Virus record (IMG/VR): IMGVR_UViG_3300044691_000566
Coordinates: 62,001-126,000 of that record
DNA length: 64,000 nucleotides
Reading direction: 5' to 3' (one strand)
DNA from: a virus
Shown: piece by piece, positions 1 through 64,000 of the stretch
Position numbering within the stretch: position 1 is the stretch's first letter
Layout of the letters: each line of letters starts with the position of its first letter
Program-made: the position numbers and the translations under genes
Notes under the pieces: model-generated
What the model was told of the DNA's origin: nothing
The model's database searches: none
What the model saw: only the letters and a program-made list of their open reading frames with translations

Positions 1-182
1 GTCAGGCGCGCAACCCCGCGACGGGGGAGACGGTGCAGCTCGCCGCCACGCGTCGGGTGCGCTTCCGTGCGGGCCGCAACCTCGCCGACCTGGTGACCGG
101 CGCCAAGAAGCTGCCGACGGACGTGAGCGCGATCAAGAAGGCGCCCAAGGGTTCGGTCGGCAAGGGCGCCAGCCAGGGCTGA
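1..182 (+). CDS. HU-like DNA-binding protein (5' end cut by window)
   Basis: Only the C-terminal 59 residues are present, reading in the third frame from base 3 and ending at TGA 180-182. The start, QARNPATGETVQLAAT followed by RRVRFRAGRNL, matches the beta-arm and last helix of HU/IHF proteins (family pattern R-N-P-x-T-G-E ... F-x-x-G-x-x-L). A basic tail of about 25 residues rich in Lys, Gly and Ala follows, as in actinobacterial HU proteins that extend past the core. Known role of the family: it bends and compacts DNA as a dimer. Here it would act on phage or host DNA. The N-terminal half lies outside the window, so length and start are unknown. A hairpin terminator follows 10 bases after the stop. 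Confidence 0.85.
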   Translation, partial: QARNPATGETVQLAATRRVRFRAGRNLADLVTGAKKLPTDVSAIKKAPKGSVGKGASQG

Positions 183-192
183 TCCCCGTACG

Positions 193-226
193 AGGCCCCC
201 GTCGTCCCTGCGGATGGCGGGGGCCT
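193..226 (+). terminator. Hairpin terminator after the HU-like gene
   Basis: A perfect 9-bp stem, AGGCCCCCG at 193-201 with CGGGGGCCT at 218-226, begins 10 bases after the HU-like stop. The following sequence has only a short T-containing stretch, as is usual for terminators in high-GC phages. Confidence 0.7.
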
Positions 227-257
227 AGTCTTGCCTCCGTCAACCCCGTCATCCCTC

Positions 258-300
258 TTGACACTCCAACAATCCTTGGGGTAGTCTTGACATTGTCAAG
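258..300 (+). promoter_or_regulatory. Early-type promoter with spacer inverted repeat and downstream palindrome
   Basis: TTGACA at 258-263 and TAGTCT at 282-287 are 18 bases apart. The spacer (264-281) carries CTCCAA-N6-TTGGGG, a near-perfect inverted repeat shared by four other promoters in the window. Directly over the expected transcription start lies CTTGACA-T-TGTCAAG (286-300), a perfect 7-bp inverted repeat around one base, the best operator candidate in the region. It drives the gene starting at 313. Confidence 0.75.
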
Positions 301-312
301 GAGCGCACCACC

Positions 313-528
313 GTGAACCACCCGCCCGCCCTGCGACTCCGCAGGGACCGGCAGCCCCGCCTGATCGGCAACGTCCTGGCCATCGCGATCTTCGCGACGA
401 TAGCCGCGACCGTCCTCGCCAGGGGTGTCATGCCAGGGCCGACCGACCTACCGCAGGCGCCCGGGGTTGCCGTAGTCAACCCCGGGCCGTGCACCCCTGA
501 CCCCGTCCTGCCTGATCCGTCCTGCTGA
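313..528 (+). CDS. Small single-pass membrane protein
   Basis: Seventy-one residues. Start is GTG 313, preceded by AAGGAG at 298-303. After a basic N-terminus (residues 1-16, five Arg) there is one hydrophobic segment at about residues 18-36 (IGNVLAIAIFATIAATVLA), then a Pro-rich exterior tail ending in two Cys. The positive-inside rule suggests the N-terminus is cytoplasmic. I do not recognise the family. It is the first gene after the promoter at 258-287, so it is probably expressed early. Small early membrane proteins of phages often alter host envelope or exclude superinfecting phages, but nothing in the sequence proves this. Confidence 0.7.
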   Translation: MNHPPALRLRRDRQPRLIGNVLAIAIFATIAATVLARGVMPGPTDLPQAPGVAVVNPGPCTPDPVLPDPSC

Positions 529-537
529 GGAGACCAC

Positions 538-1152
538 ATGGAAAGCGACGAGTTCCCCTGGCTGTCCAGCCTGCCCGAGAACGAGGCCCACAACTTCGTC
601 CTGAAGCTGGGCAGCGCTCTGCACCAAGGCGACTACGTCTACGAGGACGAGGAGGTCGAGCGCTCCTGGGAGGACGTCCTGGCCGACGTGGACAAGGTGA
701 TCCGCACCTACCGGAACCTCGTCCTGGAGGTCGACGACGTCACCGAGGGCGAGCCCGTGCCGGTGCTGCGGTACACCCTGGAAGAGCGCTCCCAGTGCAA
801 GTTCGTCTACAACCTGGAACAGGCTCCGGAGTCCATCGCCAACCCCAACTTTCCCGGCCTGACCGTCCAGCCCAAGACCCTGCTGATCCTTCTCGCGCCC
901 GGCGAGGACGGGAACTGGGAGGCCGGTCTCGTGAGCGTGAGCGGCCCGTTCTTCCTGAAGGATGACCGGCCGGGCAGGCGCGTCGAGAGCGTCCCCTTCA
1001 CGAACCCCATGGACGAGGACAGCGGGGCGCCGGAGTGGGTGCGCCTGATCGTCCAGGACCACCTGGACACCCTCAACCACGAGTACTCCCACCGCACGAC
1101 TATGCAGAGCCGGAGCCTGGTCGCCCACAGCGAGACGATCCCGGAGGGATGA
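538..1152 (+). CDS. Hypothetical acidic protein, first of a paralogous triplet
   Basis: A 204-residue protein of unknown function. Start ATG 538 has GAGGAG at 526-531. Its opening MESDEFPWLSSLPENEAHNF resembles the openings of the next two genes (MEAPAFPRVGDLPESEQ and MDSIAFPWLKHLPDDEQ), so the three share an N-terminal module of about 60 residues with different downstream parts. The rest is acidic and shows no catalytic motif I can name. The stop TGA 1150-1152 lies 2 bases before the next start. The three genes are probably co-transcribed from the promoter at 258-287. Confidence 0.7.
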   Translation: MESDEFPWLSSLPENEAHNFVLKLGSALHQGDYVYEDEEVERSWEDVLADVDKVIRTYRNLVLEVDDVTEGEPVPVLRYTLEERSQCKFVYNLEQAPESIANPNFPGLTVQPKTLLILLAPGEDGNWEAGLVSVSGPFFLKDDRPGRRVESVPFTNPMDEDSGAPEWVRLIVQDHLDTLNHEYSHRTTMQSRSLVAHSETIPEG

Positions 1153-1154
1153 CC

Positions 1155-1487
1155 ATGGAGGCCCCCGCGTTCCCCCGGGTCGGGGACCTGCCCGAGAGCG
1201 AGCAGCGCTCCTTCTGGAACGGGCTGTGCGTCGCCCTGCACAACACCAAAGCCTCCCTGTCGAAGCCCACCGCGCACGACTTCGAGGCGGAGAGTGCGCC
1301 CGTCATCGCCATGTGGAAGGAAAGGGCGCAGATGTACGCGGCCATGTCCCTGGAGGAGCGCCAGCAGGAGGCCGCGCGCACGACGGCTCGGGAGCTGTTC
1401 ACCGTGCTGATGCCGGGTAACACCGGGATCAGCACGGCCGACGAGGTGGCGGACACGATCCTCGCCGCGATCCGAAAGGTGGTCTGA
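1155..1487 (+). CDS. Hypothetical protein, second of the paralogous triplet
   Basis: One hundred and ten residues, function unknown. Two ATG codons compete, 1149 and 1155. I choose 1155 because MEAPAFPRVG then lines up with the N-termini of both neighbours, and GGAGGG at 1143-1148 is correctly spaced for it. This is the shortest of the three paralogs: essentially the shared module plus an alpha-helical tail (residues about 45-110). Confidence 0.7.
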   Translation: MEAPAFPRVGDLPESEQRSFWNGLCVALHNTKASLSKPTAHDFEAESAPVIAMWKERAQMYAAMSLEERQQEAARTTARELFTVLMPGNTGISTADEVADTILAAIRKVV

Positions 1488-1489
1488 CC

Positions 1490-2344
1490 ATGGACAGCAT
1501 CGCGTTCCCCTGGCTCAAGCATCTGCCCGACGACGAACAGGTCGAGTGCCTGCGCGAGCTGAAGAAGATCCTGTCCCAGGGCAGCGGCTCCTGGGAGTTC
1601 CGCCTGAACTCCCTGGACGAAGCTCTGATCTCGTGGAAGTCCACGGCCGAGGTGTATGCCGATTCGGAGACGCTGGCGGCCCTCACCGCCAAGGTTCGTC
1701 AGGACGTGCTGACCGCCTTCGAGGTGGACGAGAACTACGCCTCCACGAGGTCGACGGCCCTCACCCCGTCCGAGGAGGCGCAGACCAAGACGGAGATCAC
1801 CGAATACCTGGAGCGCATGTACGGCGTCGGCGAGATGCCGCTCACCGTGGGTCCCGCGCCCCGGTTGCTCGACTGCGGCCTGTGCTACGAGGAGGACGGC
1901 GAGGAGGTCCACCCGCATCCGGAGTGCACCTGGGAGATCCCCTGTCCCCGCTGCGGCAAGCGCGTGGAAACGTGGTTCGACCGCTCGCTGTGCCCCGAGC
2001 CCTGCGGCTCGATGCACAACCGGTGCACCGACTGCGGCAACATCGTGGACCACTGCCCCATCGAGAGCGCCAGGGCGCAGGCCCGCTACAAGCCCGGCTC
2101 CGTCATCACCCAGGGCATCGGGCCCGGTTCGTGGCGCTGGGAAGTCGTCGATGTGCTCAACACCTGCTACCGGGTGCGTACGCTGACGGGTTCGACCTCG
2201 GGCTCGCCCACCTACTCCACCTGGGAGTTCGGCCTGTGCGAGGACGCCACCGTGCTGGAGTGGCAGAAGGACGGCCGTGAGGGCGTCATCGACGCCGAGG
2301 GCAACTCCAGCATCCCGGAGGAGGCGAAGACCGATGGCGACTGA
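1490..2344 (+). CDS. Zinc-finger-rich hypothetical protein, third of the triplet
   Basis: A 284-residue protein. Residues 1-60 are the shared triplet module (MDSIAFPWLKHLPDDEQ). The middle, about residues 125-185, has a dense series of Cys pairs (CGLC, CPRC, CTDC and single CP/CG positions with a nearby His), consistent with two or three zinc-binding ribbons. The C-terminal part (residues about 200-255) is beta-rich. Such ribbons usually bind nucleic acid or hold protein contacts, but the target cannot be read from the sequence. The end overlaps the next start at 2334. Confidence 0.7.
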   Translation: MDSIAFPWLKHLPDDEQVECLRELKKILSQGSGSWEFRLNSLDEALISWKSTAEVYADSETLAALTAKVRQDVLTAFEVDENYASTRSTALTPSEEAQTKTEITEYLERMYGVGEMPLTVGPAPRLLDCGLCYEEDGEEVHPHPECTWEIPCPRCGKRVETWFDRSLCPEPCGSMHNRCTDCGNIVDHCPIESARAQARYKPGSVITQGIGPGSWRWEVVDVLNTCYRVRTLTGSTSGSPTYSTWEFGLCEDATVLEWQKDGREGVIDAEGNSSIPEEAKTDGD

Positions 2345-2681
2345 GGACAAGGCCGTGACGCCCTACGAACGGGTGCGGCTGTACACGGAGCTACACACGG
2401 GTTGCAGTCTGGGCGACGAGATCCTCTTCGACAGGCGCTTCAAGACCGCGCCGTGGCCCCGGACGGGGTACGCCCTGGAGCAGGCCGACGTGGTCGCGGT
2501 CCTGGACGAGCTGGTCCTGCTGCGGGAGGAGCTGGCCAGGGCCAAGGAGGTGAGTGCGGAGGTCGGGGAGAAGGTGCAGCGCATGGTGGCGTTGCACAAC
2601 GAGTACGTGGCCACCGCTGAGCGGGAGATCGAGGGCCTCGAAGCGCAGGTACGAGAAGGAGGTGGCCTCAATGACGACTGA
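2334..2681 (+). CDS. Coiled-coil hypothetical protein
   Basis: One hundred and fifteen residues from ATG 2334, with a GGAGGAGGCG ribosome site at 2318-2327 inside the preceding gene. The N-terminus (TPYERVRLYTELHTG ... GDEI) and a middle segment (DVVAVLDELVLLREEL) have counterparts in the next gene (TPYGRLSAYLDV ... GDPI and DLASVLYELNTLRQD), so the pair looks like a tandem duplication. Residues about 50-110 are a long charged helix, probably a coiled coil. Function unknown. Confidence 0.65.
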   Translation: MATEDKAVTPYERVRLYTELHTGCSLGDEILFDRRFKTAPWPRTGYALEQADVVAVLDELVLLREELARAKEVSAEVGEKVQRMVALHNEYVATAEREIEGLEAQVREGGGLNDD

Positions 2682-3300
2682 GCGGACCCCGTACGGACGG
2701 CTGAGCGCCTACCTGGACGTCCTGCCCCAGGGGACGATGTGCGCCGGGGATCCGATCATCGTGGGCGGCGACTCGATGAATCCCCTGCGGGTCTACCGGG
2801 GTGACCTGGCGAGTGTGCTGTACGAACTGAACACGCTGCGGCAGGACCACAAGGACCCGGCGCTGGGCTGGGAGACGGCTGCGATAGAGGCGCAACTGTA
2901 TGAGCAGGCCAACGACAAGCTCTGGGCTCTGGAGGACCTGGTCAAGAAGCTGGGCTCCGAGAAGCTGCGCGACAAGGTGGAGGAGCTGCTGGAGACGCCT
3001 CCGGCCGACGGCCCCACCAAGCGTGAGGGCGTCGTGGAGGAGCTGCGCAAGGCCCTGGAGGAGCTGGCCGTCCAGCGTCAGGACATCGAGGACCTCACCA
3101 ACGAGCGGGACGATCTCAAAGACGAGGTCGAGTACCTGAGGGGGACGGAGGCGGTGTCCGTGGAGAAGGCCGTGGAGGCCGTCAGGCTCCGCCTGGAGGC
3201 GTTCTTGCAGGACGGCACGCTGATGGGTGGCCTGGCGGCCCGCAACGCCGCCCTGGACCTGCTGAGGGGCCTGCCGGGCATCCCCGAGTCCAGGGGCTGA
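2671..3300 (+). CDS. Coiled-coil hypothetical protein, paralog of preceding gene
   Basis: A 209-residue protein. Start ATG 2671 lies 11 bases before the upstream stop, with AGAAGGAGGTG at 2655-2665. An N-terminal segment of about 60 residues matches the preceding protein. Residues about 75-165 are heptad-like charged helices rich in Glu, Lys and Leu. The helices and length would suit an oligomer. No enzymatic motif is visible. Confidence 0.65.
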   Translation: MTTERTPYGRLSAYLDVLPQGTMCAGDPIIVGGDSMNPLRVYRGDLASVLYELNTLRQDHKDPALGWETAAIEAQLYEQANDKLWALEDLVKKLGSEKLRDKVEELLETPPADGPTKREGVVEELRKALEELAVQRQDIEDLTNERDDLKDEVEYLRGTEAVSVEKAVEAVRLRLEAFLQDGTLMGGLAARNAALDLLRGLPGIPESRG

Positions 3301-3408
3301 ACGGATGAGATGGACCATGCGTATCTGGGCGCGTGCCGGGTGCGGTCGGCATCATGCGCCGTGGTGGAGGACTGTTCCTCCGCCGTCCTGCGGGAGGAGG
3401 TGATTTTC

Positions 3409-3492
3409 ATGTCCTGCGCCAACCCTGACTGTCGTCGTGGCGGCTGTACCACCGGCCCCAAGCCATCGGAGGGCTCCGGCCCCAAGCGCTAA
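3409..3492 (+). CDS. 27-residue Cys-rich miniprotein
   Basis: ATG 3409 follows an excellent ribosome site, GGGAGGAGGTG at 3392-3402. The peptide begins MSCANPDCRRGGC and ends in a Ser/Gly/Pro/Lys tail. Three Cys fall in the first 13 residues, suggesting a tiny metal or disulfide knuckle. Very short, so the call rests mainly on the ribosome site and the terminator that follows directly. Confidence 0.5.
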   Translation: MSCANPDCRRGGCTTGPKPSEGSGPKR

Positions 3493-3503
3493 CCTATGGC
3501 GCG

Positions 3504-3532
3504 AGCCCCCCTTCCTCGGGAGGGGGGCTTTC
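3504..3532 (+). terminator. Hairpin terminator closing the first early operon
   Basis: AGCCCCCC pairs with GGGGGGCT around a short Cys/Thr-rich codon-free loop region (3504-3529), followed by TTTCCCC. It sits 12 bases after the miniprotein stop and just before the next promoter. Confidence 0.8.
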
Positions 3533-3535
3533 CCC

Positions 3536-3588
3536 TTGACTCCCCAACAATCCTTGTAGTAGTCTCAGACCCATCAACCCGCCAGAGA
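3536..3588 (+). promoter_or_regulatory. Early-type promoter plus CCGCCAGAG leader
   Basis: TTGACT 3536-3541 and TAGTCT 3560-3565 with an 18-base spacer containing CCCCAACAATCCTTGTAG, a weaker copy of the shared spacer repeat. The leader CCGCCAGAGA at 3579-3588 recurs downstream of other early promoters and just before other small genes. Confidence 0.75.
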
Positions 3589-3604
3589 ATCCCGGGAGTT
3601 ACCT

Positions 3605-3832
3605 ATGACCAAGACCGTGCGCGCCCTCACCCTCACCGCCGCCACCGGCATGCTCGCCCTCACCGCCGCCTGCGGCTCGCACCACACCCACACCCACGGG
3701 GTCCCGGTGGTCGCGGTGCACCACTACTCCAGCCACCCGGCCCCCACCACCCACGTGATCGTGCACCACGTGCACCACGTCGTCGTGCACCCGGCGGCCC
3801 CCAAGACCTCCTCCAAGTTCCGCAAGCACTAG
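3605..3832 (+). CDS. His-rich putative lipoprotein
   Basis: Seventy-five residues. The N-terminus is a type II signal peptide: basic MTKTVR, hydrophobic stretch at residues 7-20, then a lipobox-like LTAAC with Cys23 as the predicted lipidated residue. The mature part has about a dozen His in HxH and HH patterns (residues 25-62) followed by a short basic tail, so it could bind transition metals at the outer face of the membrane. It has its own promoter and terminator, so it is a stand-alone unit. Phage lipoproteins elsewhere act in superinfection exclusion. That role, or metal capture, is inference. ATG start at 3605. Confidence 0.75.
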   Translation: MTKTVRALTLTAATGMLALTAACGSHHTHTHGVPVVAVHHYSSHPAPTTHVIVHHVHHVVVHPAAPKTSSKFRKH

Positions 3833-3845
3833 TCCCGTCCCCGGC

Positions 3846-3877
3846 GGCCCGGTCTCCTCTCCCCAGGGGGCCGGGCC
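3846..3877 (+). terminator. Terminator after the lipoprotein gene
   Basis: GGCCCGG 3846-3852 pairs with CCGGGCC 3871-3877, 13 bases after the lipoprotein stop. Confidence 0.6.
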
Positions 3878-3900
3878 TTCGCCGTATCGAGAGGAGCCCT

Positions 3901-4089
3901 GTGGCCCAGACCCGAGAACGACGTATGTATCTGTACTGGAAGGCACTCAAGAAGGATCGGGAGTACCAGCGCGGGTACCGCCGTGAGGGCTGTTATCCCA
4001 AGCCGCTGATGATGGTCGCCATCAAGTTCAGCACCCCCATCCGCGAGGTCCGCGAAATCCTCGACATGCAGAAGGGAGAGCCCCGATGA
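3901..4089 (+). CDS. Small basic hypothetical protein, possible HTH
   Basis: Sixty-two residues from GTG 3901, with GAGAGGAG at 3889-3896. Strongly basic N-terminal half (RERR, KALKKDREYQRGYRR). The C-terminal segment, about residues 37-57 (MVAIKFSTPIREVREIL), has the spacing of a helix-turn-helix, which would suit a small DNA-binding regulator. The evidence is weak. It overlaps the next gene by 4 bases (ATGA), so the two are translationally coupled. Confidence 0.6.
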   Translation: MAQTRERRMYLYWKALKKDREYQRGYRREGCYPKPLMMVAIKFSTPIREVREILDMQKGEPR

Positions 4090-4907
4090 CGACTGATCCC
4101 CTCCTGGAGTATGTGGCGCGGGCTCTTGCCCGGCACGACATGGTGAACCTGGTCGGCCTGGAGCCGCACCAGGAGCTGCCCGAGCCCGACCACGAGTTCT
4201 GGGCCGTGTGGCGGGCCACGGCCCGTGTGGCCATCCGCGCCGTACGCGAGGCCGACGGTACGCGGACGATGGCGCTGGGCCCGGACCTGTCGGACTGGGA
4301 CAGTGCGGAGGATTCCGTCCACGACGAGCACGGCATGGAACCGGTCGACGAGGCGCCCCACCGCTGCCCGTTCTGTAGCACCGAGACCGTGTACCAGACG
4401 TTCTCCGGCGGCAAGGAGTGGTACTGCCCGGGGTGCGACGCCAGCGACTCGTACGAGAGCGGTCAGGCTCCTCGCCGTGTCGCGATGCTGACCACCCCCG
4501 AGGGCAGGACAGCCTTGCGCAAGGAGATGCGCGAGCACCTCGCCCCCGAGGATCCGGCCCCCGTGGACGCCGTCCCGCCCAACCCCTGCACCGCCACCTT
4601 CCCGGCCGTCAATCTCCGGGGGGAGGAGATAGGGATGATCCGGTGCGCCCTGGTCGCCGGGCACTATGACCGGTCTGTGATACCCGGAGCGGAGGATCCC
4701 GGCGGCTGGCACGAGGGTTCGGGCGTGCGGGTGCGCTCCGTCGTCTGGAGCGACGACGCCCGGGGTGCGGTGCCGCACGACGGCCGCTCGTACGAGGAGA
4801 AGATCAGCGCGCCCATGTCCCCGGCGAGCATCCAGGCACTGGCCAAAAAGCTCGCCGACGGCACTGTCGCCCGCCGCAAGATCAAGATGCCCAAGGAGCC
4901 GGAGTGA
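4086..4907 (+). CDS. Zinc-ribbon hypothetical protein
   Basis: A 273-residue protein. A clear ribbon CPFC ... CPGC lies at about residues 94-118, as in Lar-like phage proteins. Later regions have isolated Cys (residues about 163 and 184) and a Lys/Arg-rich C-terminus. The N-terminal 60 residues are helical (VARALARHDMVNLVG). Function is unknown. Neighbours overlap by 4 bases on both sides, so it belongs to an operon running 3901-6175. Confidence 0.65.
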   Translation: MTTDPLLEYVARALARHDMVNLVGLEPHQELPEPDHEFWAVWRATARVAIRAVREADGTRTMALGPDLSDWDSAEDSVHDEHGMEPVDEAPHRCPFCSTETVYQTFSGGKEWYCPGCDASDSYESGQAPRRVAMLTTPEGRTALRKEMREHLAPEDPAPVDAVPPNPCTATFPAVNLRGEEIGMIRCALVAGHYDRSVIPGAEDPGGWHEGSGVRVRSVVWSDDARGAVPHDGRSYEEKISAPMSPASIQALAKKLADGTVARRKIKMPKEPE

Positions 4908-5338
4908 CCGACGAAGAGCGCGACGACACGGCCCGGCTGGCGTTCGTCCAGCGCGTCATGGAGATCTTCTGGCATGCCGACGTCTGCACCGAACTGATGT
5001 GGTACGTCGAGGACGGAGTGCTGTGCCTGTCGGCGGACGTCTCCGACATCTTCGCGTGGGGCAGCGCCGACTCCGAGGAGATCACCCCGCAGACCCTGCC
5101 GGTCCTGGAGGAGGCGTTCAGGGAACTGAAGGCCCTCGGCTCGCCGCCGTGGGGCCGCGCCGAGTGGCTGCCGGAGCTGTACGCGGCCCGTGTGCGCGGC
5201 ATGAGGCCCCAGGGCGCCGCGTACCCCGAGGGGGCTGCCGACGGCGCTGTGGCGGCTCTCCTGGATGCCTGCGGGCCCGCGCGGGAGACCGGCCTCGGCA
5301 ACCCCAAGAAGCGCCCGGTGTACGAAGGAGAGTCGTGA
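4904..5338 (+). CDS. Hypothetical protein
   Basis: One hundred and forty-four residues from GTG 4904 (GTGA overlap with the previous stop, ribosome site AAGGAG at 4893-4898). Acidic, with a Trp/Cys-containing core at residues 20-50 (IFWHADVCTELMWYVEDG) and a helical second half. I recognise no catalytic motif. The GTGA overlaps at both ends indicate coupled translation. Confidence 0.6.
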   Translation: MTDEERDDTARLAFVQRVMEIFWHADVCTELMWYVEDGVLCLSADVSDIFAWGSADSEEITPQTLPVLEEAFRELKALGSPPWGRAEWLPELYAARVRGMRPQGAAYPEGAADGAVAALLDACGPARETGLGNPKKRPVYEGES

Positions 5339-5913
5339 ACGACCTGTACTTCTGCCCGACGGCGGGGGAGATCGAGTCGGCCGGGCACGGCGGTTTCAAG
5401 AACGGCGTGTGCTGCAAGCACCCGTGGCTGCACGTGCCGGTGGAGGACTCCCCGGCGGTCCAGAAGATATCCCTGTACCTCAGCGACATGCGCCGGGAGT
5501 GGTACGCCGAGGAGAAGGTGGGTGAGATCTTCCGGCGGCGGCTGACCGAGTACGTCAGGGAGCTGGAGGGGAGGAGCGACCGGATCAGCACGGTAAAGGT
5601 CCGGCAGCGGCTGACCCTGATCCTGGCCATGTCGGGGACGCCGGACCCCTCGGAGCACCAGGACCGGGTGCTGAACGACCCGGAGGGTCTGTGGGGGTCC
5701 ACGCCGGGCTGGCGGTGCTGGGTGGGCCGCCATGCCCAGTGCGAGCCGCTGGGGGCCGACGAGCACTGCACGTGCGCGTGCGGGCTGGGGGAGCGGGGTC
5801 ACGGCCTGGAGCAGAACGGCGTGAAGACCCCGGGCTGCGACTGCGGCCATGAGGGCATGGGCATCACCTGGCATGCCCAGACGTGTGCGTGGAGGGAGAG
5901 CCGTCGTGGATGA
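5335..5913 (+). CDS. Cys-rich hypothetical protein
   Basis: One hundred and ninety-two residues from GTG 5335, with GAAGGAG at 5324-5330. A Cys/His pair sits near the N-terminus (CPTAGEIESAGH ... CCKHPW), then a helical middle, and a Cys-rich C-terminal third (about residues 127-185) with CTCACG and CDCGHEG. The C-terminal pattern could hold one or two zinc ions. No named family recognised. Confidence 0.6.
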   Translation: MNDLYFCPTAGEIESAGHGGFKNGVCCKHPWLHVPVEDSPAVQKISLYLSDMRREWYAEEKVGEIFRRRLTEYVRELEGRSDRISTVKVRQRLTLILAMSGTPDPSEHQDRVLNDPEGLWGSTPGWRCWVGRHAQCEPLGADEHCTCACGLGERGHGLEQNGVKTPGCDCGHEGMGITWHAQTCAWRESRRG

Positions 5914-6175
5914 CATGTTCAATCGGGAGCAGATCGGCAAGTTCCGGCTGTATCCGCCGGACAGGCCCGGCGGCGGCTGGCAGATCTCGTACGACGAGGT
6001 GTGGCTGCCGGTGAGCCTGGCCGACCGGGACTCCTGCCTGGTCATTGCGGGCATGGTTCTCGCCGGGGTGGACGACGGGGTGCTGGAGGCGATGCAGGAC
6101 CGCGTCAACCGTGCGCAGTCGTCGCGGAACGTCACCCACGATGTGATCGAAGACCTCATGCGGAAGATGCCCTGA
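5906..6175 (+). CDS. Hypothetical protein
   Basis: Eighty-nine residues. I place the start at GTG 5906, 6 bases after GGAGGGAGAG (5891-5900) and overlapping the upstream stop. ATG 5915 (MFNREQIGKF) is possible but too far from that ribosome site. Mixed alpha/beta, with a hydrophobic stretch SCLVIAGMVLAGV at about residues 46-58 that looks like a buried core, not a membrane span. Last gene before the Thg1 promoter. Confidence 0.55.
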   Translation: MDDMFNREQIGKFRLYPPDRPGGGWQISYDEVWLPVSLADRDSCLVIAGMVLAGVDDGVLEAMQDRVNRAQSSRNVTHDVIEDLMRKMP

Positions 6176-6223
6176 CATAGTCAGCCCCTTGTGTAGTACA
6201 GTCCCGACCTATCCCGCCAGAAA
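6172..6223 (+). promoter_or_regulatory. Promoter and CCGCCAGAAA leader of the Thg1-like gene
   Basis: CTGACA 6172-6177 with TACAGT 6197-6202 (19 bases) or TAGTAC 6194-6199 (16 bases). The leader CCGCCAGAAA lies at 6214-6223. The spacer lacks the inverted repeat seen in the other promoters, so control may differ. Confidence 0.55.
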
Positions 6224-6237
6224 CCGAGGAGCTGCCC

Positions 6238-7194
6238 GTGAAAGACGAGTTCGGCACCCGCATGAAGCTGTACGAGAAGGTCACCCGGATGGTGCTGCCG
6301 CCGCGCACCTTCACGATTATCCGGGTGGACGGCAGGACCTTCCACACGTACCTGAAGAAGGCCGACAAGCCCTTCGACCAGAAGGTGGTCTTCGGCATGG
6401 ACTACGCGGCGAGGCGGCTGTGCGAGGAGATATCCGGCGCGGTCTTCGCCTACGCCCAGTCCGACGAGATCAGCATCCTGCTGACCGACCTGGGCCCCAG
6501 GACCGAGCCGTGGTTCGGCGGCTCGGTGCAGAAGATGGCCTCGGTGGCCGCTTCGATCGCTACGGCCGCCTTCAACGAGGTCTACCTGCCCAGTCCCGAG
6601 GAGGACCAGGAGCGCAGGCCGGGCAGCGCCACCTTCGACGCCCGGGTGTACACGATCCCCTCCCGCATCGAGGTGGCCAACTACTTTCTGTGGCGGCAGA
6701 AGGACGCGATCCGCAACGCGGTGAGCATGGCGGCGCACGCGAACTTCGAAAACTACGAACTGGGCGGTCTGAACCTGGCCCGGCAACAGGAGCTGCTGTT
6801 CCGGAAGCGGGGGATCAACTTCAAGACCGCGTACACCGACCGGGACCGGCGCGGGGGAGTGGTGGTCTACGAGAGTTACATGCTCCACCGCGCCAGCACC
6901 CAGCACCTCCTCCCGGACCGCGCCGTCCGGGAGGGACCCAAGCTGTCCCCCGTGGAGCGCCACCAGTGGACCGCCAGGGCCGCCCCGGACTTCACCCTGG
7001 ACAACGGGGGCTTCCTGGCCCTCCAGATCCCGCAGGAGCCCTCCGACGCCCTCCAGCCGATGGTCCCCGAGTGCATCCACGAGGCGTGGGAGGAGGGGCA
7101 CGGGGGTACCCCCTATCAGTGCACCGACTGCGACCACGTCTTCACTCCGGCAGAGATCGACGCACGCAAGTGGAACACCAGGGACGGGGTCTGA
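6238..7194 (+). CDS. thg1: Thg1-like tRNA(His) guanylyltransferase
   Basis: A 318-residue protein from GTG 6238. The N-terminal half has the Thg1 hallmarks: IIRVDGRTFHTYLKK with Asp31 and AYAQSDEISILL with Asp76/Glu77, the metal ligands of the palm-like reverse polymerase, then KMASVAASIA and the R-I-E-V ... YFLWRQ stretch that binds the triphosphate and tRNA. Thg1 enzymes add nucleotides in the 3'-5' direction to tRNA 5' ends. Bacterial and phage members often repair 5'-truncated tRNAs. The last 60 residues add a possible zinc knuckle (CIHEAW ... CTDCDHVFT) not needed for catalysis. It probably maintains phage or host tRNAs during infection. I am sure of the family and less sure of the substrate. 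Confidence 0.92.
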   Translation: MKDEFGTRMKLYEKVTRMVLPPRTFTIIRVDGRTFHTYLKKADKPFDQKVVFGMDYAARRLCEEISGAVFAYAQSDEISILLTDLGPRTEPWFGGSVQKMASVAASIATAAFNEVYLPSPEEDQERRPGSATFDARVYTIPSRIEVANYFLWRQKDAIRNAVSMAAHANFENYELGGLNLARQQELLFRKRGINFKTAYTDRDRRGGVVVYESYMLHRASTQHLLPDRAVREGPKLSPVERHQWTARAAPDFTLDNGGFLALQIPQEPSDALQPMVPECIHEAWEEGHGGTPYQCTDCDHVFTPAEIDARKWNTRDGV

Positions 7195-7196
7195 CG

Positions 7197-7445
7197 ATGG
7201 CTGAGCAGCAGACGATGGAGGAATTGCTGAGCGACCGCCTGGCCGCCCTCATCAAGCCCCGGGAGGCGGCCACGGTCCGGGAGGTCTTCCGGATCCTCGG
7301 TGACGACGACATAGCCAGGGCCTGGATCATCGGCATGAACTCCTTCCTGGACGACGAGTCCCCGCTGGTGTGCATCATCCGGGGCGAGAGCGAGAAGGTC
7401 CTGCGGGCCGCCCGCGCCCAGGACGAGGGCACGGTGAGCGCGTGA
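7197..7445 (+). CDS. MbcA/ParS/Xre-antitoxin-like domain protein
   Basis: Eighty-two residues from ATG 7197, two bases after the Thg1 stop. The segment at residues about 41-75 (ARAWIIGMNSFLDDESPL ... RGESEKVL) follows the toxin-binding C-terminal domain of MbcA/ParS antitoxins (DUF2384: W-x3-N-x2-L-x3-SP-L ... G-x4-V). The N-terminal part is a helical pair that could bind DNA. No matching RES-type toxin lies beside it. A lone antitoxin domain would fit neutralisation of a host toxin, but this is inference. The family match is by pattern only. Confidence 0.5.
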   Translation: MAEQQTMEELLSDRLAALIKPREAATVREVFRILGDDDIARAWIIGMNSFLDDESPLVCIIRGESEKVLRAARAQDEGTVSA

Positions 7446-8155
7446 CCAGTCTGGGCGACCAACTCGCCAAGAGCCGCAAGAGGTTCGAGACCGAGATCCG
7501 TGGTCACACGATGGAGGTGCTCAGGAACGACGACGTCTACCGGCACCTGCGGTTCCGGAACCGCAAGGACAGCGCCTACTGGTTCGAGATCCACACCGGC
7601 CCCAACTTCCTGCTGTTCCGGGGCGACGGCGACTCCTATGTCTTCTCCAACGGCGACAGCGACATGTTCCGGTCCTTCCGGCACAGCATCTACAAGGACG
7701 GGTCCCTGCACCCGGATCCCGGGTACTGGACGCAGAAGCTGTCCTCCTCCGAGCAGGCCGAGAAGTGGGACACCGACGTCTTCCAGGAGGACCTGGAGAA
7801 GCAGATCGCCGACCTGGTCGAGCAGGAGATCCTCCCCGAGCGGCACGAGAAGCGCTTCCGTGAGGACGTGGAGGCGCACCTGATGTACGAGGACCTGTAC
7901 TCCGCCGACCTGGTCATCAAGTGCCTGATGGAGTTCGACTTCTACTTCGACAAGGCTGACCGCTTCGACCCCAAGCACGAGCCGGACCTGGACTTCGACG
8001 AGTGCTGGGAATGGGTCACCAAGTGCACCGAGTACGACTGGTGGTACCTGTGGGCGCTGCACGGCATCTGCTGGGGTGTCCACCAGTTCGACAAGAAGTT
8101 CGGCCGCCCCGGGGTCGCGGTGGACCTGGCCATGGCCGGAGCTGAGGTCGGATGA
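7442..8155 (+). CDS. Hypothetical acidic/aromatic protein
   Basis: A 237-residue protein from GTG 7442 (GTGA overlap upstream, ATGA downstream). Very rich in Asp, Phe, Tyr and Trp, for example FEIHTGPNFLLFRGDGDSYVF (about residues 44-64, read in two parts) and a Trp/Cys cluster near residues 185-212. The C-terminal 90 residues are helical. I recognise no family. It is translationally coupled to the antitoxin-like gene. Confidence 0.6.
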   Translation: MTSLGDQLAKSRKRFETEIRGHTMEVLRNDDVYRHLRFRNRKDSAYWFEIHTGPNFLLFRGDGDSYVFSNGDSDMFRSFRHSIYKDGSLHPDPGYWTQKLSSSEQAEKWDTDVFQEDLEKQIADLVEQEILPERHEKRFREDVEAHLMYEDLYSADLVIKCLMEFDFYFDKADRFDPKHEPDLDFDECWEWVTKCTEYDWWYLWALHGICWGVHQFDKKFGRPGVAVDLAMAGAEVG

Positions 8156-8604
8156 TCGAGTACGAGCCGAGGGACACCGACCGGGAGTGGCCGGTGGCGC
8201 TGCTCCCGGGCGCGGCGGTGCGGCAGCTCAACTGGATGGTGCATGAAGGCCATATCGGTGAGGAGGCGGCTCAGAAGGTGTGGGACATGCTGGTGGCGCC
8301 GCTGTACGACACCCGGCAGGCTGGCCGTGACTGGCCGCGCCAGCAATGCCGGGTGTGCCAGGCCCTGCACCCGTCCCACCGGGACTACGAGCGGTCCGTC
8401 TACCGGCGGGCCCATCAGATGCGTTGCCCCAAGTACGTCGGTCCGCTGGAGCACCGACGCAACCGTTCCGACGTGATGTTCATGGGACACATCAACATCG
8501 AATGCACGTGCGGGACGCGTTACAACGAGCTGGACACCGAGGACAGTCCGCAGAACTGTCCGGACGCGGCTGTCGACTGGCGGGGTCCGCGCCCCGTACA
8601 GTGA
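8152..8604 (+). CDS. Hypothetical Cys/His-rich protein
   Basis: One hundred and fifty residues from ATG 8152. A CRVC pair (residues about 64-67), a single Cys near 91 and CTCG near 121-124 with His residues between them suggest a bound zinc. Last gene of the 6.2-8.6 kb operon, closed by a strong terminator. Confidence 0.6.
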   Translation: MIEYEPRDTDREWPVALLPGAAVRQLNWMVHEGHIGEEAAQKVWDMLVAPLYDTRQAGRDWPRQQCRVCQALHPSHRDYERSVYRRAHQMRCPKYVGPLEHRRNRSDVMFMGHINIECTCGTRYNELDTEDSPQNCPDAAVDWRGPRPVQ

Positions 8605-8625
8605 GCACGCCACTTGTTGTTGCTC

Positions 8626-8666
8626 CACTACACCCCCTTCCGGCCTCGCCGTGAGGGGGTGTAGTG
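8626..8666 (+). terminator. Strong intrinsic terminator
   Basis: A perfect 12-bp stem, CACTACACCCCC 8626-8637 with GGGGGTGTAGTG 8655-8666, followed by CTTTACCC. It ends the Thg1 operon. Confidence 0.85.
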
Positions 8667-8702
8667 CTTTACCCTGCACTTTGGCCGCACCTGAGGAGAT
8701 CA

Positions 8703-9278
8703 GTGGACGACGAGATAGAGTCTGCGCTTGTGGAGGGGTGGGACGAGAGCATTCACGAGGCCCAACTTCGTCTCGCGTCGCTGGATCAGGCGTTCCGCAT
8801 TGTCCGGGAGCATCCGCACCAGAACGAGGTCTTGCTCCGTGCCGACATGTGGCGGCTCGCGGGCGAGATCGTGGCGTGGGCCTCCCGGCGCACCCCGGCT
8901 CATATCAGGATCGTCACCATCGGTGACGTCACGACGCAACAGGAGAAGGCACCGATGCAGATCCATGACAACGAGCAGTTCACCGTGACCATCGAGGTCG
9001 ACGATGCCAAGGGTGCCCCGATCACGGGTGACGCGGTCACCGTGACCAGCGCCGACACCACCGTGGCCACCGTCGTGGCCGAGGCCGACGGCGTGACCTA
9101 CACGGTCGTGGCGGGCCTGCCGGGCTCCACCGTCGTGACCTTCGACGCGGGCCTCGACGCCAACGGCAACGCGGTCACCGCGACCGAGGCCGTGGACGTC
9201 GTCGCGGGCGGTGTCGCCACCGTCAAGATCACCGAGGGTGCCGTCGTCCCGCAGCCCCCGGCCACTCCGGCCGCCTGA
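8703..9278 (+). CDS. Ig-like domain protein with possible second start
   Basis: From GTG 8703 (ribosome site GAGGAG 8693-8698) the frame is open for 191 residues. Residues 1-80 are helical and hydrophilic. Residues 85-185 form an Ig-like/Big-type beta domain (FTVTIEVDDAKGAP ... VTVTSADTTVATV ... VVTFDAGLD) and end in a Pro/Ala tail. ATG 8955, with AGGAGAAGG at 8941-8949, would give the beta domain alone (108 residues, MQIHDNEQF), the size at which such proteins usually occur. Either two products come from one frame or two genes have fused. Ig-like domains commonly decorate virions. Confidence 0.65.
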   Translation: MDDEIESALVEGWDESIHEAQLRLASLDQAFRIVREHPHQNEVLLRADMWRLAGEIVAWASRRTPAHIRIVTIGDVTTQQEKAPMQIHDNEQFTVTIEVDDAKGAPITGDAVTVTSADTTVATVVAEADGVTYTVVAGLPGSTVVTFDAGLDANGNAVTATEAVDVVAGGVATVKITEGAVVPQPPATPAA

Positions 9279-9293
9279 CGCTCCTGGCAGACG

Positions 9294-9395
9294 CACGAAG
9301 GCCCCCACCCGATATGGGTGGGGGCCTTCGTGTTGTTCCCCTGCCGTGCCCTGCCATGCCCAGCCTTGCCGCGCCGTGCCGAGGACTTGACTGTA
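9294..9395 (-). ncRNA. GGNNN-repeat RNA unit, antisense to the Ig-like gene end
   Basis: Minus strand: TGATACAGT extended -10 (TACAGT is plus 9390-9395), then about 45 bases with GG every 5 nt (GGCAC, GGCGC, GGCAA, GGCTG ...), then a perfect 17-bp hairpin (9294-9310 with 9316-9332). The hairpin also faces the Ig-like gene and would terminate both directions. No good -35 box is visible. Confidence 0.55.
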
Positions 9396-9470
9396 TCAGG
9401 GGCAGAGGGGATTTGCTGGCGCTTCCGGCCCAACTGCCTGACCCGGATGGGGTATTCCTTCCCAAAAGTC

Positions 9471-9500
9471 TTGTCCTACCAAGAATAGTTGGAGTAGGGT
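9471..9500 (+). promoter_or_regulatory. Early-type promoter with spacer inverted repeat
   Basis: TTGTCC 9471-9476 and TAGGGT 9495-9500, 18 bases apart. The spacer TACCAAGAATAGTTGGAG holds CCAA-N6-TTGG in the same place as in the promoters at 258, 28384 and 45929. Confidence 0.7.
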
Positions 9501-9529
9501 CAGGGGATCCCGCCATCCCGGAGGTACCG

Positions 9530-9712
9530 ATGGACACTGACGTCCCGCTGAGCGCCCTCCTCCAGAAGATCGATGCCGTTCTGCTCTCCCAGGGCACCGA
9601 CCCCGCGTCCATCTCCGACACCGACAAAATCATGCTCGCCGTGCAGTACGTGGAGATCGCCTTCTCCCGGGGACTCACCGTCGCGGCCCACCTGGAGATG
9701 TACCGCCTATGA
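9530..9712 (+). CDS. Small hypothetical protein
   Basis: Sixty residues from ATG 9530 with CCCGGAGGT at 9517-9525. Helical, acidic (MDTDVPLSALLQKIDAVLL), function unknown. First gene of a three-gene operon ending with dCTP deaminase. Overlaps the next gene by 4 bases (ATGA). Confidence 0.65.
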   Translation: MDTDVPLSALLQKIDAVLLSQGTDPASISDTDKIMLAVQYVEIAFSRGLTVAAHLEMYRL

Positions 9713-9915
9713 TCTGCGAATCCGTACACCCGCTCCGTCCGGACATGTTCTGCGACAAGGAGACCCCCTGCACCGGCTACCACGCCAACGCCGGGCACGG
9801 CCTGGTGTGGCCCCACGAAAAGGGCCTGCCGTCGGTCTCCCCGCCGCCGCAGAAGAAGGGGGCGGCCACCCGCAAGGTGCAGCTCGTCCAGATCGCCCGG
9901 CGCGCCCAGCGCTGA
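9709..9915 (+). CDS. Small hypothetical protein
   Basis: Sixty-eight residues from ATG 9709. Two Cys/His groups in the first half (MICESVHP, FCDKETPCTGYH) could bind a metal. The tail is basic (KKGAATRKVQ ... RRAQR). Function unknown. Confidence 0.6.
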   Translation: MICESVHPLRPDMFCDKETPCTGYHANAGHGLVWPHEKGLPSVSPPPQKKGAATRKVQLVQIARRAQR

Positions 9916-9939
9916 ACTCCCGCCAGAGAGGTTTTTAAA

Positions 9940-10521
9940 ATGCTCGCAGACTTCCAGATACGCAAAGCCGTCGAAGACTGCTGGATCAGCGTCAAGCCCT
10001 TCCGCGAGGAGCACCTCAACCCCGTCTCGCTCGACCTGACCCTCGGCAATACCGTCCGGACCGTCCGGCGCGATGTCCAGATCATCGACACCGCGATGGC
10101 CGACGTCGAGCCCAACACCACCTACTACGGATGCGTCCCCTCCTGGCACCCCCACACCGACGAGGGGGTCATCCACGCCGACGGCTACCACCTGCGCCCC
10201 CGCGAGTTCATCCTGGCCAGCACCGCCGAGCGCATCGAGCTGTCCTCGTTCATCGCCGCCCGGGTGGAGGGCAAGTCCTCCCTGGGCCGCCTGGGACTGC
10301 TGGTGCACGTGACCGCCGGATTCGTCGACCCCGGCTTCGAGGGCGAACTGACCCTGGAGATCGCCAATCTCTCCGACGTCACGCTTGTCCTGTACGCGGG
10401 CATGCGGGTCTGCCAGCTCACGTTCGAGACCGTCGAACCGCCCGAGCAGGACTACCGGCACACGGGCCGCTACCAGGGCCAGACCGGACCCACCGAGTCC
10501 CGGTACCGCCACATTCGCTGA
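9940..10521 (+). CDS. dcd: dCTP deaminase, probably bifunctional
   Basis: A 193-residue protein of normal family length. The signature VEGKSSLGRLGLLVHVTAGF gives Ser113, Arg117 and, further on, Glu140 (TLEIAN). These are the counterparts of E. coli Ser111, Arg115 and Glu138, offset by 2. The VTAGFVDPGF wording and the C-terminal YQGQTGPTESR lid resemble the dCTP deaminase/dUTPase of Mycobacterium, which turns dCTP straight into dUMP. It feeds dTMP synthesis and lowers dUTP. Start ATG 9940 sits in the AT-rich context AGGTTTTTAAAATG after a CCGCCAGAGAG leader (9920-9930). Confidence 0.93.
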   Translation: MLADFQIRKAVEDCWISVKPFREEHLNPVSLDLTLGNTVRTVRRDVQIIDTAMADVEPNTTYYGCVPSWHPHTDEGVIHADGYHLRPREFILASTAERIELSSFIAARVEGKSSLGRLGLLVHVTAGFVDPGFEGELTLEIANLSDVTLVLYAGMRVCQLTFETVEPPEQDYRHTGRYQGQTGPTESRYRHIR

Positions 10522-10553
10522 ACGCACGACGTCCTGCGCCGAGCGCACACGAC

Positions 10554-10646
10554 GAAGCCCCCTCCGGTGATCCGGAGGGGGCTTCTCCCTGCCATGCCCT
10601 GCGCTGCCATGCCGCGCCTCGCCATGCCGTGCAAGACCTGACTTTA
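10554..10646 (-). ncRNA. GGNNN-repeat RNA unit, antisense to the dcd gene end
   Basis: Minus strand: TGATAAAGT extended -10 (TAAAGT is plus 10641-10646), eight GG pentamers, then a perfect 14-bp hairpin (10554-10567 with 10572-10585). The same hairpin would terminate dcd transcription from the plus side. Lies between dcd and the first structural gene. Confidence 0.55.
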
Positions 10647-10697
10647 TCAGTCCCATGGTTCTCCGATCGCCGCCGAATGCTGTCCTCCGGCACCCTC

Positions 10698-10717
10698 GGC
10701 CCCGGAAGAGGTGGAGG
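10698..10717 (+). repeat. Structural-gene leader motif
   Basis: GGCCCCGGAAGAGGTGGAGG, one of thirteen related leaders in front of structural and lysis genes. Here its end doubles as the ribosome site of the gene at 10724. Confidence 0.5.
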
Positions 10718-10723
10718 ACACAC

Positions 10724-12994
10724 GTGGACGAGGACGACGAGGGCTTCGAGCTGTGGCCGCAGGGCTGGCAGCCCGACACCCCTGTCCGCGAAACCATGCG
10801 GGAGCACCAGAAGGTGCACCGCAGTCCTTCACCGAGTGACCTCAAAGTCCGGCGGCGCAACCGCCGGACGACTGCTGGAGGAGACGTGCAGACACGCGCC
10901 CAACTCGTCCGCGCTCTGGGCAAGGCCGCGAGCCTGGCCGAGCAGGCGCGAATCGCCGACGAGATTGCCAAGATCGACAACGGCCTGCGCACCCAGGCCG
11001 CCCAGGACCGGGACCTGGATCTCGCCGACACCGTGGTCCGCGACACCCTCACCCCCGTGCGGGTCCACGAGCACCACACCGCCGCCACCGACTGGATGGG
11101 TGACGAGACCGCCCCCGACCCCCAGTGGCAGGCCAAGGTCGTCGCCGAGGCCGCCCTCTGGTACGGCCGCGTCCCCGACATGGTCAAGGAGGACCCGGAG
11201 GAGTACGCCATCCAGGCGCAGGGCATGGCCCGCCGCGTCGCCGGACCCTACGGCCTCCAGGCCGAGGCCGCCAAGACCGCGTTCTTGAGCTACGCCGCGT
11301 TCCTCCACCAGGGCGCCTCCGGCCTGGACCAGATCCAGCAGACCGTCGACCCCAGCAACGCACCGAAGACCACCCCGCTGCCGCCCGAGGTCTTCGACAA
11401 TTTTGCCCCCGAGGTCGACCCGATCAACGCGGGCGTCTCCGGCACCGAGACCTCCGAGCGCAACCCTCTCCTCCAGGAGATCGTCAACGGCGGCTCCGGC
11501 ATGGACGGCGGCGCCCCCGAAAAGCCCGGCGGCCACTCCGAGGGCAACGAGCTGTCCTGGAACCCCCCGTCCGGCATGCAGGCCGACACCGCCCCCGGCT
11601 GGTCCGACGGCGACCCCGGCGCCCCCGAGCAGGGCGGCAACCGCCCCGACTACACCAAGGCCGCCTCGCTCCGCTTCGTCCCCGGCATGGCCATCCAGCA
11701 CACGATGACCATGGACCAGTACCTCGCCGAACAGGCCAGCACCGCCCGCACTGCGAGCAAGGCCGCCAGCCTGGGAAAATGCGTCGGCTGCGGGACTGAC
11801 CTGTCGGTCGGGAACGCGGCCGACCGCGAGGGCAAGGTCTGCAAGGGTTGCGCCAAGACCGCCTCCAGGCGGCAGGCGGCCTCCGGGCTGCCGCAGATCC
11901 AGCAGACCGTGGACGCCGACAACCAGCCCTCCACCACCCCGCTGCCCCCGGAGGTCGCCTTCCCGCTGGACGACACCATGCAGCAGGAGTGGACCACCAA
12001 CGGCACCGGCAACGCGGCGCCCGGCGCCCCGCAGACCGCGCCCAAGGCCGCCAGGCGCAAGCAGGCCGACATGTGGGGCAACTCCGACGCCCCGCACGCC
12101 GTGGTCCAGCCCGACGTGGCCAACAACCCCACCACCACCCCGCCGACGGCCGCAGGCGCCGGGGGAGCGGCAGCGGGGAAGGCCGACGCCAACAGCGGGC
12201 AGGCCCCCACCTTTGCCGACAACTCCTCCTCCATCCCGGCCCCGGCCCAGCAGTACGCCGAGGGCTTCAGCGGCGTCGACCAGACCGCCAAAGCCCCCGC
12301 CGCCGACGTCCCCGCCTCCATGGCCGGACCCGGCAACGGCGTCACCCACGCGGGCACCAAGGTCTCCTCCCTGATCACCACCGCCGCCGAACGCGCCAAC
12401 ACCGACTTCAAGAAGGGCTACGGCTACGCCTCCCGGTGGACCCCGGGCACCCGCCTGGTCTCCACCGGCTCCAGCGAATTCGAAGCCGGACTGTACGCGG
12501 GCATCTCTGATAACCCCGGTTATCAGAAGGCGTTCGTGGAAGCCCACCGCGACGCGTCCACCGCCTTCCCCAAGATCGCCGCCCGCGTCGACCAGCACAA
12601 GCGCGTCACCGCCCGCGTCGTGGCCAACAACGAGGTCCCCTCCAACGGCCTCTATCTGCTGGCGTCCACCTCCATGGACCTCAACACCACCGCGCCCAAC
12701 ACCACCCCGGCCGCCGACGGCTCCACCCCCATCAACGGCCCCGGCCAGCCCGGCCCGCTCGCGGGGGAGCAGAACGCCGCAGCCCCCGGCGGACCGGCCC
12801 CCTACAACGGCGCCGAGCCCTACGGCACGCCGGTCGTCCCCGGCGCAGGACAGGCCCCTCAGGCGCCCAACCCGGCCGACGCCCTGGTCGGCGGTGGGGG
12901 AATGTCCACCGAGCAGCAGGTGATGGCGTCCCAGACCCTGGCCTTCCGCAAGCGCGTGCAGGCAACCCTGCTGGCCGAACGCCAGGGGAAGTGA
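10724..12994 (+). CDS. Large Pro/Ala-rich virion-type protein
   Basis: A 756-residue protein from GTG 10724, with GGTGGAGGA just upstream. The first 180 residues are helical. From about residue 200 the chain is dominated by Pro, Ala, Gly, Asp and Thr. A module QIQQTVD...TTPLPPEV occurs twice (about residues 205-225 and 388-408). Between them is a zinc ribbon, CVGC ... CKGC (about residues 352-377). The C-terminal 180 residues return to helix. No enzyme motif and no Walker box, so it is not a terminase. Position upstream of the portal suggests a head-associated or packaged protein. Function inferred only from position. Confidence 0.65.
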   Translation: MDEDDEGFELWPQGWQPDTPVRETMREHQKVHRSPSPSDLKVRRRNRRTTAGGDVQTRAQLVRALGKAASLAEQARIADEIAKIDNGLRTQAAQDRDLDLADTVVRDTLTPVRVHEHHTAATDWMGDETAPDPQWQAKVVAEAALWYGRVPDMVKEDPEEYAIQAQGMARRVAGPYGLQAEAAKTAFLSYAAFLHQGASGLDQIQQTVDPSNAPKTTPLPPEVFDNFAPEVDPINAGVSGTETSERNPLLQEIVNGGSGMDGGAPEKPGGHSEGNELSWNPPSGMQADTAPGWSDGDPGAPEQGGNRPDYTKAASLRFVPGMAIQHTMTMDQYLAEQASTARTASKAASLGKCVGCGTDLSVGNAADREGKVCKGCAKTASRRQAASGLPQIQQTVDADNQPSTTPLPPEVAFPLDDTMQQEWTTNGTGNAAPGAPQTAPKAARRKQADMWGNSDAPHAVVQPDVANNPTTTPPTAAGAGGAAAGKADANSGQAPTFADNSSSIPAPAQQYAEGFSGVDQTAKAPAADVPASMAGPGNGVTHAGTKVSSLITTAAERANTDFKKGYGYASRWTPGTRLVSTGSSEFEAGLYAGISDNPGYQKAFVEAHRDASTAFPKIAARVDQHKRVTARVVANNEVPSNGLYLLASTSMDLNTTAPNTTPAADGSTPINGPGQPGPLAGEQNAAAPGGPAPYNGAEPYGTPVVPGAGQAPQAPNPADALVGGGGMSTEQQVMASQTLAFRKRVQATLLAERQGK

Positions 12995-13004
12995 GGATTT
13001 CAAA

Positions 13005-14387
13005 ATGAGTGATCTGTGGACCGAGGCGTCCTACGACGCCGAGGCCGAATACCGGACCCGGAACCTGGAGATGGCCAAGCAGGCCAGCACCGGCATCTGG
13101 TCCTTCCTTGCCCTCGCCCAGTCCCCGCAGGAGTACGACGACCGGGTGGCCCTGGCCACCGACTCCATCACCGTGGCCGCCCACGCCTTCCAGGTCCCCG
13201 CCGACGACCTCCTGACGGTCTTCGCCCAGCGCTACGCCCTGCTGATGGAGGCCAAGGACAACCCCTTCGCCAACGATTCTCAGGACGACTCCGGGGACGA
13301 CTCCAAAGAATCCAAGGGCGACTCCCATGACGAGGACGACTCCCATGACGACTCTCATGACGACTCTCATGACGACTCCGATGACGACGAGAACGGCGAC
13401 GACACCGGAGACGGCGACGACGAAGACGACGACAAGGGCAACAAGGGCGACGGCGCCGACGACGTAGACGACCAGACCGACCCCGACGACGACGGCGACC
13501 AGGACAACGCCGACAACGACGACAAGGGCCAGTCCCAGGACCCCGACCAGGACGACGACGAGGCCAAGGGCACCACCCAGGGCATCTCCCCCTGGGGGAG
13601 CCGCTACGCCGCCCTGGCCCAGCGCATCGCAGCGGGCGAAAACCCGCTGGAATGGGGTGGTACCCCTTTCGTCGGTAGCCCCGCCCGCAAGCACGCGGCG
13701 GACGGGGCACCCGACACCCAGGCAGGCCCCGAAGGCCCCGCCGGACCCAACGAGCCCGCCCCGCCCGGAGAGCCCGGAACGGAACCCCCCACCGCCCCCG
13801 GCGGACCCGTCACGCCCCCGCAGGAGCCCCTCGTCCCCGGCATGAACGGCGGCATCGCCGAGACCACCAAACCCCGCCAGCTCCCCGCAGACGGCGGCAT
13901 GGACCCCACCACGGGCCCCGGCATGGGCATGGACGGCATCCCCGGCGAATTCAACCCCACCATGAACGGCGGCGACATCGAACAGGGAGCCGACAGCGGC
14001 CCCACCGCACCCGACGAAGCCCGCACCGCCAAACTCCGCACCATCACCGCCGAGGTCAAGCACTACAACCCCGCCCTCACCCCGGCCCAGTGCCACAACG
14101 TCGCCGTACGCGTCTACGAGCGGTACCTCCACAAGCACGCCGAGGACGTCAACCCGCTCCTGTACGGAGACCGGGGCCCCGTACCCGACGGGCCCCTCAC
14201 CGACGCCGTCAAAAAGTGGTCCCCCACCGACATGAAACCCCCCAAGACCACCCCCGGCATGCCCGGCGCAGCCCCCGGCGGATCAAGCACCCCCGGACTG
14301 CCCTCCGGAGGCGCGGGCGGAGGAGCAGGCGAACTGGCCGCCGGGGAAGGCACCGCCGCCGAACTCCTCCCCCTCCTGGCCCTGTAG
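13005..14387 (+). CDS. Acidic-repeat virion-type protein
   Basis: A 460-residue protein. ATG 13005 lies in the AT-rich start context AGGATTTCAAAATG. Residues 1-80 form a helical domain. Residues 90-190 are almost pure Asp/Ser/Gly with a DSHDD repeat encoded by near-identical 15-base units around 13322-13380. Residues 225-330 are Pro/Gly-rich. Residues about 345-395 are a short folded domain (ALTPAQCHNVAVRVYERYL). The acidic tract may bind cations or mimic DNA. It lies between two other low-complexity head-module genes. Confidence 0.6.
   Translation: MSDLWTEASYDAEAEYRTRNLEMAKQASTGIWSFLALAQSPQEYDDRVALATDSITVAAHAFQVPADDLLTVFAQRYALLMEAKDNPFANDSQDDSGDDSKESKGDSHDEDDSHDDSHDDSHDDSDDDENGDDTGDGDDEDDDKGNKGDGADDVDDQTDPDDDGDQDNADNDDKGQSQDPDQDDDEAKGTTQGISPWGSRYAALAQRIAAGENPLEWGGTPFVGSPARKHAADGAPDTQAGPEGPAGPNEPAPPGEPGTEPPTAPGGPVTPPQEPLVPGMNGGIAETTKPRQLPADGGMDPTTGPGMGMDGIPGEFNPTMNGGDIEQGADSGPTAPDEARTAKLRTITAEVKHYNPALTPAQCHNVAVRVYERYLHKHAEDVNPLLYGDRGPVPDGPLTDAVKKWSPTDMKPPKTTPGMPGAAPGGSSTPGLPSGGAGGGAGELAAGEGTAAELLPLLAL
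13322..13381 (+). repeat. 15-base tandem repeat encoding DSHDD
   Basis: Four near-identical units of the form GACTCYCATGACGAC run in frame through the acidic tract of the preceding protein. Divergence is confined mostly to one wobble base, so the expansion looks recent. Confidence 0.7.
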
Positions 14388-14391
14388 AGCC

Positions 14392-14880
14392 GTGATCAAC
14401 GACGGCTCCCGGGTCCGCTACACCGGCCACGAGGACGGCCCCCTGATTCGTGGGGACCAGGGCTCCGTCCTCGTGGCCTCCGGCCACGCCGCCCACGTCC
14501 AGTGGCGCACAGGAGCCCTCGCCGGACAGGTCACCCTCCACGACACCGACACCGACGACATCGAACCCCTCACCCCCCGCCAGGGCGCCGTGGAAGACGC
14601 CCTCGACGACTCCCTGGACGTCGAGGGCCTCGGCACCTTCACCGCCCGCCAGATCTACGACGAAGGCGGCTCAGAAGCCCTCCTCAACGCCATGGCCGAC
14701 GCCGGACGCCTCGCCGCCTTCCAGGAAATAGCCGAAGACGCCCTCGCCCTGGTCGCCGAACGCATACGCACCTCCGCCGCCTTCACCACCGTGGCCGTCC
14801 ACCTGGACGAAGACGAAGCCGACGAGATGGTCCGCCTGGCCGCCGCAGCCCTCATCCGGGACGCCTACCACACCCCCTGA
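14392..14880 (+). CDS. Hypothetical head-module protein
   Basis: One hundred and sixty-two residues from GTG 14392, four bases after the previous stop. Residues 1-55 look like a small beta-barrel (GSRVRYTGHEDGPLIRGDQG ... VQWRTG), as in SH3/KOW-type folds. The rest is helical and acidic. Function unknown. GAA codons are frequent here, unlike in flanking regions. Confidence 0.6.
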   Translation: MINDGSRVRYTGHEDGPLIRGDQGSVLVASGHAAHVQWRTGALAGQVTLHDTDTDDIEPLTPRQGAVEDALDDSLDVEGLGTFTARQIYDEGGSEALLNAMADAGRLAAFQEIAEDALALVAERIRTSAAFTTVAVHLDEDEADEMVRLAAAALIRDAYHTP

Positions 14881-14900
14881 TGTCCACCACGCCCGATCTC

Positions 14901-14917
14901 CGCCGAAAGGTTGGAGG
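14901..14917 (+). repeat. Structural-gene leader motif
   Basis: CGCCGAAAGGTTGGAGG, a diverged copy of the structural-gene leader, 7 bases before the GTG at 14924. Confidence 0.4.
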
Positions 14918-14923
14918 TGGACA

Positions 14924-16822
14924 GTGGCCAAGATCAGACTGTGTGACCGCTGCGGAGGAAGATCATCCCCGCACATTCCCCGGGAGCGCGTGGGCGACCA
15001 GATGCTCTGCCAGGGCTGCGCACACGCCGTCGCCCGCCAGCGCACCGCCACCACCCCCACCACCGACTTCTGGCCCGGCGAACACACCCCCGAGGGAACC
15101 CACCCCCTCCTCGCCCCGCTGCCCCCCTCCGTCTGGCGCCGCTACCACAGCACCCAGCACACCGCAGCCCCCGACGCCCCCGGCTACCCCAACCCGCACC
15201 ACCAGGAGATGCACGGCCCCGACAGCCCAGCCGCCCACGAGTGGTACCACGGCACCAGCACGTCCTTCGAAGGACCCCCCAAAAGCGCCACCGAACTCAT
15301 GAACGACCACCAGTACTGGGGCAACTTCGGAGCAGGCGACTGGAACAACCACATCGGCTCCCACTGGACGTCCCTCCACGGCATGGCCAAGGGCTTCCTC
15401 GCCGCCAGCAGCGCAGGCAACCGCGTCATCCACGCCAAGCTCCACATGAAAAACCCCGTCAAATACAACTCCCTGGACCACATGACGCACGACGCCTACG
15501 AGCGCCTGTCCGCCTCCGGGGACATGCAAGACGGCGGAGAACACGTCGGCAAACACCAGGACGACGCAGGAGACCACTCCTGCTGCTCCGGAGCCCTCCT
15601 GCGCTACGCCAAGGGCGAGCACCGCTCAGACGGCAAATACGGCCTGGAACGCTACCGCGACTCCCTGCGCGCCTCCGGCCACGACGGCATCCTCATGCGC
15701 AACAACACCGACGACCCGATCGGCCACTGGAACGCCATCCCCCTGTCCGCCGACCACATACAGATCACCAACAGCGGCTGCAACCGCCCCCACCACGACC
15801 CCCGCGACCACGACGACACCGAATTCGAAGACCACCGCAGCAAGCTCCTCGGGAACTGGCAGGAAGAAAAGCCCTACCACCCCGCCCAGTACACCCACGG
15901 CAAGCCCCTGCCCGGCCCCGGAACCGTCGACCACGCACACACGCAGAAGAAGGCCGACACCTTCCCCCACCTCCAGCCCCACCAGAACCGTCCAGACGCC
16001 GACCCCCACACCCACGGCGAAAACCTGGACGAACTGCACGAGGAGAACGAACCCTCCTTCGGCGGCGAATACTGCGCGCACTGCGACGACCTCACCGACC
16101 ACACCACCGAGCAGCACGGCAAAGAACACGACCTACGGCACCTGGAAACCGAACACGGCTACGGACCCGACCACTACCTGCACCACGCACTCCAGGAAAT
16201 GAGCCCGCAGGAAGTGGCCGACCACCACGAACACGAACACACCACCGACTTCCCCAGCGGCGACTTCCCCACCCATACGCACTTCCCGAAGGAGGCCCGT
16301 ATGGCCGGGGCCATGAACAAAACCGCCCACGACAGCGGCGACGGCGCCACCATCTTCCACTGCCCCTTCTGCGGCTCCGGCCAGGTCATCGCCCGCAGCG
16401 ACCGCACCACCGAGTGCGAGTACTGCCACGCCTGCTTCACCGTCCAGGTCCAGCCCCAATTCCCCGCATTCCCCCAGACCATCGACGGAATGCCCATGCA
16501 GGTCCCCGGCATGCCCGGCCAGATCGGCGGACCCCCCGCAGCACCCCCCGGCGCCGACGGCACCATGCCCCCCGGCCAGGACCCCATGGCCGACCCCATG
16601 AACGGCGGCATGCCCGGCGAAGAAGACCCCGCAGCCCAGGACGAGCAGGACCCCGCCGCCGAAGAAGACAGCGCACCCCCCTTCGCCAAGGGCTCCATGC
16701 TCCGCACCGCCAGCGGCACCCCCCTGGACTGGGACAACTACCTCCGCCACCTCGCCATCAGGCACGCCGACAACGACCAGCGAGACGCCGTGATCGAACG
16801 CGTCCGGGGAGAACGACGATGA
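14924..16822 (+). CDS. Multidomain virion-type protein with ART-like domain
   Basis: A 632-residue protein from GTG 14924. Residues 1-35 carry a zinc ribbon (CDRCGG ... CQGC). Residues about 103-290 resemble an ADP-ribosyltransferase fold: EWYHGTSTSF, then GSHWTSLHGMAKGFLA, then a long insert and RASGHDGILMRNN before the last strand, matching the H-G-T / W-T-S / small-G-D pattern of phage ART-like domains. Residues about 465-510 hold a second ribbon (CPFCGSGQ ... CEYCHAC). The remainder is His/Asp/Pro-rich linker. Placed just before the portal operon, so it may be carried in the virion. Catalytic activity is unproven. Confidence 0.6.
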   Translation: MAKIRLCDRCGGRSSPHIPRERVGDQMLCQGCAHAVARQRTATTPTTDFWPGEHTPEGTHPLLAPLPPSVWRRYHSTQHTAAPDAPGYPNPHHQEMHGPDSPAAHEWYHGTSTSFEGPPKSATELMNDHQYWGNFGAGDWNNHIGSHWTSLHGMAKGFLAASSAGNRVIHAKLHMKNPVKYNSLDHMTHDAYERLSASGDMQDGGEHVGKHQDDAGDHSCCSGALLRYAKGEHRSDGKYGLERYRDSLRASGHDGILMRNNTDDPIGHWNAIPLSADHIQITNSGCNRPHHDPRDHDDTEFEDHRSKLLGNWQEEKPYHPAQYTHGKPLPGPGTVDHAHTQKKADTFPHLQPHQNRPDADPHTHGENLDELHEENEPSFGGEYCAHCDDLTDHTTEQHGKEHDLRHLETEHGYGPDHYLHHALQEMSPQEVADHHEHEHTTDFPSGDFPTHTHFPKEARMAGAMNKTAHDSGDGATIFHCPFCGSGQVIARSDRTTECEYCHACFTVQVQPQFPAFPQTIDGMPMQVPGMPGQIGGPPAAPPGADGTMPPGQDPMADPMNGGMPGEEDPAAQDEQDPAAEEDSAPPFAKGSMLRTASGTPLDWDNYLRHLAIRHADNDQRDAVIERVRGERR

Positions 16823-17022
16823 CCGACACCCGCACCCTCTACGTCCTCGTGAACTACACCGACCACGCCGCCACCCACCAGCGCGGCGAATCCGTCCAGT
16901 TCACCACCGACGACCGCGAAGCCGACGAACTCCTGCGACGCGGCGTCCTCACCACCCACCCCGTACGCCGCCAAGCCGGAGAAAACTCCGCCCGCACCGA
17001 GCCGAAGGCCGACCAGACATGA
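16819..17022 (+). CDS. Small portal-associated hypothetical protein
   Basis: Sixty-seven residues from ATG 16819 (ATGA overlap). The pattern YVLVNYTDH...HQRGESVQF...EADELLRRGVL is that of short proteins encoded beside phage portal genes, with a strand followed by a D-x-E-A-x-x-L-L helix. Function unknown. Confidence 0.6.
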   Translation: MTDTRTLYVLVNYTDHAATHQRGESVQFTTDDREADELLRRGVLTTHPVRRQAGENSARTEPKADQT

Positions 17023-17327
17023 TCGCCAGGGAGGTCCTCGCCCTGATCGAGGGCACTCCCTCGATCACCCTGCCCGGCATCCCCGCCAACGGCATCAACT
17101 GCCAGGGATCCAGATTCCACTCCCCGCGCCCCATGCTCCTCCACCGCGTGGAACTGCCCCACAACCCCGGACAGCCCATCTACCTCTGCGGCACCTGCGC
17201 AGACAACTACCACCTCCTGCACGCCCTGGAACAGCCCCGAAAGGTGCCCTGGCCCGTCCGACGGTGCTTCGGAAACATGATCCGGGCCCTCGTGCCCCCC
17301 AACACCCAGGAGCACGACCGTGCCTGA
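17019..17327 (+). CDS. Hypothetical protein with Cys pair
   Basis: One hundred and two residues from ATG 17019, overlapping both neighbours. A YLCGTCADNYH motif (about residues 55-65) with an earlier Cys near residue 28 may bind zinc. Function unknown. It overlaps the portal start by 8 bases. Confidence 0.6.
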   Translation: MIAREVLALIEGTPSITLPGIPANGINCQGSRFHSPRPMLLHRVELPHNPGQPIYLCGTCADNYHLLHALEQPRKVPWPVRRCFGNMIRALVPPNTQEHDRA

Positions 17328-19425
17328 GACGCCCCCCACCCCGGACGAATGGAAGCAGGCCGTCTTCCAGCGCCTCGGCAAGGCCATGATCCGAGGAGGA
17401 GCAGCCCGGACCGACGGCACCCCCGAAGCCGCCCAGATGAAGGCCAACCGCCGCGTCGCCATGAAGAAGACCGGCGCCGCCACCCCCGCGACCGCCTTCG
17501 CCACCGGCCGCCCCCGCGACCCCCTCTTCTACTGGAAGCAGAACAACCTCCCCTACGAGGTCGACGACGAAACCCAGCTCCGGCAGCTCCGCATGTACTG
17601 CCGCCTCCTCTACCAGACCCACCCCGTCATCGCCTCATGCATCGACATCTACACCAAATACCCCCTCCTCGGCATGGAACTGCGCTGCAAAGACGAGCAG
17701 ATAACCCAGTTCTACGAAGACCTCTTCTTCACCGAGGACGGCCTCAACTACGACGAATTCCTCCTCGACGTCGGCCGTGAATACTGGACCGTCGGCGAAG
17801 CATGGCCCTTCGCCACCTTCAATGAATCCCTCGGCATCTGGGACGACGAAGAACTCCTCAACCCCGACGACGTCTCCGTACAACGCTCTGCATTCCTCAA
17901 AGAACCCCGCTTCCTCATCCGCCTCCCCGAAACCATCCGCGAAATCATGCAGAAGCGCTCCCCCGCCTGGGAGTACGAGAAGCTCATGCAGGTCTACCCC
18001 GAACTGTCCCAGTACGGCGGCGCCGACGACATGATGCCCGTCTCCAACATTCTGCTCCGCCAGATGAAATTCAAAGCCGACACCTTCTCCAAACGCGGCA
18101 TCCCCATCCTCATGCGCGCCATGCGAGCCGTCATGCAGGAAGAAATGCTCAACGCCGCCCAGGACGCCATTGCCGACCGCCTCTACACCCCCCTCGTCCT
18201 GGTCAAACTCGGCGCCAGCGCCACCGACCTGGGCACCGAAGTCCCCTGGATCCCCACCCCGGACGACCTCGAAGAGTTCATGGAGTCCCTGGACGCCGCC
18301 CTCGCCGCCGACTTCCGCGCCCTGGTGCACAACTTCGCCGTCACCATGGAACCCGTCTTCGGCCGCGAAAACATGCCCGACATGACCCCCGACTTCGAAC
18401 GCCTGGAAGACCGCATACTCCAGTCCTTCGGCATGTCCAAAACCATGCTCAACGGCGCCTCCTCCGGCGAGACCTACGCCGCCGACGCCCTCAACCGCGA
18501 CCTCGTCTCGCAGCTCCTCACCACCTATCAGGACATGATCAAGCGCCACTTCCACCAGCGCGCCCTCGTCGTCGCGGAGGCCCAGGAGCACTACGACTAC
18601 GACGAGCGCAACGGCAAGCGCTTCGTCAAAATGGAAGAAATCCTGGAAATCGACGAGGAAACCGGCGAAGAACGCATCGTCGAACAACCCAAACTCCTCG
18701 TCCCCGAACTGGTCATGCAGACCATGTCCCTCAGCGACGAATCCGCCGAACGCGAATTCTTCGAAGCCCTCCGCGCCGCCGGAGTCCCCATCTCGATGAA
18801 GACCCGCCTCATGGCCTCCGGCATCGACTTCGAAGACGAGGTGGAGCGCACCCAGGACGAGCAGGTCCAGCTCGCCATCGCCGAGCAGGAGACCCGCAAG
18901 AAGATCTACCAGGGCCTGAAGGACAAGGGCCTCCCCATCCCGGCGGACATGAAGATCGACTTCCAGCCCGCCGCCGAGCAGGCCCAGCCCCCGGCCATGC
19001 CCATGCCACCCATGCGCGCACCCATGCTCGGCACCGACGACATCACCCCCACCCCCAATCTGGCCCCCACCCAGATGGACCTCATGGCCGACGAGCCCGC
19101 CGGAGGCGTCCCCATGCCCGGCATGGACGCCCAACCCGTGGATGGCTCGGAGACCGGCGGCGAAGCCCCCGCCGAAGGCGCCCAGCGCCCGCCCGAGAGC
19201 GACGAGCAGCGCGGCGGCATGCCCAAGCCCGCCGCCCTCTTCCGGCAGTCCGAGCGCACCCGCAAGCTCGCCCGGGAGCTGTACCGGCCCCGCGAGAAGC
19301 CCGACGACGTACCGCTCAGCGAATGGGACCCCATCGGCAAGTTCAGCCAGCCCAAGGTGGTCGGCGTCCGTCGCCACATCGAGGTCGACCCGAAGACGTT
19401 CTACGAGGAGGCAGTAAATGCCTAA
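17320..19425 (+). CDS. Portal protein
   Basis: A 701-residue protein from GTG 17320. Helical stem regions flank a core of the portal type: a stretch CRLLYQTHPVIASCIDIYTK (about residues 90-110), where N-x-x-V-x-x-x-I-D-x-x is usual, a beta-rich wing and a long helix ending in the GASSGETYAADALNRDL turn (about residues 381-397), typical of portals. The C-terminal 170 residues are Met/Pro-rich and probably face the capsid interior. A dodecameric portal is the packaging and tail-docking channel. Codon use changes sharply near 18838, inside this gene. The gene order (capsid protease and major capsid 13-20 kb downstream) fits. Confidence 0.82.
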   Translation: MPETPPTPDEWKQAVFQRLGKAMIRGGAARTDGTPEAAQMKANRRVAMKKTGAATPATAFATGRPRDPLFYWKQNNLPYEVDDETQLRQLRMYCRLLYQTHPVIASCIDIYTKYPLLGMELRCKDEQITQFYEDLFFTEDGLNYDEFLLDVGREYWTVGEAWPFATFNESLGIWDDEELLNPDDVSVQRSAFLKEPRFLIRLPETIREIMQKRSPAWEYEKLMQVYPELSQYGGADDMMPVSNILLRQMKFKADTFSKRGIPILMRAMRAVMQEEMLNAAQDAIADRLYTPLVLVKLGASATDLGTEVPWIPTPDDLEEFMESLDAALAADFRALVHNFAVTMEPVFGRENMPDMTPDFERLEDRILQSFGMSKTMLNGASSGETYAADALNRDLVSQLLTTYQDMIKRHFHQRALVVAEAQEHYDYDERNGKRFVKMEEILEIDEETGEERIVEQPKLLVPELVMQTMSLSDESAEREFFEALRAAGVPISMKTRLMASGIDFEDEVERTQDEQVQLAIAEQETRKKIYQGLKDKGLPIPADMKIDFQPAAEQAQPPAMPMPPMRAPMLGTDDITPTPNLAPTQMDLMADEPAGGVPMPGMDAQPVDGSETGGEAPAEGAQRPPESDEQRGGMPKPAALFRQSERTRKLARELYRPREKPDDVPLSEWDPIGKFSQPKVVGVRRHIEVDPKTFYEEAVNA

Positions 19426-22400
19426 GCACCTGACGGTCAACGACGAGTCCGCATTTATCACCGCTGGCCAGATCGGCGTGGCCAATGGGGTCGCGGGGCT
19501 GGGGTCGGACGGGAAGGTGCCGACGGCTCAGCTCCCCACGTCGGTGACCGGCTCGGTCATCTCTGTCGACGGCCTGATCGGCAACGTCGACCTGACCAGT
19601 CGGTATGCGCTGCTGAGCACCTCCTCGCGGGTGGACTGGATCAGTCCGCTGAACTACGAGGCGGTGGCCGACGGCACGACCGATGATCATGTCGCGATCC
19701 AGGCCGCGCTGAACGCGGCTCCGGCGGGTGGCGTGGTGTTCCTGGGCTCGCGGAAGTACGGGCTCGGCGCGAAGATCACGGTGCCGCCGTACGTGACGCT
19801 GCTGGGCGGTTTCGCCGACCGGGACGGTGCGGGAGACCCTGAGGCGGCTCTGATTCCGCTGCCCGGGTTTTCCAGCCCGATGGTGGTTGAGCTGGTCGAT
19901 CAGGTGACCGGTGCGTACGGCACGGTGAGCCGGGATGCGGTGCTGGCGAACTTCACCATTGACGGGCGGCTGCTGACGACGGAGTCCGTCAATGGTGTCC
20001 AGGCCAGTGGCCTTGTGCACGGCGTGCAGATGCAGAATGTGTCGGTTCACAAGGTGCGCGGGCACGCGGTGAGCCTGGTGAGCAACAGCAGCGGCAATCC
20101 GTACTCCTGGCACCTGAGCAACGTGCAGGTCTCCGGCAGCGGGTCGGTGACGACCTGGGACGGGTTCCACTTCATCGGTACGGATCACGTGTTCGTGGAC
20201 TGCCGTACGGAGGGGGTGCGGGGCAACGGTTTCTACCTCCAGGGGTGCCCGAACTCGTCGCTGACGGGGTGCCGTGCCGAGTGGTCGGCCCTCAACGGTT
20301 TCTACATCACCGGCTCGTACGGATCGGTGCAGGGCTCGGGCAGCATCCTGCTGTCCGGCTGCTCCACCGACCGCAGCTCACAGTACGGCGTGCTGATCGA
20401 CTCCACCGGTACCGGGCACGTCATCCTCAGCGGCCTGATGGCCCGCAGGGACGGCCGCAACGGTTTCCCGGGTACGGGCGGCGGCGGGTACGCGGCGGTG
20501 CGGGTGAGCAGCGCCACCACGCCGGTCCTGGTGACGGGTCTGTCGTGCTTCCCCGGGGTCGGCGACGACGGCCTGGGGGTGAACAGTCCCGAGCGCGGAA
20601 TCAGCGTGGCCAACAGCACGTACTGCATGGTGACGGGCTCCTACCTGCACGCGGATCTCACTCCGTATCACGACGGTGGCGGAAACGGGCAGTTCTACCG
20701 GGGACCGAACGTGGCCACGGCCACGGGGATCACCAGCGCGCCCGTCCGCTCGACGACGGAGCCCGCTGCCCTGTCCGGGCCGCTGACCCTCACGCAGGGC
20801 GGCTTCCTCGGCGTGCGGGGGGCGAGCGGCAATACGCTGCTGAACGGGCAGGTCACCGGGGACACCAACAACCGGGTGAACATCTCGGCTGGCGGAACGG
20901 TGACGTGGGGGTCGGGCGGTGCGGCCCCGGATACGACGCTGGCCCGGTCGGGGGTCAACCGGCTCGCGCTGTCCGGGGACGTGAGCCTGTTCGGGGTGGC
21001 CACCACCCCGCTGGGGTGGCTGAACGTCAAGGGCCCGGCGTACGGGGCGCTGGGTGACGGGACCACCGACGACACGGTGGCCATCCAGGCCGCCATCGAC
21101 GCGGCTGCGGCTGCCGGTGGCGGCACGGTGTACTTCCCCTACGGCGTCTACCGGACCTCGAACGCCCTGGTCCTCAAGACCGGCGTGACCCTGCGGGGGG
21201 TCCACTCCACGGCGTGGGCCAACCGCTTCACCACGGCGCTGTGCTCGCTGAAGGCGACGGCGTCGTTTGCGGGCGAATGCCTGATTTCGATGCTGGGGTC
21301 GGACATCACCGGGTCCGGGCACAACGAGGGCAATTGTCGGATCTTCGACCTGGAGCTGGACGGCTCCGCCATGAGTACCGGGTCGGTGTCCGGGATCCAT
21401 GCGCAGGGTGAGGTGCTGGACGTGATGCTCCAGCGCGTGATGGTCCGGAACATGACGCACAACGGTATCCATACGAATGTGGGGACGGGTACGAAAGCTC
21501 CGCACGACTGGAGCTTTGACAGCGTCGTCGCCTACCAGAACGCCCAGTTCGGCTTCTCCATGTCCATGACGGACGGCTACGTGCGCAACTGCGTGGCCAC
21601 CACCAACGGCAGCGACGGGTGGTTCCTCGGGCCGTTCGGGAGTCTCACCATGGACTCCTGCCAGGCGTTGTGGAACACCAACCACGGTCTGACCATCGGG
21701 GGCGGCAGCCAGGTCGGCAACCTGACCGTCAACAGCTTCCTGACCGACCGCAATGGTCACGACGGGATCCACCTGGGGCCGAGTTCCGGTTCGGGTTCTC
21801 CGCCGTTCGTGCTGACCGGCATAACGCTGAACCGGGACGGCCGGAACAGCAAGGCCGGTGGCGCCGGGTACGCGGGCCTGCGGATCGACGGGTGCGCCAA
21901 CCCGGTGATCATCAACGGGCTCAACGTCAACACGGGCGTGGACGACGACGCGACGGGCGTCAACAGCCCGCAGTACGGGATCCGGCTCACCGCCACCAAC
22001 GCCTACGTGCAGGTCAACGGCGGTTATGTGCACGGGGACACGCTGGGCTGGAACGACGACGGGACCAGCACCATCGTCCGTCGCTTCAACGTGGACGAGG
22101 CCACCGGGCTCAGGACCGCTCCGGTCTTCGCCTACGGCAACAGCGTCTCCACGTACGGCAGCTCCCTCGATGTCCCCGGTCACGCGATGGGGCTGCCGAG
22201 CCCCCGGGAGCACGGCGCCATCGCCTGGTCGGTCAACCCCCGGTCGGTCCGGTCCGACAAGCTCACTACCAGCGGCACCCTCTACCTGGCTGCACTGTAC
22301 GTTCCGCGCCCGGCGACGGCCGTGAAGCTCTTCTGGGGCATCAACACGGCCGGGGTGACCCCCACGGCCGGGCAGAACTTCGTCGGGCTCTACAGCGCCG

Positions 22401-22702
22401 CCGGGACGCAGCTCGCCAGCGTCGGCGTGGACGCCCGGGTGACCACGACCGGTCCGTTCCCCGAGGCCATCAGCACCGCGCTGGTGCCCGGCATGTACTG
22501 GGCGGCCTTCCTCTTCAACGCGGCCACCCCGCCGCGCCTGTATGTCGGCAGTGACCTCAACCCGCTGCTGATCAATTTCAACCTCGCCGGGGCCACGCTG
22601 GCCTTCGCCACCAACGGCACCGGCTTGACGGCCCTCCCCGCCTCCTTCTCCCCGTCCAGCAACGTCAGCTCCCAGTTCTGCCTTTTCTCCGCGCTCGCCT
22701 GA
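19418..22702 (+). CDS. Tandem beta-helix tail-spike-like protein
   Basis: A 1094-residue protein. ATG 19418 overlaps the portal end by 8 bases. Two pectate-lyase-like beta-helix modules follow an N-terminal VNDESAFITAGQIG anchor: one at about residues 75-440, opening YEAVADGTTDDHVAIQAALN, the other at about residues 545-890, opening AYGALGDGTTDDTVAIQAAI. The two share entry motif and the later VNSPxxGI segments, so one arose by duplication. A compact beta domain (about 920-1090) ends the chain. Such proteins bind or degrade surface glycans. Its place beside the portal, not in the tail module, is unusual. Confidence 0.78.
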   Translation: MPKHLTVNDESAFITAGQIGVANGVAGLGSDGKVPTAQLPTSVTGSVISVDGLIGNVDLTSRYALLSTSSRVDWISPLNYEAVADGTTDDHVAIQAALNAAPAGGVVFLGSRKYGLGAKITVPPYVTLLGGFADRDGAGDPEAALIPLPGFSSPMVVELVDQVTGAYGTVSRDAVLANFTIDGRLLTTESVNGVQASGLVHGVQMQNVSVHKVRGHAVSLVSNSSGNPYSWHLSNVQVSGSGSVTTWDGFHFIGTDHVFVDCRTEGVRGNGFYLQGCPNSSLTGCRAEWSALNGFYITGSYGSVQGSGSILLSGCSTDRSSQYGVLIDSTGTGHVILSGLMARRDGRNGFPGTGGGGYAAVRVSSATTPVLVTGLSCFPGVGDDGLGVNSPERGISVANSTYCMVTGSYLHADLTPYHDGGGNGQFYRGPNVATATGITSAPVRSTTEPAALSGPLTLTQGGFLGVRGASGNTLLNGQVTGDTNNRVNISAGGTVTWGSGGAAPDTTLARSGVNRLALSGDVSLFGVATTPLGWLNVKGPAYGALGDGTTDDTVAIQAAIDAAAAAGGGTVYFPYGVYRTSNALVLKTGVTLRGVHSTAWANRFTTALCSLKATASFAGECLISMLGSDITGSGHNEGNCRIFDLELDGSAMSTGSVSGIHAQGEVLDVMLQRVMVRNMTHNGIHTNVGTGTKAPHDWSFDSVVAYQNAQFGFSMSMTDGYVRNCVATTNGSDGWFLGPFGSLTMDSCQALWNTNHGLTIGGGSQVGNLTVNSFLTDRNGHDGIHLGPSSGSGSPPFVLTGITLNRDGRNSKAGGAGYAGLRIDGCANPVIINGLNVNTGVDDDATGVNSPQYGIRLTATNAYVQVNGGYVHGDTLGWNDDGTSTIVRRFNVDEATGLRTAPVFAYGNSVSTYGSSLDVPGHAMGLPSPREHGAIAWSVNPRSVRSDKLTTSGTLYLAALYVPRPATAVKLFWGINTAGVTPTAGQNFVGLYSAAGTQLASVGVDARVTTTGPFPEAISTALVPGMYWAAFLFNAATPPRLYVGSDLNPLLINFNLAGATLAFATNGTGLTALPASFSPSSNVSSQFCLFSALA

Positions 22703-22720
22703 CCGTTCGAGCATCTGCTG

Positions 22721-22754
22721 TCACCCCTTCCGCCAGCGCGCGGAAGGGGTGAAA
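22721..22754 (+). terminator. Hairpin overlapping the structural-gene leader
   Basis: TCACCCCTTCCGC 22721-22733 pairs perfectly with GCGGAAGGGGTGA 22740-22752 (13 bp). The 3' arm is itself the GGAAGGGGTGAAAG leader seen before other structural genes. It may terminate the spike message, regulate the next gene, or both. Confidence 0.6.
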
Positions 22755-22768
22755 GCACAGGAGGACGC

Positions 22769-25700
22769 ATGGGGCTGGGACGCCGCGAGGCCGCACACGA
22801 CACCGCGCTGTCGCGCAAGCAGGCCGGGGACTATCCCACCGACTACTCGGTGGGCCAGAAGGTCATGACGGTCGACGGCATCCCGGGCCGTGTGGAGGAG
22901 GTCATCTTCTCCCCGGCCATGGGGGAGGAGTACGACGTCGTCCTGGACGATGGGGCCGGGCGCGGGACGTATGCGCCCTCCCAGCTCTCCCCGTACGCCA
23001 CCAGCACCCACCAGGCCACCGGGACGCACCTGGCCTCGGACGACTACGAAGAACTTACGGACGTCTTGCGCGACAGGCCCGACATCGCCGTGCCGGTGCG
23101 GTTGGGGTCCCTCCAGGTGCAGGCGTCCACGGAGCCCCTGCCGGGATACGGCACGCCGGGGCCGCGTCCCGAGCCGGAGCAGCCGGATGACGACGAGCAC
23201 TACGACCCGCCGTGCGCCTACCCGCACGAGGGGCCGTGCCCGGTGTGGCCCGAACCCCACGACCACCACACGTCGTCCGTGCACCTCGCGATGCCCCCCA
23301 AGTCGGGGAAGCCCCCCGTGGGCGAGTACTCGTACAAGGTGCATCCCTCCAGCGGCCTGTTGACCGGCTACATCAACGGCGAAGAAGCCGGGTACATCAA
23401 CCACACCCCGTACCGGAACGAGGACGAGTACGGCCACTACGAGGACTACGGCGACGGGGACGACAACCACGAGCACCACCCGTTCAGTGCCGGTCACAAG
23501 GCGGGCGCCGTCAAGGTCCACATGCTGCACACCAACCCCGCGCACCGGGGATCCGGTGTCGCCTCGGCGATGATGGACTCGCTCTACCACCACTACCCGA
23601 ACGCCTGGATCAACCACGGCTACCGGACGGACAATGGGTCGACGTGGTGGAACAAGTACGACGAACCGGACCCCGGTCGCAACGTCCACAACGTGAGCCC
23701 CGACGACCACTCGCACCGGCTGAAGAAGCACTGGACGAGCCACTTCGATGTCGACGACGTGGTCAGCGACATGGACTCCCTCTCCCGCACCAACGAGGAG
23801 CAGGGTCACGAGGGCAACGCGCACCGGCAGTGGGATCAGACCGAGCACGGCGGGACCGGCGCCAGTCCTTCCTGTGAAGACTGTGACTCCGACAGGGACC
23901 ACTACTGCCACGACTGCGAAAAGTACTACCCGCACCGGTACGAGGGCGACACACACGGCGATGATTGCCCGAAGCGGTGCGAGGAGTGCGACTCCGACGG
24001 CGAGCACGAGTGCCCCACGTGCAAAGAGTGGGTCCATCACGACGACCTGGAGCAGCACGAGCAGGACCACCAGGACGAGCATGCGGCCGACGACGAGCAC
24101 GACCCCGTCCAGGTCGGCCTGCACAACTCCGTCACGGTCCCCCTCACCCGCAAAGAGCACGACTTCGTGCACAATCCGGCCATCCCGGCGGACAAGCGGG
24201 CCCACCACCTGCTGAACCGGATCGGGCGGGGCGCCATGCCCAGCCACGACTGGGACGTCGACCCCAAGACCTCGCACGAGATCGAGCACGACTCCCACGA
24301 GCAGACCCCCTACTCTCGGGGCCTGCACACGACGGTGACCCTGCATGCCCACCCGCTGAACGAGCACGAGGCCCAGGACGGTTTCGGCAACGACAGCTAC
24401 ACCCGTGAAGGCGAGCGGTCGCACTTCGACGCCGTCCCCACCAAGTTTCGGCTGAAGGGCATGTCCTGGGGTGACGGCCCCCGGGAGGCGGAACATCACC
24501 ACGAGTTCCCCGGCCACGGCCAGCGGGTGGCCACCGCGCCCAGCACGTACAACAGCCAGCCCGGGAACTACCCCCGCAGCCTCAAGCCCCTCCTGCGCCA
24601 GCCGGGCCACGAGCGCCCGGCCCCCGAGGTCCACCCCGAGCAGGGCAAACTCTTCGCCCGGAAGACGGCCGCGACCCGTGCCGACTTCCAGTTCGAGCAC
24701 GAGGACACCGACATCCGTGGCATCAAGCACGGCTACAAGAACCACCTGCGGGCCATCCACCCGGAGACGGGGGAGCACGCCGGGACGCTGACATACTTCG
24801 CGCCCACGCGTAAGGGTGCCCCGGTGATCGTGGACGATCTGACGACGTCGCACCCGGGCGCGGGCTCCGCGCTGATGGACGAGGTGGAATCCCGGCACCC
24901 GGGCAGCCGGATTCAGCACGGCGTGGACAAGCCCATGAGCAAGGGCAAGCCGCACTACGACCACTCGGACTATGGCAAGGCCACCGACTGGTCCGCCCAC
25001 TACCCGAACCTGCCGGAGCAGGTCCACCGGGGCCTGAACGTGCGCCTGGAGGGTTCCGACGCCCGAGCGGTGACGCGCGGGGAGGGGTCGGCCGCCGACC
25101 ATGCCCAGATCCTGCACAGCGCCTTGCGCGATGGCGGACCTCTCGGCATGCACTGGTCGTCGGACGAGGAGACCAGCCGGAACTTCGCACACCGCAACAT
25201 TCGGGACCCCCGTAAGGACGTGCCGGTAATCCTGCACGCCGACCGGCCCGCCCAGAAAGACCTCGAAACCCGGCCGAACGTGCTCAAGAACAACGGGGTG
25301 TGGATGCACGACTACGAGCACGGCGACGCCGAGGTGCCGGTGCGCCGGGGCCGGTCGGTGAACCTCCGGGGGATCTCCTGGAAGCCGGACGCCCCGCACT
25401 CGGAGGCCGACGCCAGCGGCTGGGTGCACCACACCTTCGGCGAGGGCAGTCAGCACACTGCCGCTCTGTACGCGGCCGTCGGGGGCGAACCGGTCTACCG
25501 GGGCTTGAACCTCGGGCTGGCGAGCGACGAGGACGTGGAGCATCTGCACCGGGACCCGGTGGGGTACCTGAACCAGAAGGGCTTCCGGCCCCACGAGGCG
25601 GGCATCCACTGGTCCACTGACCCGTACACCGCGCACAACTTCGCCCTGGCCCACGATGAGGACGACGACGACGCCACTCCGCACACCCACGGGGTGATCC

Positions 25701-27871
25701 TGCACGGCCGGGCCGAGCCTCAGCACGTTGTGCAGCACGGTACCCCGGAGTGGGACGACTACGCCGATCAGTACGAGATCCACGGGGAGAACAGTCCCGA
25801 GCAGGAGCGCACCGTACGCACGGGTGCCCCCGTGCAGATCACCCACGCCACGGCGGTCTCCAAGCCGGTATGGGGCGACGAGGGCCGTGAGACCGAGGTG
25901 CCCTGGGGGAGCCAGGTCACCGCCAACCAGCAGGACGGCTTCCTCGCCGACACCGCCGACGAGGCCCCCGAGGAGGAGATCGTCTCCCAGGGCGCCTTCG
26001 ACCCGTACGCCATCCTCACCACCGCTGCCGCCGATCCGGAATTCCGCTTCCACGTCACGGCCGCCTGGGCCGACGTCCGCCGCAAGGCGAAGCGGATCCG
26101 CTCCGAGGGCGGCGTACGCATCACCCTGGCCACCGACGGCGTGGTCTTCGGCGAGGTCAAGGGCGACCACCACGTCTACGAGACCGGCGTACAGCGCTTC
26201 CCCGGCACCAAGCACTCCGTGGCCACCTACACCTGCGGCTGCAAGTGGGGCGCCTACCACTGGGGCGCCCCTGACGACTTCAGCCACTTCGCCGGACGTA
26301 TGTGCTCCCACGCCCTCGCCCTCCAGTACGAGGCCCAGTCCCGGGGCATGTTCGGCCGGGACGTGGAGGTCGACTCCACCAAGCCCGAGTGGGTCCCGAA
26401 GAAGGTCGTCCTCCGCTACGACATCGACGACGGCACCAACCGGATGGTGCGCTCCAGCACGAAGACGGCAGCAGCAGAGCCCAATCCGCACGGTCTGTAC
26501 CTGCGTTTCGGCAGGTGGCCCCACGACGAGCGCTCCACCAACAACATCACGGGTGCGAAGGAAGACGGGGTCAGCGTCTACGACCTCGATCATCACGGCC
26601 GCCCCATGGACCCGGACCCGGACGACAGTCGGACCAACATCGACGACGGGGACCGCAACTGGCCCAAGGAGGAGATGCACGGCCGGGTGGGCAAGGCCGA
26701 GCGCGACCGCAAGTGGGGCAATGACCATCCTGACCGTCAGGCCCACATCGTGAGGGGCGACATCGCAGGCTTCGGTCACGACAATGAGCCGCTGCTCAAC
26801 AACGTCGAGCGGATCGGCGACTGGATCGATCACCGGCATCTGTTCTTCAGCGGCAAGCCGCATCCCCTCGCCCGCAGTGAGGACCACGACGACTATGAGC
26901 CGCCGGAGGAGGAGCCCCAGCACCGTACGGCTGCCCTGGAGGTCACCCCGCTGGTGGCCCTCGCGCAGTGGTCCCGTGCGCAGGGCGACGACCCGGAGGA
27001 GTTCGCGTTCCTCCTGGGCATGCACGGCCTGACGGCCGCGATCAGCTCCCCCTGGGGCGAGCCGCAGGCCCCGGCCGCCAACTACACCCCGGGACCGACC
27101 AAGCCCCGCAACCCCGCCGAAAACCCCGGATCCACCGGCTGGGCCACCCAGTCCGACCCCGACAACTGGGATTCGATCAACCCCAACGACCTGGGGGACC
27201 GCGTCGCGGCCCTGGACGAGTTCCTGTTCGAGGGTGCCATCCCGCAGGAGATCGCCCAGTCCGACGACCCGATGGCCTCCTCCCCGGGCACTGAGGACAC
27301 CCCCCTGGAGAACGGCGTGACGGCGTACTGGCGGCACATGGAGGACGTGGCGATGACCACGGAGGCCATCTCGATGCTGGGGGAGCAGGACGGCCCCCTC
27401 TGGCCGTCCGGGCCCAAGGGCGGCCGGGGCGGTCCGATGCCGCCGGGACACGCGCAGATGCCGGAGCACGAGGAGCTGACCCCCGGAGCCGAGGCGGATC
27501 TGCATGTGCAGCCGGAGGGGGCGCTTCCGTACACCGACGGCGACGGCCCGGACCTGACCGACGACGAGTCCCTCACCCCGTCCCGGACCGCCTCCCTGGG
27601 CAGCAGCATCCTGGAACAGTTCCAGGCCACCGCCTCCCACTTGGCCCCCGGCGGCTCCACCAGACCCTCCGGACGCGGGGGTGTCGCGGCGGAGATCGCC
27701 GCCCAGGCCCGGGAAACCCTCAGCAAGATCGCGCTGAAGGACTACAGCCCCGCAGAGCAGGCTGCGATCATCAATGAGGGTGTCAACGTCAGGGCCTCCA
27801 ACCTGGACCGCCTGGACGTGACCGGCACGCACTACGAGTCTCAAGAAGACGAGGACGGGATATGGCCGTAA
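22769..27871 (+). CDS. Giant multidomain (polyvalent-type) virion protein
   Basis: A 1700-residue protein from ATG 22769 with CAGGAGGA at 22758-22765. Modules in order: a GNAT-like segment with [17 protein letters not shown] (about residues 245-305); a Cys/His-rich zinc region (368-430); three ART-like regions, at 450-570 (weakest), 748-890 (VHRGLNVRL ... [15 protein letters not shown]) and 904-1030 (VYRGLNLGL ... [14 protein letters not shown] ... SPEQERTV, matching R / STS-type / ExE); a second acetyltransferase-like segment (637-730); and a SWIM zinc finger CGCKWG ... [10 protein letters not shown] (about 1150-1190). The rest is linker. It fits the phage polyvalent-protein theme: enzymes injected with DNA. 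Activities are inferred from motifs. Confidence 0.7.
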
Positions 27872-28269
27872 CCACCGCCAAGGACGAGCCGGAGGACGGC
27901 GTCCCGCAGGGGATGCTCACGCCGCCCGAGGAGGGCACCGTCCCCTACGGCGGCAAGGGCCTCACCCTGAATGCAACCGGGGACGTCCACCCCTACCAGC
28001 TCATCGAAGAGATCTACCAGCGCCTGGGCGAGCGCGGCGACTACGAAGTGGTCGTCACCGAGTCCCACGACGGCAAACAGCGCTCCGTGCACGTCCTGGG
28101 CGATGCCGACCGGGCCGTCGTGCAGGGCGTCATCGACTCCCACGACCCCGACCCCGACTACGGCCTCAGCGCCGAGGAGCGCCGCATCCAGGACCTGAAG
28201 CACCAGTTGAAGAGCGGCGCCGACCTGTCCCCCCAGGACTTGAACACCCTGATGCGCGCCATGCTCTGA
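27862..28269 (+). CDS. Hypothetical protein
   Basis: One hundred and thirty-five residues from ATG 27862, overlapping the giant gene by 10 bases. The middle (residues about 43-95) is alpha/beta ([21 protein letters not shown] ... [15 protein letters not shown]). The C-terminus is a helical pair. Probably virion-associated by position. Function unknown. Confidence 0.6.
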
Positions 28270-28273
28270 CGAC

Positions 28274-28376
28274 GAAGGGGGCGGCCGGAGCCGCCCCCTT
28301 CTCCCTGCCATGCCCAGCCATGCCGCGCCATGCCTCACCTTGCCGTGCCAGGCCATGCCCCGAGGACTTGACTATA
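28274..28376 (-). ncRNA. GGNNN-repeat RNA unit, antisense at operon end
   Basis: Minus strand: TGATATAGT extended -10 (TATAGT is plus 28371-28376), about eleven GG pentamers (GGCAT, GGCCT, GGCAC, GGCAA, GGTGA ...), then a perfect 12-bp hairpin (28274-28285 with 28290-28301) with a UCCG loop on the minus strand. It abuts the divergent promoter of the gene at 28445. Confidence 0.55.
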
Positions 28377-28383
28377 TCAGGTC

Positions 28384-28412
28384 TTGCTCTCCAACAATCC
28401 TTGGAGTACTCT
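28384..28412 (+). promoter_or_regulatory. Early-type promoter with perfect spacer inverted repeat
   Basis: TTGCTC 28384-28389 and TACTCT 28407-28412. The segment CTCCAA-CAATCC-TTGGAG (28389-28406) is a perfect 6-bp inverted repeat with 6-base centre, the clearest copy of the shared operator candidate. Confidence 0.7.
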
Positions 28413-28444
28413 GGGGGCAGTAACCGACTCCTCTGGAGGCCAAT

Positions 28445-28654
28445 GTGGCATTCTTCCTCGACCCCGAACTGGCCCGTCTCGTCGAGGGCAGTTCCTCCGG
28501 CGCCCCCGCGAAGACCGCTCCGGCCAGCGGGACCCGTCGGCCCAACAAGTTCGGGAAGAAGTGCCACGGCTGCGGGACCTGGGTCAAGCCCCAGGAGGGC
28601 TATCTCGGCAAGGACGGGGGAGCCTGGGTCGTGTACTGCACCACGTGCCCCTAG
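28445..28654 (+). CDS. Small zinc-ribbon protein
   Basis: Sixty-nine residues from GTG 28445, with TCTGGAGG at 28432-28439. A basic linker (TRRPNKFGKK) precedes a four-Cys ribbon, CHGCGTWV ... YCTTC (about residues 40-68), as in small phage nucleic-acid or protein-binding factors. Function unknown. First gene after its own promoter. Confidence 0.7.
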   Translation: MAFFLDPELARLVEGSSSGAPAKTAPASGTRRPNKFGKKCHGCGTWVKPQEGYLGKDGGAWVVYCTTCP

Positions 28655-28662
28655 GAGGACCC

Positions 28663-28908
28663 ATGGTCACCGGACCGATCGACAACCACCTGTCCCGCAA
28701 CATTCCGCACGTCCACTCCGACGCCGAGCCGGAGGTGGTGCCGGACGAACTGCGCTCCCACCTGATCAAGTACCACGGGTGGGCCCTGTGGATGCTCCGC
28801 AAGCGCGGCGGCGACACCCCGGAGGGGACGGCCTATATCCGTTCGTGGCACGGGGGCGCCCACAAGGGCATTCAGGACGCCTCCGGGCACACCGCCGTGG
28901 AGTGGTGA
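28663..28908 (+). CDS. Hypothetical protein
   Basis: Eighty-one residues from ATG 28663 with TAGGAGG at 28652-28658. His-rich N-terminal third, then a helix (RSHLIKYHGWALWMLRKRGG). Function unknown. Stop overlaps the next ATG by one base. Confidence 0.6.
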   Translation: MVTGPIDNHLSRNIPHVHSDAEPEVVPDELRSHLIKYHGWALWMLRKRGGDTPEGTAYIRSWHGGAHKGIQDASGHTAVEW

Positions 28909-29114
28909 TGGCCACCTGGGTCGTCCGCGAGGACAAGGGCAAGTGGCGAGTGAGCTGCGGCCGGATATCCAAAGAGTTCGGCACGGAGGCCGACGCCATC
29001 CAGTACCTCCGCCAGGAACGCACCTGGAGCGACAAGATCGTCCTGGAGGAGGCCGACGGCTACCGGACCCCGGTGACCAGGCGGTATACCCGGCGGCGGC
29101 ACTGGCGCGGTTGA
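28908..29114 (+). CDS. Small basic protein, DUF2188-like
   Basis: Sixty-eight residues from ATG 28908 (TGATG junction). The pattern VVREDKGKWRVSCGRISKEF ... EADAIQYLRQ is like the short beta-beta-alpha DUF2188 family, and the tail is Arg-rich. Function of that family is not known. Confidence 0.55.
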   Translation: MATWVVREDKGKWRVSCGRISKEFGTEADAIQYLRQERTWSDKIVLEEADGYRTPVTRRYTRRRHWRG

Positions 29115-29268
29115 ATCAGGGACCAACGATTCCCCGAGTAACTCCACCACAGGATTTTAAAATCCCGCCGCCTCCACGGAGGGGGACACCGACTCACAAC
29201 GCGTCACACGGGTAACACTCCGCCCGGGGAGTCGCTTGGTGACGCTGGCCCCATCGCCCTCGGATTCC

Positions 29269-29372
29269 TTGCCAGGGCCCCGGGTACCGGGGCTACAGTG
29301 GCAGCAGCTCCGGTGATCTCTGGCAGGACACCGCACAGACGAGGCCCCCGCACTGCAAGGTGCGGGGGCCTC
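29269..29372 (+). ncRNA. Candidate short transcript ending in hairpin
   Basis: TTGCCA 29269-29274 and TACAGT 29294-29299 are 19 bases apart. About 45 bases later comes a perfect 12-bp hairpin, GAGGCCCCCGCA 29341-29352 with TGCGGGGGCCTC 29361-29372, followed by GTTGTG. No GGNNN repeat. Could equally be the terminator of the preceding operon. Confidence 0.3.
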
Positions 29373-29396
29373 GTTGTGCTGTCGGGCGGGATTCCA

Positions 29397-29415
29397 GGGC
29401 CCAGAAGGGGTGAGG
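29397..29415 (+). repeat. Structural-gene leader motif
   Basis: GGGCCCAGAAGGGGTGAGG, 33 bases before the GTG at 29448, at the head of the lysis cassette. Confidence 0.5.
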
Positions 29416-29447
29416 GGCCACCGTTTAGACCGATGGGGAGGGGCACC

Positions 29448-29786
29448 GTGTCGACAGATCCGTTGAACAAAGACGACTTCAACCGATACGTCGATCGCCA
29501 CGACACCCAGCATTCCAATCTGGACGGACGCCTCGCGCGGGACATGGTCCCCACAGCGCTCTACATGGCCGACCAGCGGGCCAACGAGAGGCGTCTGACC
29601 GAGCTGGAGCGGGACCTCGCCGACAAGGCCACCAAAGCTGAACACAACACCCTGGCGGGCCGTATGACCTCGCTGGAAGGCCGTCCGGCCAACATGCGGA
29701 ACTATCTGATCGCCCTGGCTGGACTGGGACTGACTCTTCTGGGCATCGTCGTGTCCGCCTACTTCTCTTCCAAGGGCGGTACATGA
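29448..29786 (+). CDS. Coiled-coil membrane protein of the lysis cassette
   Basis: One hundred and twelve residues from GTG 29448 with GGGGAGGGG at 29435-29443. Residues 25-80 form a charged helix (coiled coil). One C-terminal hydrophobic span at about residues 87-107 (LIALAGLGLTLLGIVVSAYF) ends the protein. Tail-anchored coiled-coil proteins of this size lie beside endolysin genes in many actinophages and may act as a second holin or regulator. That role is by position. Confidence 0.65.
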   Translation: MSTDPLNKDDFNRYVDRHDTQHSNLDGRLARDMVPTALYMADQRANERRLTELERDLADKATKAEHNTLAGRMTSLEGRPANMRNYLIALAGLGLTLLGIVVSAYFSSKGGT

Positions 29787-29787
29787 G

Positions 29788-30627
29788 ATGCACAAGGCGG
29801 GATGGTTCGACCGAAACCAGATGAAGGTGCTGAAGGCCAGCATCCTGCTGGTTTTTGCGATATTGCTGCTGGGCGGCGTCTACATCTCGCACGAGATCCG
29901 GGCCGCCACCCAGCGGGCCGATGTCGCCACCCAGCGGGCCAACAACAGCGCCCGACAGGCCAATGACAGCGCCCGAGCGGTCGTCTCGTTGTCGAAGAAC
30001 CTGGAAACCTCGCGCAAGCAGCTCACCGATCACGGCATCAAACCCTCCGCGCCGTCGGCCAAGACCGTGATCGAACAGGTCGGCGGGATCCCGGGCGCCG
30101 CCGGATCCCCGGGCCGCAACGGCGCTACCGGCAGTTCCGGCCCGTCAGGTCCCCCCGGACCCACGGGGCCCGCAGGAGTGCAAGGACCCCTCGGCCCGCT
30201 GGGACATACCGGTCTCCCCGGACCCACGGGCATACCGGGGATCAACGGGACCAACGGCAGCAACGGAACAGACGGCAAGCCCGGAGAGCCGGGCATTGTC
30301 GGCCCCACCGGACCGGCGGGAGCCGCTGGAGCACAGGGGCCGCAGGGCGACCCGGGGCCCGCTGGACCGACGGGGCCTGCGGGGCCTTCAGGGCCGACAT
30401 GCCCCACCGGGTATTCGATGCAGACCTCGCCCACCGACCCGTATGCGCAGGTGTGCCGACAGGACGGGGCGCCCTCCCCGAGCCCGACCCCCAGTCCTTC
30501 ACCGACCACCGCAGCATCTTCAACACAGTCCCGGCTCCTCTCCGAGGGACCCGCATCCCCCCGCCAGGAGGCACCCGTTCTGATGGCGGGAATGTATGCG
30601 ATCGTCTCCGAGAGAAAACGCCTGTAG
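29788..30627 (+). CDS. Membrane-anchored collagen-like protein
   Basis: A 279-residue protein from ATG 29788. One N-terminal span at about residues 17-36 (ASILLVFAILLLGGVYI), a helical neck with AT/SARQ repeats (38-75), then about 100 residues of Gly-X-Y collagen repeats (104-208: GPPGPTGPAG and similar), a Cys-containing cap and a Ser/Pro/Thr linker. Topology suggests the collagen rod is outside the cytoplasmic membrane. Collagen-like repeats are common in phage fibres but unusual in an N-anchored membrane protein within a lysis cassette. Function unknown. Confidence 0.75.
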   Translation: MHKAGWFDRNQMKVLKASILLVFAILLLGGVYISHEIRAATQRADVATQRANNSARQANDSARAVVSLSKNLETSRKQLTDHGIKPSAPSAKTVIEQVGGIPGAAGSPGRNGATGSSGPSGPPGPTGPAGVQGPLGPLGHTGLPGPTGIPGINGTNGSNGTDGKPGEPGIVGPTGPAGAAGAQGPQGDPGPAGPTGPAGPSGPTCPTGYSMQTSPTDPYAQVCRQDGAPSPSPTPSPSPTTAASSTQSRLLSEGPASPRQEAPVLMAGMYAIVSERKRL

Positions 30628-30640
30628 GCAGGGGGCCAAC

Positions 30641-30916
30641 ATGGCCGCACCACCCGCCCGCCCGTCGCAGAACACCGGCCTGATCGTCCTGGTCGTCGGC
30701 ATCTTCATGATCATCATTGCGTTCGGCGCGGTGACGTACCTCAACGGGAACGTCAACACCGTCAAACAGAATCAGACCAAGAACTCCCAAGTGGGCCAGA
30801 CCGAACGCACCGCCCTGACCGCTATCACCTGCGCCCTGTGGCATTCCGTCGGCACCCCCACCAGGATCGACACCACCCTGCGCGCCTCCGTGGAAGCCGT
30901 CTGCGGCAAGCCCTAG
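30641..30916 (+). CDS. Small single-pass membrane protein
   Basis: Ninety-one residues from ATG 30641 with GGGGG at 30631-30635 as a poor ribosome site. One span at about residues 13-35 (LIVLVVGIFMIIIAFGAVTYL), then a polar exterior with two Cys that may pair. Located just upstream of the endolysin. Likely lysis-related by position. Confidence 0.65.
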   Translation: MAAPPARPSQNTGLIVLVVGIFMIIIAFGAVTYLNGNVNTVKQNQTKNSQVGQTERTALTAITCALWHSVGTPTRIDTTLRASVEAVCGKP

Positions 30917-30934
30917 TCCTGTCGCAGACAGCCC

Positions 30935-30955
30935 GAGCCCTTTAAAGGGGTGAGG
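30935..30955 (+). repeat. Structural-gene leader motif
   Basis: CCCTTTAAAGGGGTGAGG within 30935-30955. Here it includes the palindrome CCCTTTAAAGGG, 19 bases before the endolysin ATG. Confidence 0.5.
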
Positions 30956-30974
30956 ACGACCCCTAGGAGGGCGC

Positions 30975-31811
30975 ATGACCGTCAACGGAATCGACGTCTC
31001 CGCGTACCAGAACAGCACCTACTCCACTGCGGGCCTCGGCTTCGTCATCGTCAAGGCCACCGAGGGCACCAGCTATGTGAACCCCGCGCACGCCGCGCAG
31101 ATCCAGCACGGCCGCGACGCCCACCTGGTTCCCGGCCACTACCACTTCGTCCGGCCGGGCGACATGAAGGCCCAGGCCGACTTCTTCCTCCAGCACGCCG
31201 CCCCCGGGCCCGGTGACGTCCTCGCCTTCGACTGGGAGGACAAGGCCGTCTCCGGCGGCGACAAGGACGTCTGGCTCAAGTACGTGCAGGCCAAGGCGCC
31301 CACGCACCGCGTGCTGCTGTACTGCGACCTGGACTTCTGGACCAACCGCGACCACACCGGTTTCACCGCCGACGGCCTGTGGATCGCCGATCCCAGCTCC
31401 CCGGCCGGGCACCCCGCCGTCAAGCACGCCTGGGTGATGCACCAGTACAGCTCCAGCGGCGGCATCGACCACAACGTGGCCGCGTTCGCCGACACCGCAG
31501 CCCTGCGCACCTGGGCCGCCAAGGGCACCCCCGCCGTCCAGCCGCACCCGCAGCAGCACCAGCCCTTCCCGGGCGCCTCGTGGTTCACCACGGGCCGCAG
31601 GAGCCCGATCGTGGCCGCCATGCACGACCGCCTGGTGGCCGTCGGCTGCAACCACTACACGAGCAACGCCAACAAGGACGTCATCGGCTCCGGCGACGTG
31701 GCCTCCTACCAAGCCTGGCAGCACAAGCTGGGCTACACCGGCCCGGCAGCCGTCTGGCCGCCCGGCCAGACGAGCTGGGACAAACTCCAGATCCCGAAGG
31801 TGGCGCGATGA
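30975..31811 (+). CDS. Endolysin, GH25 lysozyme
   Basis: A 278-residue protein from ATG 30975 with TAGGAGG at 30963-30969. Residues 1-185 are a glycoside hydrolase 25 barrel: GIDVSAYQ with Asp7, KATEG near 27-31, the catalytic strand FDWED with Asp86/Glu88, and a Gln-Y-S strand (HQYSSSGGIDHN). A Pro/His linker at about residues 190-203 leads to a C-terminal wall-binding domain (WFTTGRRSPIVAAMHDRLV ... SYQAWQHKLGY), of the type seen in streptomycete phage lysins. It cleaves the MurNAc-GlcNAc bond of peptidoglycan. The holin follows with a 4-base overlap. Confidence 0.93.
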   Translation: MTVNGIDVSAYQNSTYSTAGLGFVIVKATEGTSYVNPAHAAQIQHGRDAHLVPGHYHFVRPGDMKAQADFFLQHAAPGPGDVLAFDWEDKAVSGGDKDVWLKYVQAKAPTHRVLLYCDLDFWTNRDHTGFTADGLWIADPSSPAGHPAVKHAWVMHQYSSSGGIDHNVAAFADTAALRTWAAKGTPAVQPHPQQHQPFPGASWFTTGRRSPIVAAMHDRLVAVGCNHYTSNANKDVIGSGDVASYQAWQHKLGYTGPAAVWPPGQTSWDKLQIPKVAR

Positions 31812-32074
31812 CGATCCCGACCCCGGTCCCGGCTCCCGACCACCGCGCGTCCACCGCGTGGAAAATCGAGGCGAAGGTCATCGCCTCCACGACGGCCACC
31901 TTCGCCGTCTCCCTCGTCCTGGCCGTCCTCAACGCCGTCCAGGGCAACCACGACCTGCTCGGCTCGATGCCCACCGCCCTCCAGACGGTCATCCTGCTCA
32001 TCGTCCCCACCGCCATCACCTTTCTGGGTGGATACCTAGCTCGTCATACGCCCCGGGCACCCGCCGGAAGCTAG
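31808..32074 (+). CDS. Holin
   Basis: Eighty-eight residues from ATG 31808 (overlap with the endolysin). Two hydrophobic spans at about residues 22-45 (VIASTTATFAVSLVLAVL) and 58-78 (TVILLIVPTAITFLGGYLA), short polar ends and a basic tail (RHTPRAP). This is the two-span holin pattern found directly after endolysins in actinophages. It would form membrane lesions that release the lysin at the end of infection. Confidence 0.88.
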   Translation: MTIPTPVPAPDHRASTAWKIEAKVIASTTATFAVSLVLAVLNAVQGNHDLLGSMPTALQTVILLIVPTAITFLGGYLARHTPRAPAGS

Positions 32075-32085
32075 CGTTCAACACG

Positions 32086-32122
32086 AAGGACCCCGGGATC
32101 CCCCACGTTCCCCGGGGTCCTT
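32086..32122 (+). terminator. Intrinsic terminator of the lysis cassette
   Basis: AAGGACCCCGGG 32086-32097 pairs perfectly with CCCGGGGTCCTT 32111-32122, followed by TGCTGTCT. Confidence 0.85.
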
Positions 32123-32144
32123 TGCTGTCTGCCCCCCGGCCAGT

Positions 32145-32162
32145 ACCGGGAAGGGGTGGAGG
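32145..32162 (+). repeat. Structural-gene leader motif
   Basis: ACCGGGAAGGGGTGGAGG, 7 bases before the ATG of the prohead protease gene. It doubles as the ribosome site. Confidence 0.5.
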
Positions 32163-32168
32163 TGGCGA

Positions 32169-35100
32169 ATGCTCAAGTACGCGAGCGCCCAGATCATGAC
32201 GGCCGTGATGGCCCCGCAGGACGCGGGCCGCCGTGAGCTGCGCCGGTTCAGCCACCGGCACCACTTTTCGTATGAGGTGCGACCCGGGTACCTGTACGTG
32301 CGCTCTCGCGCCATCTCCAGCCGCTGCAACGACAACTTCGACGAATTCCCCGCCGAAGAACTCGAAAAGGGATACCGGACTTTCATCGGCAAGCCGGTCT
32401 TCGTCAATCATTCGAACGAGGACCACCGCCGGGCCCGGGGTGTGATTATCGACGCGGTCCTGCACAAGGACAGCAACCGCGACGGAACGAAAGACTGGTG
32501 GGTCGAAGTCCTCCAGGAGGTCGACGCCCTGCGCTTCCCCCGCCTGGCCGCCGAGATCCTCAACGGCAACATCGCGCGGACTTCGATGGGCACCGACGTG
32601 TCCCACAGCATCTGCTCCGCCTGCGGCAACCGGGCCACCACTCCCGCCGAATACTGCACGCACATTCCGGCATCAAAAGGAATGATGCTCTACCGGACCA
32701 CCGCGTCCGGCCAGAAGGTCGGCGAAGTCATCCGCGAGACCTGCTACGGCCTGAAGTTCTTCGAGAACTCGCTGCTCGTGGAGCCCCCGGCGGATCCGAC
32801 GGCGTATTTCACCGGGGTGGACGACCGGGGCCTGAAGGGCACCGCCATCCAGCGCGACCAGGCATCCCGCGCCGCCGACCCCTTCTTCTATGCCTCCACC
32901 CAGAAGACCGCCGCGCAGGTCCCGGGGCTGTCCTGGGACGAGGTCGGTGAGCGGCACCCCGAGATCTACGGCGACTCGGAGATCCACGGGGAGCGCGCCG
33001 AGGGCGCTGACGGGGAGATGATCGGCTCGGCGGCCAACGACCTGGCCCACTCCACGCCGGACGACCCCGACGCCGAGGCGCACTCGATCCACGACCTGAC
33101 CTTCCACCGCGCGATGATCGACCCGCACGCCATCGACCACAAGCGGAACGGCATCAGCGACGGCCGGGTGGCCTCCGCCATCCAGGGCTACAGGGAGCAC
33201 CCGGAGCAGATGCCGCCGGTCGTGCTCGTGCACCGGCACGGCGTCTTCCAGGTCGCCGACGGCCACCACCGCACCGAGGCCGCCAAGGCTGTGGGAATGA
33301 GCAAGATCCCCGCCTACGTGACCAAGTCGCCCTACCCCCGCACGCCCAGCGGCTGGGATGCCAAGGGCCCCTACCACGGGGCGGAGACGACCCGCTGGAG
33401 CCCGCCGCAGGTCCGGCCCAGGAAGGACCCGGGGCAGACTCCCGAAAGTTCCGGGTACACCCAGGACCGCATGTTCGAGGCCGCGAAGAAGGACCCCCGC
33501 TTCGCCGAAGTCGGCCTGAAGCAGGACGACAAGGGCCACTACGTGACGACGCACCGTGCGCGCTCCGACTCCTACCCGACCCCCGAAGCCATCCCCCAAT
33601 CGGTCGTGGACAAGATCGCCGCCACTGGCTCCCGCACCACCCTGGACGAGCTGATGACCGAGGGCACCAAGCAGGCCGCCCAGCAGTACCCCAACCCAGC
33701 GGACCACCCGTGGTTCAAGGAGGCCGGGCTCAGTCACGAAAACGTCATCCACCACTGGGACCTGGCCTCCCCCGAGGAGAAGGCACAGGGCAAGCGCTGG
33801 TACCCCGACGCGCACCTGGTGGCTCGATCCATTGCCCGACTGGACACCCGCATCAAGACCGACAAGGAGGCCGCCCACAAGGGCGGCGGGGTCCTGAGCG
33901 CGTACAGCCCGCAGCAGAACTGGTGGGCCAACCAGCACAACGCGGCGCGGTCCTTCCACGAGCAGCGGGCCCTGGGCAAGGGCGAAGGCATCATGATCAT
34001 GGCCAGCCACGCCAAGGCGGCCCAGCGGATCATGGACGGCGAAGACAGCCAGAAGGTGCTGAAGGGGCCGAAGACCTCCGACTTCGCATCCCTGATCGAG
34101 CACGGCGGCAACGACGAGCACGGCAACCCCTCGCAGAAAGTCGTCGTCGACCGGCACGCCCTTTCGGTGGCCGCCGGACGCCGCCTGAAGGCCGACGACG
34201 TCAACGGCTTCCCCTCCCAGAGTCGGCACTACTACGAGCACGCCGCCGAGCACTACCGCCGCGCGGCAGCCGTCATCTCCGACCGGGAGGGACGCACCGT
34301 GCCCCCGCACGAGGTCCAGGCCACCACGTGGCTGGTGCGCCAGCGCCTCAACGCCGAACAGGACAGCTCCCCCGGCCAGAAGGGGCGCGACTCCCTCCAG
34401 CGCAAGCACAAGGACGAGTGGCAGGGCCTGACCCATGAGCACGCCCCGGAACTGCACGAGCCGCCCACGAACTCTCATGTGGCCGGGGCCAACGGGGACC
34501 TTCCGGAGGGTCTGCACTTCACTTACCACGGTGGACCGGACTACAAGTACCACGTACTGCGCGCCCACACTCCTGATTACAAGCAGGCCGGGAAGTTGGA
34601 ATGGACGAAGAAGCGTGAAGAGTACTGGGACGAGAAGGGGCCCGCCGACTTCCAGCCCGACAAGCAGTGCGACCACTGCAACATGAACGGTCACGGCGAT
34701 TCCTGGCACGTCAAGCCCGCCGGTCACATCAATTGGATCGGCGTGGTCCCTGAATATCAGCGTCGGGGGGTGGCTTCGGCCATGCTGGATCACGCTGCGG
34801 CCAATTACGACCCGGCTCCGGTGCACACTGCGCACACCACCGACAGCGGCAAGGGCCTCCAGCAGAGCCGAAGTGCCGTCCTGCCGAACGACTCCCAGCG
34901 CCTGCTGGGCCGCAAGCTGGCCTACGGCGAGCAGCGGGCCCCCGAAGACGTCGACACCCTGCGTGAGGACGCCTGCCCGGTGTGCGGCGACCGTGACGCC
35001 TTCAACGGCGCCACATGCCAGGTGTGCGGCTACGTCGCGCCCCCGAAAATGTTCCAGGACCCGGACTTGGAGAAGGCCCGGCAGATGGACCTGCGGAAGG

Positions 35101-35864
35101 ACATCGCAGAGTTCAACGATCCGGCCAGCCCCGACCAGCTCGGACCCGACGGCCAGCCCGTCGCCAACCCGATGGACCCGGCAGCCCTGGACGAGAACGG
35201 CAACCCGGTCAACCCCGACGCTGCGGACCAGCAGGCGCAGCCCGGCACGCTCCCCGGTGAGGTACAGGCCGAGGTGCAGCCGGGCGGTGACCCGATGGGC
35301 GGAGGATCGCCCATGGACCCCGACGCGCTCGGGCAGGACGGCCAGATCCCCGAGGAAATGGGTGCGCCGGTCGATCCGGCCATGCTCGGGCCCGACGGCC
35401 AGCCGCTGCAACAGCCCGGCCAGCAGCAGATGGTCGGACCGGACGGGATGCCCATCGGTCCGCAGGCGCTGCCGCCTGACGCGACCACCAGTGAAGGCCA
35501 GCCGTTCACCCCGGGGCCCGACATGCCCCAGGGACCGGGCCAACCGGCAGGACCCCAAGGCCCGGCCGGGCCCGAGGACCTGGACCAGGACGGACAGATC
35601 CCCAACCCGGACGCGGGCCAGGGAGTCCCCGGAACCCCCGGGGACGGTGTACCGGATCTCCAGTGCCCGGCGTGCGGCTTCACCGTGGACGCCACCGCGC
35701 CGGTCTCGGTGGACATGGACACCTCGATCATGCCGCCGAGCGGACAGGCCACCCCCGACGGCGTCCAGGCGGGCGACGTCTGCCCCAACTGCGGTACCGC
35801 ACAGCTCATCAGCCCCGCCGAGGGGCAGGGCGAAGTACCGCCTCCGATGCCCGCACAGATATGA
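32169..35864 (+). CDS. Prohead protease fused to ParB-like, DUF7178-like and GNAT modules
   Basis: A 1231-residue protein from ATG 32169. Residues 1-265 are a capsid maturation protease: TFIGKPVFVNH with His81 and RTSMG with Ser139, plus a CSAC ... C zinc pair, as in actinobacterial myovirus proteases. Then a ParB-like segment, VADGHHRTEAAKAVG (about 310-385); a DUF7178-like domain with QKVVVDRHALSVAAGRRL (about 498-738); a GNAT-like segment with VVPEYQRRGVASAML (about 785-910); a ribbon CPVC ... CQVC (931-957); a Pro/Gln/Asp-rich tract; and a last ribbon CPAC ... CPNC (about 1163-1205). The protease trims scaffold and capsid. The extra parts may be released and packaged. Confidence 0.82.
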   Translation: MLKYASAQIMTAVMAPQDAGRRELRRFSHRHHFSYEVRPGYLYVRSRAISSRCNDNFDEFPAEELEKGYRTFIGKPVFVNHSNEDHRRARGVIIDAVLHKDSNRDGTKDWWVEVLQEVDALRFPRLAAEILNGNIARTSMGTDVSHSICSACGNRATTPAEYCTHIPASKGMMLYRTTASGQKVGEVIRETCYGLKFFENSLLVEPPADPTAYFTGVDDRGLKGTAIQRDQASRAADPFFYASTQKTAAQVPGLSWDEVGERHPEIYGDSEIHGERAEGADGEMIGSAANDLAHSTPDDPDAEAHSIHDLTFHRAMIDPHAIDHKRNGISDGRVASAIQGYREHPEQMPPVVLVHRHGVFQVADGHHRTEAAKAVGMSKIPAYVTKSPYPRTPSGWDAKGPYHGAETTRWSPPQVRPRKDPGQTPESSGYTQDRMFEAAKKDPRFAEVGLKQDDKGHYVTTHRARSDSYPTPEAIPQSVVDKIAATGSRTTLDELMTEGTKQAAQQYPNPADHPWFKEAGLSHENVIHHWDLASPEEKAQGKRWYPDAHLVARSIARLDTRIKTDKEAAHKGGGVLSAYSPQQNWWANQHNAARSFHEQRALGKGEGIMIMASHAKAAQRIMDGEDSQKVLKGPKTSDFASLIEHGGNDEHGNPSQKVVVDRHALSVAAGRRLKADDVNGFPSQSRHYYEHAAEHYRRAAAVISDREGRTVPPHEVQATTWLVRQRLNAEQDSSPGQKGRDSLQRKHKDEWQGLTHEHAPELHEPPTNSHVAGANGDLPEGLHFTYHGGPDYKYHVLRAHTPDYKQAGKLEWTKKREEYWDEKGPADFQPDKQCDHCNMNGHGDSWHVKPAGHINWIGVVPEYQRRGVASAMLDHAAANYDPAPVHTAHTTDSGKGLQQSRSAVLPNDSQRLLGRKLAYGEQRAPEDVDTLREDACPVCGDRDAFNGATCQVCGYVAPPKMFQDPDLEKARQMDLRKDIAEFNDPASPDQLGPDGQPVANPMDPAALDENGNPVNPDAADQQAQPGTLPGEVQAEVQPGGDPMGGGSPMDPDALGQDGQIPEEMGAPVDPAMLGPDGQPLQQPGQQQMVGPDGMPIGPQALPPDATTSEGQPFTPGPDMPQGPGQPAGPQGPAGPEDLDQDGQIPNPDAGQGVPGTPGDGVPDLQCPACGFTVDATAPVSVDMDTSIMPPSGQATPDGVQAGDVCPNCGTAQLISPAEGQGEVPPPMPAQI

Positions 35865-35872
35865 GGAGAGGC

Positions 35873-36106
35873 ATGCCCAGGCCGATCGACGCAGAGCTGA
35901 ACAGCTCACCGTTCCGCATCAACTTCGAGGTCACCCTCGCCGACGGCACCAGCGTGGCGTCCCGGGGCTTCATCCCGGAGGAGAGCTGGAACGCCCTGAA
36001 CGACGAGCAGCGTCTCGCCGAGGTGAGGGCCGGTCTGGAGGCCACCACGGCGGCCATCTTCGCTCTGGTCGAGAAGCACGGCTTCCCGGACGTGACCGTC
36101 GGATGA
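35873..36106 (+). CDS. Small hypothetical protein
   Basis: Seventy-seven residues from ATG 35873 with ATGAGGAGAGG at 35861-35871. A beta-hairpin (FRINFEVTLADGTSVASRGF) followed by a helix. Function unknown. It sits between the protease and scaffold candidates, in the capsid operon. Confidence 0.6.
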   Translation: MPRPIDAELNSSPFRINFEVTLADGTSVASRGFIPEESWNALNDEQRLAEVRAGLEATTAAIFALVEKHGFPDVTVG

Positions 36107-36321
36107 GCGGCGACATGGCGACCACGGCCGTGATTACGGTCGAAGGCATCGAGTACTACCCGTGGGACGTCTGCGGTGCCCCCGACGGCTGCGTGATGGG
36201 CCGCGAGCGGGGCTACGTCAAGAACGGCGTGATTCACGTGCGGGCGGACATTCAGCCGCCCGCCGAAGGCTGGGGCGAGCACATCTGTTCGGGCACCTGC
36301 TCTCGTCCTGTCCTGGTGTGA
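36103..36321 (+). CDS. Small Cys-containing hypothetical protein
   Basis: Seventy-two residues from ATG 36103 (ATGA overlap). Four or five Cys (DVCGAPDGC, HICSGTCS) could form a zinc site. Mostly beta. Function unknown. Confidence 0.55.
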   Translation: MSGDMATTAVITVEGIEYYPWDVCGAPDGCVMGRERGYVKNGVIHVRADIQPPAEGWGEHICSGTCSRPVLV

Positions 36322-36325
36322 CCCA

Positions 36326-36344
36326 GGCCCCGTAAGGGGTGAAG
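36326..36344 (+). repeat. Structural-gene leader motif
   Basis: GGCCCCGTAAGGGGTGAAG, a clear CCCC-GTAA-GGGG mini-hairpin followed by TGAAG, about 50 bases before the ATG at 36393. Confidence 0.55.
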
Positions 36345-36392
36345 ACCACCGCCCACGGCCTCCGTGAGCCCGCATCCGAGGAAGTACATCTC

Positions 36393-37313
36393 ATGGCATC
36401 TGGTAACCGCCCGCTCATGCAGGCCATGGCGTCCCAGCAGAAGACGCTGGAGGCCACCCGCCAGCACATGGCCAGGGTCACTGCCCGCAACGCCGAACTG
36501 GAGCGTCAGTTCGCCATCCAGGGCCTCCAGCTCGCGTACGTGGCGCGGCTGGCGGGGGTGACGAAGGAGGTCGAGGCGATCAAGCGCCAGGCCGACATCG
36601 ACAACCCGGCGCAGCCCGTGCCCAACCCGCCCTCGGAGGCCCCGGTGGAGACCACCGAGCAGGCCGCCACCCCGGAGGCGTACGACAACCCCAACCAGAT
36701 CGGGCAGACCCCCGGAGCCAACCAGGGCGTCGCGGCCGAGACCACCGCCACGCCGATGGACCCGGGCGTGACCCTGCCGACCGCGCCGTACAACCAGCTC
36801 CTCAACGTCTCCGCCCCGGTGGCCGGAACCGAGACCCACACCCCGCCGGACACCACGCGCATCGAGACCGACGTCCGCGTGGGCGACCCGATGAACCCGG
36901 AGACGGCCTACCCGCTCAACCCGGCGTTCGGGCCGTCCGCGCAGCAGGGCACCACCCCGCCGCGTGACGGGGAGATGAGCCAGACCGGTTCCCGCAACCG
37001 GACCCTGGCCTCCATGCGCCTGGCCCGTCACCGGATCACCGCCGGTCTGGTCCGGGGTGACGAGTTCGCGGTGGCCGCCTCCATCGAGGGCGACCAGAAC
37101 CTGAGCGACGCGATGATCCGCCACGAGATCGCCACCCTGTCGCAGGTGACCAAGGCCGCCGCGCGGCAGGCCCGGCCGCAGGGCCTGGTGCCGCGCTCGG
37201 CTTCCGGTGTGCAGCGCACCACGCCGTCCCTGGTGACGCAGCCCGCCCCCATCACGTCGGTGGCGGGGTCCGTGGGCGCCTACGACGAGGACGCCGAGAG
37301 CCTTTTCGACTAG
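36393..37313 (+). CDS. Probable capsid scaffold protein
   Basis: A 306-residue protein from ATG 36393 with GAGGAAG at 36378-36384. Residues 10-65 are a coiled coil (QQKTLEATRQHMARVTARNAELERQF). The middle (75-200) is Pro/Thr/Glu-rich and probably disordered. The C-terminal 100 residues are helical and basic. That layout, and the place between protease and decoration/major capsid genes, is what phage scaffolds show. No sequence match is claimed. Confidence 0.6.
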   Translation: MASGNRPLMQAMASQQKTLEATRQHMARVTARNAELERQFAIQGLQLAYVARLAGVTKEVEAIKRQADIDNPAQPVPNPPSEAPVETTEQAATPEAYDNPNQIGQTPGANQGVAAETTATPMDPGVTLPTAPYNQLLNVSAPVAGTETHTPPDTTRIETDVRVGDPMNPETAYPLNPAFGPSAQQGTTPPRDGEMSQTGSRNRTLASMRLARHRITAGLVRGDEFAVAASIEGDQNLSDAMIRHEIATLSQVTKAAARQARPQGLVPRSASGVQRTTPSLVTQPAPITSVAGSVGAYDEDAESLFD

Positions 37314-37328
37314 GGTCTCTCCTCGGAT

Positions 37329-37364
37329 CGCAGCCCCCTCACAGCGCTATGGGAGGGGGCTGCG
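37329..37364 (+). terminator. Intrinsic terminator before the capsid genes
   Basis: CGCAGCCCCCTC 37329-37340 pairs perfectly with GAGGGGGCTGCG 37353-37364, followed by GCATGTTTTC. It separates scaffold and capsid messages. Confidence 0.8.
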
Positions 37365-37402
37365 GCATGTTTTCAGGCCCTTGATCCTGTCTTCCCCGGC
37401 CC

Positions 37403-37425
37403 GAGCCCTCGAAAGGGGTGAGAAG
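37403..37425 (+). repeat. Structural-gene leader motif
   Basis: CCCTCGAAAGGGGTGAGAAG (within 37403-37425), about 70 bases before the ATG at 37494. A second inverted repeat, CGGACAT ... ATGTCCG (37439-37471), follows in the leader. Confidence 0.5.
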
Positions 37426-37493
37426 GGCCTGTCTCGTATCGGACATCGAGCAGACGGCCCATATGTCCGAATAGACGAGATGGGAGGGAAAGC

Positions 37494-38018
37494 ATGCTCC
37501 GTACCCGTATGGCGACTTCGTACATCAAGCGTACGATTCGACCGCTTTATGGTTGGACGCAGGCGACGCCCGCTTCCTGCTTCCTGGACGCAGCTTGGGA
37601 CCGTTCCGTCCCGATCTGGCCTGGAATGGTGTTCATGAAGACCGCCGGGGAGAACGTGTCCCTGATAGGCGCGACCAGCAGCATCCCCTACGGCCTGGGC
37701 GCCCTGTACGTCGGCGGCGACGGCATCGACGAGCCGCTGGACTCGGGCATCAACACCTTCTCGGTGTGGAAGCTCGCCCCCGACGCCGAGTTCGAGATCC
37801 TCGCCCCCGCCTTCGACACCACTCAGGCGTGGGTCGAGCCGGGCGACGGCACCGAACAGCTCATCTACGGTGCCGCCACCGGCACCGGTCGTGGCAAGCT
37901 CGCGCTCGCCACCAACGGGTCGGTCGTGACTGCGCTCACCGTGCAGCCGGTCGCCCGCCTCCTGAAGGTCAACTCCGCGACGAAGATCACCATCGGTGGA
38001 CTTCGTCAGAAGTACTAG
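37494..38018 (+). CDS. Probable head decoration protein
   Basis: A 174-residue protein from ATG 37494 with GATGGGAGGGA at 37480-37490. Beta-rich with Gly turns (GALYVGGDGIDEP, VEPGDGTEQLIYGAATGTG), compact and without charge clusters. Phage decoration (gpD-like) proteins are of this size and lie directly before the major capsid gene, as here (13 bases). The function is inferred from position, size and composition. Confidence 0.6.
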   Translation: MLRTRMATSYIKRTIRPLYGWTQATPASCFLDAAWDRSVPIWPGMVFMKTAGENVSLIGATSSIPYGLGALYVGGDGIDEPLDSGINTFSVWKLAPDAEFEILAPAFDTTQAWVEPGDGTEQLIYGAATGTGRGKLALATNGSVVTALTVQPVARLLKVNSATKITIGGLRQKY

Positions 38019-38031
38019 GAGCTGACTGACG

Positions 38032-39021
38032 ATGACGACTCAGACTCTCGCCGCCACCTCGTCCCTGCGCGGCCGTATCGCGCGCAAGTCCGACGACTAC
38101 GCCAACGCCATCATGGAGCGCCGCAAGAGCAACGCGCCGCTCACCCATGAGGCCAAGGTCAAGAAGATGGCGTTGATCCTCTCCGACGAGACCAGCGGCA
38201 TCCGCCGCCTGGGCGTCGGGATGGTCGGCCCCATCCAGCTCAAGCTGCGCTACCAGGGCATCACCAGGAACGTGCTGGTGGAGGACCCGGTTACCCCGGG
38301 TACCCCCGTCGAGTACGACGTCTGGGATGATCTTGGTCAGGCGTACATCATGTCCGGCACCGAGGGCGAAGTCCGTGTGACTCCGTTCGAGGGCAAGCGC
38401 GTTCCGGTGCGGTTCTTCCGTATCGCCTCGCGCCCGGCCATCCGCAAGGAGGACCTGTTCTACCTGCGTATCAACGCAGTTGAGCAGGCCCAGGACGAGA
38501 CCAAGCAGGCCATCCTCAAGCAGGAGGACACCCGCCTGCTCGTCCTGCTCCAGGCGGCGCTGACCGACTACGCCACCCGGCCGGACCACACGGTCACCCC
38601 GAACCACAACATCACCGAGGCGTCGGGCTACCTGACGCCGGGCTCGCTGTACTCGGCCGTCGCCATGACGGACATGCACGAGTTGCAGAGTGCCAGGATC
38701 TTGATCAACCCGTTCGACTTCCGGGACCTCTACCGCTGGGACATCAACCAGACCGGCTGGGCGTTCAAGGACCGGGTCGTCGCGGGCGAGACGATCACCT
38801 CGTTCGGCGAGTTCCAGATCCAGCGGTCGATCATCGTGCCGCAGGGCAAGGTCTTCCTCACCCCGGAGCCCAACTTCTTGGGCGTTTTCCCCGTTTTGTA
38901 CTCCTTGGACGTCGAGGAGAACCACATGGTGGAGGCGTTCTGGAAGGGCTGGGTGTTCGACGAGATGGTGAACATGACCATTTTGAACGCAAGGGGAATT
39001 GCCACGATTACCAAGGCTTAG
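38032..39021 (+). CDS. Major capsid protein
   Basis: A 329-residue protein from ATG 38032 (AGGAGCTGACTG upstream). Basic N-arm (RGRIARKSDDYANAIMERRK), then a beta/alpha core with EGKRVPVRFFRIASRPAIRKEDLFY, and a conserved-looking C-terminal strand series (GQFQI-like GEFQIQRSIIVPQGKVFL). Family placement rests on the gene order protease, scaffold, decoration, capsid and on similarity to major capsid proteins of actinobacterial myoviruses as I remember them. It would assemble as hexamers and pentamers of the HK97 fold. Confidence 0.82.
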   Translation: MTTQTLAATSSLRGRIARKSDDYANAIMERRKSNAPLTHEAKVKKMALILSDETSGIRRLGVGMVGPIQLKLRYQGITRNVLVEDPVTPGTPVEYDVWDDLGQAYIMSGTEGEVRVTPFEGKRVPVRFFRIASRPAIRKEDLFYLRINAVEQAQDETKQAILKQEDTRLLVLLQAALTDYATRPDHTVTPNHNITEASGYLTPGSLYSAVAMTDMHELQSARILINPFDFRDLYRWDINQTGWAFKDRVVAGETITSFGEFQIQRSIIVPQGKVFLTPEPNFLGVFPVLYSLDVEENHMVEAFWKGWVFDEMVNMTILNARGIATITKA

Positions 39022-39036
39022 TCCCTGGTGTCCGGT

Positions 39037-39573
39037 TTAGCCCAAGTGGCCCCACCGGGCACCAGTGACGAGTCGGGAGATCGCGCCCTGGCCAACCCCG
39101 TAGACGGCGGCGAGAGCCCTCTGGCTTTCGCCGCCGTCGGCGTATCTGCGGCGTATCTCCAGAACCTGCCACTCCTCCAGCTTGGCGGCAGCGTTGCCTG
39201 ACCCTCGTGAAGAGGTGCCGTGCAGGATCTTGTCAGCTTCGTTCTCCCCAGAAGTGCCCCAGACGAGGTTCTCCTGCCGGTTGTCCGTAGAGTCACCGTT
39301 CAGGTGGCGCCCCTCCTGGCCCGGCTCCGGAAGACCCACAAAGGCCCCCAGGACGAGCTGGTGGACCAGGCGCTGGGCTCGGACACCGTCGATCGACATC
39401 ATGATGTTCAGGTAGCCCCCGCCGTGACGGCCGGGCTTGAGTATGCGGCCCTGGACGTAGTGCCGCCGGGTCTGGCGCGACAGACTGCGCACGCGGCCAA
39501 GCGACGACACCTCGTAGAACTCATCGAACTCCGGTATGGGGACCGGCTTCCACTCTTCAGTCATGCGAGGCAT
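39037..39573 (-). CDS. HNH homing endonuclease (NUMOD4-HNH type)
   Basis: A 178-residue minus-strand protein. The N-terminus WKPVPIPEFDEFYEVSSLGR is a NUMOD4 motif. HNH_3-type residues follow (LVHQLVLGAFVG ... HLNGDSTDNRQENLVWGT), and residues about 125-170 are a helix-turn-helix (EEWQVLEIRRRYADGG). It would nick or cut DNA at a target near its insertion site, copying itself into phages lacking it. It converges on the major capsid gene, 15 bases from its stop. A minus promoter with TTGACG and a spacer GATGTCAAG lies at about 39580-39602. Start could be 39573 or 39564. Confidence 0.85.
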   Translation of the reverse strand: MPRMTEEWKPVPIPEFDEFYEVSSLGRVRSLSRQTRRHYVQGRILKPGRHGGGYLNIMMSIDGVRAQRLVHQLVLGAFVGLPEPGQEGRHLNGDSTDNRQENLVWGTSGENEADKILHGTSSRGSGNAAAKLEEWQVLEIRRRYADGGESQRALAAVYGVGQGAISRLVTGARWGHLG

Positions 39574-39612
39574 CTTGTAGTACAGGACTTGACATCGTCA
39601 ACTCCAAACGAA

Positions 39613-39713
39613 GGCCCCCGGATTTAAAAATCCGGGGGCCGTTCCCCTGCCCAGCCATGCCACGCCCAGCCAAACCCCACCGTGCCGGGCCATACCATGA
39701 GGCCCTGACTCTA
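39613..39713 (-). ncRNA. GGNNN-repeat RNA unit, minus array unit 5
   Basis: TGATAGAGT (TAGAGT is plus 39708-39713), ten GG pentamers (GGTAT, GGCCC, GGCAC, GGTGG, GGTTT ...), then a hairpin 39613-39640 whose centre is GGATTTAAAAATCC. No -35 box of TTGACA type. Confidence 0.6.
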
Positions 39714-39728
39714 TCATCTCCAACGACT

Positions 39729-39844
39729 GAGGGGCTCCCCGTAGGAAGCCCCTCCCATGCCTTGCCACGCCGAACCGGGCCCTGCCTTGCCCTGCCAGGG
39801 CATGCCAGGGCCTTGACCCTGTCATCTCCAATGGCACCTGTCAA
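39729..39844 (-). ncRNA. GGNNN-repeat RNA unit, minus array unit 4
   Basis: Full promoter: TTGACA (plus 39839-39844), exactly 17 bases, CAGGGT (plus 39816-39821). Ten or eleven GG pentamers follow, then an 11-bp hairpin 39729-39754 closed by a C(UACG)G tetraloop. Confidence 0.65.
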
Positions 39845-39850
39845 ACGACT

Positions 39851-39973
39851 GAGGGCGCCACCCCGAAGGATGACGCCCTCCCATGCCCCGCCTGGCCCTG
39901 CCAGACCTCGCCACGCCGAGCCTCGCCCAGCCCCGCAAGACCTGACTCTGTCATCCCTGCCCGCATCTGTCAA
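39851..39973 (-). ncRNA. GGNNN-repeat RNA unit, minus array unit 3
   Basis: Full promoter: TTGACA (plus 39968-39973), 17 bases, CAGAGT (plus 39945-39950). About ten GG pentamers (GGCTG, GGCGA, GGCTC, GGCGT ...), then a 13-bp hairpin 39851-39880 with a C(UUCG)G tetraloop. Confidence 0.65.
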
Positions 39974-39977
39974 AGCT

Positions 39978-40067
39978 GAGGGCGATCACCCGTAGATGAT
40001 CGCCCTCCCATGCCCTGCCCGGCCAAGCCGAGCCGCGCCATGCCTAGCCCTGCAAGACCTGACTCTA
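39978..40067 (-). ncRNA. GGNNN-repeat RNA unit, minus array unit 2
   Basis: TGATAGAGT (TAGAGT is plus 40062-40067), eight or nine GG pentamers, then a hairpin 39978-40007 with stem GAGGGCGATCATC and a UACG loop. The stem is nearly the same as that of the plus-strand unit at 44710, so the two units are related copies. Confidence 0.6.
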
Positions 40068-40081
40068 TCAGCCCCAATGAC

Positions 40082-40179
40082 GAAGGGGCCCGAAGGACCC
40101 CTTCTCCCTGCCCTGCCCGGCCTAGCCCCACCGCGCCAGACCTTGCCCAGCCGTGCCTAGCCACGCGGCCCTGACTCTA
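40082..40179 (-). ncRNA. GGNNN-repeat RNA unit, minus array unit 1
   Basis: TGATAGAGT begins inside the stop codon of the upstream minus gene (TAGAGT is plus 40174-40179). Eleven GG pentamers (GGCTA, GGCAC, GGCTG, GGCAA, GGTCT ...) lead to a hairpin at 40082-40104 with a UUCG loop and one bulged base. Confidence 0.6.
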
Positions 40180-40494
40180 TCAGGACTTCTCCGGCGTCGG
40201 CTTGGGCGTGTGGATGCCGGTCTTCCGGACCCACCCGGCCTCGAAATCCTCCACCTGGTCCTTCGTCCACATGCGGCCCATGCGCAGCACCCGCCAGGGC
40301 TGGCCCAGGCGCCCGGTGGCCAGCTCGTCGGCCCGCTGCTTGGTCACGCCCCAGCGGTCGGCCAGCTCGGCGAGCCCGAAGACCTGCATGTCCTCCAGGA
40401 GTTCCGCCACCCGCTGGAGGACCACGTCCTCGGCCTGCTCGCTCAGGTGGTCGTCGAAGGTGGGGGTACCCGGGAGTTCACGCTGATCGTTCAT
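40180..40494 (-). CDS. Helix-turn-helix DNA-binding protein
   Basis: A minus-strand protein of 104 residues if it starts at ATG 40494 (MNDQRELPG), or 110 from ATG 40512. Neither has a strong ribosome site. Residues about 45-95 are a MerR/excisionase-like wing-helix: FGLAELADRWGVTKQRADEL followed by GRMWTKDQVEDF. These proteins bind operator DNA. It is the only clear stand-alone DNA-binding regulator in the window and lies directly upstream of the five RNA units. A GACGATGTCAAG sequence at about 40516-40527 (minus) may be its own operator. Confidence 0.75.
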   Translation of the reverse strand: MNDQRELPGTPTFDDHLSEQAEDVVLQRVAELLEDMQVFGLAELADRWGVTKQRADELATGRLGQPWRVLRMGRMWTKDQVEDFEAGWVRKTGIHTPKPTPEKS

Positions 40495-40610
40495 ACGTCC
40501 AGTGGAACACATACGCCTTGACATCGTCTACCCCATCGTGCCACGCTCCATCTGCACGAGAGGGCCTTGCTCCGCCCCCACGGACCCCGGTCCGTGGCCC
40601 CTCGTCGCCG

Positions 40611-40646
40611 AAAGACCCCGGCTCGGACCCCCTGGCCGGGGTCTTT
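40611..40646. terminator. Bidirectional hairpin terminator
   Basis: AAAGACCCCGGC 40611-40622 pairs perfectly with GCCGGGGTCTTT 40635-40646. Lies between the divergent HTH gene and the structural gene at 40708. Confidence 0.7.
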
Positions 40647-40663
40647 CCTGTTGGACCGGCAGC

Positions 40664-40686
40664 GACTCCGCGTAAGGGACGAGAAC
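40664..40686 (+). repeat. Structural-gene leader motif, diverged
   Basis: GACTCCGCGTAAGGGACGAGAAC, a diverged copy with CCGCGTAAGGG and GAGAA, 21 bases before the ATG at 40708. Confidence 0.35.
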
Positions 40687-40707
40687 CCCTCACGAACGGA
40701 GACCCCC

Positions 40708-41247
40708 ATGCCTGTCGGCGGAACGATCGTCGCGCGCAACCGGATGGACAGCATCACCGTCCTCGCCTCGGACATCAAGGGCACCCACTCGGTGGAGTGG
40801 GCCGCCTACAAGGACCCTTCCGGAGATGACATTCAGTTCATCCCCGAGGAGGTCCTGGCCTCCGTCGCCTTCAAGAAGGCCCTCGCCAGGGGCGTCGTGG
40901 AGCTGCTGGAGGACGAGTCCGACCCCGAGGTGGTGCTGGCCCTGGGCAAGCAGGTCGACGCGTTCAAGCGCCGCCAGGAGGGCGCCAAGGAGACCGCCGA
41001 GGCGCTGATCGAGAAGCCGACCACCCGGGACACCGTCCGCGCCTTCTGCGTCGGACCGGACACCCGGGGCACCGGTACCTGCGAGGAGGCGGTGGCCATC
41101 TCGGAGAAGCTCCTCAAGGACGTGCCGCCCCTCTGCACCCGTCACCAGAACCTCGCGCACCAGTACGTGCCCGAGGTCGACACCAAGGGCGACGAGACCA
41201 AGACGAAGTGGGTCCGGGTCATCATCGGGTCCCGCGAGCGTGACTGA
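40708..41247 (+). CDS. Virion structural protein (probable)
   Basis: A 179-residue protein from ATG 40708 with ACGGAGAC upstream. N-terminal beta strands, a helical middle (VVELLEDESDPEVVLALGKQV ... EGAKETAEAL), and a C-terminal part with Cys at about 112, 120 and 139. Position directly after the capsid region suggests a head or neck component. No known family assigned. Confidence 0.55.
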   Translation: MPVGGTIVARNRMDSITVLASDIKGTHSVEWAAYKDPSGDDIQFIPEEVLASVAFKKALARGVVELLEDESDPEVVLALGKQVDAFKRRQEGAKETAEALIEKPTTRDTVRAFCVGPDTRGTGTCEEAVAISEKLLKDVPPLCTRHQNLAHQYVPEVDTKGDETKTKWVRVIIGSRERD

Positions 41248-41260
41248 GAAGGGCGGACAG

Positions 41261-41605
41261 ATGACCGAGCAGGAGACCGGCCAGGTCCCCGAAGCCGTGG
41301 AGGACGACACCCCCGTGGCCTCCACGCACGTCCCGGACCCGACCGCCATGTCCGGCACCCTGGAGACCTCCGGGACCGGTGGGGGCCGCAACGAGCGCAT
41401 CACCGGCACCACCAACATCTTCGGCCGGATCGAGCGGGACATCGTCGCGGTGCGCAACGTCGTCCTCAAGGACGGCGAACGCGTCGTGGAGACGGTCGAG
41501 CACGTCCTGCGCAAGGAGCCCGACCCGCAGGAGGACGCCGGGAAGGCGACGGCGGCCGACGGCAAGCAGGCCGGGAAGACCACCCCGGCCGCCAAGAAGA
41601 AGTAG
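41261..41605 (+). CDS. Small acidic/basic hypothetical protein
   Basis: One hundred and fourteen residues from ATG 41261 with AAGGGCGG nearby. GTG 41240 is an alternative that would overlap the upstream stop. Thr/Glu/Asp-rich first half, central helix (IFGRIERDIVAVRNVVLKDGERVVETVEHVL), Lys/Ala-rich end. Function unknown. Confidence 0.55.
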   Translation: MTEQETGQVPEAVEDDTPVASTHVPDPTAMSGTLETSGTGGGRNERITGTTNIFGRIERDIVAVRNVVLKDGERVVETVEHVLRKEPDPQEDAGKATAADGKQAGKTTPAAKKK

Positions 41606-41629
41606 CCGAGCAGAGAGAGAGCAGCACCC

Positions 41630-43024
41630 ATGACGACACCGCCCGGATACTCGGGGCAGGAGATCGACACCGAGGGCGTATACGGCAACGCGGGTGCTGC
41701 TCCTCGGGGTACCCAGAACCTGGTCTCCAACACGGAGACCGCCACCCCGGCCGGTGCCGCATACGGTGGCGGCGCCAACGTCGTGACCGGCGGCACCCTC
41801 ACCGGCACCCCGGACACCGAGGGGATCGGCACGGGCGCCAACGGCCCGTACGTGCCCAACCCGCCGCCGCTGCTCACCGGCACCCTGGACACCCAGACCC
41901 TGGGCTGGCCGCTGACCTCCGGGGTCACCCAGGCGTACCGGGCCCCCAACACCACCATCGGCCTGGTCGGTGCGGCCGGTGCGTTCGACACCACCCGCAC
42001 CGACACCCCGATCACCGACGGCTCGATCCGCAACGACTACCAGCAGAACCTGAGCGGCACCCTGGAGTCGGGCAACATCGGCGCCATCGGCCCCGTCAGT
42101 GCCCTCGTGCCGGTCGCCCCCTCCGGCACCCCCACGGTGGCCGCAGGCGCCCGTACCGCGACCGTGACGTGGTCCACGGTGGCCGACCCGGACGCCACGG
42201 CGCCCGTGCTCGGATACGTGATCATCGGCTCCACGGGCGGCACCACGTACACGGGCCGGGGCGTCACCACCGCCGTGGTGACCAACCTGGTCCCCGACCT
42301 GCCGTACTCGTTCCAGGTGCTGGCCCGGAACCGCAACGGCAACGGCCCGCTGGGCACCGCCTCCGCCACGGTGACGCCGTACAACCCGGACGAGCCGGAC
42401 GTCGGCAAGCCCGGCGGCCTGGACCCGTACTGGGCCCAGAACCCGATCTACGGCCCCGACGGCACCGTGAAGGCGGGCTCGGGCCTCGCGGGACGCCCCG
42501 CCGCGCCCACGAGCGTCGTCCTGACCGGCAATGGCACCGTGGGCGGCGTGGTGGCCACCTGGGTTGCCCCGGCGACCGGCGGCACCGTGAGCAGCTACAC
42601 CGTCACCCTGTCCTCGGGACAGACCAAGTCGGTGTCGGCCAGCACCCTGACGACCACCTTCACCGGGGTCGCCAACGCCACCGCGATCACCGCGACGGTC
42701 ACCTCGGTGGGTTCGGTGGCCAACGCCACCTCCACGGCTTCGGCTGTCTTCGGCAAGCCCACGGCCCCGGCGGCTCCCACCGCCACCAGCCCGTCGGCGG
42801 GCACCATCCACGTGGTGTGGACCGCCCCGACTTCGGGCGCCCCGATCAACTACATCGTCACCCTCGCCGGTCAGGACACCACCTCCCACACGGTGGCGGG
42901 CACCATCTTGACCAACGACTTCACCGCCCTGACCACCGGCCACGTCGACACCGTCACGGTGGGGGCGCAGGGGTCGGTGTCCACCACCACCTCGGCCGCC
43001 TCCGGCAACGTCACCGTCACCTGA
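41630..43024 (+). CDS. Fibronectin type III-repeat virion protein
   Basis: A 464-residue protein from ATG 41630. Residues 1-150 are Gly/Thr-rich. Three Fn3-like beta domains follow, at about residues 160-250 (TPTVAAGARTATVTWSTV ... GYVIIGSTGG), 285-375 (VVATWVAPATGGTVSSYTV) and 378-464 (IHVVWTAPTSGAPINYIV). Each has the W ... Y core. Such domains commonly decorate phage heads and tails and bind surfaces loosely. A strong terminator follows 8 bases after the stop. Confidence 0.75.
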   Translation: MTTPPGYSGQEIDTEGVYGNAGAAPRGTQNLVSNTETATPAGAAYGGGANVVTGGTLTGTPDTEGIGTGANGPYVPNPPPLLTGTLDTQTLGWPLTSGVTQAYRAPNTTIGLVGAAGAFDTTRTDTPITDGSIRNDYQQNLSGTLESGNIGAIGPVSALVPVAPSGTPTVAAGARTATVTWSTVADPDATAPVLGYVIIGSTGGTTYTGRGVTTAVVTNLVPDLPYSFQVLARNRNGNGPLGTASATVTPYNPDEPDVGKPGGLDPYWAQNPIYGPDGTVKAGSGLAGRPAAPTSVVLTGNGTVGGVVATWVAPATGGTVSSYTVTLSSGQTKSVSASTLTTTFTGVANATAITATVTSVGSVANATSTASAVFGKPTAPAAPTATSPSAGTIHVVWTAPTSGAPINYIVTLAGQDTTSHTVAGTILTNDFTALTTGHVDTVTVGAQGSVSTTTSAASGNVTVT

Positions 43025-43032
43025 TCCGGCCG

Positions 43033-43067
43033 CGAGGAGCCCCGTACACCGCGTACGGGGCTCCTCG
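43033..43067 (+). terminator. Strong intrinsic terminator
   Basis: A perfect 15-bp stem, CGAGGAGCCCCGTAC 43033-43047 with GTACGGGGCTCCTCG 43053-43067, and a 5-base loop. Confidence 0.85.
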
Positions 43068-43114
43068 TACCGCTGCCGGTCGTCGCATCATGCGGTCCTG
43101 TCGGGCGCCCCCGG

Positions 43115-43135
43115 TCCCCCCGGAAGGGTTGAAGG
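43115..43135 (+). repeat. Structural-gene leader motif
   Basis: TCCCCCCGGAAGGGTTGAAGG (43115-43135), about 27 bases before the ATG at 43162. Confidence 0.5.
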
Positions 43136-43161
43136 CCACCACCCAGCGGATCGGGAGCGGA

Positions 43162-43809
43162 ATGTCCACCACCAGCCAGCACGTGGGATACAAGATCCCG
43201 GATGGGTCGGACCCCTTCCTGCGGACCGACTTCGTCCAGAACCTCAACCTCCAGGACCAGTACACGGGCGACTGGATCTGCACGAGCACCACCCGACCGG
43301 CCTGGGGCAGCGGCCAGGCGGGCATGAAGATCGTCGAGACGGACACCCGCCGCACCCTGATGTGGACCGGCACCACGTTCCGGGAGATGCTCTACGGCCC
43401 CGCCGTCTGGTGGGGCTCCATCCGCCCCAACGCGACCATCTCCCACGGCACGGTGGTGTCCTACACCGTCGGCACGTTCACCGTGAACCGCCCCGGCACG
43501 CTGCTCGGGTTCGCCAACACCGAGTACGCGATGCCCAACACCGGCTACATCGGCGCCTCCACCCGCGTCACCATCGACGGCGCGGTGGCGAGCTGGGACA
43601 CCTCCGGCGTCGACTTCATTGAGACCAACTTCCCCAGCGGCGGCACCGACTTCTGGGGCGTCACCATCCCGGCCATGGGCGTCCGCAACATATCCGCCGG
43701 AACCCACTCGGTCGGCATCCAGATCCTGGGCACCGTCACCGGCACCAACACCCTCAAGATCGTCTCCAACCGCACGCTGGCCATGTTCGTCAACGCGACC
43801 GACCGCTAG
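43162..43809 (+). CDS. Virion structural protein, beta-rich
   Basis: A 215-residue protein from ATG 43162 with TCGGGAGCGGA. Residues 1-60 are extended (DGSDPFLRTDFVQNLNLQDQ). Residues 80-215 form a beta sandwich with Gly/Thr turns (YTVGTFTVNRPGTLLGFAN ... VGIQILGTVTGTN), like receptor or fibre head domains. Probably a fibre or decoration subunit. No family named. Confidence 0.6.
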   Translation: MSTTSQHVGYKIPDGSDPFLRTDFVQNLNLQDQYTGDWICTSTTRPAWGSGQAGMKIVETDTRRTLMWTGTTFREMLYGPAVWWGSIRPNATISHGTVVSYTVGTFTVNRPGTLLGFANTEYAMPNTGYIGASTRVTIDGAVASWDTSGVDFIETNFPSGGTDFWGVTIPAMGVRNISAGTHSVGIQILGTVTGTNTLKIVSNRTLAMFVNATDR

Positions 43810-43818
43810 GACCGCCAC

Positions 43819-44688
43819 ATGGCGCTCTTCTGGAACGACCGGCAGTACGTCTCCCAGTACGCGGTGGACGTGGTGGGCATCCACCTGCTCCGCAACCAGG
43901 TCCCGGTGGACGCCGACTCCGGCGTCGCCCTCACCATGGTCTCGGAGAACACCGGCAGCGAGGTCTTCTCCCGCGCCGCCACCCACAACGCGACCGGCGA
44001 CTACTCGGCGTCGTTCAACAGCGTGGAGACCTCTGTCCCCGGGTCCTACACGCTGGCGTGGACCTACGTCCTGACCGGGCAGCCGGAGTACCTGGAGTCC
44101 GGCATCGAGGTCGGCCCGGCTGCCCCCTCGTACGACAATCTCGCGCCGGGGATGAAGGACATCGTGGAGGGGGTCATGATCCGCATCGCGGACACCATCG
44201 ACTCCCCGGGCGGTGGCCCGAATTTGTTGACATATGTCCAGAGCAAGTTCGGCCGGGGCCGGATCGCCGAGCTGATGCGGATCGCCCTGGGCCGCCTCAA
44301 CACGGTCGCCCAGCCCCATCAGACCTACACCCTGGACGGCAATGGGGGCGCCACCTTCCCCTTCGCCCAGTGGGGTCCGCTGCTGGAGGCCGTGACCTGG
44401 GCGGAGACGCTCAAGCATCTGATCCGCAGCTACAACGAGCAGCCGAACTTCATCGGCTCCGGCAACATCTCCCGCCTGGACCGCCGGGACTACGTCCAGC
44501 GCTGGCGCGACTCCCTCATGGACGAGGAGGCCGCGATCAAGGGGCAGCTCGATGTCTTCAAGATCGCGTCCATGGGCCTGGGCCGACCGGCTGTGCTGAT
44601 TTTCGGGGGCGTCTATGGTCGGTACGGGCCCACTCGCATGTCGGGTAGCGTGGCCGCGCGGCCCCGTTACTGGACGAGATTCTACTAA
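43819..44688 (+). CDS. Virion structural/connector protein
   Basis: A 289-residue protein from ATG 43819. Residues 1-100 are beta (FWNDRQYVSQYAVDVVG ... YTLAWTYVLTGQPEYLESG). Residues 105-260 are helical (IAELMRIALGRLN ... LLEAVTWAETLKHLIRSYNEQ). The mixed layout and place after the capsid module suggest a head-tail connector component. It is the last gene before the RNA-unit array. Confidence 0.6.
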   Translation: MALFWNDRQYVSQYAVDVVGIHLLRNQVPVDADSGVALTMVSENTGSEVFSRAATHNATGDYSASFNSVETSVPGSYTLAWTYVLTGQPEYLESGIEVGPAAPSYDNLAPGMKDIVEGVMIRIADTIDSPGGGPNLLTYVQSKFGRGRIAELMRIALGRLNTVAQPHQTYTLDGNGGATFPFAQWGPLLEAVTWAETLKHLIRSYNEQPNFIGSGNISRLDRRDYVQRWRDSLMDEEAAIKGQLDVFKIASMGLGRPAVLIFGGVYGRYGPTRMSGSVAARPRYWTRFY

Positions 44689-44709
44689 AACCGGACATTA
44701 CGGCCATGA

Positions 44710-44810
44710 TAGGGTCAGGTCCTGCAAGGCACGGCAGGGCTAGGCGAGGTCTGGCAGGGTACGGCTGGGCACGGCAGGGGGAGGGCGATCACCTACGGGT
44801 GGTCGCCCTC
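44710..44810 (+). ncRNA. GGNNN-repeat RNA unit, plus array unit 1
   Basis: TGATAGGGT (TAGGGT 44710-44715), eleven GG pentamers (GGCAC, GGCAG, GGCTA, GGCGA, GGTCT ...), then a 13-bp hairpin 44781-44810 closed by C(UACG)G, followed by CGTTGTT. Confidence 0.65.
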
Positions 44811-44815
44811 CGTTG

Positions 44816-44930
44816 TTGACAGATCCAGTAGGACATGACAGAGTCAAGTCGTCCTCATTCACCTGGGGCGGGCGTCGGTCGATCCGTGGTGCTCCCTTTC
44901 GCAACAAGGGCACGGATTGACCGACGTCTT
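44816..44930 (+). ncRNA. Long-hairpin RNA unit without GGNNN repeat
   Basis: TTGACA 44816-44821, 17 bases, CAGAGT 44839-44844, then CAAGTC. About 28 bases later a 16-bp stem, CGTCGGTCGATCCGTG 44873-44888 with CACGGATTGACCGACG 44911-44926 (one G-U), continues into an inner helix in the 22-base loop. No GG repeat. It shares the promoter but not the body of its neighbours. Confidence 0.6.
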
Positions 44931-44953
44931 TGTACTCCCGTCGGTAACCCTGA

Positions 44954-45038
44954 TAGAGTCAAGTCCTCGGCACGGCTAGGTAGGGCAGGGTTTGGTAGGG
45001 CAGGGAGAAGGGGTCCTCTACGGAGGACCCCTTCGTTT
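44954..45038 (+). ncRNA. GGNNN-repeat RNA unit, plus array unit 2
   Basis: TGATAGAGT (TAGAGT 44954-44959), a TTGTAC box 18 bases upstream, CAAGTCC, seven or eight GG pentamers (GGCAC, GGCTA, GGTAG, GGCAG ...), then a perfect 12-bp hairpin 45007-45034 with C(UACG)G and CGTTTTG after it. Confidence 0.65.
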
Positions 45039-45090
45039 TGCCCCCGCAGGCCCGGTAGAGTCCGGCCTCCACCGTCAGAGAGGACCCTCA

Positions 45091-45300
45091 ATGCCCGACA
45101 GCGAGATCATCAGGGACTGGTACACCTCCAGCGCCTGCGGGGCGAACAACTCCTGCCTGGAGGCCCGCACTTACGCCGACGGGTCGGTCGAGATCCGCAA
45201 CTCCCAGGACCCGAAGGGCACCCTCCTCCGGTTCACCGAGGACGAATGGTCCGCCTTCCTCGTGGGCGCCCGCGCCGGGGAGTTTTCCACCGGGGCATGA
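45091..45300 (+). CDS. DUF397 domain protein
   Basis: Sixty-nine residues from ATG 45091, after the leader CCGTCAGAGA (45072-45081) and AGAGAGGA. The whole chain is a DUF397 domain: WYTSSACGANNSCLEARTY, then VEIRNSQDPKG, then LLRFTEDEWSAFLVGARAGEF, matching the family pattern W-x-K-S-S ... C-V-E-V ... V-R-D-S-K-D-P ... F-x-x-x-E-W-x-A-F-x-x-G-x-x-x-G-E-F. In Streptomyces these small acidic proteins are encoded beside XRE-type regulators and modulate them (WhiJ-like systems). The phage copy lacks an XRE neighbour, so it may act on host regulators. Confidence 0.88.
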   Translation: MPDSEIIRDWYTSSACGANNSCLEARTYADGSVEIRNSQDPKGTLLRFTEDEWSAFLVGARAGEFSTGA

Positions 45301-45305
45301 CCTGA

Positions 45306-45386
45306 TAGAGTCAAGTCCTCGGCTAGGCATGGCGGGGCTCGGCTTGGCACGGCAGGGAGAAGGGGTCCACTACGGTGGACCCCTTC
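45306..45386 (+). ncRNA. GGNNN-repeat RNA unit, plus array unit 3
   Basis: TGATAGAGT (TAGAGT 45306-45311) just after the DUF397 stop, CAAGTCC, seven or eight GG pentamers (GGCTA, GGCAT, GGCGG, GGCTC ...), then a perfect 12-bp hairpin 45359-45386 with C(UACG)G. Confidence 0.65.
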
Positions 45387-45402
45387 GTCGTTGGGAGGAC
45401 GG

Positions 45403-45582
45403 ATGCGCATCGGTCAGGAGCCGCCCCGGCGGGAGAAGCTGCGGGGCTACGTGATCACCGGCTGCATCAAGTGCGGCGGCCGGTCCAAGTGGATCCGGCG
45501 TGGACCGCACGACTGCTGCTTGCGCAAGGACATGAGCCGGGCCCGGGAGAAGCAGGAATGGCGCCGGACCCTCAGGGATTGA
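45403..45582 (+). CDS. Small basic zinc-type protein
   Basis: Fifty-nine residues from ATG 45403 with GGGAGG at 45393-45398. Cys at CIKC and CC (about residues 21-24 and 38-39) and many Arg/Lys suggest a zinc-bound nucleic-acid-binding peptide. It sits in the 16-base gap after one RNA-unit hairpin and overlaps the next unit's TGATAGAGT. Confidence 0.6.
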   Translation: MRIGQEPPRREKLRGYVITGCIKCGGRSKWIRRGPHDCCLRKDMSRAREKQEWRRTLRD

Positions 45583-45678
45583 TAGAGTCAAGTCCCTGGC
45601 AAGGCTGGCCAAGGCCCGGTAGGGCACGGCTTGGCCCGGCAGGGCAGGGAGAAGAGCCCCACTACGGTGGGGCTCTTC
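45583..45678 (+). ncRNA. GGNNN-repeat RNA unit, plus array unit 4
   Basis: TGATAGAGT starts in the stop codon of the preceding gene (TAGAGT 45583-45588). CAAGTCCC, ten or eleven GG pentamers (GGCAA, GGCTG, one GCCAA, GGCCC, GGTAG ...), then a perfect 12-bp hairpin 45651-45678 with C(UACG)G. Confidence 0.65.
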
Positions 45679-45682
45679 GTCG

Positions 45683-45816
45683 TTGACGGACCCCGCAGTT
45701 CATGACAGAGTCAAGTCCTGCATGGCCGGGCGGGACGTGGCGCGGTGTGGCATGGCTAGGTAGGGCCGGGCAGGGCATGGGCTGTGGAGATGGGGCCTCT
45801 TTCGGGAGGCCCCATC
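45683..45816 (+). ncRNA. GGNNN-repeat RNA unit, plus array unit 5
   Basis: Full promoter: TTGACG 45683-45688, 17 bases, CAGAGT 45706-45711. CAAGTCCTG, about twelve GG pentamers, then an 11-bp hairpin 45789-45816 with a UUCG-containing loop. Confidence 0.65.
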
Positions 45817-45823
45817 GTCTTGA

Positions 45824-45918
45824 TAGAGTCAAGTCCCTGGCTGGGCTTGGTATGGCTGGGCTTGGCGTGGTGAGGCATGGCAGGGGGAGAGGGCCCGGAT
45901 TTTTAAATCCGGGCCCTC
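45824..45918 (+). ncRNA. GGNNN-repeat RNA unit, plus array unit 6
   Basis: TGATAGAGT (TAGAGT 45824-45829), CAAGTCCC, nine or ten GG pentamers (GGCTG, GGCTT, GGTAT, GGCTG ...), then a 14-bp hairpin 45889-45918 with an ATTTTTAAAT centre, like that of minus unit 5. Confidence 0.65.
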
Positions 45919-45928
45919 CGCCATATGG

Positions 45929-45974
45929 TTGACACTCCAGGAATCCTTGGAGTACAGTCACCTTCGCCAGAGAA
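45929..45974 (+). promoter_or_regulatory. Early-type promoter with spacer repeat and leader
   Basis: TTGACA 45929-45934, 18 bases, TACAGT 45953-45958. The spacer CTCCAGGAATCCTTGGAG carries the shared inverted repeat. The leader CGCCAGAGAA follows at 45965-45974. Confidence 0.8.
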
Positions 45975-45996
45975 CGCCGAGCCCCAGGGAGGGCCC

Positions 45997-46575
45997 ATGC
46001 AGGTCCGTTTGACTCTTACCGGAACCACATCGCTGCTCATGCACAACGCGCGGCTGTCCGACCCGTTGGACCCCTACACCAAGATGCTCAAGGCCATCTC
46101 CTCCAAGCGCACCAAGACGGAGGACGACCACGACGACATGGCGCGCGTCGAATTCCTCGGCGGCCTGTACTTCGACCCGGAGGCCGGGCCGTACGTTCCC
46201 GGCGTCAACGTCCACCGCTGCCTGGTGGAGGGCGCCAAGCTCAACAAGCTGGGCCGCCACGTGGAGCGCGGCATCATCGCCCTGGACGAGATCTGCCCGC
46301 TGGGCTACGCGGGGCCGCGCACGGAGGAGGCGCTGTGGAAGGACAAAAACTTCGTCTCCCGGCTGTCCGTCGGCGTCACCACCTCGCGCGTCATGCGCAC
46401 GCGCCCCGAATTCCCGGTGTGGGGCCTGGAGGCCGACATGCTGGTGGACACCGGCCAGCTCGACCTGGAGCAGGTCCGCACCATCGCCGAGAAGTCCGGA
46501 CAGATGATCGGTCTCGGCGACTACCGTCCCCGGTTCGGGCGATTCACCGTCGAGGTCGTCGAACTCCAGGGCTGA
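45997..46575 (+). CDS. Conserved phage/prophage protein of unknown function
   Basis: A 192-residue protein from ATG 45997 with CAGGGAGGG at 45985-45993. Its phrases GTTSLLMHNARL, DPYTKMLKAISSKRTKT, GPYVPGVNVHRCLVEGAKL, TSRVMRTRP and GLGDYRPRFGRF recur in a widespread phage family that I remember but whose function I do not know. The strand-helix order and a late Gly-rich loop recall RAMP/Cas7-like RNA-binding folds, but that is speculation. It is usually followed, as here, by a gene of the type at 46615. Confidence 0.7.
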   Translation: MQVRLTLTGTTSLLMHNARLSDPLDPYTKMLKAISSKRTKTEDDHDDMARVEFLGGLYFDPEAGPYVPGVNVHRCLVEGAKLNKLGRHVERGIIALDEICPLGYAGPRTEEALWKDKNFVSRLSVGVTTSRVMRTRPEFPVWGLEADMLVDTGQLDLEQVRTIAEKSGQMIGLGDYRPRFGRFTVEVVELQG

Positions 46576-46614
46576 TCCCGCCAGAATCTGTACCACCGAA
46601 CAGAAGGAGGACGA

Positions 46615-47178
46615 ATGGCCGCCAAGCCGTTCGAGCCCAAGGGCGATGTCGCCCGCTGGGTCCCCGTCTACGAGAATCTGCGCGACCTGGAGCCGGGGGT
46701 GCTGGTCACGTACGAGCAGCTCTCGGAGTGGGCCGGAGTCGATGTCCGGCGCGACCGCAGCCCCCTCGTGCAGGCCGAGGACAAGCTCCTGAAGGAGCAC
46801 GGGCGCGGCGTCGCCAACGAGCGGGGCGTGGGGTACCGGATCATGCTGGCCTCCGAACACGGTGAGGCCGCCCGGCGCCAGACCCGGAAGGCCGACCGCC
46901 GGATCAGGAAGGCCATAACCCTTCTGACCGTGGCCGACCGCAATCACCTGACCCCGCAGCAGCGGCAGAAGTACGAGAGTCAGGCCGGGGCTCTCCAGGC
47001 CGTCCGGGACATGACCAACCGCCTGGCGCGGCGGACGGCCGCGCTGGAGGAGGGTCTGAAAGCGGTCCGTCGGGAGACCAAGGAGACCACGGCCGGTCTG
47101 TCCGACCGCTTGGAGCGGCTGGAGGCCCGGTTCGCGAACGTTCCGGGCGATGCCCCGGCGGACAGCACCACGACCTGA
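46615..47178 (+). CDS. Conserved partner protein, winged-helix-like with coiled coil
   Basis: A 187-residue protein from ATG 46615 with AAGGAGGAC at 46604-46612. Residues 15-80 look like a winged helix (YENLRDLEPGVLVTYEQLSE ... GVGYRIMLASEH). Residues 85-175 are Arg/Lys-rich helix and coiled coil (RLARRTAALEEGLKAVRRE). A CCGCCAGAAT leader (46578-46587) lies between the two genes. Found paired with the preceding family in other phages. Function unknown. Confidence 0.65.
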   Translation: MAAKPFEPKGDVARWVPVYENLRDLEPGVLVTYEQLSEWAGVDVRRDRSPLVQAEDKLLKEHGRGVANERGVGYRIMLASEHGEAARRQTRKADRRIRKAITLLTVADRNHLTPQQRQKYESQAGALQAVRDMTNRLARRTAALEEGLKAVRRETKETTAGLSDRLERLEARFANVPGDAPADSTTT

Positions 47179-47252
47179 TAAGGTCACCCCCATCGGGATT
47201 TTAAAATCCCGCACAGACGACAGGCCCGTTCATGGGGAACGGGCCTGTCGTC
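47179..47252 (+). ncRNA. Variant unit without GGNNN repeat
   Basis: TGATAAGGT starts in the preceding stop codon (TAAGGT 47179-47184). Then the perfect palindrome CGGGATTTTAAAATCCCG (47194-47211) and a perfect 16-bp hairpin, 47216-47231 with 47237-47252. No GG pentamers. At minimum this is a very strong terminator. Confidence 0.45.
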
Positions 47253-47270
47253 ATGTCCGGAGTCCTCCAA

Positions 47271-47290
47271 GCCCGGCGAAGAGGTGAAAC
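47271..47290 (+). repeat. Structural-gene leader motif
   Basis: GCCCGGCGAAGAGGTGAAAC, 20 bases before the GTG at 47310. Confidence 0.5.
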
Positions 47291-47309
47291 CGCACCTCTG
47301 GAGGACGTC

Positions 47310-49082
47310 GTGCCGTACACCGTCACCCTCAACCCCGGGCTGGTCGATGTGGCGCTGCCCGGCGGCGTCCTGGCCCAGGGCAGCCACTCCTACACCTTGA
47401 CGGACGAGCAGTTCCTGATGCTGAGCCCCACGGCCGCAGCAGTGCTGTTCTCCGCCTCCGGCCAGACCGGCGGGGGCTCGGCCTGGTCGATCGACCCCAC
47501 CGCCTACGGCGCCAAGGGGGACGGCAAGATCGTCACCGACGGCGCCATGACCTCCGGGTCCGCTGTCCTGACTTGCGCCACGTCGACCCCTTTCGTCTCG
47601 GCGGATGCCACCGCAGGCAAGCTGGTCATGGTCAAGGGCGCCGGGCCCAACGGCGTGACCTGCCTGATCACCACGGTCAAGACCTTCACCGACTCCGGGC
47701 ACGTGGTGCTCAACGCCAGCGCCGCCACCACGATCAGCAACGCCCTGGTCATGTGGGCCACGGACGACACGGTGGCCTTCCAGGCGGCCATCGACGCCGC
47801 CGTGGCGTACGGCCTGGCGCACAGCTACACCGCGACCATCAAGGTCCCGGCGGCCACCGGCCGGTTCTACGGCATCGGCGGGGCCCTGAAGACCGGCGGC
47901 GCCACCAAGGGCAACAGCCAGCTCACGCTGCCGGTGGTGCCCACCACCGGGGACAAGCTGACCATCGTCTTCGACGGTCCGGGGGACAGCTCCGCCGTGC
48001 AGCACTGGCAGCAGCTCGTCCCGCAGACCGGCGGCGCCACCCTGGTCAGCTTCTTCGTGCACGCCTCGTCGTCGGCGCAGATCACCAGCATCAACAACGG
48101 CGGCAACTCCGCTGTCATCGGCGGCCCGTCCCAGCCGGGCGGCTTCGGCGTCAACCCGGGCGTCTACACCAACGTCAACGCGGTCTTCCGCAACCTCTCG
48201 ATCCTGACCAGCCACAGCGCCTTCGGCCTGACCCTGAGCGCGCTGGACCTGTCCGGCATCGCCAACGCCAGCCTGGAGAACTTCGCCTACGGCACCGCCG
48301 GATCGGTCACCGGCACCGACTACGTGAGTCCCGGGGTCTTCGCGACGGGCCTGTCCATCGGCCTGTTGATGCCCGCCTCCGGCAACAACGACAACTGCGT
48401 GGTCCGCAATGTGACCTGTCACGGCGGGTTCACGTACGGGTTTTTCGCCACCGAGCACTGCGACATCTCCGCGATGCGCATCCTGTACTGCTGGGCGGCC
48501 TTCTGCCCGGTCGGCACCTACTACAGCTCGGTCGGCTCCACGCACGCCATCGTCGCCACCAATCTGAGCATCGAGTCGTGCACCTACGTCCTCTACGTCA
48601 TCGGCGCGGGCGGTGGCGGCCTGGGGCCCTTCCTGCACCTGAGGATCGACACGGAGACCTCCACCCCCCGGTTCGGCGACAACAACGGTGGTGTCGGCCT
48701 GGCCGCCGCACGCGGGGACGTCTACCTGAGCGGCCTCTACACGGCGGCGTCGCTGACCCTGGACAACCCGGTGGGCTTCGACATCATCGACGGCCAGCGG
48801 TCCTACCCGGTGATCTCGGTCGCGGCCAACTACGCCGTGCTGACCACCGACGAGGTGATCCAGGTGGACTGCACGGCAGCCGCCCGGACCGTCACGCTGC
48901 CGACGGCCGTGGGCCGCAACCGCCGGATCCTGATCACCAAGATCGACTCCAGTGCCAACGCGGTGGTCGTCGCCACCACGGGGGGACAGACCGTCAACGG
49001 TGCTGCCCCGGCGACCATCACCGGTCAGTGGACCTCGAAGGAGTACTTCCCCACCCCGGCCGGGGTATGGATCGCCCGATGA
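47310..49082 (+). CDS. Beta-helix tail-spike-like protein
   Basis: A 590-residue protein from GTG 47310 with CTCTGGAGGA at 47296-47305. Residues 1-60 form an anchor (YTVTLNPGLVDVALPGG). Then a pectate-lyase-like helix opening with SIDPTAYGAKGDGKIVTDGA (about residues 65-85) and DDTVAFQAAIDAA (about 152-164). The right-handed helix runs to about 500, and residues 505-590 form a small beta cap (VISVAANYAVLTTDEVIQVD). The entry motif matches both modules of the protein at 19418. Probably binds or cleaves host surface glycan. Confidence 0.75.
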   Translation: MPYTVTLNPGLVDVALPGGVLAQGSHSYTLTDEQFLMLSPTAAAVLFSASGQTGGGSAWSIDPTAYGAKGDGKIVTDGAMTSGSAVLTCATSTPFVSADATAGKLVMVKGAGPNGVTCLITTVKTFTDSGHVVLNASAATTISNALVMWATDDTVAFQAAIDAAVAYGLAHSYTATIKVPAATGRFYGIGGALKTGGATKGNSQLTLPVVPTTGDKLTIVFDGPGDSSAVQHWQQLVPQTGGATLVSFFVHASSSAQITSINNGGNSAVIGGPSQPGGFGVNPGVYTNVNAVFRNLSILTSHSAFGLTLSALDLSGIANASLENFAYGTAGSVTGTDYVSPGVFATGLSIGLLMPASGNNDNCVVRNVTCHGGFTYGFFATEHCDISAMRILYCWAAFCPVGTYYSSVGSTHAIVATNLSIESCTYVLYVIGAGGGGLGPFLHLRIDTETSTPRFGDNNGGVGLAAARGDVYLSGLYTAASLTLDNPVGFDIIDGQRSYPVISVAANYAVLTTDEVIQVDCTAAARTVTLPTAVGRNRRILITKIDSSANAVVVATTGGQTVNGAAPATITGQWTSKEYFPTPAGVWIAR

Positions 49083-49087
49083 CCTGA

Positions 49088-49170
49088 TAGAGTCAGGGCC
49101 TCGGTATGGCTGGGCCGGGCTCGGCTGGTCGGGGCATGGCAGGGGAGGCCCCCACTTCGGTGGGGGCCTC
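49088..49170 (+). ncRNA. GGNNN-repeat RNA unit, isolated plus copy
   Basis: TGATAGAGT (TAGAGT 49088-49093) right after the spike stop, then CAGGGCC, eight or nine GG pentamers (GGTAT, GGCTG, GGCCG, GGCTC ...), then a perfect 11-bp hairpin 49145-49170 with C(UUCG)G. Confidence 0.6.
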
Positions 49171-49190
49171 AGCCGTGTCCGGGGTCCGGC

Positions 49191-49211
49191 GAGCCCGGTG
49201 AAGGGGTGAAG
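49191..49211 (+). repeat. Structural-gene leader motif
   Basis: CCCGGTGAAGGGGTGAAG within 49191-49211, 26 bases before the GTG at 49237. Confidence 0.5.
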
Positions 49212-49236
49212 AGATCCCCTTGACCCGGAGGCCGAC

Positions 49237-49662
49237 GTGGCGCGGTGGCTGTTCCCCTCTGACCGTCTGGTCTTCCGGTACGGCACGCCCGGAACTCCTC
49301 TGTACTCGCCTGCGGCCGAGAGGGTCGTCATCTGCACCGACTCGGCCGGAACGGCCCTCGCGGGCATCCAGGCGCCCGACGGGACCACGATCGACGCCAC
49401 CTTGAGCATCGGCCAGGACTGCCTGATCCCCGAGTTCCTGGGCCCCGACGGCCTCACCACGCTGTACGCCAGGAACAGCGCCGGGATCGTCTCCAAGCTG
49501 TACGCACAGTCCGGCCAGTTCTTCGCGGGCTCCGCGATCAACCTGCCCAACGTCACCGCGCCCCCGGCCACCCCGACCGGCGGCGGTGTGCTCTTCGTCC
49601 AGGCGGGAGCACTGAAGTACAAGGGCAGCTCCGGCACGACCACCACCATCGCTCCGGCCTAG
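49237..49662 (+). CDS. Virion structural protein (fibre-associated)
   Basis: A 141-residue protein from GTG 49237 with CCGGAGG at 49226-49232. Beta-rich N-terminal part (FPSDRLVFRYGTPGTPLYS), then a linker and the ending PPATPTGGGVLFVQAGALKYKGSSGT, a segment seen at the ends of short phage fibre proteins. Probably a fibre or baseplate accessory. Confidence 0.55.
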   Translation: MARWLFPSDRLVFRYGTPGTPLYSPAAERVVICTDSAGTALAGIQAPDGTTIDATLSIGQDCLIPEFLGPDGLTTLYARNSAGIVSKLYAQSGQFFAGSAINLPNVTAPPATPTGGGVLFVQAGALKYKGSSGTTTTIAPA

Positions 49663-49670
49663 GAGACACC

Positions 49671-50378
49671 ATGCCCCTGGGGATCCCGCAGCCGAGCGGC
49701 ATGGTGCCGCACAGCCGCAGCACCATGCAGCCGTACTACATTCGCGAGCCCCAGCGGTGGGCCGTCGACCAGGAGCGCCAGCGGCACCTCCAGGCGCTGT
49801 ACTCGGTCGGCGAGTGGACCATCTTCTGTCTCATGTGGCACCTGGAGGACTTCCAGAACGGCCTCGTGACGCGGTGCTCGGTCTGCTACAACCGCTTCTC
49901 CCAGGCGTACAAGCAGGGCGAGCGCAACAAGTGCCCGGACTGTTTCGGGACGACTTTCGAGGGCGGCTTCAAGGCGATCATCGTGCGCCCGGCGATCTTC
50001 GGCGACACCGACGAGGCCACCAAGTACCAGGCGCGTGGCGTCGTGGACTCCGACGACCTGGACATGGAGTCGACCCCCGACTTCCGTGTCCGGAGCGGGG
50101 ACTACTGCTTCCGCTCCACGGGCCACAGGTTCTTCCTCCGGGTGCCGGAGCGCGTGACCCTGCGGACCGGCTTCGCCACCCCGTACCAGCGCTCCATGGC
50201 CGTCGGCTACAACCACGCGCGGGCCTCCCTTGAGGACCGCAGCGCGGTGGCCTACACCATCCCTCCCAACGAGGCCGACCTGATCCAGATCCTCAGCGTC
50301 GCGGTCACCGAGCCGGTGTCGTTCGGGGCTTTCGAAGTGATCAGAAGCCCCCTGATCCCCATCGACGACCTCGCGTAA
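49671..50378 (+). CDS. Neck/head-completion-type protein with zinc ribbon
   Basis: A 235-residue protein from ATG 49671 with CCTAGGAGACACC. Residues 50-62 (GEWTIFCLMWHLE) are helical. A four-Cys ribbon, CSVCYNRF ... CPDCFGT, lies at about residues 69-93, followed by beta strands (FKAIIVRPAIFG ...). It opens the neck-to-tail gene run in this window. Role inferred from position. Confidence 0.6.
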   Translation: MPLGIPQPSGMVPHSRSTMQPYYIREPQRWAVDQERQRHLQALYSVGEWTIFCLMWHLEDFQNGLVTRCSVCYNRFSQAYKQGERNKCPDCFGTTFEGGFKAIIVRPAIFGDTDEATKYQARGVVDSDDLDMESTPDFRVRSGDYCFRSTGHRFFLRVPERVTLRTGFATPYQRSMAVGYNHARASLEDRSAVAYTIPPNEADLIQILSVAVTEPVSFGAFEVIRSPLIPIDDLA

Positions 50379-50388
50379 GGATTTTAAA

Positions 50389-51147
50389 ATGTCGCTGCTG
50401 TATGCCCGGGTACGCCGGGAGGCCATGGCCTGGCGCAATGAGAGTGGCGAGCACCACCCCGTGGTGCATCCCGTCAAGCACGTCGGGTTCGCCGGGCACG
50501 TGGGCCAGTCCCCCGAAGGCCGTGAGGAGTGGGGGATGGGGGACGAGGACGAAGACGAGGATGAGGGCGGCTTCGACGAAGACCTTCGCGACAGTGTGCG
50601 GCCCGAGCCGACGCCAGAGGAGGAGGAGCACAACGACCTCCACGGGGAGTACCCGGAAAGCTTCTACGACCGGCACGACGAGGCGTACGACCACGCCCTG
50701 GACCAGCGGCAGCGGAAGAACCATGAGGAGAACCGTCCTGACGATACGGACGACGAGCTGATGGACTTCATCGGCAATCACGGCACCGACAAAGAGTTCT
50801 GGCACAAGCACGCCACCCACGGACCCGTGGACATCAAGCAGCCGGTCTACGCCACCCAGTCCCACGTCTCCCAGACCCACCTGGACAAGTACCGCCACGC
50901 CCCGAATGCCCCCACCCACCGGGACAAGGGCGACGACAGCTACCTGGGCGACGAGTCCCCGCTGATGGTCACCCACCGAGGCGCCCTGCACACCATCGAA
51001 GGCCATCACCGGGTCGCTGCCGCTCTCCAGCGCGGCGACAGCCACATACCCGCCTGGCACTTCAATGCCGACGAGCACGGTGGCCTGCCGGACTCCGAGG
51101 GCCACATGCCGGACCACGAGGACTACGAGGAGCACTGGAGCGCATGA
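50389..51147 (+). CDS. ParB-like domain protein, first of three
   Basis: A 252-residue protein. ATG 50389 lies in AGGATTTTAAAATG. Residues 45-110 are an acidic linker. Residues about 125-240 carry VYATQSHVSQTHLDKY ... MVTHRGALHTIEGHHRVAAALQRGD ... IPAWHFNAD, the strand plus G-H-H-R helix of ParB/sulfiredoxin-like domains. The next protein has the same phrases, so the two are paralogs. Among neck genes such proteins are probably packaged. Activity unknown. Confidence 0.65.
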   Translation: MSLLYARVRREAMAWRNESGEHHPVVHPVKHVGFAGHVGQSPEGREEWGMGDEDEDEDEGGFDEDLRDSVRPEPTPEEEEHNDLHGEYPESFYDRHDEAYDHALDQRQRKNHEENRPDDTDDELMDFIGNHGTDKEFWHKHATHGPVDIKQPVYATQSHVSQTHLDKYRHAPNAPTHRDKGDDSYLGDESPLMVTHRGALHTIEGHHRVAAALQRGDSHIPAWHFNADEHGGLPDSEGHMPDHEDYEEHWSA

Positions 51148-51623
51148 GCACCCTGTGGGCTCAGGCGGCCTGGGTCCAGGACGACGCCGAGGACGAGTCG
51201 ACGCACCCCGAGGTGCGGCCGGTGGAGAAGGCCGGGTTCGCCGGGTGGGTGACCTCCCCCGGGATGGAGGAGGAGGGCGACCAGCCCCACCACCACAACG
51301 AGCCGCTCATGGACCACCTGCTCTCCCACGGCGGGGATGAACTGAGGGAGATGTCCCAGCACGGCCGGATCCCCCTCAACGAGCCCGTGTACGGCACCCA
51401 GAGCCACGTGACCGAGCGGGGCCTGGCCAAGCACGCCTTCCCCGCCAAGCACGTCCCCGCCGAGCAGAAGCCCCGCTTCATCCGGCACCAGGGGCGCCTG
51501 TACGTGGACGACGGCCACCACCGCGTGGGGGCGGCCCTCCTGCGCGGGGACCCTTCGATCGAGGGCTACTACTTCAACGCCGACAAGAAGGGCTTCCCGG
51601 AGCCCGAGAACAGGTGGTGGTGA
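51144..51623 (+). CDS. ParB-like domain protein, second of three
   Basis: A 159-residue protein from ATG 51144 (ATGA overlap). After a short start (TLWAQAAWVQDD) and the HPEVRPVEKAGFAGWV peptide, related to HPVVHPVKHVGFAGHV in the preceding protein, comes the domain VYGTQSHVTERGLAKH ... RLYVDDGHHRVGAALLRGD ... EGYYFNADKKG. It is a shorter paralog without the acidic linker. Confidence 0.65.
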   Translation: MSTLWAQAAWVQDDAEDESTHPEVRPVEKAGFAGWVTSPGMEEEGDQPHHHNEPLMDHLLSHGGDELREMSQHGRIPLNEPVYGTQSHVTERGLAKHAFPAKHVPAEQKPRFIRHQGRLYVDDGHHRVGAALLRGDPSIEGYYFNADKKGFPEPENRWW

Positions 51624-51625
51624 GC

Positions 51626-52369
51626 ATGAGCTTGCTGTGGAGAACTGCCATGGTCCGTACCGCCTCCTGGGAGCCCCAGGACTCCGAGGAGCATATCCAC
51701 CCCGGGGACATGGAGGGCGACAAGATCCGGTACGAGCTGAACGACAAGCACATCGAGGACCTCGCGTCCTCGATCAAGCAGCACGGCTACAGCCCCGAGA
51801 GGCACGGCCAGCTCGGGATCAACGTCACCGACAACGGCGAGAACCTCTACACGCACTCGCGCGGGACCGAGGCCCACCCGGACCACCCGAACGACCACCA
51901 CGAGCACCTGTTGCACGCCCTGCGCGACGCCGGGCACGGCGAGGTGCCGGTACACATCCACGACCAGTCCTCGAACGAGTCCGGCACGGCCCCGACGTAC
52001 TACCACGGCACCACGGAGGAGGATCTGGATCAGGTCTATCCCAACCACGGCACCCGGGGCACCTTCGGTAACAACGGCGGCATTCATGAACCCGGCTACG
52101 CCTACGCCACCAGTCGGAAATGGGCCGAGCACTACGCCGACCGTGCAGCCGAAATGCGTGATGGCGTGCGCCCCCACGTCTACCAGGTCGAGCCCAAAGG
52201 GCCAGTGGAAGACGACCCTTCCCGCGACGTCCACGGCAACCTGCGAGGCAACTTCGCCGAGGACATGCGGTCCAAACACGGCTTCCAGGTTGTCGGCGAG
52301 GAGGACCTCGGCCATGACGACAACTACGAGGACGAGTGGGGCGAGCACGACCACGAGCATGAGGACTGA
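51626..52369 (+). CDS. ParB-like plus ART-like two-domain protein
   Basis: A 247-residue protein from ATG 51626. Residues about 25-110 look like a ParB-like N-domain (DKHIEDLASSIKQHGYSPE ... LLHALRDAGHGEVPVHI). Residues about 120-235 resemble an ADP-ribosyltransferase: APTYYHGTTEEDL, then GYAYATSRKWAEHYADRA, then VYQVEPKGPV. The start MSLLWRTAMVRTASW resembles those of the two upstream genes. The ART part has the H-G-T and Y-A-T-S landmarks but I see no clear ExE. Confidence 0.6.
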   Translation: MSLLWRTAMVRTASWEPQDSEEHIHPGDMEGDKIRYELNDKHIEDLASSIKQHGYSPERHGQLGINVTDNGENLYTHSRGTEAHPDHPNDHHEHLLHALRDAGHGEVPVHIHDQSSNESGTAPTYYHGTTEEDLDQVYPNHGTRGTFGNNGGIHEPGYAYATSRKWAEHYADRAAEMRDGVRPHVYQVEPKGPVEDDPSRDVHGNLRGNFAEDMRSKHGFQVVGEEDLGHDDNYEDEWGEHDHEHED

Positions 52370-52374
52370 TCGCA

Positions 52375-53082
52375 TTGTTGCTCGAATCGGCCGAGATGAG
52401 GCTGTGCGAGACGCCGGACCGGATCATCATGGTGGTGGCCGGACTGACCCCGGGCCGTGCCCGCTCATGCGCTCTGGCGGCCGTACGCGAGTGCCGCAGG
52501 AAGATGCCCAAGATGAGCGGCGCCTCAGCGGCCCGGCTCCAGCCCCTGTACGGCAAGGGCTACTTCGGGATCTGGTGGGCGGACAGCTACGTGTTCTTCC
52601 AGGACCACGGCATCCGGCCTTTCACCATGCGGTCCCTGGCGGGCAAGATCATCCCCATGTGGATCGACGACCCCACCGGCAAGGAGCGGTCCAAAAACCC
52701 CAAGGCCAAGGTCCGCACCACGATGTCCGGCAAGATCCAGGTGCTGATCTTCCGCAAGGCGGCCAACATCGGCCAGCGGGTCACCAAGTACGGCCGGGAC
52801 GCGGGAGGCAACCGTGTCGTCGTCTCCGACAAGCCCGCGTCCTATCCGGGTGCCCCGGGCCGGATCGGCGTGCGGGAGGCCGGGAGTCCCAACACCCGGG
52901 CGGGCAAAGCGGGCGGCCAGATCGCCAAGGGCAACGTCGGTGTGCGCTGGCGGCACCCGGGCACCGCACCCCGGCTGTTCCTCAACAACGCGCTGACGCT
53001 GGCGGCGCAGTGGAACGGCATCCTCCCCATCCGCGTATACCTGTGCGACCGCACCTGGCGGTTGCAGGTGAAGGTGAGCTGA
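52375..53082 (+). CDS. HK97 gp10-like neck protein
   Basis: A 235-residue protein. I use TTG 52375, 9 bases after GAGGA (52361-52365). ATG 52396 is the alternative. Residues 20-50 form a helix with ALAAVRECRRK. The middle is basic. The end GNVGVRWRHPGTAPRLFLNNAL matches the closing motif of HK97 gp10 / tail-completion proteins (H-P-G-T-x-P-x-x-F-x-x-x-A-L). Those proteins join head and tail. It lies just before the tail terminator and sheath. Confidence 0.6.
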   Translation: MLLESAEMRLCETPDRIIMVVAGLTPGRARSCALAAVRECRRKMPKMSGASAARLQPLYGKGYFGIWWADSYVFFQDHGIRPFTMRSLAGKIIPMWIDDPTGKERSKNPKAKVRTTMSGKIQVLIFRKAANIGQRVTKYGRDAGGNRVVVSDKPASYPGAPGRIGVREAGSPNTRAGKAGGQIAKGNVGVRWRHPGTAPRLFLNNALTLAAQWNGILPIRVYLCDRTWRLQVKVS

Positions 53083-53086
53083 CCCC

Positions 53087-53749
53087 ATGTACGTCGCCCC
53101 ACTGAAGACGCTGCTGAACGAGGCGCTCAACCTGACCTTCGACGGTCAGTACCCGGTGCCGGAGTTCCGGGGCATCCACATCGGCCTGGAGTACCCGGTC
53201 GACCAGCAGATGTACCCCTCGGTGTGGATCGACTTCGAGGACACCCAGCCGCTGCTGCGGGCAGGCATCGGGCACCTGGAGTACGTCAACCCCAGCGACG
53301 GCGTGACCCCGGTGGCTCCCTTCACCCGCTGGCGTTTCACGGGGTATGTCTCCCTCACCGCCGTGGCCCTGACCTCCCTGGAGCGGGACCGGCTGTACGA
53401 CGAGCTGGTCCGGGTGGTGGCCTTCAGCAATGAGGACGGCGTGGTCGGCCGCTTCAAGACCACCATCGCCAGCAACGACCTGATCGCCGCCACACTCAAC
53501 ACCGACAAGATCGAGGCCCGGGGCAACGCGGCGGCTCCCGGCACCCCCTGGGGCACCGACGAGATCATGTACGAGAAGTCCCTGAACCTGGAGCTGATCG
53601 GGGAGTTCGTGCCGGATCCGGCCACCGGGACCCTGGTCAGCCTCTCCCGGATCGTGATGATCCCGACCGAGGAACTGCCGGGCCACCTCACCTACGTCCC
53701 GGACAACGGCGTGGATCTCTCCTCCGGCCAGTTCTCCGAGTGGCACTGA
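53087..53749 (+). CDS. Probable tail terminator/completion protein
   Basis: A 220-residue protein from ATG 53087. Begins with a helix (LKTLLNEALNLTF), then long beta strands (PSVWIDFEDTQPLLRAG ... TRWRFTGYVSLTAVAL), a second helix (RDRLYDELVRVVAF) and further strands. This alternation is the usual fold of tail terminator proteins, and the gene precedes the sheath. No direct family match. Confidence 0.55.
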   Translation: MYVAPLKTLLNEALNLTFDGQYPVPEFRGIHIGLEYPVDQQMYPSVWIDFEDTQPLLRAGIGHLEYVNPSDGVTPVAPFTRWRFTGYVSLTAVALTSLERDRLYDELVRVVAFSNEDGVVGRFKTTIASNDLIAATLNTDKIEARGNAAAPGTPWGTDEIMYEKSLNLELIGEFVPDPATGTLVSLSRIVMIPTEELPGHLTYVPDNGVDLSSGQFSEWH

Positions 53750-53772
53750 CCCTCCTGTCCTTCGGGACCCCG

Positions 53773-53792
53773 CTCCCCGGAAGAGGTGGAAG
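53773..53792 (+). repeat. Structural-gene leader motif
   Basis: CTCCCCGGAAGAGGTGGAAG, 36 bases before the sheath start. A small GTCC-TTCG-GGAC hairpin (53757-53768) precedes it. Confidence 0.5.
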
Positions 53793-53828
53793 CACGATCT
53801 GACCACCGTTCCGGAGGGGTGGAACACC

Positions 53829-55394
53829 TTGCCCGACTTCACCAGTTACGTCCCACCGGGCGTATACGTCCAGGACACCTCGCAGCCGGTGGTGACGCCC
53901 ACCACCGTTGCCACCAACGTCGTGACGGTGATCGGCCCGGCGCAGGGGTACCAGACCCAGACGGACGCGGTCCAGGTCTACTGGAACTCGAACACTCTGC
54001 TGACCCAGCGCGGGGCCTTCGTGACGGCGGTGACCGGTCCTCCGGTCATCGGTGCCCCGGTGGTCAAGAACGCGGCCGGGCTCGTCATGACCTACGCCAT
54101 CGACTACACCTTCATCGTCGACTCCTCGGGCGGTGGGGGCGCCGCCAACGCGGTGACCTACATCAAGCGCCTGGGTACCAGCGGGAGTCCGTCGGCGACC
54201 TCCCCCAACGGCCTGGTGGACGGCGCTGTCGTCTTCGTCACCTACAGCTACGCGGACGCGGACTACTTCACTCCGCAGTCGTTCACCGACCCGAGTCAGA
54301 TCTCTGCCACCTACGGGGCGGCTCTGACCAGCACGGCGCCCGCCAACCCGAACAGCTCCCAGGTCCTGTGCGCCCTGACCCTGGCCGCCCAGCTCGCCAT
54401 GGCCAACGGGGCCAGCACGGTGCTCGCCCTGGCCACCAACCCGGCCGACGGCCCGATCCGGGACCAGTTCGTCGCGGCATATGCCAAGCTCCAGGCGAAA
54501 TACCAGGCGTCCCTGCTCGTCCCGCTGTTCGTGGACGGCTCGCCGCAGGCCAGCGGGTCAGCAGACGCCCACAGCGCGGACGCGGTCCTCGCCCTCATCC
54601 AGGACGTCAACGCCCACTGCGTGAACGCGTCGGCCGACGGCTACGGCCGGATGGCCTTCGTCGGCGTGGAGACCAATTACGACGCCACCACGCGGCCGTT
54701 CAGCACGGTGGCCACCACCGTCTCCTCCAAGCGGACCGTGCTGGCCTACCCCAACCAGCTCAGCTTCTACAACTCGCTGCTGGCGCAGACCACCACGGTC
54801 TCCGGCTACTACCTGGCAGCGGCCATGGCCGGGCGTCTGGCCGGTGGCGATGTGGAGCGCGGCCTGACCAAGATCTCCGTCACCGGGTTCAACGGTCTGC
54901 CCGCCGTCCTGGCGCAGCAGCAGACCAAGGCGTTCAAGGACTCCCTGTCCAAGGCGGGCGTCTCTGTCCTGGAGCAGATCCAGTCCGGGGCCCTCCAGAT
55001 CCGCCACGGCGTGACCACGGACATGTCGGGCCTGACCACCCGGGAGATCTCCCTGGTGCGTGTGGGCGACGTCCTGTTCGAGCTGGTGCAGACCGGCATG
55101 GACTCTGCGGGACTGATCGGGCAGCCGATCGACGCGGACATGACGACCAAGGTGAAGGGCGCCCTCACCGGGGTCCTGGAGACGGCCGTCAGCAACAACG
55201 TCATCGACTCGTACGGCAACGTCGTGGTGCGCCAGCAGCCACTGCCGAGCGGTGACCCCTCGATCATCGAGGCCCAGTTCGCCTACGCCCCGGCAATTCC
55301 CGCGAACTACATCACCGTCTCGTTCGCCATCGACCTGACGTCGGGCGCGTTCACCAACACCACCGACACGACGACCACCCCGACCTCCGGCTGA
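53829..55394 (+). CDS. Tail sheath protein
   Basis: A 521-residue protein. The start is TTG 53829, with GGAGGGG at 53812-53818 and no better ATG. The N-terminus PDFTSYVPPGVYVQDTS has the P-G-V-Y-V-x-E/D motif of contractile sheaths. The middle is alpha/beta with a variable insert. The C-terminal domain ends SIIEAQFAYAPAIPANYITV followed by SFAID, the strand that links sheath subunits (known arrangement for T4-like and related sheaths). It marks the phage as a myovirus. Contraction drives the tube through the envelope. Confidence 0.93.
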   Translation: MPDFTSYVPPGVYVQDTSQPVVTPTTVATNVVTVIGPAQGYQTQTDAVQVYWNSNTLLTQRGAFVTAVTGPPVIGAPVVKNAAGLVMTYAIDYTFIVDSSGGGGAANAVTYIKRLGTSGSPSATSPNGLVDGAVVFVTYSYADADYFTPQSFTDPSQISATYGAALTSTAPANPNSSQVLCALTLAAQLAMANGASTVLALATNPADGPIRDQFVAAYAKLQAKYQASLLVPLFVDGSPQASGSADAHSADAVLALIQDVNAHCVNASADGYGRMAFVGVETNYDATTRPFSTVATTVSSKRTVLAYPNQLSFYNSLLAQTTTVSGYYLAAAMAGRLAGGDVERGLTKISVTGFNGLPAVLAQQQTKAFKDSLSKAGVSVLEQIQSGALQIRHGVTTDMSGLTTREISLVRVGDVLFELVQTGMDSAGLIGQPIDADMTTKVKGALTGVLETAVSNNVIDSYGNVVVRQQPLPSGDPSIIEAQFAYAPAIPANYITVSFAIDLTSGAFTNTTDTTTTPTSG

Positions 55395-55411
55395 TCTGAG
55401 GGGATTTTAAA

Positions 55412-55918
55412 ATGCCGCAAACCAAGGTGAGGGTCGTCGGCTCGGGCTACACGACCTTCTTCTACAAGGGGAAGGCCATCGCCTTCTGCGAGGGCGTGGA
55501 GGACTCCGGCCAGCGGGCCTTCTCCGACCTCGGCCAGCCCTACCAGTTCATCCAGCCCCTGGGCGCCACGCATCCGGTGGAGATAGCCACCTCGCGTGTC
55601 CTCCAGGGCGGCACGCTGATGCTCACCATCCGCGAGCTGTGGAACACCCTCGTGTGGGAGCAGCTCTCCGGTCTGGCCGGGACCAAGAACATCGTCGACA
55701 TCTTCGCGGTCCTGGCCAACGACCCGAACTACGTCACCTGCCAGTTGGTGATCAAGCCTCCGGGCACCCAGAACAACCCGGGCGCGTGGCGCGGCAAGAA
55801 CTACCACAACTGCGTCGTCGTAGACATCAACGACGGCGACACCATCACGGTGGGGTCACTCGCTGTAACCAAGGGGATCACTGTGGCCTATACCCATACG
55901 AGTGCGCTCAACAAGTAG
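55412..55918 (+). CDS. Tail tube protein
   Basis: A 168-residue protein. ATG 55412 is in GGGGATTTTAAAATG. Beta-sandwich layout with two long strand pairs (VRVVGSGYTTFFYKGKAIAF ... VEIATSRVLQGGTLMLTI ... YHNCVVVDINDGDTITV) of the kind seen in tube and Hcp-like proteins. Gene order sheath-tube-chaperone-tape measure confirms it. A minus-strand HNH gene overlaps its last 11 bases. Confidence 0.88.
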   Translation: MPQTKVRVVGSGYTTFFYKGKAIAFCEGVEDSGQRAFSDLGQPYQFIQPLGATHPVEIATSRVLQGGTLMLTIRELWNTLVWEQLSGLAGTKNIVDIFAVLANDPNYVTCQLVIKPPGTQNNPGAWRGKNYHNCVVVDINDGDTITVGSLAVTKGITVAYTHTSALNK

Positions 55919-56381
55919 CGAAGCGGTCGGAGCTGAGTAGACCCCGGTTGCGCAGCTCCATGCAGGTGCGGCAGCGGCGGCTCCCGTCGGAACGGATCAT
56001 GGTGTTGGAGGAGGTGAAGGCGTGGCCACGCAGACAGTGCGTCTTGCGCGCGTTGAGCGCGCACACGCCGTTGCCCCGTATGACGTTGACGGTCCCCGGC
56101 ACGATCTCCATGTGGGCCGTGAAGTTGACGCAGTGCTTCATGGTGCAGCCCCAGGCCCGCACATGGTCGATCGTCATATGATCCGGGACGGCCTTGACGA
56201 AGTGGTGAAAGCCCCAGCGGTGGGCGGGCCAGATGCGGCCCTCCACCCGGAACTGGCCGTACCCCCACCGATCGGTGCCCGCCGTCCACGGCCAGCACTC
56301 GGTGCTTCCGCGCCGGTCCACATGGGACCAGAAGCGGGCTTCGTCGTCTCCTTTGATGAAGGCGCGCGAGAGCTTGGTCAT
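55908..56381 (-). CDS. HNH homing endonuclease
   Basis: A minus-strand protein, 157 residues from ATG 56381 (MTKLSRAFIK). It could extend upstream to ATG at 56453. Core: CWPWTAGTDRWGYGQF, a dispersed AHRWGFHHF, then IDHVRAWGCTMKHCVNFTAH and the N-V-I-R-G-N-G stretch, a typical phage HNH_3-like nuclease, then C-x-R-G-H ... CRTC zinc pair. It sits between tube and chaperone genes on the opposite strand, the normal place for a free-standing homing nuclease. Confidence 0.88.
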   Translation of the reverse strand: MTKLSRAFIKGDDEARFWSHVDRRGSTECWPWTAGTDRWGYGQFRVEGRIWPAHRWGFHHFVKAVPDHMTIDHVRAWGCTMKHCVNFTAHMEIVPGTVNVIRGNGVCALNARKTHCLRGHAFTSSNTMIRSDGSRRCRTCMELRNRGLLSSDRFATC

Positions 56382-56416
56382 AGTCGGATGGTTACCACAT
56401 ATATGCGGAGCGTGAG

Positions 56417-56950
56417 ATGAATTCGGGACCCACGTCCTACGATCCGACGACACTGGGGGCCCAGTCGGAGGACGAGCCGGGCACGCTCCGGGATGATCAG
56501 GGCAACGTTCTGCCGACGTTCGACCCCAAGCATGCAGAGTCCTTCACCGGCTTGCTGTACCTGGGGGCCCTGTCGGACACCTTCGACTGGCTCGGGCACA
56601 CCTTCAGCATCCGGACCCTGCGGGACGGCGAGAAGCTGGCCGTCGCCACGATCATCAAGCCGTACGTGGAGACGATGGGCGCCGACCGGGCCTACGCGGA
56701 CGCCATGGTCGGCATGTGCGTCACAGGCGTGGACGGCGACGACCTCCCCGTCCCCATCGGCGAGACCAGGCGGGCCCACGAGTGGGGGTACCAGCGCTTC
56801 GAGTACGTCAAAGACAACTGGTTCTCGTACACCACCGACGTGGTCTTCAACCGGTATCTGATGCTCGAAGACCTGGCCCGTCAGGTTCTGGACGCCATGG
56901 GAAAAGCATCGGCCCCCGAGGACTCGAACCCTTCGTCGAACGGCATCTGA
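56417..56950 (+). CDS. Tail assembly chaperone, short form
   Basis: A 177-residue protein from ATG 56417. Core HTFSIRTLRDGEKLAVATII (about residues 61-80) and an aromatic C-terminal part (FEYVKDNWFSYTTDVVFNRY). In tailed phages a pair of proteins from this slot, one extended by frameshift, coats the tape measure during tail assembly. The stop is at 56948-56950. See the longer product. Confidence 0.88.
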   Translation: MNSGPTSYDPTTLGAQSEDEPGTLRDDQGNVLPTFDPKHAESFTGLLYLGALSDTFDWLGHTFSIRTLRDGEKLAVATIIKPYVETMGADRAYADAMVGMCVTGVDGDDLPVPIGETRRAHEWGYQRFEYVKDNWFSYTTDVVFNRYLMLEDLARQVLDAMGKASAPEDSNPSSNGI

Positions 56951-57414
56951 GACTCGCTCAGGCCCGGGGGCTCCTCAGCGGCGACAACTTGTCGGACGTC
57001 GCTCTGCTCGGGCTGGACTATCTCGCTTTCGCCGACGGCCTGGTGGCGGCCGACCTCCGGGCGCAGGCGGATGCGCGGCAAACGGCCCTCCTGAACACCA
57101 TCGTGCGCGGGGCGCTGGTCGCCTCCGGCAACTACGAGGAGAAGGTCCTCTTCGAGGACTACTTCCCGGCGCCGGAGATCCCCGACGGCATCGCCACCAC
57201 CAGCGATGCGGACGTGGATCTGGACTACAGCGGTGTCGACTTCGGGACCCCGGACGAGAGCGAGATGGAGATCCTCCAGCGCATGCTGGCCGACACCATG
57301 GTGACCGTCTCCGGAGTGGACGGGGCGGACGAGTCGGAAGCTCCCGCATCAGGTCTTCCGGCGCCGCGTGAGATCGCCCTCGCGGACATCGAGCAGGACA
57401 GGGAGTGGGTGTGA
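56417..57414 (+). CDS. Tail assembly chaperone, -1 frameshift product
   Basis: The reading frame slips -1 at GGGAAAA (56899-56905), where zero-frame codons are G-GGA-AAA, the canonical X-XXY-YYZ form. After AAA at 56903-56905 reading resumes at 56905 with AGC, giving KSIGPRGLEPFVERHL and about 169 extra residues to the stop at 57412-57414. The product has about 332 residues. The extension is helical then acidic (MEILQRMLADTMV ... EIALADIEQDREWV). It ends by overlapping the tape measure ATG (TGATG), coupling the two. Expected ratio of products is not readable from sequence. Confidence 0.85.
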
Positions 57415-59942
57415 TGGCGCAGGGCGAACCGGACAACGGCGTCAACGGCAATCTGGACCTGGGACGGCTCTTCGAGCTGATGATCCGCAGCCAGGAGGCC
57501 CAGACGCGGATCCTCAACGACATGCGGGACTCCGCCCAGCGCAACCTGCACATGGCCCAGACCTTCATGACGTCGCCGGGAGCCGCCCAGCAGGCCCAGC
57601 AGGCCCGTTACGGCATGAACGGCGACCCGCGTGCCGGGCAGACGACTGCCCCGGGCGGCAACAACCGCGTCTGGAACGTCACCTCCCAGGGGGAGGCCGC
57701 CCCGGGGCAGCCGCAGGGGCTGATCGGCACCCCCGTCCAGCCGCCGGGACCTCCGGTGGGGTCCACCACGACGGGGGGCGACGGGGAGGGCCTCACGATG
57801 GCGGGAGCGCCCGCGAGCTTCTCCACGATGAGGACCGAGACCTCCAAGCAGCTCCGCAACTCGGTCCGCAACGCCGCCTTCGGGGTGTGGTCCTCCTCGT
57901 GGCAGGCCGGAGGGGGACGCGGGAACGGCGGTGGCCAGGGCGGGGGAGGGGGCGGCGGTGGCGGCGGCCAGATGGGCCCCGGGCCCTACGGCATGGGTCC
58001 GCAGGGGCTGCCCCCCAACCCGATCTACATTGGCGGCCCCGGCTCCCCCCTGGGCCCCTACGGTCCGTACGGCCCCTACGGTCCTGCCGGACCCGGTGCG
58101 GGCGGCGGCCTCGGCGGTGGCGGCCATGGCGGCGGCCATGGCGGCGGTCACGGCGGTGTCGCGGCCGGAGGAACCTATGGCGGCCTCCAGAGCGGTGGTG
58201 GCGGAGGTGGCGGTGGTCAGGGTGGCCACGGCGGCGGTGGTGGCTCCGGCATCGGCGGCTGGCTGAGTAGGAACGTGCCCTTCGTGGGTCTCGTCACCTC
58301 GGGACTCGCCGAGATGAGGAGCCAGCGGGACAAGAACGCCTATTACCAGAACGTGGAAGGCGGCTCGAACTTCGCCGGTTTCGGCGAGCGTGCGCACGAG
58401 GAGGCGTACGCGGCGTCGACCGGTGCCGTCTTCAGCGGCGACGAGGCCCGGACCGCCTTCAAGGGCGTGACCCGGCTCGGCTTCAACGGCCGGGTCGACC
58501 CCGTCTTCTCCCGTCAGGGCGGCCGTCAGAATGCCCTGGATTTCGCGTATCACGCGAAGACGTCCTACGGCGCCTCGGTCAACGAGTCGCTGAGCACCTT
58601 GGAGAAGGTCTCCCAGAATTCGACGTTGAGCCTCAACGGCCTCAACAAGGCCCTCAAGGACATCTCCGACACGGCGGGCAAGGCGGGCGTCAACGCTCAG
58701 ATGGCCCGTGCGCAGTACATGGCGCTGCTCCAGCAGGGGGTGCAGGCCGGATACGGCGCGGGCGCGGTCCCGACCGCCCAGAACATTCAGATGGGCAAGA
58801 CCAGCCTGGGCCGGTCGTACCAGGACGTCGACCTCAGCGGCCAGATGTCCCAGCAGTACACGTACATGGCGTCCTCCAACATGGGGATGACCTACAACCA
58901 GTACACCGCCATGCAGACCACCAACCCGCTGGCGGCGGCGCAGGGCCGCGCCGGGGAGAACCTGGCGCTGCTGTCCCAGATCTTCTCCCAGGAGGAGATC
59001 AACTGGGTCAAGGACAAGGCCAACTCCCTCGGGGGCAAGCTCGATCCGGACTCCGCGCTGAGCATCGTGCCGGAGTTCCTCCAGAAGTTCCCGAACCACA
59101 ACATCTCGGTCATCCAGCAGCAGCTCTCCGCCTTCGGGATCGTCACCACCAGCGACCCCCAGAAGGCCCTCGCGTACGCCTTCAACCTGATCGGCGGCAA
59201 CAACGGGGACCTGGCCAACGCGCAGAAGACCAGCGCCAGCACGGCCCCCATGTCCGCCTCGGCCGCCAAGGCCGCATCGGCCAACTCCAGCAGCGGTCTG
59301 ATCAAGGGCTTCAGCACCAAGATCGACAACGGCTCCAGCGTCGCGGCACAGATCGGCGGCACCCTCCTGGGCGTGGCCACGGGCGGCCTCGACCGCAGCG
59401 TGGGCAACGACAAGGGCGACAGCTCGGCCATGAAGAGCTACAAGGGCGTCGTCCAGGGCAACAAGGGGCAGCGCAACCCCGTCATCGAAAACCTGCTCCA
59501 GAGCGTCAAGGATCCCGACAAGGCCAAGGTCGTCGTGCACACAGGCGGCGGCCAACGGGTGATGAGCCTGTCCGACGCGATCAAGAGCCACTCCACGGAG
59601 CTGTCCTCCGGCTCGGTGTCCTTCGTCTCCGGCGACGAGACCGGCAAGTCCATCGCGGACATCGTCGGCACCGGCAACGTCAACACCTCGGCCGACTGGA
59701 CCAGCGAGGCGTCGGGATCCTCCGGCAAGACCGGGCAGGCGCTGACCGACTGGCAGAAGACCCACAAGACCGACTCCACGGCCGGGACCGGCTCCGGTAC
59801 CGGCGCCAACGGCCAGGTCGTGGTGGACCTGACCGACGCGGCCAAGCAGCTCCTGAAGATCAGCTCGGCCACCGGCATCGCCGGGGCCAACGGCGAGGGC
59901 GCCCCGCCGCTGAACTCCTACAACTGGAATGCGAGCCGCTGA
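57414..59942 (+). CDS. Tape measure protein
   Basis: An 842-residue protein from ATG 57414. Residues 1-60 are helical (LFELMIRSQEAQTRIL). Residues about 165-285 are an extreme Gly tract (GGG repeats with HGGGHGG). The remainder is Ala/Ser/Gln-rich helix typical of tape measures (LSTLEKVSQNSTLSLNGLNKAL ... broken here into parts). At about 0.15 nm per helical residue it would set a tail near 100-125 nm, excluding the Gly tract. GTG 57405 is a less likely start. Placed as expected between chaperone and baseplate. Confidence 0.85.
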   Translation: MAQGEPDNGVNGNLDLGRLFELMIRSQEAQTRILNDMRDSAQRNLHMAQTFMTSPGAAQQAQQARYGMNGDPRAGQTTAPGGNNRVWNVTSQGEAAPGQPQGLIGTPVQPPGPPVGSTTTGGDGEGLTMAGAPASFSTMRTETSKQLRNSVRNAAFGVWSSSWQAGGGRGNGGGQGGGGGGGGGGQMGPGPYGMGPQGLPPNPIYIGGPGSPLGPYGPYGPYGPAGPGAGGGLGGGGHGGGHGGGHGGVAAGGTYGGLQSGGGGGGGGQGGHGGGGGSGIGGWLSRNVPFVGLVTSGLAEMRSQRDKNAYYQNVEGGSNFAGFGERAHEEAYAASTGAVFSGDEARTAFKGVTRLGFNGRVDPVFSRQGGRQNALDFAYHAKTSYGASVNESLSTLEKVSQNSTLSLNGLNKALKDISDTAGKAGVNAQMARAQYMALLQQGVQAGYGAGAVPTAQNIQMGKTSLGRSYQDVDLSGQMSQQYTYMASSNMGMTYNQYTAMQTTNPLAAAQGRAGENLALLSQIFSQEEINWVKDKANSLGGKLDPDSALSIVPEFLQKFPNHNISVIQQQLSAFGIVTTSDPQKALAYAFNLIGGNNGDLANAQKTSASTAPMSASAAKAASANSSSGLIKGFSTKIDNGSSVAAQIGGTLLGVATGGLDRSVGNDKGDSSAMKSYKGVVQGNKGQRNPVIENLLQSVKDPDKAKVVVHTGGGQRVMSLSDAIKSHSTELSSGSVSFVSGDETGKSIADIVGTGNVNTSADWTSEASGSSGKTGQALTDWQKTHKTDSTAGTGSGTGANGQVVVDLTDAAKQLLKISSATGIAGANGEGAPPLNSYNWNASR

Positions 59943-60643
59943 TGGGAGTCGCCTCGATCGGCTTCCCCCGGGGAGCGTCGCGCACGTTCCGGATCGACCC
60001 GGACTCGATCGACTACAACGTCACGGTGCACACGTCGGTGCAGCAGACGGTGGGCGGCCGGGTCATCCAGATCCTGGGCACCTCCATCTCCGACGTCATC
60101 GTGCGGGGCTCCATCGGTGAGTCGCACACCCTCGGCCGGGACACCGACGGCGAGCACAAGGGGACGTCCTGGAAGCTCGCCGTCGACTTCTTCCTGGCCA
60201 TGCAGGGCTTGCAGCAGCTCCAGTCCAGCGGTTCGGCCACGCCCGGTCCCGCCACGAGGTCCGCCTTCCTCCAGCCCCTGACCTTCATCTACGCGCCGAA
60301 GAGCCTGCGCTTCCAGTGCTACATCAAGTCCATCGTGGACGCCGACGGCGACGGAACAGCCGGTGTGGTGCACAAGGTGGGAAGGGCCAACTACCGGTAC
60401 ACCCTGACCCTGTTCCCGGTGCAGGAGGGCTCCACCAACCTGGTGAAGGCGGGGACGTCCAACGGTGTCCTGGACAAGGCCCGAGCCGCTGCAATCGACG
60501 CGTATATCGGACGTATATCGCAGGGTATCGGCTGGAAGTTCACCGCCTACAACGGCGGTTCCACTCCCGATGCCTCGTGGAACTCCGACTTCCAGAAATC
60601 GAACACGACTGTCACTCCGAATTCGACATTGGGGGGGGCATGA
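59942..60643 (+). CDS. Baseplate / distal tail protein
   Basis: A 233-residue protein from ATG 59942 (TGATG overlap with the tape measure). Mixed beta with phrases IDYNVTVHTSVQQTVGGRVIQ and YRYTLTLFPVQEGS, the second resembling LysM-less baseplate hub adaptors. Position directly after the tape measure suggests a tail-tip or baseplate initiator. No firm family. Confidence 0.6.
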   Translation: MGVASIGFPRGASRTFRIDPDSIDYNVTVHTSVQQTVGGRVIQILGTSISDVIVRGSIGESHTLGRDTDGEHKGTSWKLAVDFFLAMQGLQQLQSSGSATPGPATRSAFLQPLTFIYAPKSLRFQCYIKSIVDADGDGTAGVVHKVGRANYRYTLTLFPVQEGSTNLVKAGTSNGVLDKARAAAIDAYIGRISQGIGWKFTAYNGGSTPDASWNSDFQKSNTTVTPNSTLGGA

Positions 60644-60858
60644 CCGAGCCCACGCACTGGGGCGCCGACGTACCGATCTCCCTGCCTCAGCCGCTGACCG
60701 CCGACAACCCGGGCATCATCCCCATGGACGGCTTCTGCTTCACCTCCAGCGGGCTGTTCTTCGACCTCTCGGACGCCGACTACCAGCGGATCGCGGTGCC
60801 CGCGTACGCCCCGGCGCAGCCCAAGCACCAGACCATCCGCTACGACGAGGGGCTGTAG
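60640..60858 (+). CDS. Small baseplate-region protein
   Basis: Seventy-two residues from ATG 60640. The ribosome site is an 8-G run at 60631-60638, a spot prone to slippage. Extended polypeptide with Pro and aromatic residues (DGFCFTSSGLFFDLSDADYQ). Function unknown. Confidence 0.6.
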   Translation: MTEPTHWGADVPISLPQPLTADNPGIIPMDGFCFTSSGLFFDLSDADYQRIAVPAYAPAQPKHQTIRYDEGL

Positions 60859-61545
60859 GTGGTCCGGCTCGGGCTCAACACGAGCCTGACCTACCAGTAC
60901 GGGGGCAAGAACTACGCCTTCAGCGTGCGCACCGCCGAGGTCGACTTCGGCTCCCAGATGGTCGCCGACGAGGCGCAGGCCCGCACCCGCAGGGCGTTCT
61001 ACCCGCACACGGTCTCCGCCGTGCCCTTTTCCCTGGTGGTGATCATCAAGGGGTACCGGGAGCGTGTGCAGTTCAGCAACTTCCTCAACGACTTCGTCAG
61101 CCGGACCCTGGACCCGTCCCTGTCGGTGAGCAGCTTCCCGACCATGCGCGTGCAGGTGGCCAGCCGGAACTTCATCCGCTGGGGGATCCCGCTGAGCGGC
61201 CTGGAGTGGGGGGACCACATCGGCTCGATGGTCTGGACGCCCCGGGTGGTGTTCGAGACCCACGTGGACCAGAGCCTGGGGGAGACCGTCAAGGACTACA
61301 AGTGGGTCTCGTACTTCCAGCTCGACGCCTCAGCCGTGCAGGCGTCGCCGCAGATCAAGTACTTCTACCCGAGCGGAGTCCAGCTCTCGGGCAGTCAGGT
61401 GCCGGACGCGGGGGCCTTTGACAAGGTCACCTCGATCCAGGACATTCAGAACATCATCAACGGGGGTACCAGCGGCGGTTCCGACGTCGGGTCCGTGGAC
61501 CCGGTTACCGGGGTCAATCCCATCAACAACGGAATGCCGAGGTAA
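60859..61545 (+). CDS. Baseplate structural protein
   Basis: A 228-residue protein from GTG 60859, directly abutting the preceding TAG. Beta strands (LTYQYGGKNYAFSVRTAEVD), helix, then VQFSNFLNDFVSRTLDPSLS and a Gly/Ser/Pro tail. Resembles minor tail/baseplate proteins encoded before hub genes in actinophages. Specific role not assigned. Confidence 0.6.
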   Translation: MVRLGLNTSLTYQYGGKNYAFSVRTAEVDFGSQMVADEAQARTRRAFYPHTVSAVPFSLVVIIKGYRERVQFSNFLNDFVSRTLDPSLSVSSFPTMRVQVASRNFIRWGIPLSGLEWGDHIGSMVWTPRVVFETHVDQSLGETVKDYKWVSYFQLDASAVQASPQIKYFYPSGVQLSGSQVPDAGAFDKVTSIQDIQNIINGGTSGGSDVGSVDPVTGVNPINNGMPR

Positions 61546-61548
61546 CCG

Positions 61549-64000
61549 GTGGCCTCCTTCCTGTACGCCCCACAATTGCAAGTCCTCATAGAGACCGGTG
61601 GCAACCTCAACCGGGGGAGCACCAAGACCACCGTGCTGGACGTCTCGGACGACCTGGTCGGCGGTCAGATGACGAGGCGGGTCGACGGCGTCTCCGACTT
61701 CTCTTTCACGCTGCTCAACCCCCGCAGGAAGTACGACGAGGTCTTCACGCCGAACGACCGGATCACCGTGCTGATGAAGCGCGTGACCTGGGTCCGGGTG
61801 TTCACCGGGTATCTCAACCGGGTCCCGCTGCTGACCGCGTGGCCGCGCAACGTCACGCTGACGGCCTCGTGCTCCCTCAAGCGTCTCCAGTACTGGTACT
61901 GGGACCCGGAGTCGGCGTTCACCCAGCAGATGATCATGAACGCTCTGTCGGCGGCCTCCGGGACCGGGCAGACGTCCGACGGCGGCATGACCAATGTCGT
62001 CCTGTCGATTCTGAAGAACGTCGTCGGCTGGCCCGAGTCGAAAGCCCACATCGCCAAGATCCCCGACGACTGGTTCAAGGTCGCCTACAAGATCGCCGAA
62101 GCGGTCAACAAGACGGCCGCCGAGAGCGACCAGCTCGCCCAGCAGTTCTTCCAGTCCCTGGGGGGCGCCGGGACGGTGGGAACCAACGGCGGCCAGTCCT
62201 CTTCGGGCTCTCTCACCGGCAACTACGGCGAATTCAACGGGGCCGACCAGAAGACCAACGCGGCCACCATCTACAACACCGGTCGCTCCATGGGCGCCAC
62301 CGACCGGGACAACATCATCGCTCTGATGACGGCCATGCAGGAGTCCACCCTGCACAACCTGACCCACGGCGACCGGGACTCCATCGGCCTGTTCCAGCAG
62401 AGGCCCTCCCAGGGCTGGGGCACCGTGGCGCAGATCCTCGATCCCGTCTACGCCTCCAAGCGCTTCTTCACCGCGCTGTTCAACATCGGCAACCGCGATC
62501 AGATGACCACCTCCCAGGCGGCCCAGGCGGTGCAGCGCTCGGCCTTCCCTCAGGCATATGCCAAGTGGGAGGGTGTCGCGACCCAGATGGTTGCCGACCT
62601 GAAGAAGTCCGGCGGCATCAACCCGATCACCTCCTCCGGGGTCCCGGGCGCCAACGCCATCGGCACCACCTCCAACAAGCAGATCGTCCAGGTCGCCAAG
62701 GACCTGGTGACGACCTACCCGACCATCCCGTACACCGAGAAGTACGGCGGCACCCAGGTATCCATCATCAGCATGAATCCCCCGCCCGGCCTGGACTGCT
62801 CGTCCTTCCAGCAGGCGGTGGTCCTGCGGTCCCTGGGCGGCTTGTACGGCTTCCCCAGGACGTCGGAGACACAACTCCCCGCCTGCCGCGAGATACCCGT
62901 GGACGTGGCCCTCAAGACGCCGGGAGCGCTGCTCTTCAAGGGGTCTCCGCCGTTCCACGTGGAGATGTCCATCGGGGACGGCAAGAACGCGGTGGGGGCC
63001 CACCACACCGGGACGTTCGCCTCGATCGAGGCCACCTCGGCGGCCTACTGGGACCACGGCGGCCTGATCCCCCGGGTGGACTACGGGAAGCTGGGCCAGG
63101 GGGACGGATCGACGGGCGGCGGCCTGACCACCGGCACCCCTGGCTCCAGCGCGGCCAACAGTTCCAGCATCTACACCGATCAGTACAGCAACACGCCCGG
63201 CTACAACCCGAACGACCCCTTCGACCGTCTTTTCGGGGACACCGCCTGGGGAGCCCTGGCCGCCCAGAAGAGCGACCCGGCCTACATCATCAGCCAGTCC
63301 CTGACCGGCGTGAAGAGCCTGCTCAACGACCAGCCGCTGCTGCCCTACCTCAAAAACCTGTTCAGCTCCGGCATGCGGTCGTTCTCCTCGGCCCCCAACG
63401 GGGACCTCATCTCATGGTTCCCGGACTACTACGGCCTGTGGGGGACCGCCGCGACGATGACCCTCCAGCCGATCGAGATCAAGGACTTCTCCGTCGACTG
63501 GGACGACAGTTTCTTCGTCACCCACCAGTTCACCGCGACCACCCCGCAGGGCGGCGCCGGGCAGAACGTGCTGGACCTGTCCACCGGCCAGGTCTCCTCC
63601 CAGGCGAGCGCGGCCCTGGATCCGCTGGTGGTGGCCCAGAGCCTGAGCTACACCCGGGGCATCGCCTCGATCGACATACCGGCCCTGATGTACGCGCTTT
63701 TTAAAATCTCCCCGACGACGGCCCAGGCCGCCAACTTCGCCAAGTTCATCTACCAGCGCTTCGGGGCCCGCCCCGACTTCCAGAGCCTCCCCAACCTGGT
63801 GGGCCCCAGCGCCCAGTTCTTCGCCGCGATCTACTTCTTCATGCGGCAGTGGGCCTACCAGTACAACGCCGATATCCCGCTGACCTTCATGCCCGAGCTG
63901 TTCCCCGGCATGCTGGTCAAGATCCCGGCCTTCTCCTTCCAGGCGTACGTCAACCAGGTCACGCACACCTTCCAGATGGGCGACGGCGGCTACTTCAACA
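61549..64000 (+). CDS. Baseplate hub with two wall-lytic domains (3' end cut by window)
   Basis: Starts at GTG 61549, 3 bases after the preceding stop, and remains open for 817 codons to the window edge. Residues 1-190 look like a hub barrel (LQVLIETGGNL ... RITVLMKRVTWVRVFTGYLN). Residues about 245-310 match a lytic transglycosylase: ALMTAMQESTLHNL with Glu265, then DSIGLFQQRPSQGWGT. Residues about 381-505 match NlpC/P60: GLDCSSFQQAV with Cys417 and PFHVEMSIGDG with His470. The region from 550 returns to hub-like structure. It would cut both glycan and peptide bonds during injection. Confidence 0.85.
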   Translation, partial: MASFLYAPQLQVLIETGGNLNRGSTKTTVLDVSDDLVGGQMTRRVDGVSDFSFTLLNPRRKYDEVFTPNDRITVLMKRVTWVRVFTGYLNRVPLLTAWPRNVTLTASCSLKRLQYWYWDPESAFTQQMIMNALSAASGTGQTSDGGMTNVVLSILKNVVGWPESKAHIAKIPDDWFKVAYKIAEAVNKTAAESDQLAQQFFQSLGGAGTVGTNGGQSSSGSLTGNYGEFNGADQKTNAATIYNTGRSMGATDRDNIIALMTAMQESTLHNLTHGDRDSIGLFQQRPSQGWGTVAQILDPVYASKRFFTALFNIGNRDQMTTSQAAQAVQRSAFPQAYAKWEGVATQMVADLKKSGGINPITSSGVPGANAIGTTSNKQIVQVAKDLVTTYPTIPYTEKYGGTQVSIISMNPPPGLDCSSFQQAVVLRSLGGLYGFPRTSETQLPACREIPVDVALKTPGALLFKGSPPFHVEMSIGDGKNAVGAHHTGTFASIEATSAAYWDHGGLIPRVDYGKLGQGDGSTGGGLTTGTPGSSAANSSSIYTDQYSNTPGYNPNDPFDRLFGDTAWGALAAQKSDPAYIISQSLTGVKSLLNDQPLLPYLKNLFSSGMRSFSSAPNGDLISWFPDYYGLWGTAATMTLQPIEIKDFSVDWDDSFFVTHQFTATTPQGGAGQNVLDLSTGQVSSQASAALDPLVVAQSLSYTRGIASIDIPALMYALFKISPTTAQAANFAKFIYQRFGARPDFQSLPNLVGPSAQFFAAIYFFMRQWAYQYNADIPLTFMPELFPGMLVKIPAFSFQAYVNQVTHTFQMGDGGYFN

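Follow-up and report, generated by a model that had tools for sequence, protein, structure and literature searches.

The window analysed here is a 64,000-nucleotide stretch (bases 62001–126000) of a 159,746-bp virus record, IMG/VR IMGVR_UViG_3300044691_000566. Gene calling over the whole record with a simple codon model gave 199 genes, whose starts are therefore approximate. The GC content is 67%. The virus is related to Bxz1-like mycobacteriophages (subfamily Ceeclamvirinae), for instance Tonenili and Sebata, with which it shares 41% portal-protein identity, and its relatives in IMG/VR range from 86% to 53% portal identity. The part of the record at 19–72 kb contains small, fast-evolving genes, including Thoeris anti-defence 2 (Tad2)-like, T7 gp5.9-like and RNA-repair genes, and is called early here because of this gene content. 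Positions below are those of the window unless the record is named.

Five promoters in the window

According to the original prediction, five promoters of the window carry an inverted repeat between their −35 and −10 boxes. All five repeats were confirmed, each on the plus strand as the spacer separating two boxes that resemble −35 and −10 elements (listed below). The E values given are those of a sequence-only model of the 34-bp promoter, built from 29 rows of which three came from relatives (L016, L025 and L026); on the record the model reached values down to 5e-10, and all of these values are purely descriptive because the model was built from these same sites.

258–263, plus strand: promoter 1, −35 box TTGACA
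264–281 (record 62264), plus strand: promoter 1, candidate operator dyad CTCCAACAATCCTTGGGG, filling the entire spacer; E = 9e-10
282–287, plus strand: promoter 1, −10 box TAGTCT
286–300, plus strand: second inverted repeat CTTGACA-T-TGTCAAG, over the expected start site; confined to one subclass of sites
3536–3541, plus strand: promoter 2, −35 box TTGACT
3542–3559 (record 65542), plus strand: promoter 2, candidate operator dyad CCCCAACAATCCTTGTAG, followed by gene 3605–3832; E = 1e-8
3560–3565, plus strand: promoter 2, −10 box TAGTCT
9471–9476, plus strand: promoter 3, −35 box TTGTCC
9477–9494 (record 71477), plus strand: promoter 3, candidate operator dyad TACCAAGAATAGTTGGAG, followed by gene 9530–9712; E = 5e-5
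9495–9500, plus strand: promoter 3, −10 box TAGGGT
28384–28389, plus strand: promoter 4, weak −35 box TTGCTC, 17-bp spacing
28389–28406 (record 90389), plus strand: promoter 4, candidate operator dyad CTCCAACAATCCTTGGAG, followed by gene 28445–28654; E = 7e-8
28407–28412, plus strand: promoter 4, −10 box TACTCT
45929–45934, plus strand: promoter 5, −35 box TTGACA
45935–45952 (record 107935), plus strand: promoter 5, candidate operator dyad CTCCAGGAATCCTTGGAG, followed by gene 45997–46575; E = 6e-8
45953–45958, plus strand: promoter 5, −10 box TACAGT

The second repeat that had been noted over the start site of promoter 1 is indeed present at 286–300, but it is not a general feature and belongs to one subclass of sites. 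The pattern TGAC-N2-4-GTCA lies downstream of 9 of the 24 well-scored sites in this record and of 12 of 23 in G009; after the dyad sites of G004 and G010 it was not found, with at most its right half seen. The repeat at 286–300 is similar to another element that recurs in this genome. With up to two mismatches, the repeat GACTTGACTCTATCAG occurs 12 times in the window, where 0.01 would be expected, and 25 times in the record as a whole, on both strands and never inside a called gene. Of these 25 copies, six form the downstream repeat of dyad promoters and the rest are intergenic beside GC-rich runs; the element is nearly absent from the relatives scanned.

9384, 10635, 28365, 40056, 40168, 44835, 44950, 45302, 45579, 45702, 45820, 49084: copies of GACTTGACTCTATCAG in the window

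A separate leader, GAAGRGGTGRAGR, occurs nine times in the window against 0.85 expected, often before structural genes, and may mark late genes.

10705, 22743, 29404, 32150, 36333, 43123, 49200, 53780, 56008: copies of GAAGRGGTGRAGR in the window

The dyad family in the record and its relatives

Across the record the dyad is found at about 31 promoters, most of them at 19–72 kb; every one is on the coding strand, and almost all immediately precede a gene. Their consensus is TTGAC-N-CTCCAASRATYCTTGGAG-TAGTCT, with the dyad of the form CTCCAA(C/G)(A/G)AT(C/T)CTTGGAG. Arms of 7–8 bp flank a centre of 2–4 bp, and the dyad makes up the complete 18-bp spacer, which is 17 bp where the −35 box reads TTGCNC.

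In the window, the bare 18-mer was found 20 times with up to three mismatches (17.9 expected), which is not above chance, and the window by itself therefore proves little. The whole record decides the matter: a motif scan of it, a check of the kind proposed with the original prediction, returned 30 matches to the 16-mer CTCCAACAATCCTTGG (up to three mismatches) and none to the reversed control pattern. On the plus strand, a degenerate 18-mer with the same tolerance had 28 intergenic matches versus one inside a gene, intergenic DNA amounting to 16 kb of the 160-kb record. A per-genome matrix passed 27 sites that lie 53–90 bp upstream of a called plus-strand gene (limit, 110 bp), 23 of them at 19–72 kb; four further sites located farther from a called gene (record 44764, 52223, 62264, which is window 264, and 143026) bring the total to 31. 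A dyad site was present in 25 of the 42 larger gaps before plus-strand genes at 19–72 kb, compared with 4 of 28 elsewhere. Two sites, record 59160 and 149300, combine an intact dyad with a poor or shifted −10 box. The dyad promoters recur as near-identical cassettes with the conserved leader GACTCC-n-GGAG, and they mostly head fast-evolving, putatively early genes. Across all of IMG/VR, the exact 16-mer was found in eight contigs, about the chance level, the sole true relative among them being L016.

Within the dyad-rich region, a Tad2-like anti-Thoeris protein is encoded at L019:15724–16008 (E = 4e-21), a gp5.9-like RecBCD inhibitor family match lies at 20–72 kb, and five tRNA genes (Gly, Asn, Phe, Leu and Met) are located at L019 11306–12954 and L020 1608–1682. 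Among the 61 proteins in alignment A3, one matches the rifampin ADP-ribosyltransferase family (Arr-ms, E = 6e-7). Outside 19–72 kb, 24 of the 28 larger pre-gene gaps are without a dyad, and several of those before structural genes carry GAAGRGGTGRAGR.

Among related phages, the promoter model detects the family in G001–G005, G009 and G010 and has no match in G006–G008, G011–G014, Tonenili or Sebata; matches in L016, L025 and L026 are partly built in, because these supplied rows of the model. By matrix scanning, G009 has up to 33 sites, G004 up to 31 and G010 up to 26, the weakest being doubtful; further dyad sites were located in G015 (portal identity 60%) and G016 (56%). The family reaches phages at 56–63% portal identity (G010, G015 and G016). 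At least two dyad-less relatives have other promoter families. In L041 (IMGVR_UViG_2818991472_000001), the family TAGTGAAC-N-TTGCG-CATACTC-N-GTGCACTAGATT occupies about ten intergenic places, with half-sites flanking the −35 box on both sides; in L031 (IMGVR_UViG_3300037882_001264), GCTCAGGTAC-TTGACA-N17-TATTGTTCTAC is common to four or five promoters and gives these phages a third promoter family.

Against the possibility, allowed for in the original prediction, that the repeat is absent from the promoters of relatives, most orthologous genes retain the site. In G009 it precedes 18 of the 20 orthologues of site genes compared with 2 of the 113 orthologues of site-less genes (Fisher p = 4e-18), and in G004 the corresponding numbers are 12 of 17 and 2 of 113 (p = 2e-11). 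Promoter 3 is an example, its dyad at 9477–9494 being retained upstream of the G009 and G004 orthologues of gene 9530–9712. In L016, L025 and L026, dyads of the same family stand before a gene resembling 28445–28654, and the −35 box is different there. At orthologous promoters, identity within the dyad is 82% to G009 and 71% to G004, in the −35 box 53% and 33%, in the −10 box 55% and 68%, and in the flanks 35–40% to G009 and 31–40% over both genomes. Identity thus peaks in the dyad and drops sharply on both sides, and the dyad is kept better than the polymerase boxes. The likeness of orthologous sites could partly reflect copies homogenised within each genome. In G010 and G016 the −35 box is poor, and the dyad and the −10 box persist. 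As in phage regulons with distributed promoter operators, the family has many copies, which are placed at promoters and between genes and are conserved at orthologous genes.

Candidate regulators and readings of the dyad

The minus-strand helix–turn–helix protein at 40180–40494, proposed earlier as the regulator, is an unlikely candidate, profile searches having found no homologue in G010 and G015, both of which bear the dyad. Its match to such a domain is weak (HTH_59, E = 0.0095, below the cut-off), and homologues were found in G009, G001 and, weakly, G004. Tblastn of the phage collection found no homologue of this protein or of the MerR-like protein described below, and no sigma factor was present among the families listed for the proteins scanned. 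Better candidates lie outside the window.

Record 145415–146500, minus strand: MarR-like gene, divergent from a helicase gene; the gap separating the two contains a near-perfect dyad
Record 150175–150633: MerR-like core protein gene (DUF7229), in an operon that begins with the dyad at record 149300

The arrangement of MarR-like gene, dyad and helicase gene recurs in L077, L078, L079 and L081. The MarR-like protein is fast-diverging, with 19–27% identity to its relatives where the neighbouring genes are 50–60% alike. In its structure model, residues 187–246 form a winged helix (pLDDT about 80); the rest is poor, and this otherwise poor model matches MarR-type chains at Z up to 7. Within the family, HTH_23 matches one member and phrog_2030 (transcriptional regulator) matches one member. 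As a universal partner of the dyad the MarR-like gene was rejected: no homologue was detected in the dyad-bearing G015, and one is present in G013, where no dyad was found. Adjoining it, at L022:1430–2311, is a Bro-N/KilAC antirepressor-like gene, part of the minus-strand group next to the helicase promoter; the cultured Bxz1-like relatives are considered lytic. A search for genes whose occurrence exactly follows that of the dyad left 2 of 199 genes, neither an evident regulator.

The dyad stands at about 30 promoters and is kept far better than the surrounding DNA, so that one master regulator very probably binds there. The shared candidate operator of the original prediction, set in early-promoter spacers and of a form fit for a dimer, is supported by the roughly 31 promoters and by their conservation at orthologues. 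With modest confidence, we read the dyad as the operator of one phage-encoded dimeric regulator of the early-gene regulon, most likely a repressor. Host RNA polymerase would recognise the −35 and −10 boxes that flank the dyad, and each subunit of a dimer would contact one half-site of the 18-bp spacer, as the symmetry and the half-site alphabet suggest. Placed between the two boxes, the dimer would exclude polymerase and so most likely shut the early promoters off, either once the regulator has accumulated or in a resident phage. Host polymerase should transcribe early genes of this kind immediately, which makes a later phage repressor the simplest reading; the takeover-type genes of the region (Tad2-like, T7 gp5.9-like and RNA repair) should be made first and can be silenced later. 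Protein binding, the dimeric state, the phage origin of the regulator and the early timing are presumed here, and repression over activation is a guess.

Several other readings were weighed. That the dyad is no protein site at all, and reflects a spacer suited to polymerase, a hairpin or a promoter cassette that recombination has homogenised and distributed over the early genes, appears very improbable. The recurrence of near-identical cassettes with their common leader speaks for it, but identity is maximal in the dyad, falls in the flanks and exceeds that of the polymerase boxes. Moreover, the arms within one site are no more complementary than shuffled arms or arms taken from other sites, and G004 freely mixes the half-sites CTCCTGC and CTACAAG. 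Arms that do not covary and half-sites that are mixed freely fit protein half-sites and do not fit a hairpin, which was rejected because the arms do not compensate each other. An operator of a host regulator exploited by the phage is very unlikely, even though the promoters look host-type and a host protein would be available at infection. Among GTDB representatives, the composite CTCCAASRATYCTTGGAGTA (operator plus TA) has two matches, which are at chance level and come from archaea; its absence from the bacterial genomes scanned makes a host protein or host regulon unlikely, and a host regulon or integrated prophage was rejected on this ground. The half-site alphabet also differs between related phages.

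Activation from the spacer dyad by a phage protein, for which the MerR-like core protein is the most plausible choice, is a possible but rather unlikely reading. MerR-family regulators have operators between −35 and −10, and we take the dyad core CAAG-N4-CTTG and the 18-bp length to resemble the SoxR box. The protein matches MerR_1 below the cut-off (E = 0.0027) as well as DUF7229, and its model, which like that of the MarR-like protein has low overall confidence, matches MerR-family chains at Z 3–4. A homologue is present in every dyad-bearing record that spans the replication region, and the operon of the gene itself starts with a dyad. A dyad kept beside a poor −35 box (G010 and G016) or a poor −10 box (record 59160 and 149300) would also suit an activator. 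Against this, MerR activation usually uses 19–20-bp spacing and the spacers here are of 17–18 bp; the model lacks a long dimerisation helix; and homologues also occur in dyad-less relatives. Genes read immediately after infection normally need no phage activator. Within each of four genomes the −35 match and the symmetry of the dyad are uncorrelated, which argues against an activator and led us to reject the idea that dyad symmetry substitutes for a poor −35 box; because the two are unrelated, the sequence does not discriminate repression from activation. The narrower proposal that the DUF7229 MerR-like protein is master regulator of the roughly 31 early promoters with 17–18-bp spacers, the dyad replacing the −35 box in some relatives, is more doubtful, and we know of no case, among phage early genes or MerR proteins, of a dyad standing in for a −35 box at such spacers.

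Comparison with known phage elements

The analysis defines a candidate genome-wide early regulon, from sequence alone, in uncharacterised large phages related to Bxz1, with its target promoters listed and specific candidate regulators named. Confirmation of this regulon would reveal how host takeover is timed in these phages and would provide a compact operator–promoter unit transferable to reporters. No report of this dyad family was found in the literature searched, most subscription journals lying outside its scope.

The closest parallels are repeated elements of other phages. In Cluster K, ESAS combines an intergenic imperfect inverted repeat with SigA-like −10 and −35 boxes 17–18 bp apart; it has arms of 15–17 bp separated by 12–14 bp and seven copies in Adephagia, and was proposed to be an operator or promoter whose binding protein is unknown (PMC3203893, PMC11373665). 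The two families are alike as conserved intergenic elements upstream of several genes in which an inverted repeat is joined to polymerase boxes. They differ in that the dyad here is compact, with arms shorter than those of ESAS, is the exact 18-bp spacer, has about 31 copies and is unrelated in sequence. ESAS is associated with SAS (GGGATAGGAGCCC); the leader of the dyad promoters is GACTCC-n-GGAG.

The Bacillus phage SPbeta carries SPBRE, a 15-bp motif with ten binding peaks of the master repressor MrpR (PMC10516654). There, too, an element is repeated in many promoters of a large phage, and in SPbeta it is bound by one master repressor; SPbeta, however, is temperate and MrpR has a tyrosine-recombinase fold, whereas no integrase was recognised among the proteins scanned here. 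Cluster A stoperators likewise place many regulator sites across an actinophage genome, but they are asymmetric sites for a monomer and halt elongation, whereas the sites here are symmetric and lie inside promoters (PMC9283540). Cluster O mycobacteriophages have more than 30 copies of 17-bp dyads whose binding protein is unknown, most of them away from promoters and eleven within genes (PMC4351075); the copy number is similar to that found here, where nearly all dyads are at promoters. The dyad family therefore differs from the systems compared in its sequence, its exact-spacer position and its copy number at promoters, and, if confirmed, it would add a case to the question of what the Cluster K and Cluster O dyads do.

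Follow-up and report, generated by a model that had tools for sequence, protein, structure and literature searches.

Judging from its sequence, the pentamer-repeat array at 44710-45918 of the window (the whole 64,000-nucleotide stretch analyzed, bases 62001-126000 of a 159,746-base actinophage contig with a GC content of 67%) almost certainly consists of vrRNA genes of a type II-like VIPR system in a large actinobacterial phage. This kind of system is already known, only since 2026, from a preprint by one laboratory (PMC13142463), whose main text presents VIPR as phage-encoded and CRISPR-ancestor-like, with a ~20-kDa single-RRM RAMP protein carrying a G-loop (Vipr), an accessory protein (Vap) and vrRNAs. 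According to the same text, type II vrRNAs have 9-16 YNNGG repeats with hypervariable NN and a structured 3' tail, and their NN letters read double-stranded DNA with a 1-nt skip; in the SUSP1 experiments described there, Vipr bound vrRNA, the NN pairs read DNA and transcription was blocked. The preliminary description of our stretch knew of no phage family with this design, which the preprint's main text now supplies. The following features of type II VIPR were found here: a Vipr protein, an adjacent vap1 gene, YNNGG vrRNAs, a structured 3' tail, the 1-nt skip and a skipped base at the wobble position.

The whole contig was scanned on both strands for GG doublets at a 5-nt period (at least 8 GGs, at most one miss). 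This period was found at 20 places, against at most 3 per period and strand for the other periods tested from 2 to 12, and in each of the 20 units a promoter is followed by a (GG-pyrimidine-NN) pentamer tract and a hairpin. Fifteen units lie within the window and six within 44710-45918. The tracts occur on both strands, spread over ~93 kb, and are either clustered (44713-45885 on the plus strand and 40162-39645 on the minus strand) or solitary (in the window at 9380, about 10630 and 28359 on the minus strand and 49103 on the plus strand); five more lie outside the window, at contig positions 56033, 142657, 143797, 144363 and 149190. The six units reported earlier are thus real, each with a box, a GG tract and then a hairpin of 12-14 bp, and belong to a family wider than had been claimed. 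Their tracts contain 8-14 GGs (one missed GG allowed) and not 7-12.

Cassette 1 (44707-44811, plus strand) has the box TGATAGGGT at 44707, a tract at 44713-44784 with the guide AA AC AG TA GA CT AG AC TG AC, the end pentamers and a hairpin at 44780-44811. Four plus-strand cassettes carry the box TGATAGAGT: cassette 2 (44951-45034; box 44951, tract 44969-45005, guide TC AC TA AG AG TT, hairpin 45007-45034), cassette 3 (45303-45386; box 45303, tract 45321-45357, guide TC TA AT GG TC TT, hairpin 45359-45386), cassette 4 (45580-45678; box 45580, tract 45598-45649, guide CT AA TG AA CC AG AC TT CC, hairpin 45651-45678) and cassette 6 (45821-45918; box 45821, tract 45839-45885, guide CT TG TT AT TG TT GT GA, hairpin 45889-45918). 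Cassette 5 (45683-45816, plus strand) has a TTGACG -35 element, a 17-nt spacer and a CAGAGT -10 element (box 45703), a tract at 45724-45780 with the guide AT CG GG GT GC GT AT TA AG CG and a hairpin at 45789-45816. With six guide NNs and two end pentamers, cassettes 2 and 3 reach 8 GGs, fewer than the 9-16 repeats of the preprint. The solitary cassette 7 (49085-49170, plus strand) has its tract at 49103-49144, the guide TC AT TG CG TC TG GG and a hairpin after the tract. The minus-strand cluster is formed by units at 40106-40182 (tract 40162-40106, guide GT TA AC TG AA CT GC GG TA CG), 40003-40070 (tract 40059-40003), 39876-39953 (tract 39942-39876, promoter TTGACA-N17-CAGAGT), 39750-39824 (tract 39806-39750, promoter TTGACA-N17-CAGGGT) and 39645-39716 (tract 39696-39645), and the remaining minus-strand units are at 28303-28379 (tract 28359-28303), 10587-10649 (tract about 10638-10587) and 9339-9398 (tract 9380-9339).

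Across the repeats the base after GG is C in 0.83, T in 0.15, G in 0.02 and A in 0.00, so that with a pyrimidine in 98% of cases the repeat unit is GGY-NN. The spacer triplets had been described as varying freely; only their last two bases do. The last two pentamers of each tract are near-constant, CA[T/G/C] and then CAG, and all 20 tracts are followed by a hairpin of ~10-17 bp, often with a UNCG loop, the stem sequence of which differs between units. A TGn[T/C]AnnnT box precedes all 20. Where the -10 box is of the C type (CAGAGT, CAGGGT), a TTGACA-like -35 element is present at a 17-nt spacing (3/3), and where it is an extended -10 box of the T type (TGATAGAGT) no such element is found at 17 nt (0/17), which is the compensation expected of sigma-70-type promoters. 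This anatomy agrees with the earlier prediction of short RNAs of about 80-110 nt with promoters of their own, and the vrRNAs are probably expressed in this phage. An Rfam scan of the window matched no family, a tRNA search gave none, and a nucleotide search against named relatives matched only the capsid gene of Rhodococcus phage E3.

Other features are interspersed with the cassettes. As had been noted, a DUF397 gene (PF04149, E 1e-14; 45091-45300, plus strand) and a small Cys-containing protein gene (45403-45582, plus strand) sit between units of the array; copies of the former are found in many siblings with and without VIPR, and 64% identical copies of the latter in two VIPR-less siblings (G001, G013). 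At 44816-44945 (plus strand) a TTGACA-N17-CAGAGT promoter of the vrRNA kind (promoter copy 44816-44844) precedes an RNA that lacks GG repeats and has a very long stem (MFE -45.9 kcal/mol, z -3.6); beyond the promoter stretch, no second copy was present in the contig or in the sibling sequences searched. An HNH endonuclease gene (39037-39573, minus strand) lies between the capsid gene and the minus-strand cluster.

Directly after the array, the gene at 45997-46575 (plus strand) encodes a RAMP/Cas7-like protein of 192 aa with the G-loop GLGDYRPRFGRF, which is 38% identical over 187 aa to the Vipr of phage SUSP1 (E 2e-49) and belongs to the same phrog_4652. The G-loop residues and an R-P-x-F-x-x-W motif are invariant across 12 family members. 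A Pfam search found no family for Vipr. Its AlphaFold2 model (18 aligned relatives) reached a pLDDT of 94.9, and in Foldseek every best PDB match of this model was a CRISPR RAMP, most often Csm3 or type VII Cas7, with a TM of about 0.5, as expected for distant relatives. The next gene, at 46615-47178 (plus strand), is vap1-like and encodes 187 aa; its product matches phrog_5926 (E 6e-9), which it shares with SUSP1 Vap1, and is weakly similar to that protein by pairwise BLAST (27% identity over 86 aa, E 6e-6). The SUSP1 genes were taken as KT454805 28474-29061 (vipr) and 28031-28471 (vap1), assigned here by their place between GG tracts and by homology, as the preprint's main text prints no accessions for them. 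Relatives of this Vipr are encoded by the cultured Gordonia phages MakoManhole and Trine and by Mycobacterium phage LittleE. Vipr proteins 50-54% identical to ours are also encoded in the bacterial genomes of Streptomyces sp. NBC_01549 and Planomonospora venezuelensis, probably in prophages, and their presence in two actinomycetes suggests an actinomycete host range.

The fold and the periodic, subunit-paced reading of a guide are reminiscent of class 1 CRISPR effectors (Cas7/Csm3 RAMPs). In contrast to those systems, no cas genes and no identical spaced repeats are found: only vipr and vap1 directly follow the array, and a repeat search returned GG-pentamer and box families and no CRISPR-type array. 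The guide letters here are dinucleotides inside each repeat, with one base skipped per two read.

This reading code was examined by comparing the guides of the phage group with group DNA at skips of 0-3 and with NN-shuffled controls. In 1.23 Mb of group DNA, a skip of 1 gave 283 strong matches and skips of 0, 2 and 3 and the shuffled guides gave 0-3; in 2.9 Mb the figures were 279 and 1-9. Because many skip-1 matches represent one site in homologous genes and are not independent, the number of guide-target families is the decisive count. The first target scans, which demanded near-full matches in about 1.3 Mb, found nothing convincing since the last two pentamers are constant and lie outside the guide; run-based scoring then revealed targets. 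Among the guides of the window, the minus-strand one at 40162-40106 decodes as VYT(C/W)(N/K)LAGYR. Its 8-NN core matches 21 stretches in viral contigs, 20 of which belong to one gene family with (V)YTWNLAGYR, and seven of these 20 fit all ten guide NNs. The family is a TROVE/Ro-like RNA-binding protein (PF05731) encoded by many Streptomyces and Gordonia phages; in the named phages of these two groups that were checked, the site matches only 15-18 of the 20 guide bases, and a search of our contig revealed no TROVE gene. A partial match of the same guide to dnaE (G000 2631; score 6) was dropped once the exact TROVE family had been found. One viral contig (L333) combines the Ro-like target gene with a Vipr-like match (HMM E 4e-10) and is possibly a target that itself carries VIPR.

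The second secure target family belongs to cassette 5 (45724-45780), whose guide decodes antisense as RLY(I/M)TATPR(I/M). The exact matches in viral contigs number 25 and without exception code for RLYMTATPRI antisense; of the four viral proteins profiled, two are type ISP restriction-modification enzymes and the other two are DEAD helicases with HA domains. Among 217 actinomycete genomes the guide has nine exact places in eight genomes; seven of the proteins were profiled (five type ISP enzymes and two HA helicases) and the eighth is ISP-like by sequence. As a background check on these nine places, three other 20-base guide patterns were searched in 247 actinomycete genomes with one mismatch allowed, and each gave none. 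The core GT GC GT AT TA AG also occurs in siblings G020 and L009, in differently framed guides, so the RLYMTATPRI target seems to matter. In both target families the sites are read in codon phase, sense or antisense, with the skipped base at the codon wobble position.

Secure target families were thus obtained for two of the 20 guides. The guide of cassette 1 had no exact target in viral contigs. That of cassette 4 (45598) had one, in a contig (L373) of 48% GC where it would read GNVLGFQFR antisense; another frame, ...DVAETVMWVLNQ..., looks like the gene, and the match was judged a chance one on an estimate of 1-2 matches for an 18-base pattern. Partial matches of the guide at contig position 149190 to IAFL(D/E)V were left out of the target count.

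These results bear on the idea that a TRAP-like RNA-binding protein forming rings or filaments binds the tracts as arrays of sites, or that they are decoy (sponge) RNAs, the NN letters being uninformative. The trp RNA-binding attenuation protein recognizes sites with a period of about 5 nt, and a conserved doublet at this spacing does resemble such sites; the many copies, their own promoters and the terminator-like hairpins would also fit this idea. TRAP sites, however, have a (G/U)AG core in a regulatory leader RNA and bind a protein unrelated to Vipr, whereas the repeat here is GGY, the cassettes stand alone and the linked protein is a Cas7-like RAMP. Moreover, the NN order decodes to exact matches in conserved genes at skip 1 only, and these are lost on shuffling. 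We consider this explanation very improbable. The variable NN letters are best read as guide dinucleotides that carry the information content and not as neutral spacers, and the regular recurrence of GGY is most likely set by a repeating protein subunit rather than by RNA shape in itself. The earlier proposal of selection on RNA (or DNA) rather than on coding is in line with vrRNAs, but its emphasis on shape probably is not.

Units of this kind depend on vipr. Viral contigs scanned blind for 11 GGs with a period of 5 gave at least 120 stretches, and among the matches listed a Vipr homologue was found at 67 of 90 loci with perfect GGY tracts against 1 of 60 control loci; several of the Vipr-less loci among the 90 are short fragments. 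Tracts of GG pentamers are widespread in viral contigs with a GC content of 37-71% (L017-L136); in some, such as L044, about 20 nt separate the end of the tract from a start codon, and many arrays in the listed contigs are split by GGCA(GGC) phase slips. We also gathered 80 relatives through the capsid protein, a group that takes in cluster C-type mycobacteriophages, Gordonia phage Skog and Rhodococcus phage E3; our phage is a sibling of E3 and of the cluster C mycobacteriophages. Twenty sequences of this group were compared over their full length or a long part of it: Vipr is present in six, which have 20, 12, 15, 18, 4 and 6 tracts, and absent from the other 14, which have no tracts. The 5-nt GG period, whose loss in close relatives had been named as evidence against an RNA family, is kept in relatives. 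Two siblings of the same capsid family (G017 and G021, or L176 and L161) have only a distant Vipr (E about 1e-9), yet carry 18 and 6 tracts; within a single group of phages, vipr may have been exchanged for a different type.

The same comparison tells against attenuator leaders acting in cis on the genes that follow them, an alternative offered in the preliminary description. The units do lie between genes and end in terminator-like hairpins, but several adjoin one another head to tail without an intervening gene, others are solitary elsewhere in the contig, and their presence follows vipr and not any neighboring gene. Each tract has a promoter before it and a terminator-like hairpin after it, and vipr has a promoter-like site of its own (TTGACA-N17-TACAGT at 45929) after the last hairpin; we regard this alternative as extremely improbable. 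Equally improbable are DNA-level sites for replication or packaging (also proposed earlier), or G-quadruplex or recombination signals, which would suit multi-copy, GG-rich, intergenic elements, since the tracts are strictly dependent on vipr, close siblings without vipr having none despite up to 96% identity of the capsid protein, and promoter and hairpin occur in fixed order at each copy.

As vrRNA genes of a VIPR system, the units could also be followed among siblings, several of which have guides against genes of this phage group. The guide of L138 and G019 matches the major capsid gene at 9/9 NN, our phage included (predicted target site 38328-38354, minus strand, 18/18 guide bases); that of L139 matches another capsid site at up to 11/11 NN; and that of L161 matches a third at 9/9 NN, with a near-target here at 38446-38472 (plus strand, 17/18 bases). 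The guide of L136 and L143 matches the vipr gene of siblings at 8/8 NN and has a near-target at the start of our vipr (46029-46052, minus strand, 15/16 bases). The G019 guide fits 18/18 in most other phages and 15/18 in its own capsid gene. The L139 guide fits from 22/22 to 19/22 in most others and 18/22 in its own phage, tied worst with G019 and L143. The L161 guide fits 16-18/18 in siblings and 15/18 in its own phage, with only the distant E3 lower. Each of the three capsid guides therefore fits the capsid gene of its own phage about worst, a pattern that would be consistent with self-avoidance. The guides of our phage had four strong partial matches in its own genome against 15.4 for shuffled guides (sd 5.7; 1 of 40 shuffles as low), a depletion that is suggestive only.

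Compared with the type II VIPR of the Escherichia phage SUSP1 (KT454805), the system described here shares the Vipr homology, the Vap1 PHROG, the GGY/NN tandem repeats, predicted RNAs of ~100 nt with a structured 3' tail (of the pseudoknot type in SUSP1), the 1-nt skip code with a wobble skip base and guides against rival phages. It differs in its layout, with 20 cassettes over about 93 kb on both strands, each with its own promoter and a simple hairpin, where SUSP1 has four RNAs beside the operon. It also differs in its high-GC actinobacterial phage background and in its targets, which are sibling capsid genes, Ro-like genes and a restriction/helicase motif.

By analogy with the SUSP1 experiments of the preprint, RNP assembly, DNA binding and repression would be expected in our phage. 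Each cassette would be autonomous, a sigma-70-like promoter (extended -10 TGnTAnnnT or TTGACA-N17-CAGAGT) starting an RNA near the first YNN that would consist of 6-12 GGY-NN guide pentamers, the two near-constant pentamers and the hairpin, which probably terminates transcription and caps the RNA. Vipr may coat the tract with one subunit per pentamer, gripping GGY and presenting NN; the NN pairs would then read double-stranded DNA while skipping one base, in most cases the wobble base of a codon, and the complex would block transcription of the target gene with the assistance of Vap1. The targets suggest two uses, one against related or co-infecting phages (capsid, vipr and Ro-like genes) and possibly another in silencing restriction enzymes or helicases in the host or in resident elements. 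The latter is suggested by one guide, whose target could equally be in a prophage or plasmid. We put forward tentatively, and as somewhat doubtful, a fuller scenario of RNA-guided silencing as both counter-defense and a weapon against rivals, in which the 45724 guide would silence either HA helicases or type ISP restriction-modification genes, whether of the host or of resident elements, other guides would hit sibling capsid and vipr genes, and capsid-targeting phages would be protected by substitutions in their own sites.

The main text of PMC13142463 makes no mention of capsid, restriction enzymes or self-avoidance. As far as that text shows, what is new here is the set of 20 guides in genome-dispersed, stand-alone promoter/hairpin cassettes of a large actinophage, together with the list of targets, the restriction/helicase guide shared with siblings and the putative capsid self-avoidance. 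The one-base-skip code is supported independently, from sequence and controls, in a phage group and host phylum other than the tested cases of the preprint. The system also yields a readable target list: a Ro-like RNA-binding protein of phages, a restriction/helicase motif against which three sibling phages carry guides, and sibling capsid and vipr genes with what appear to be self-avoiding changes. Testable predictions follow on phage-phage conflict and RNA-guided counter-defense.
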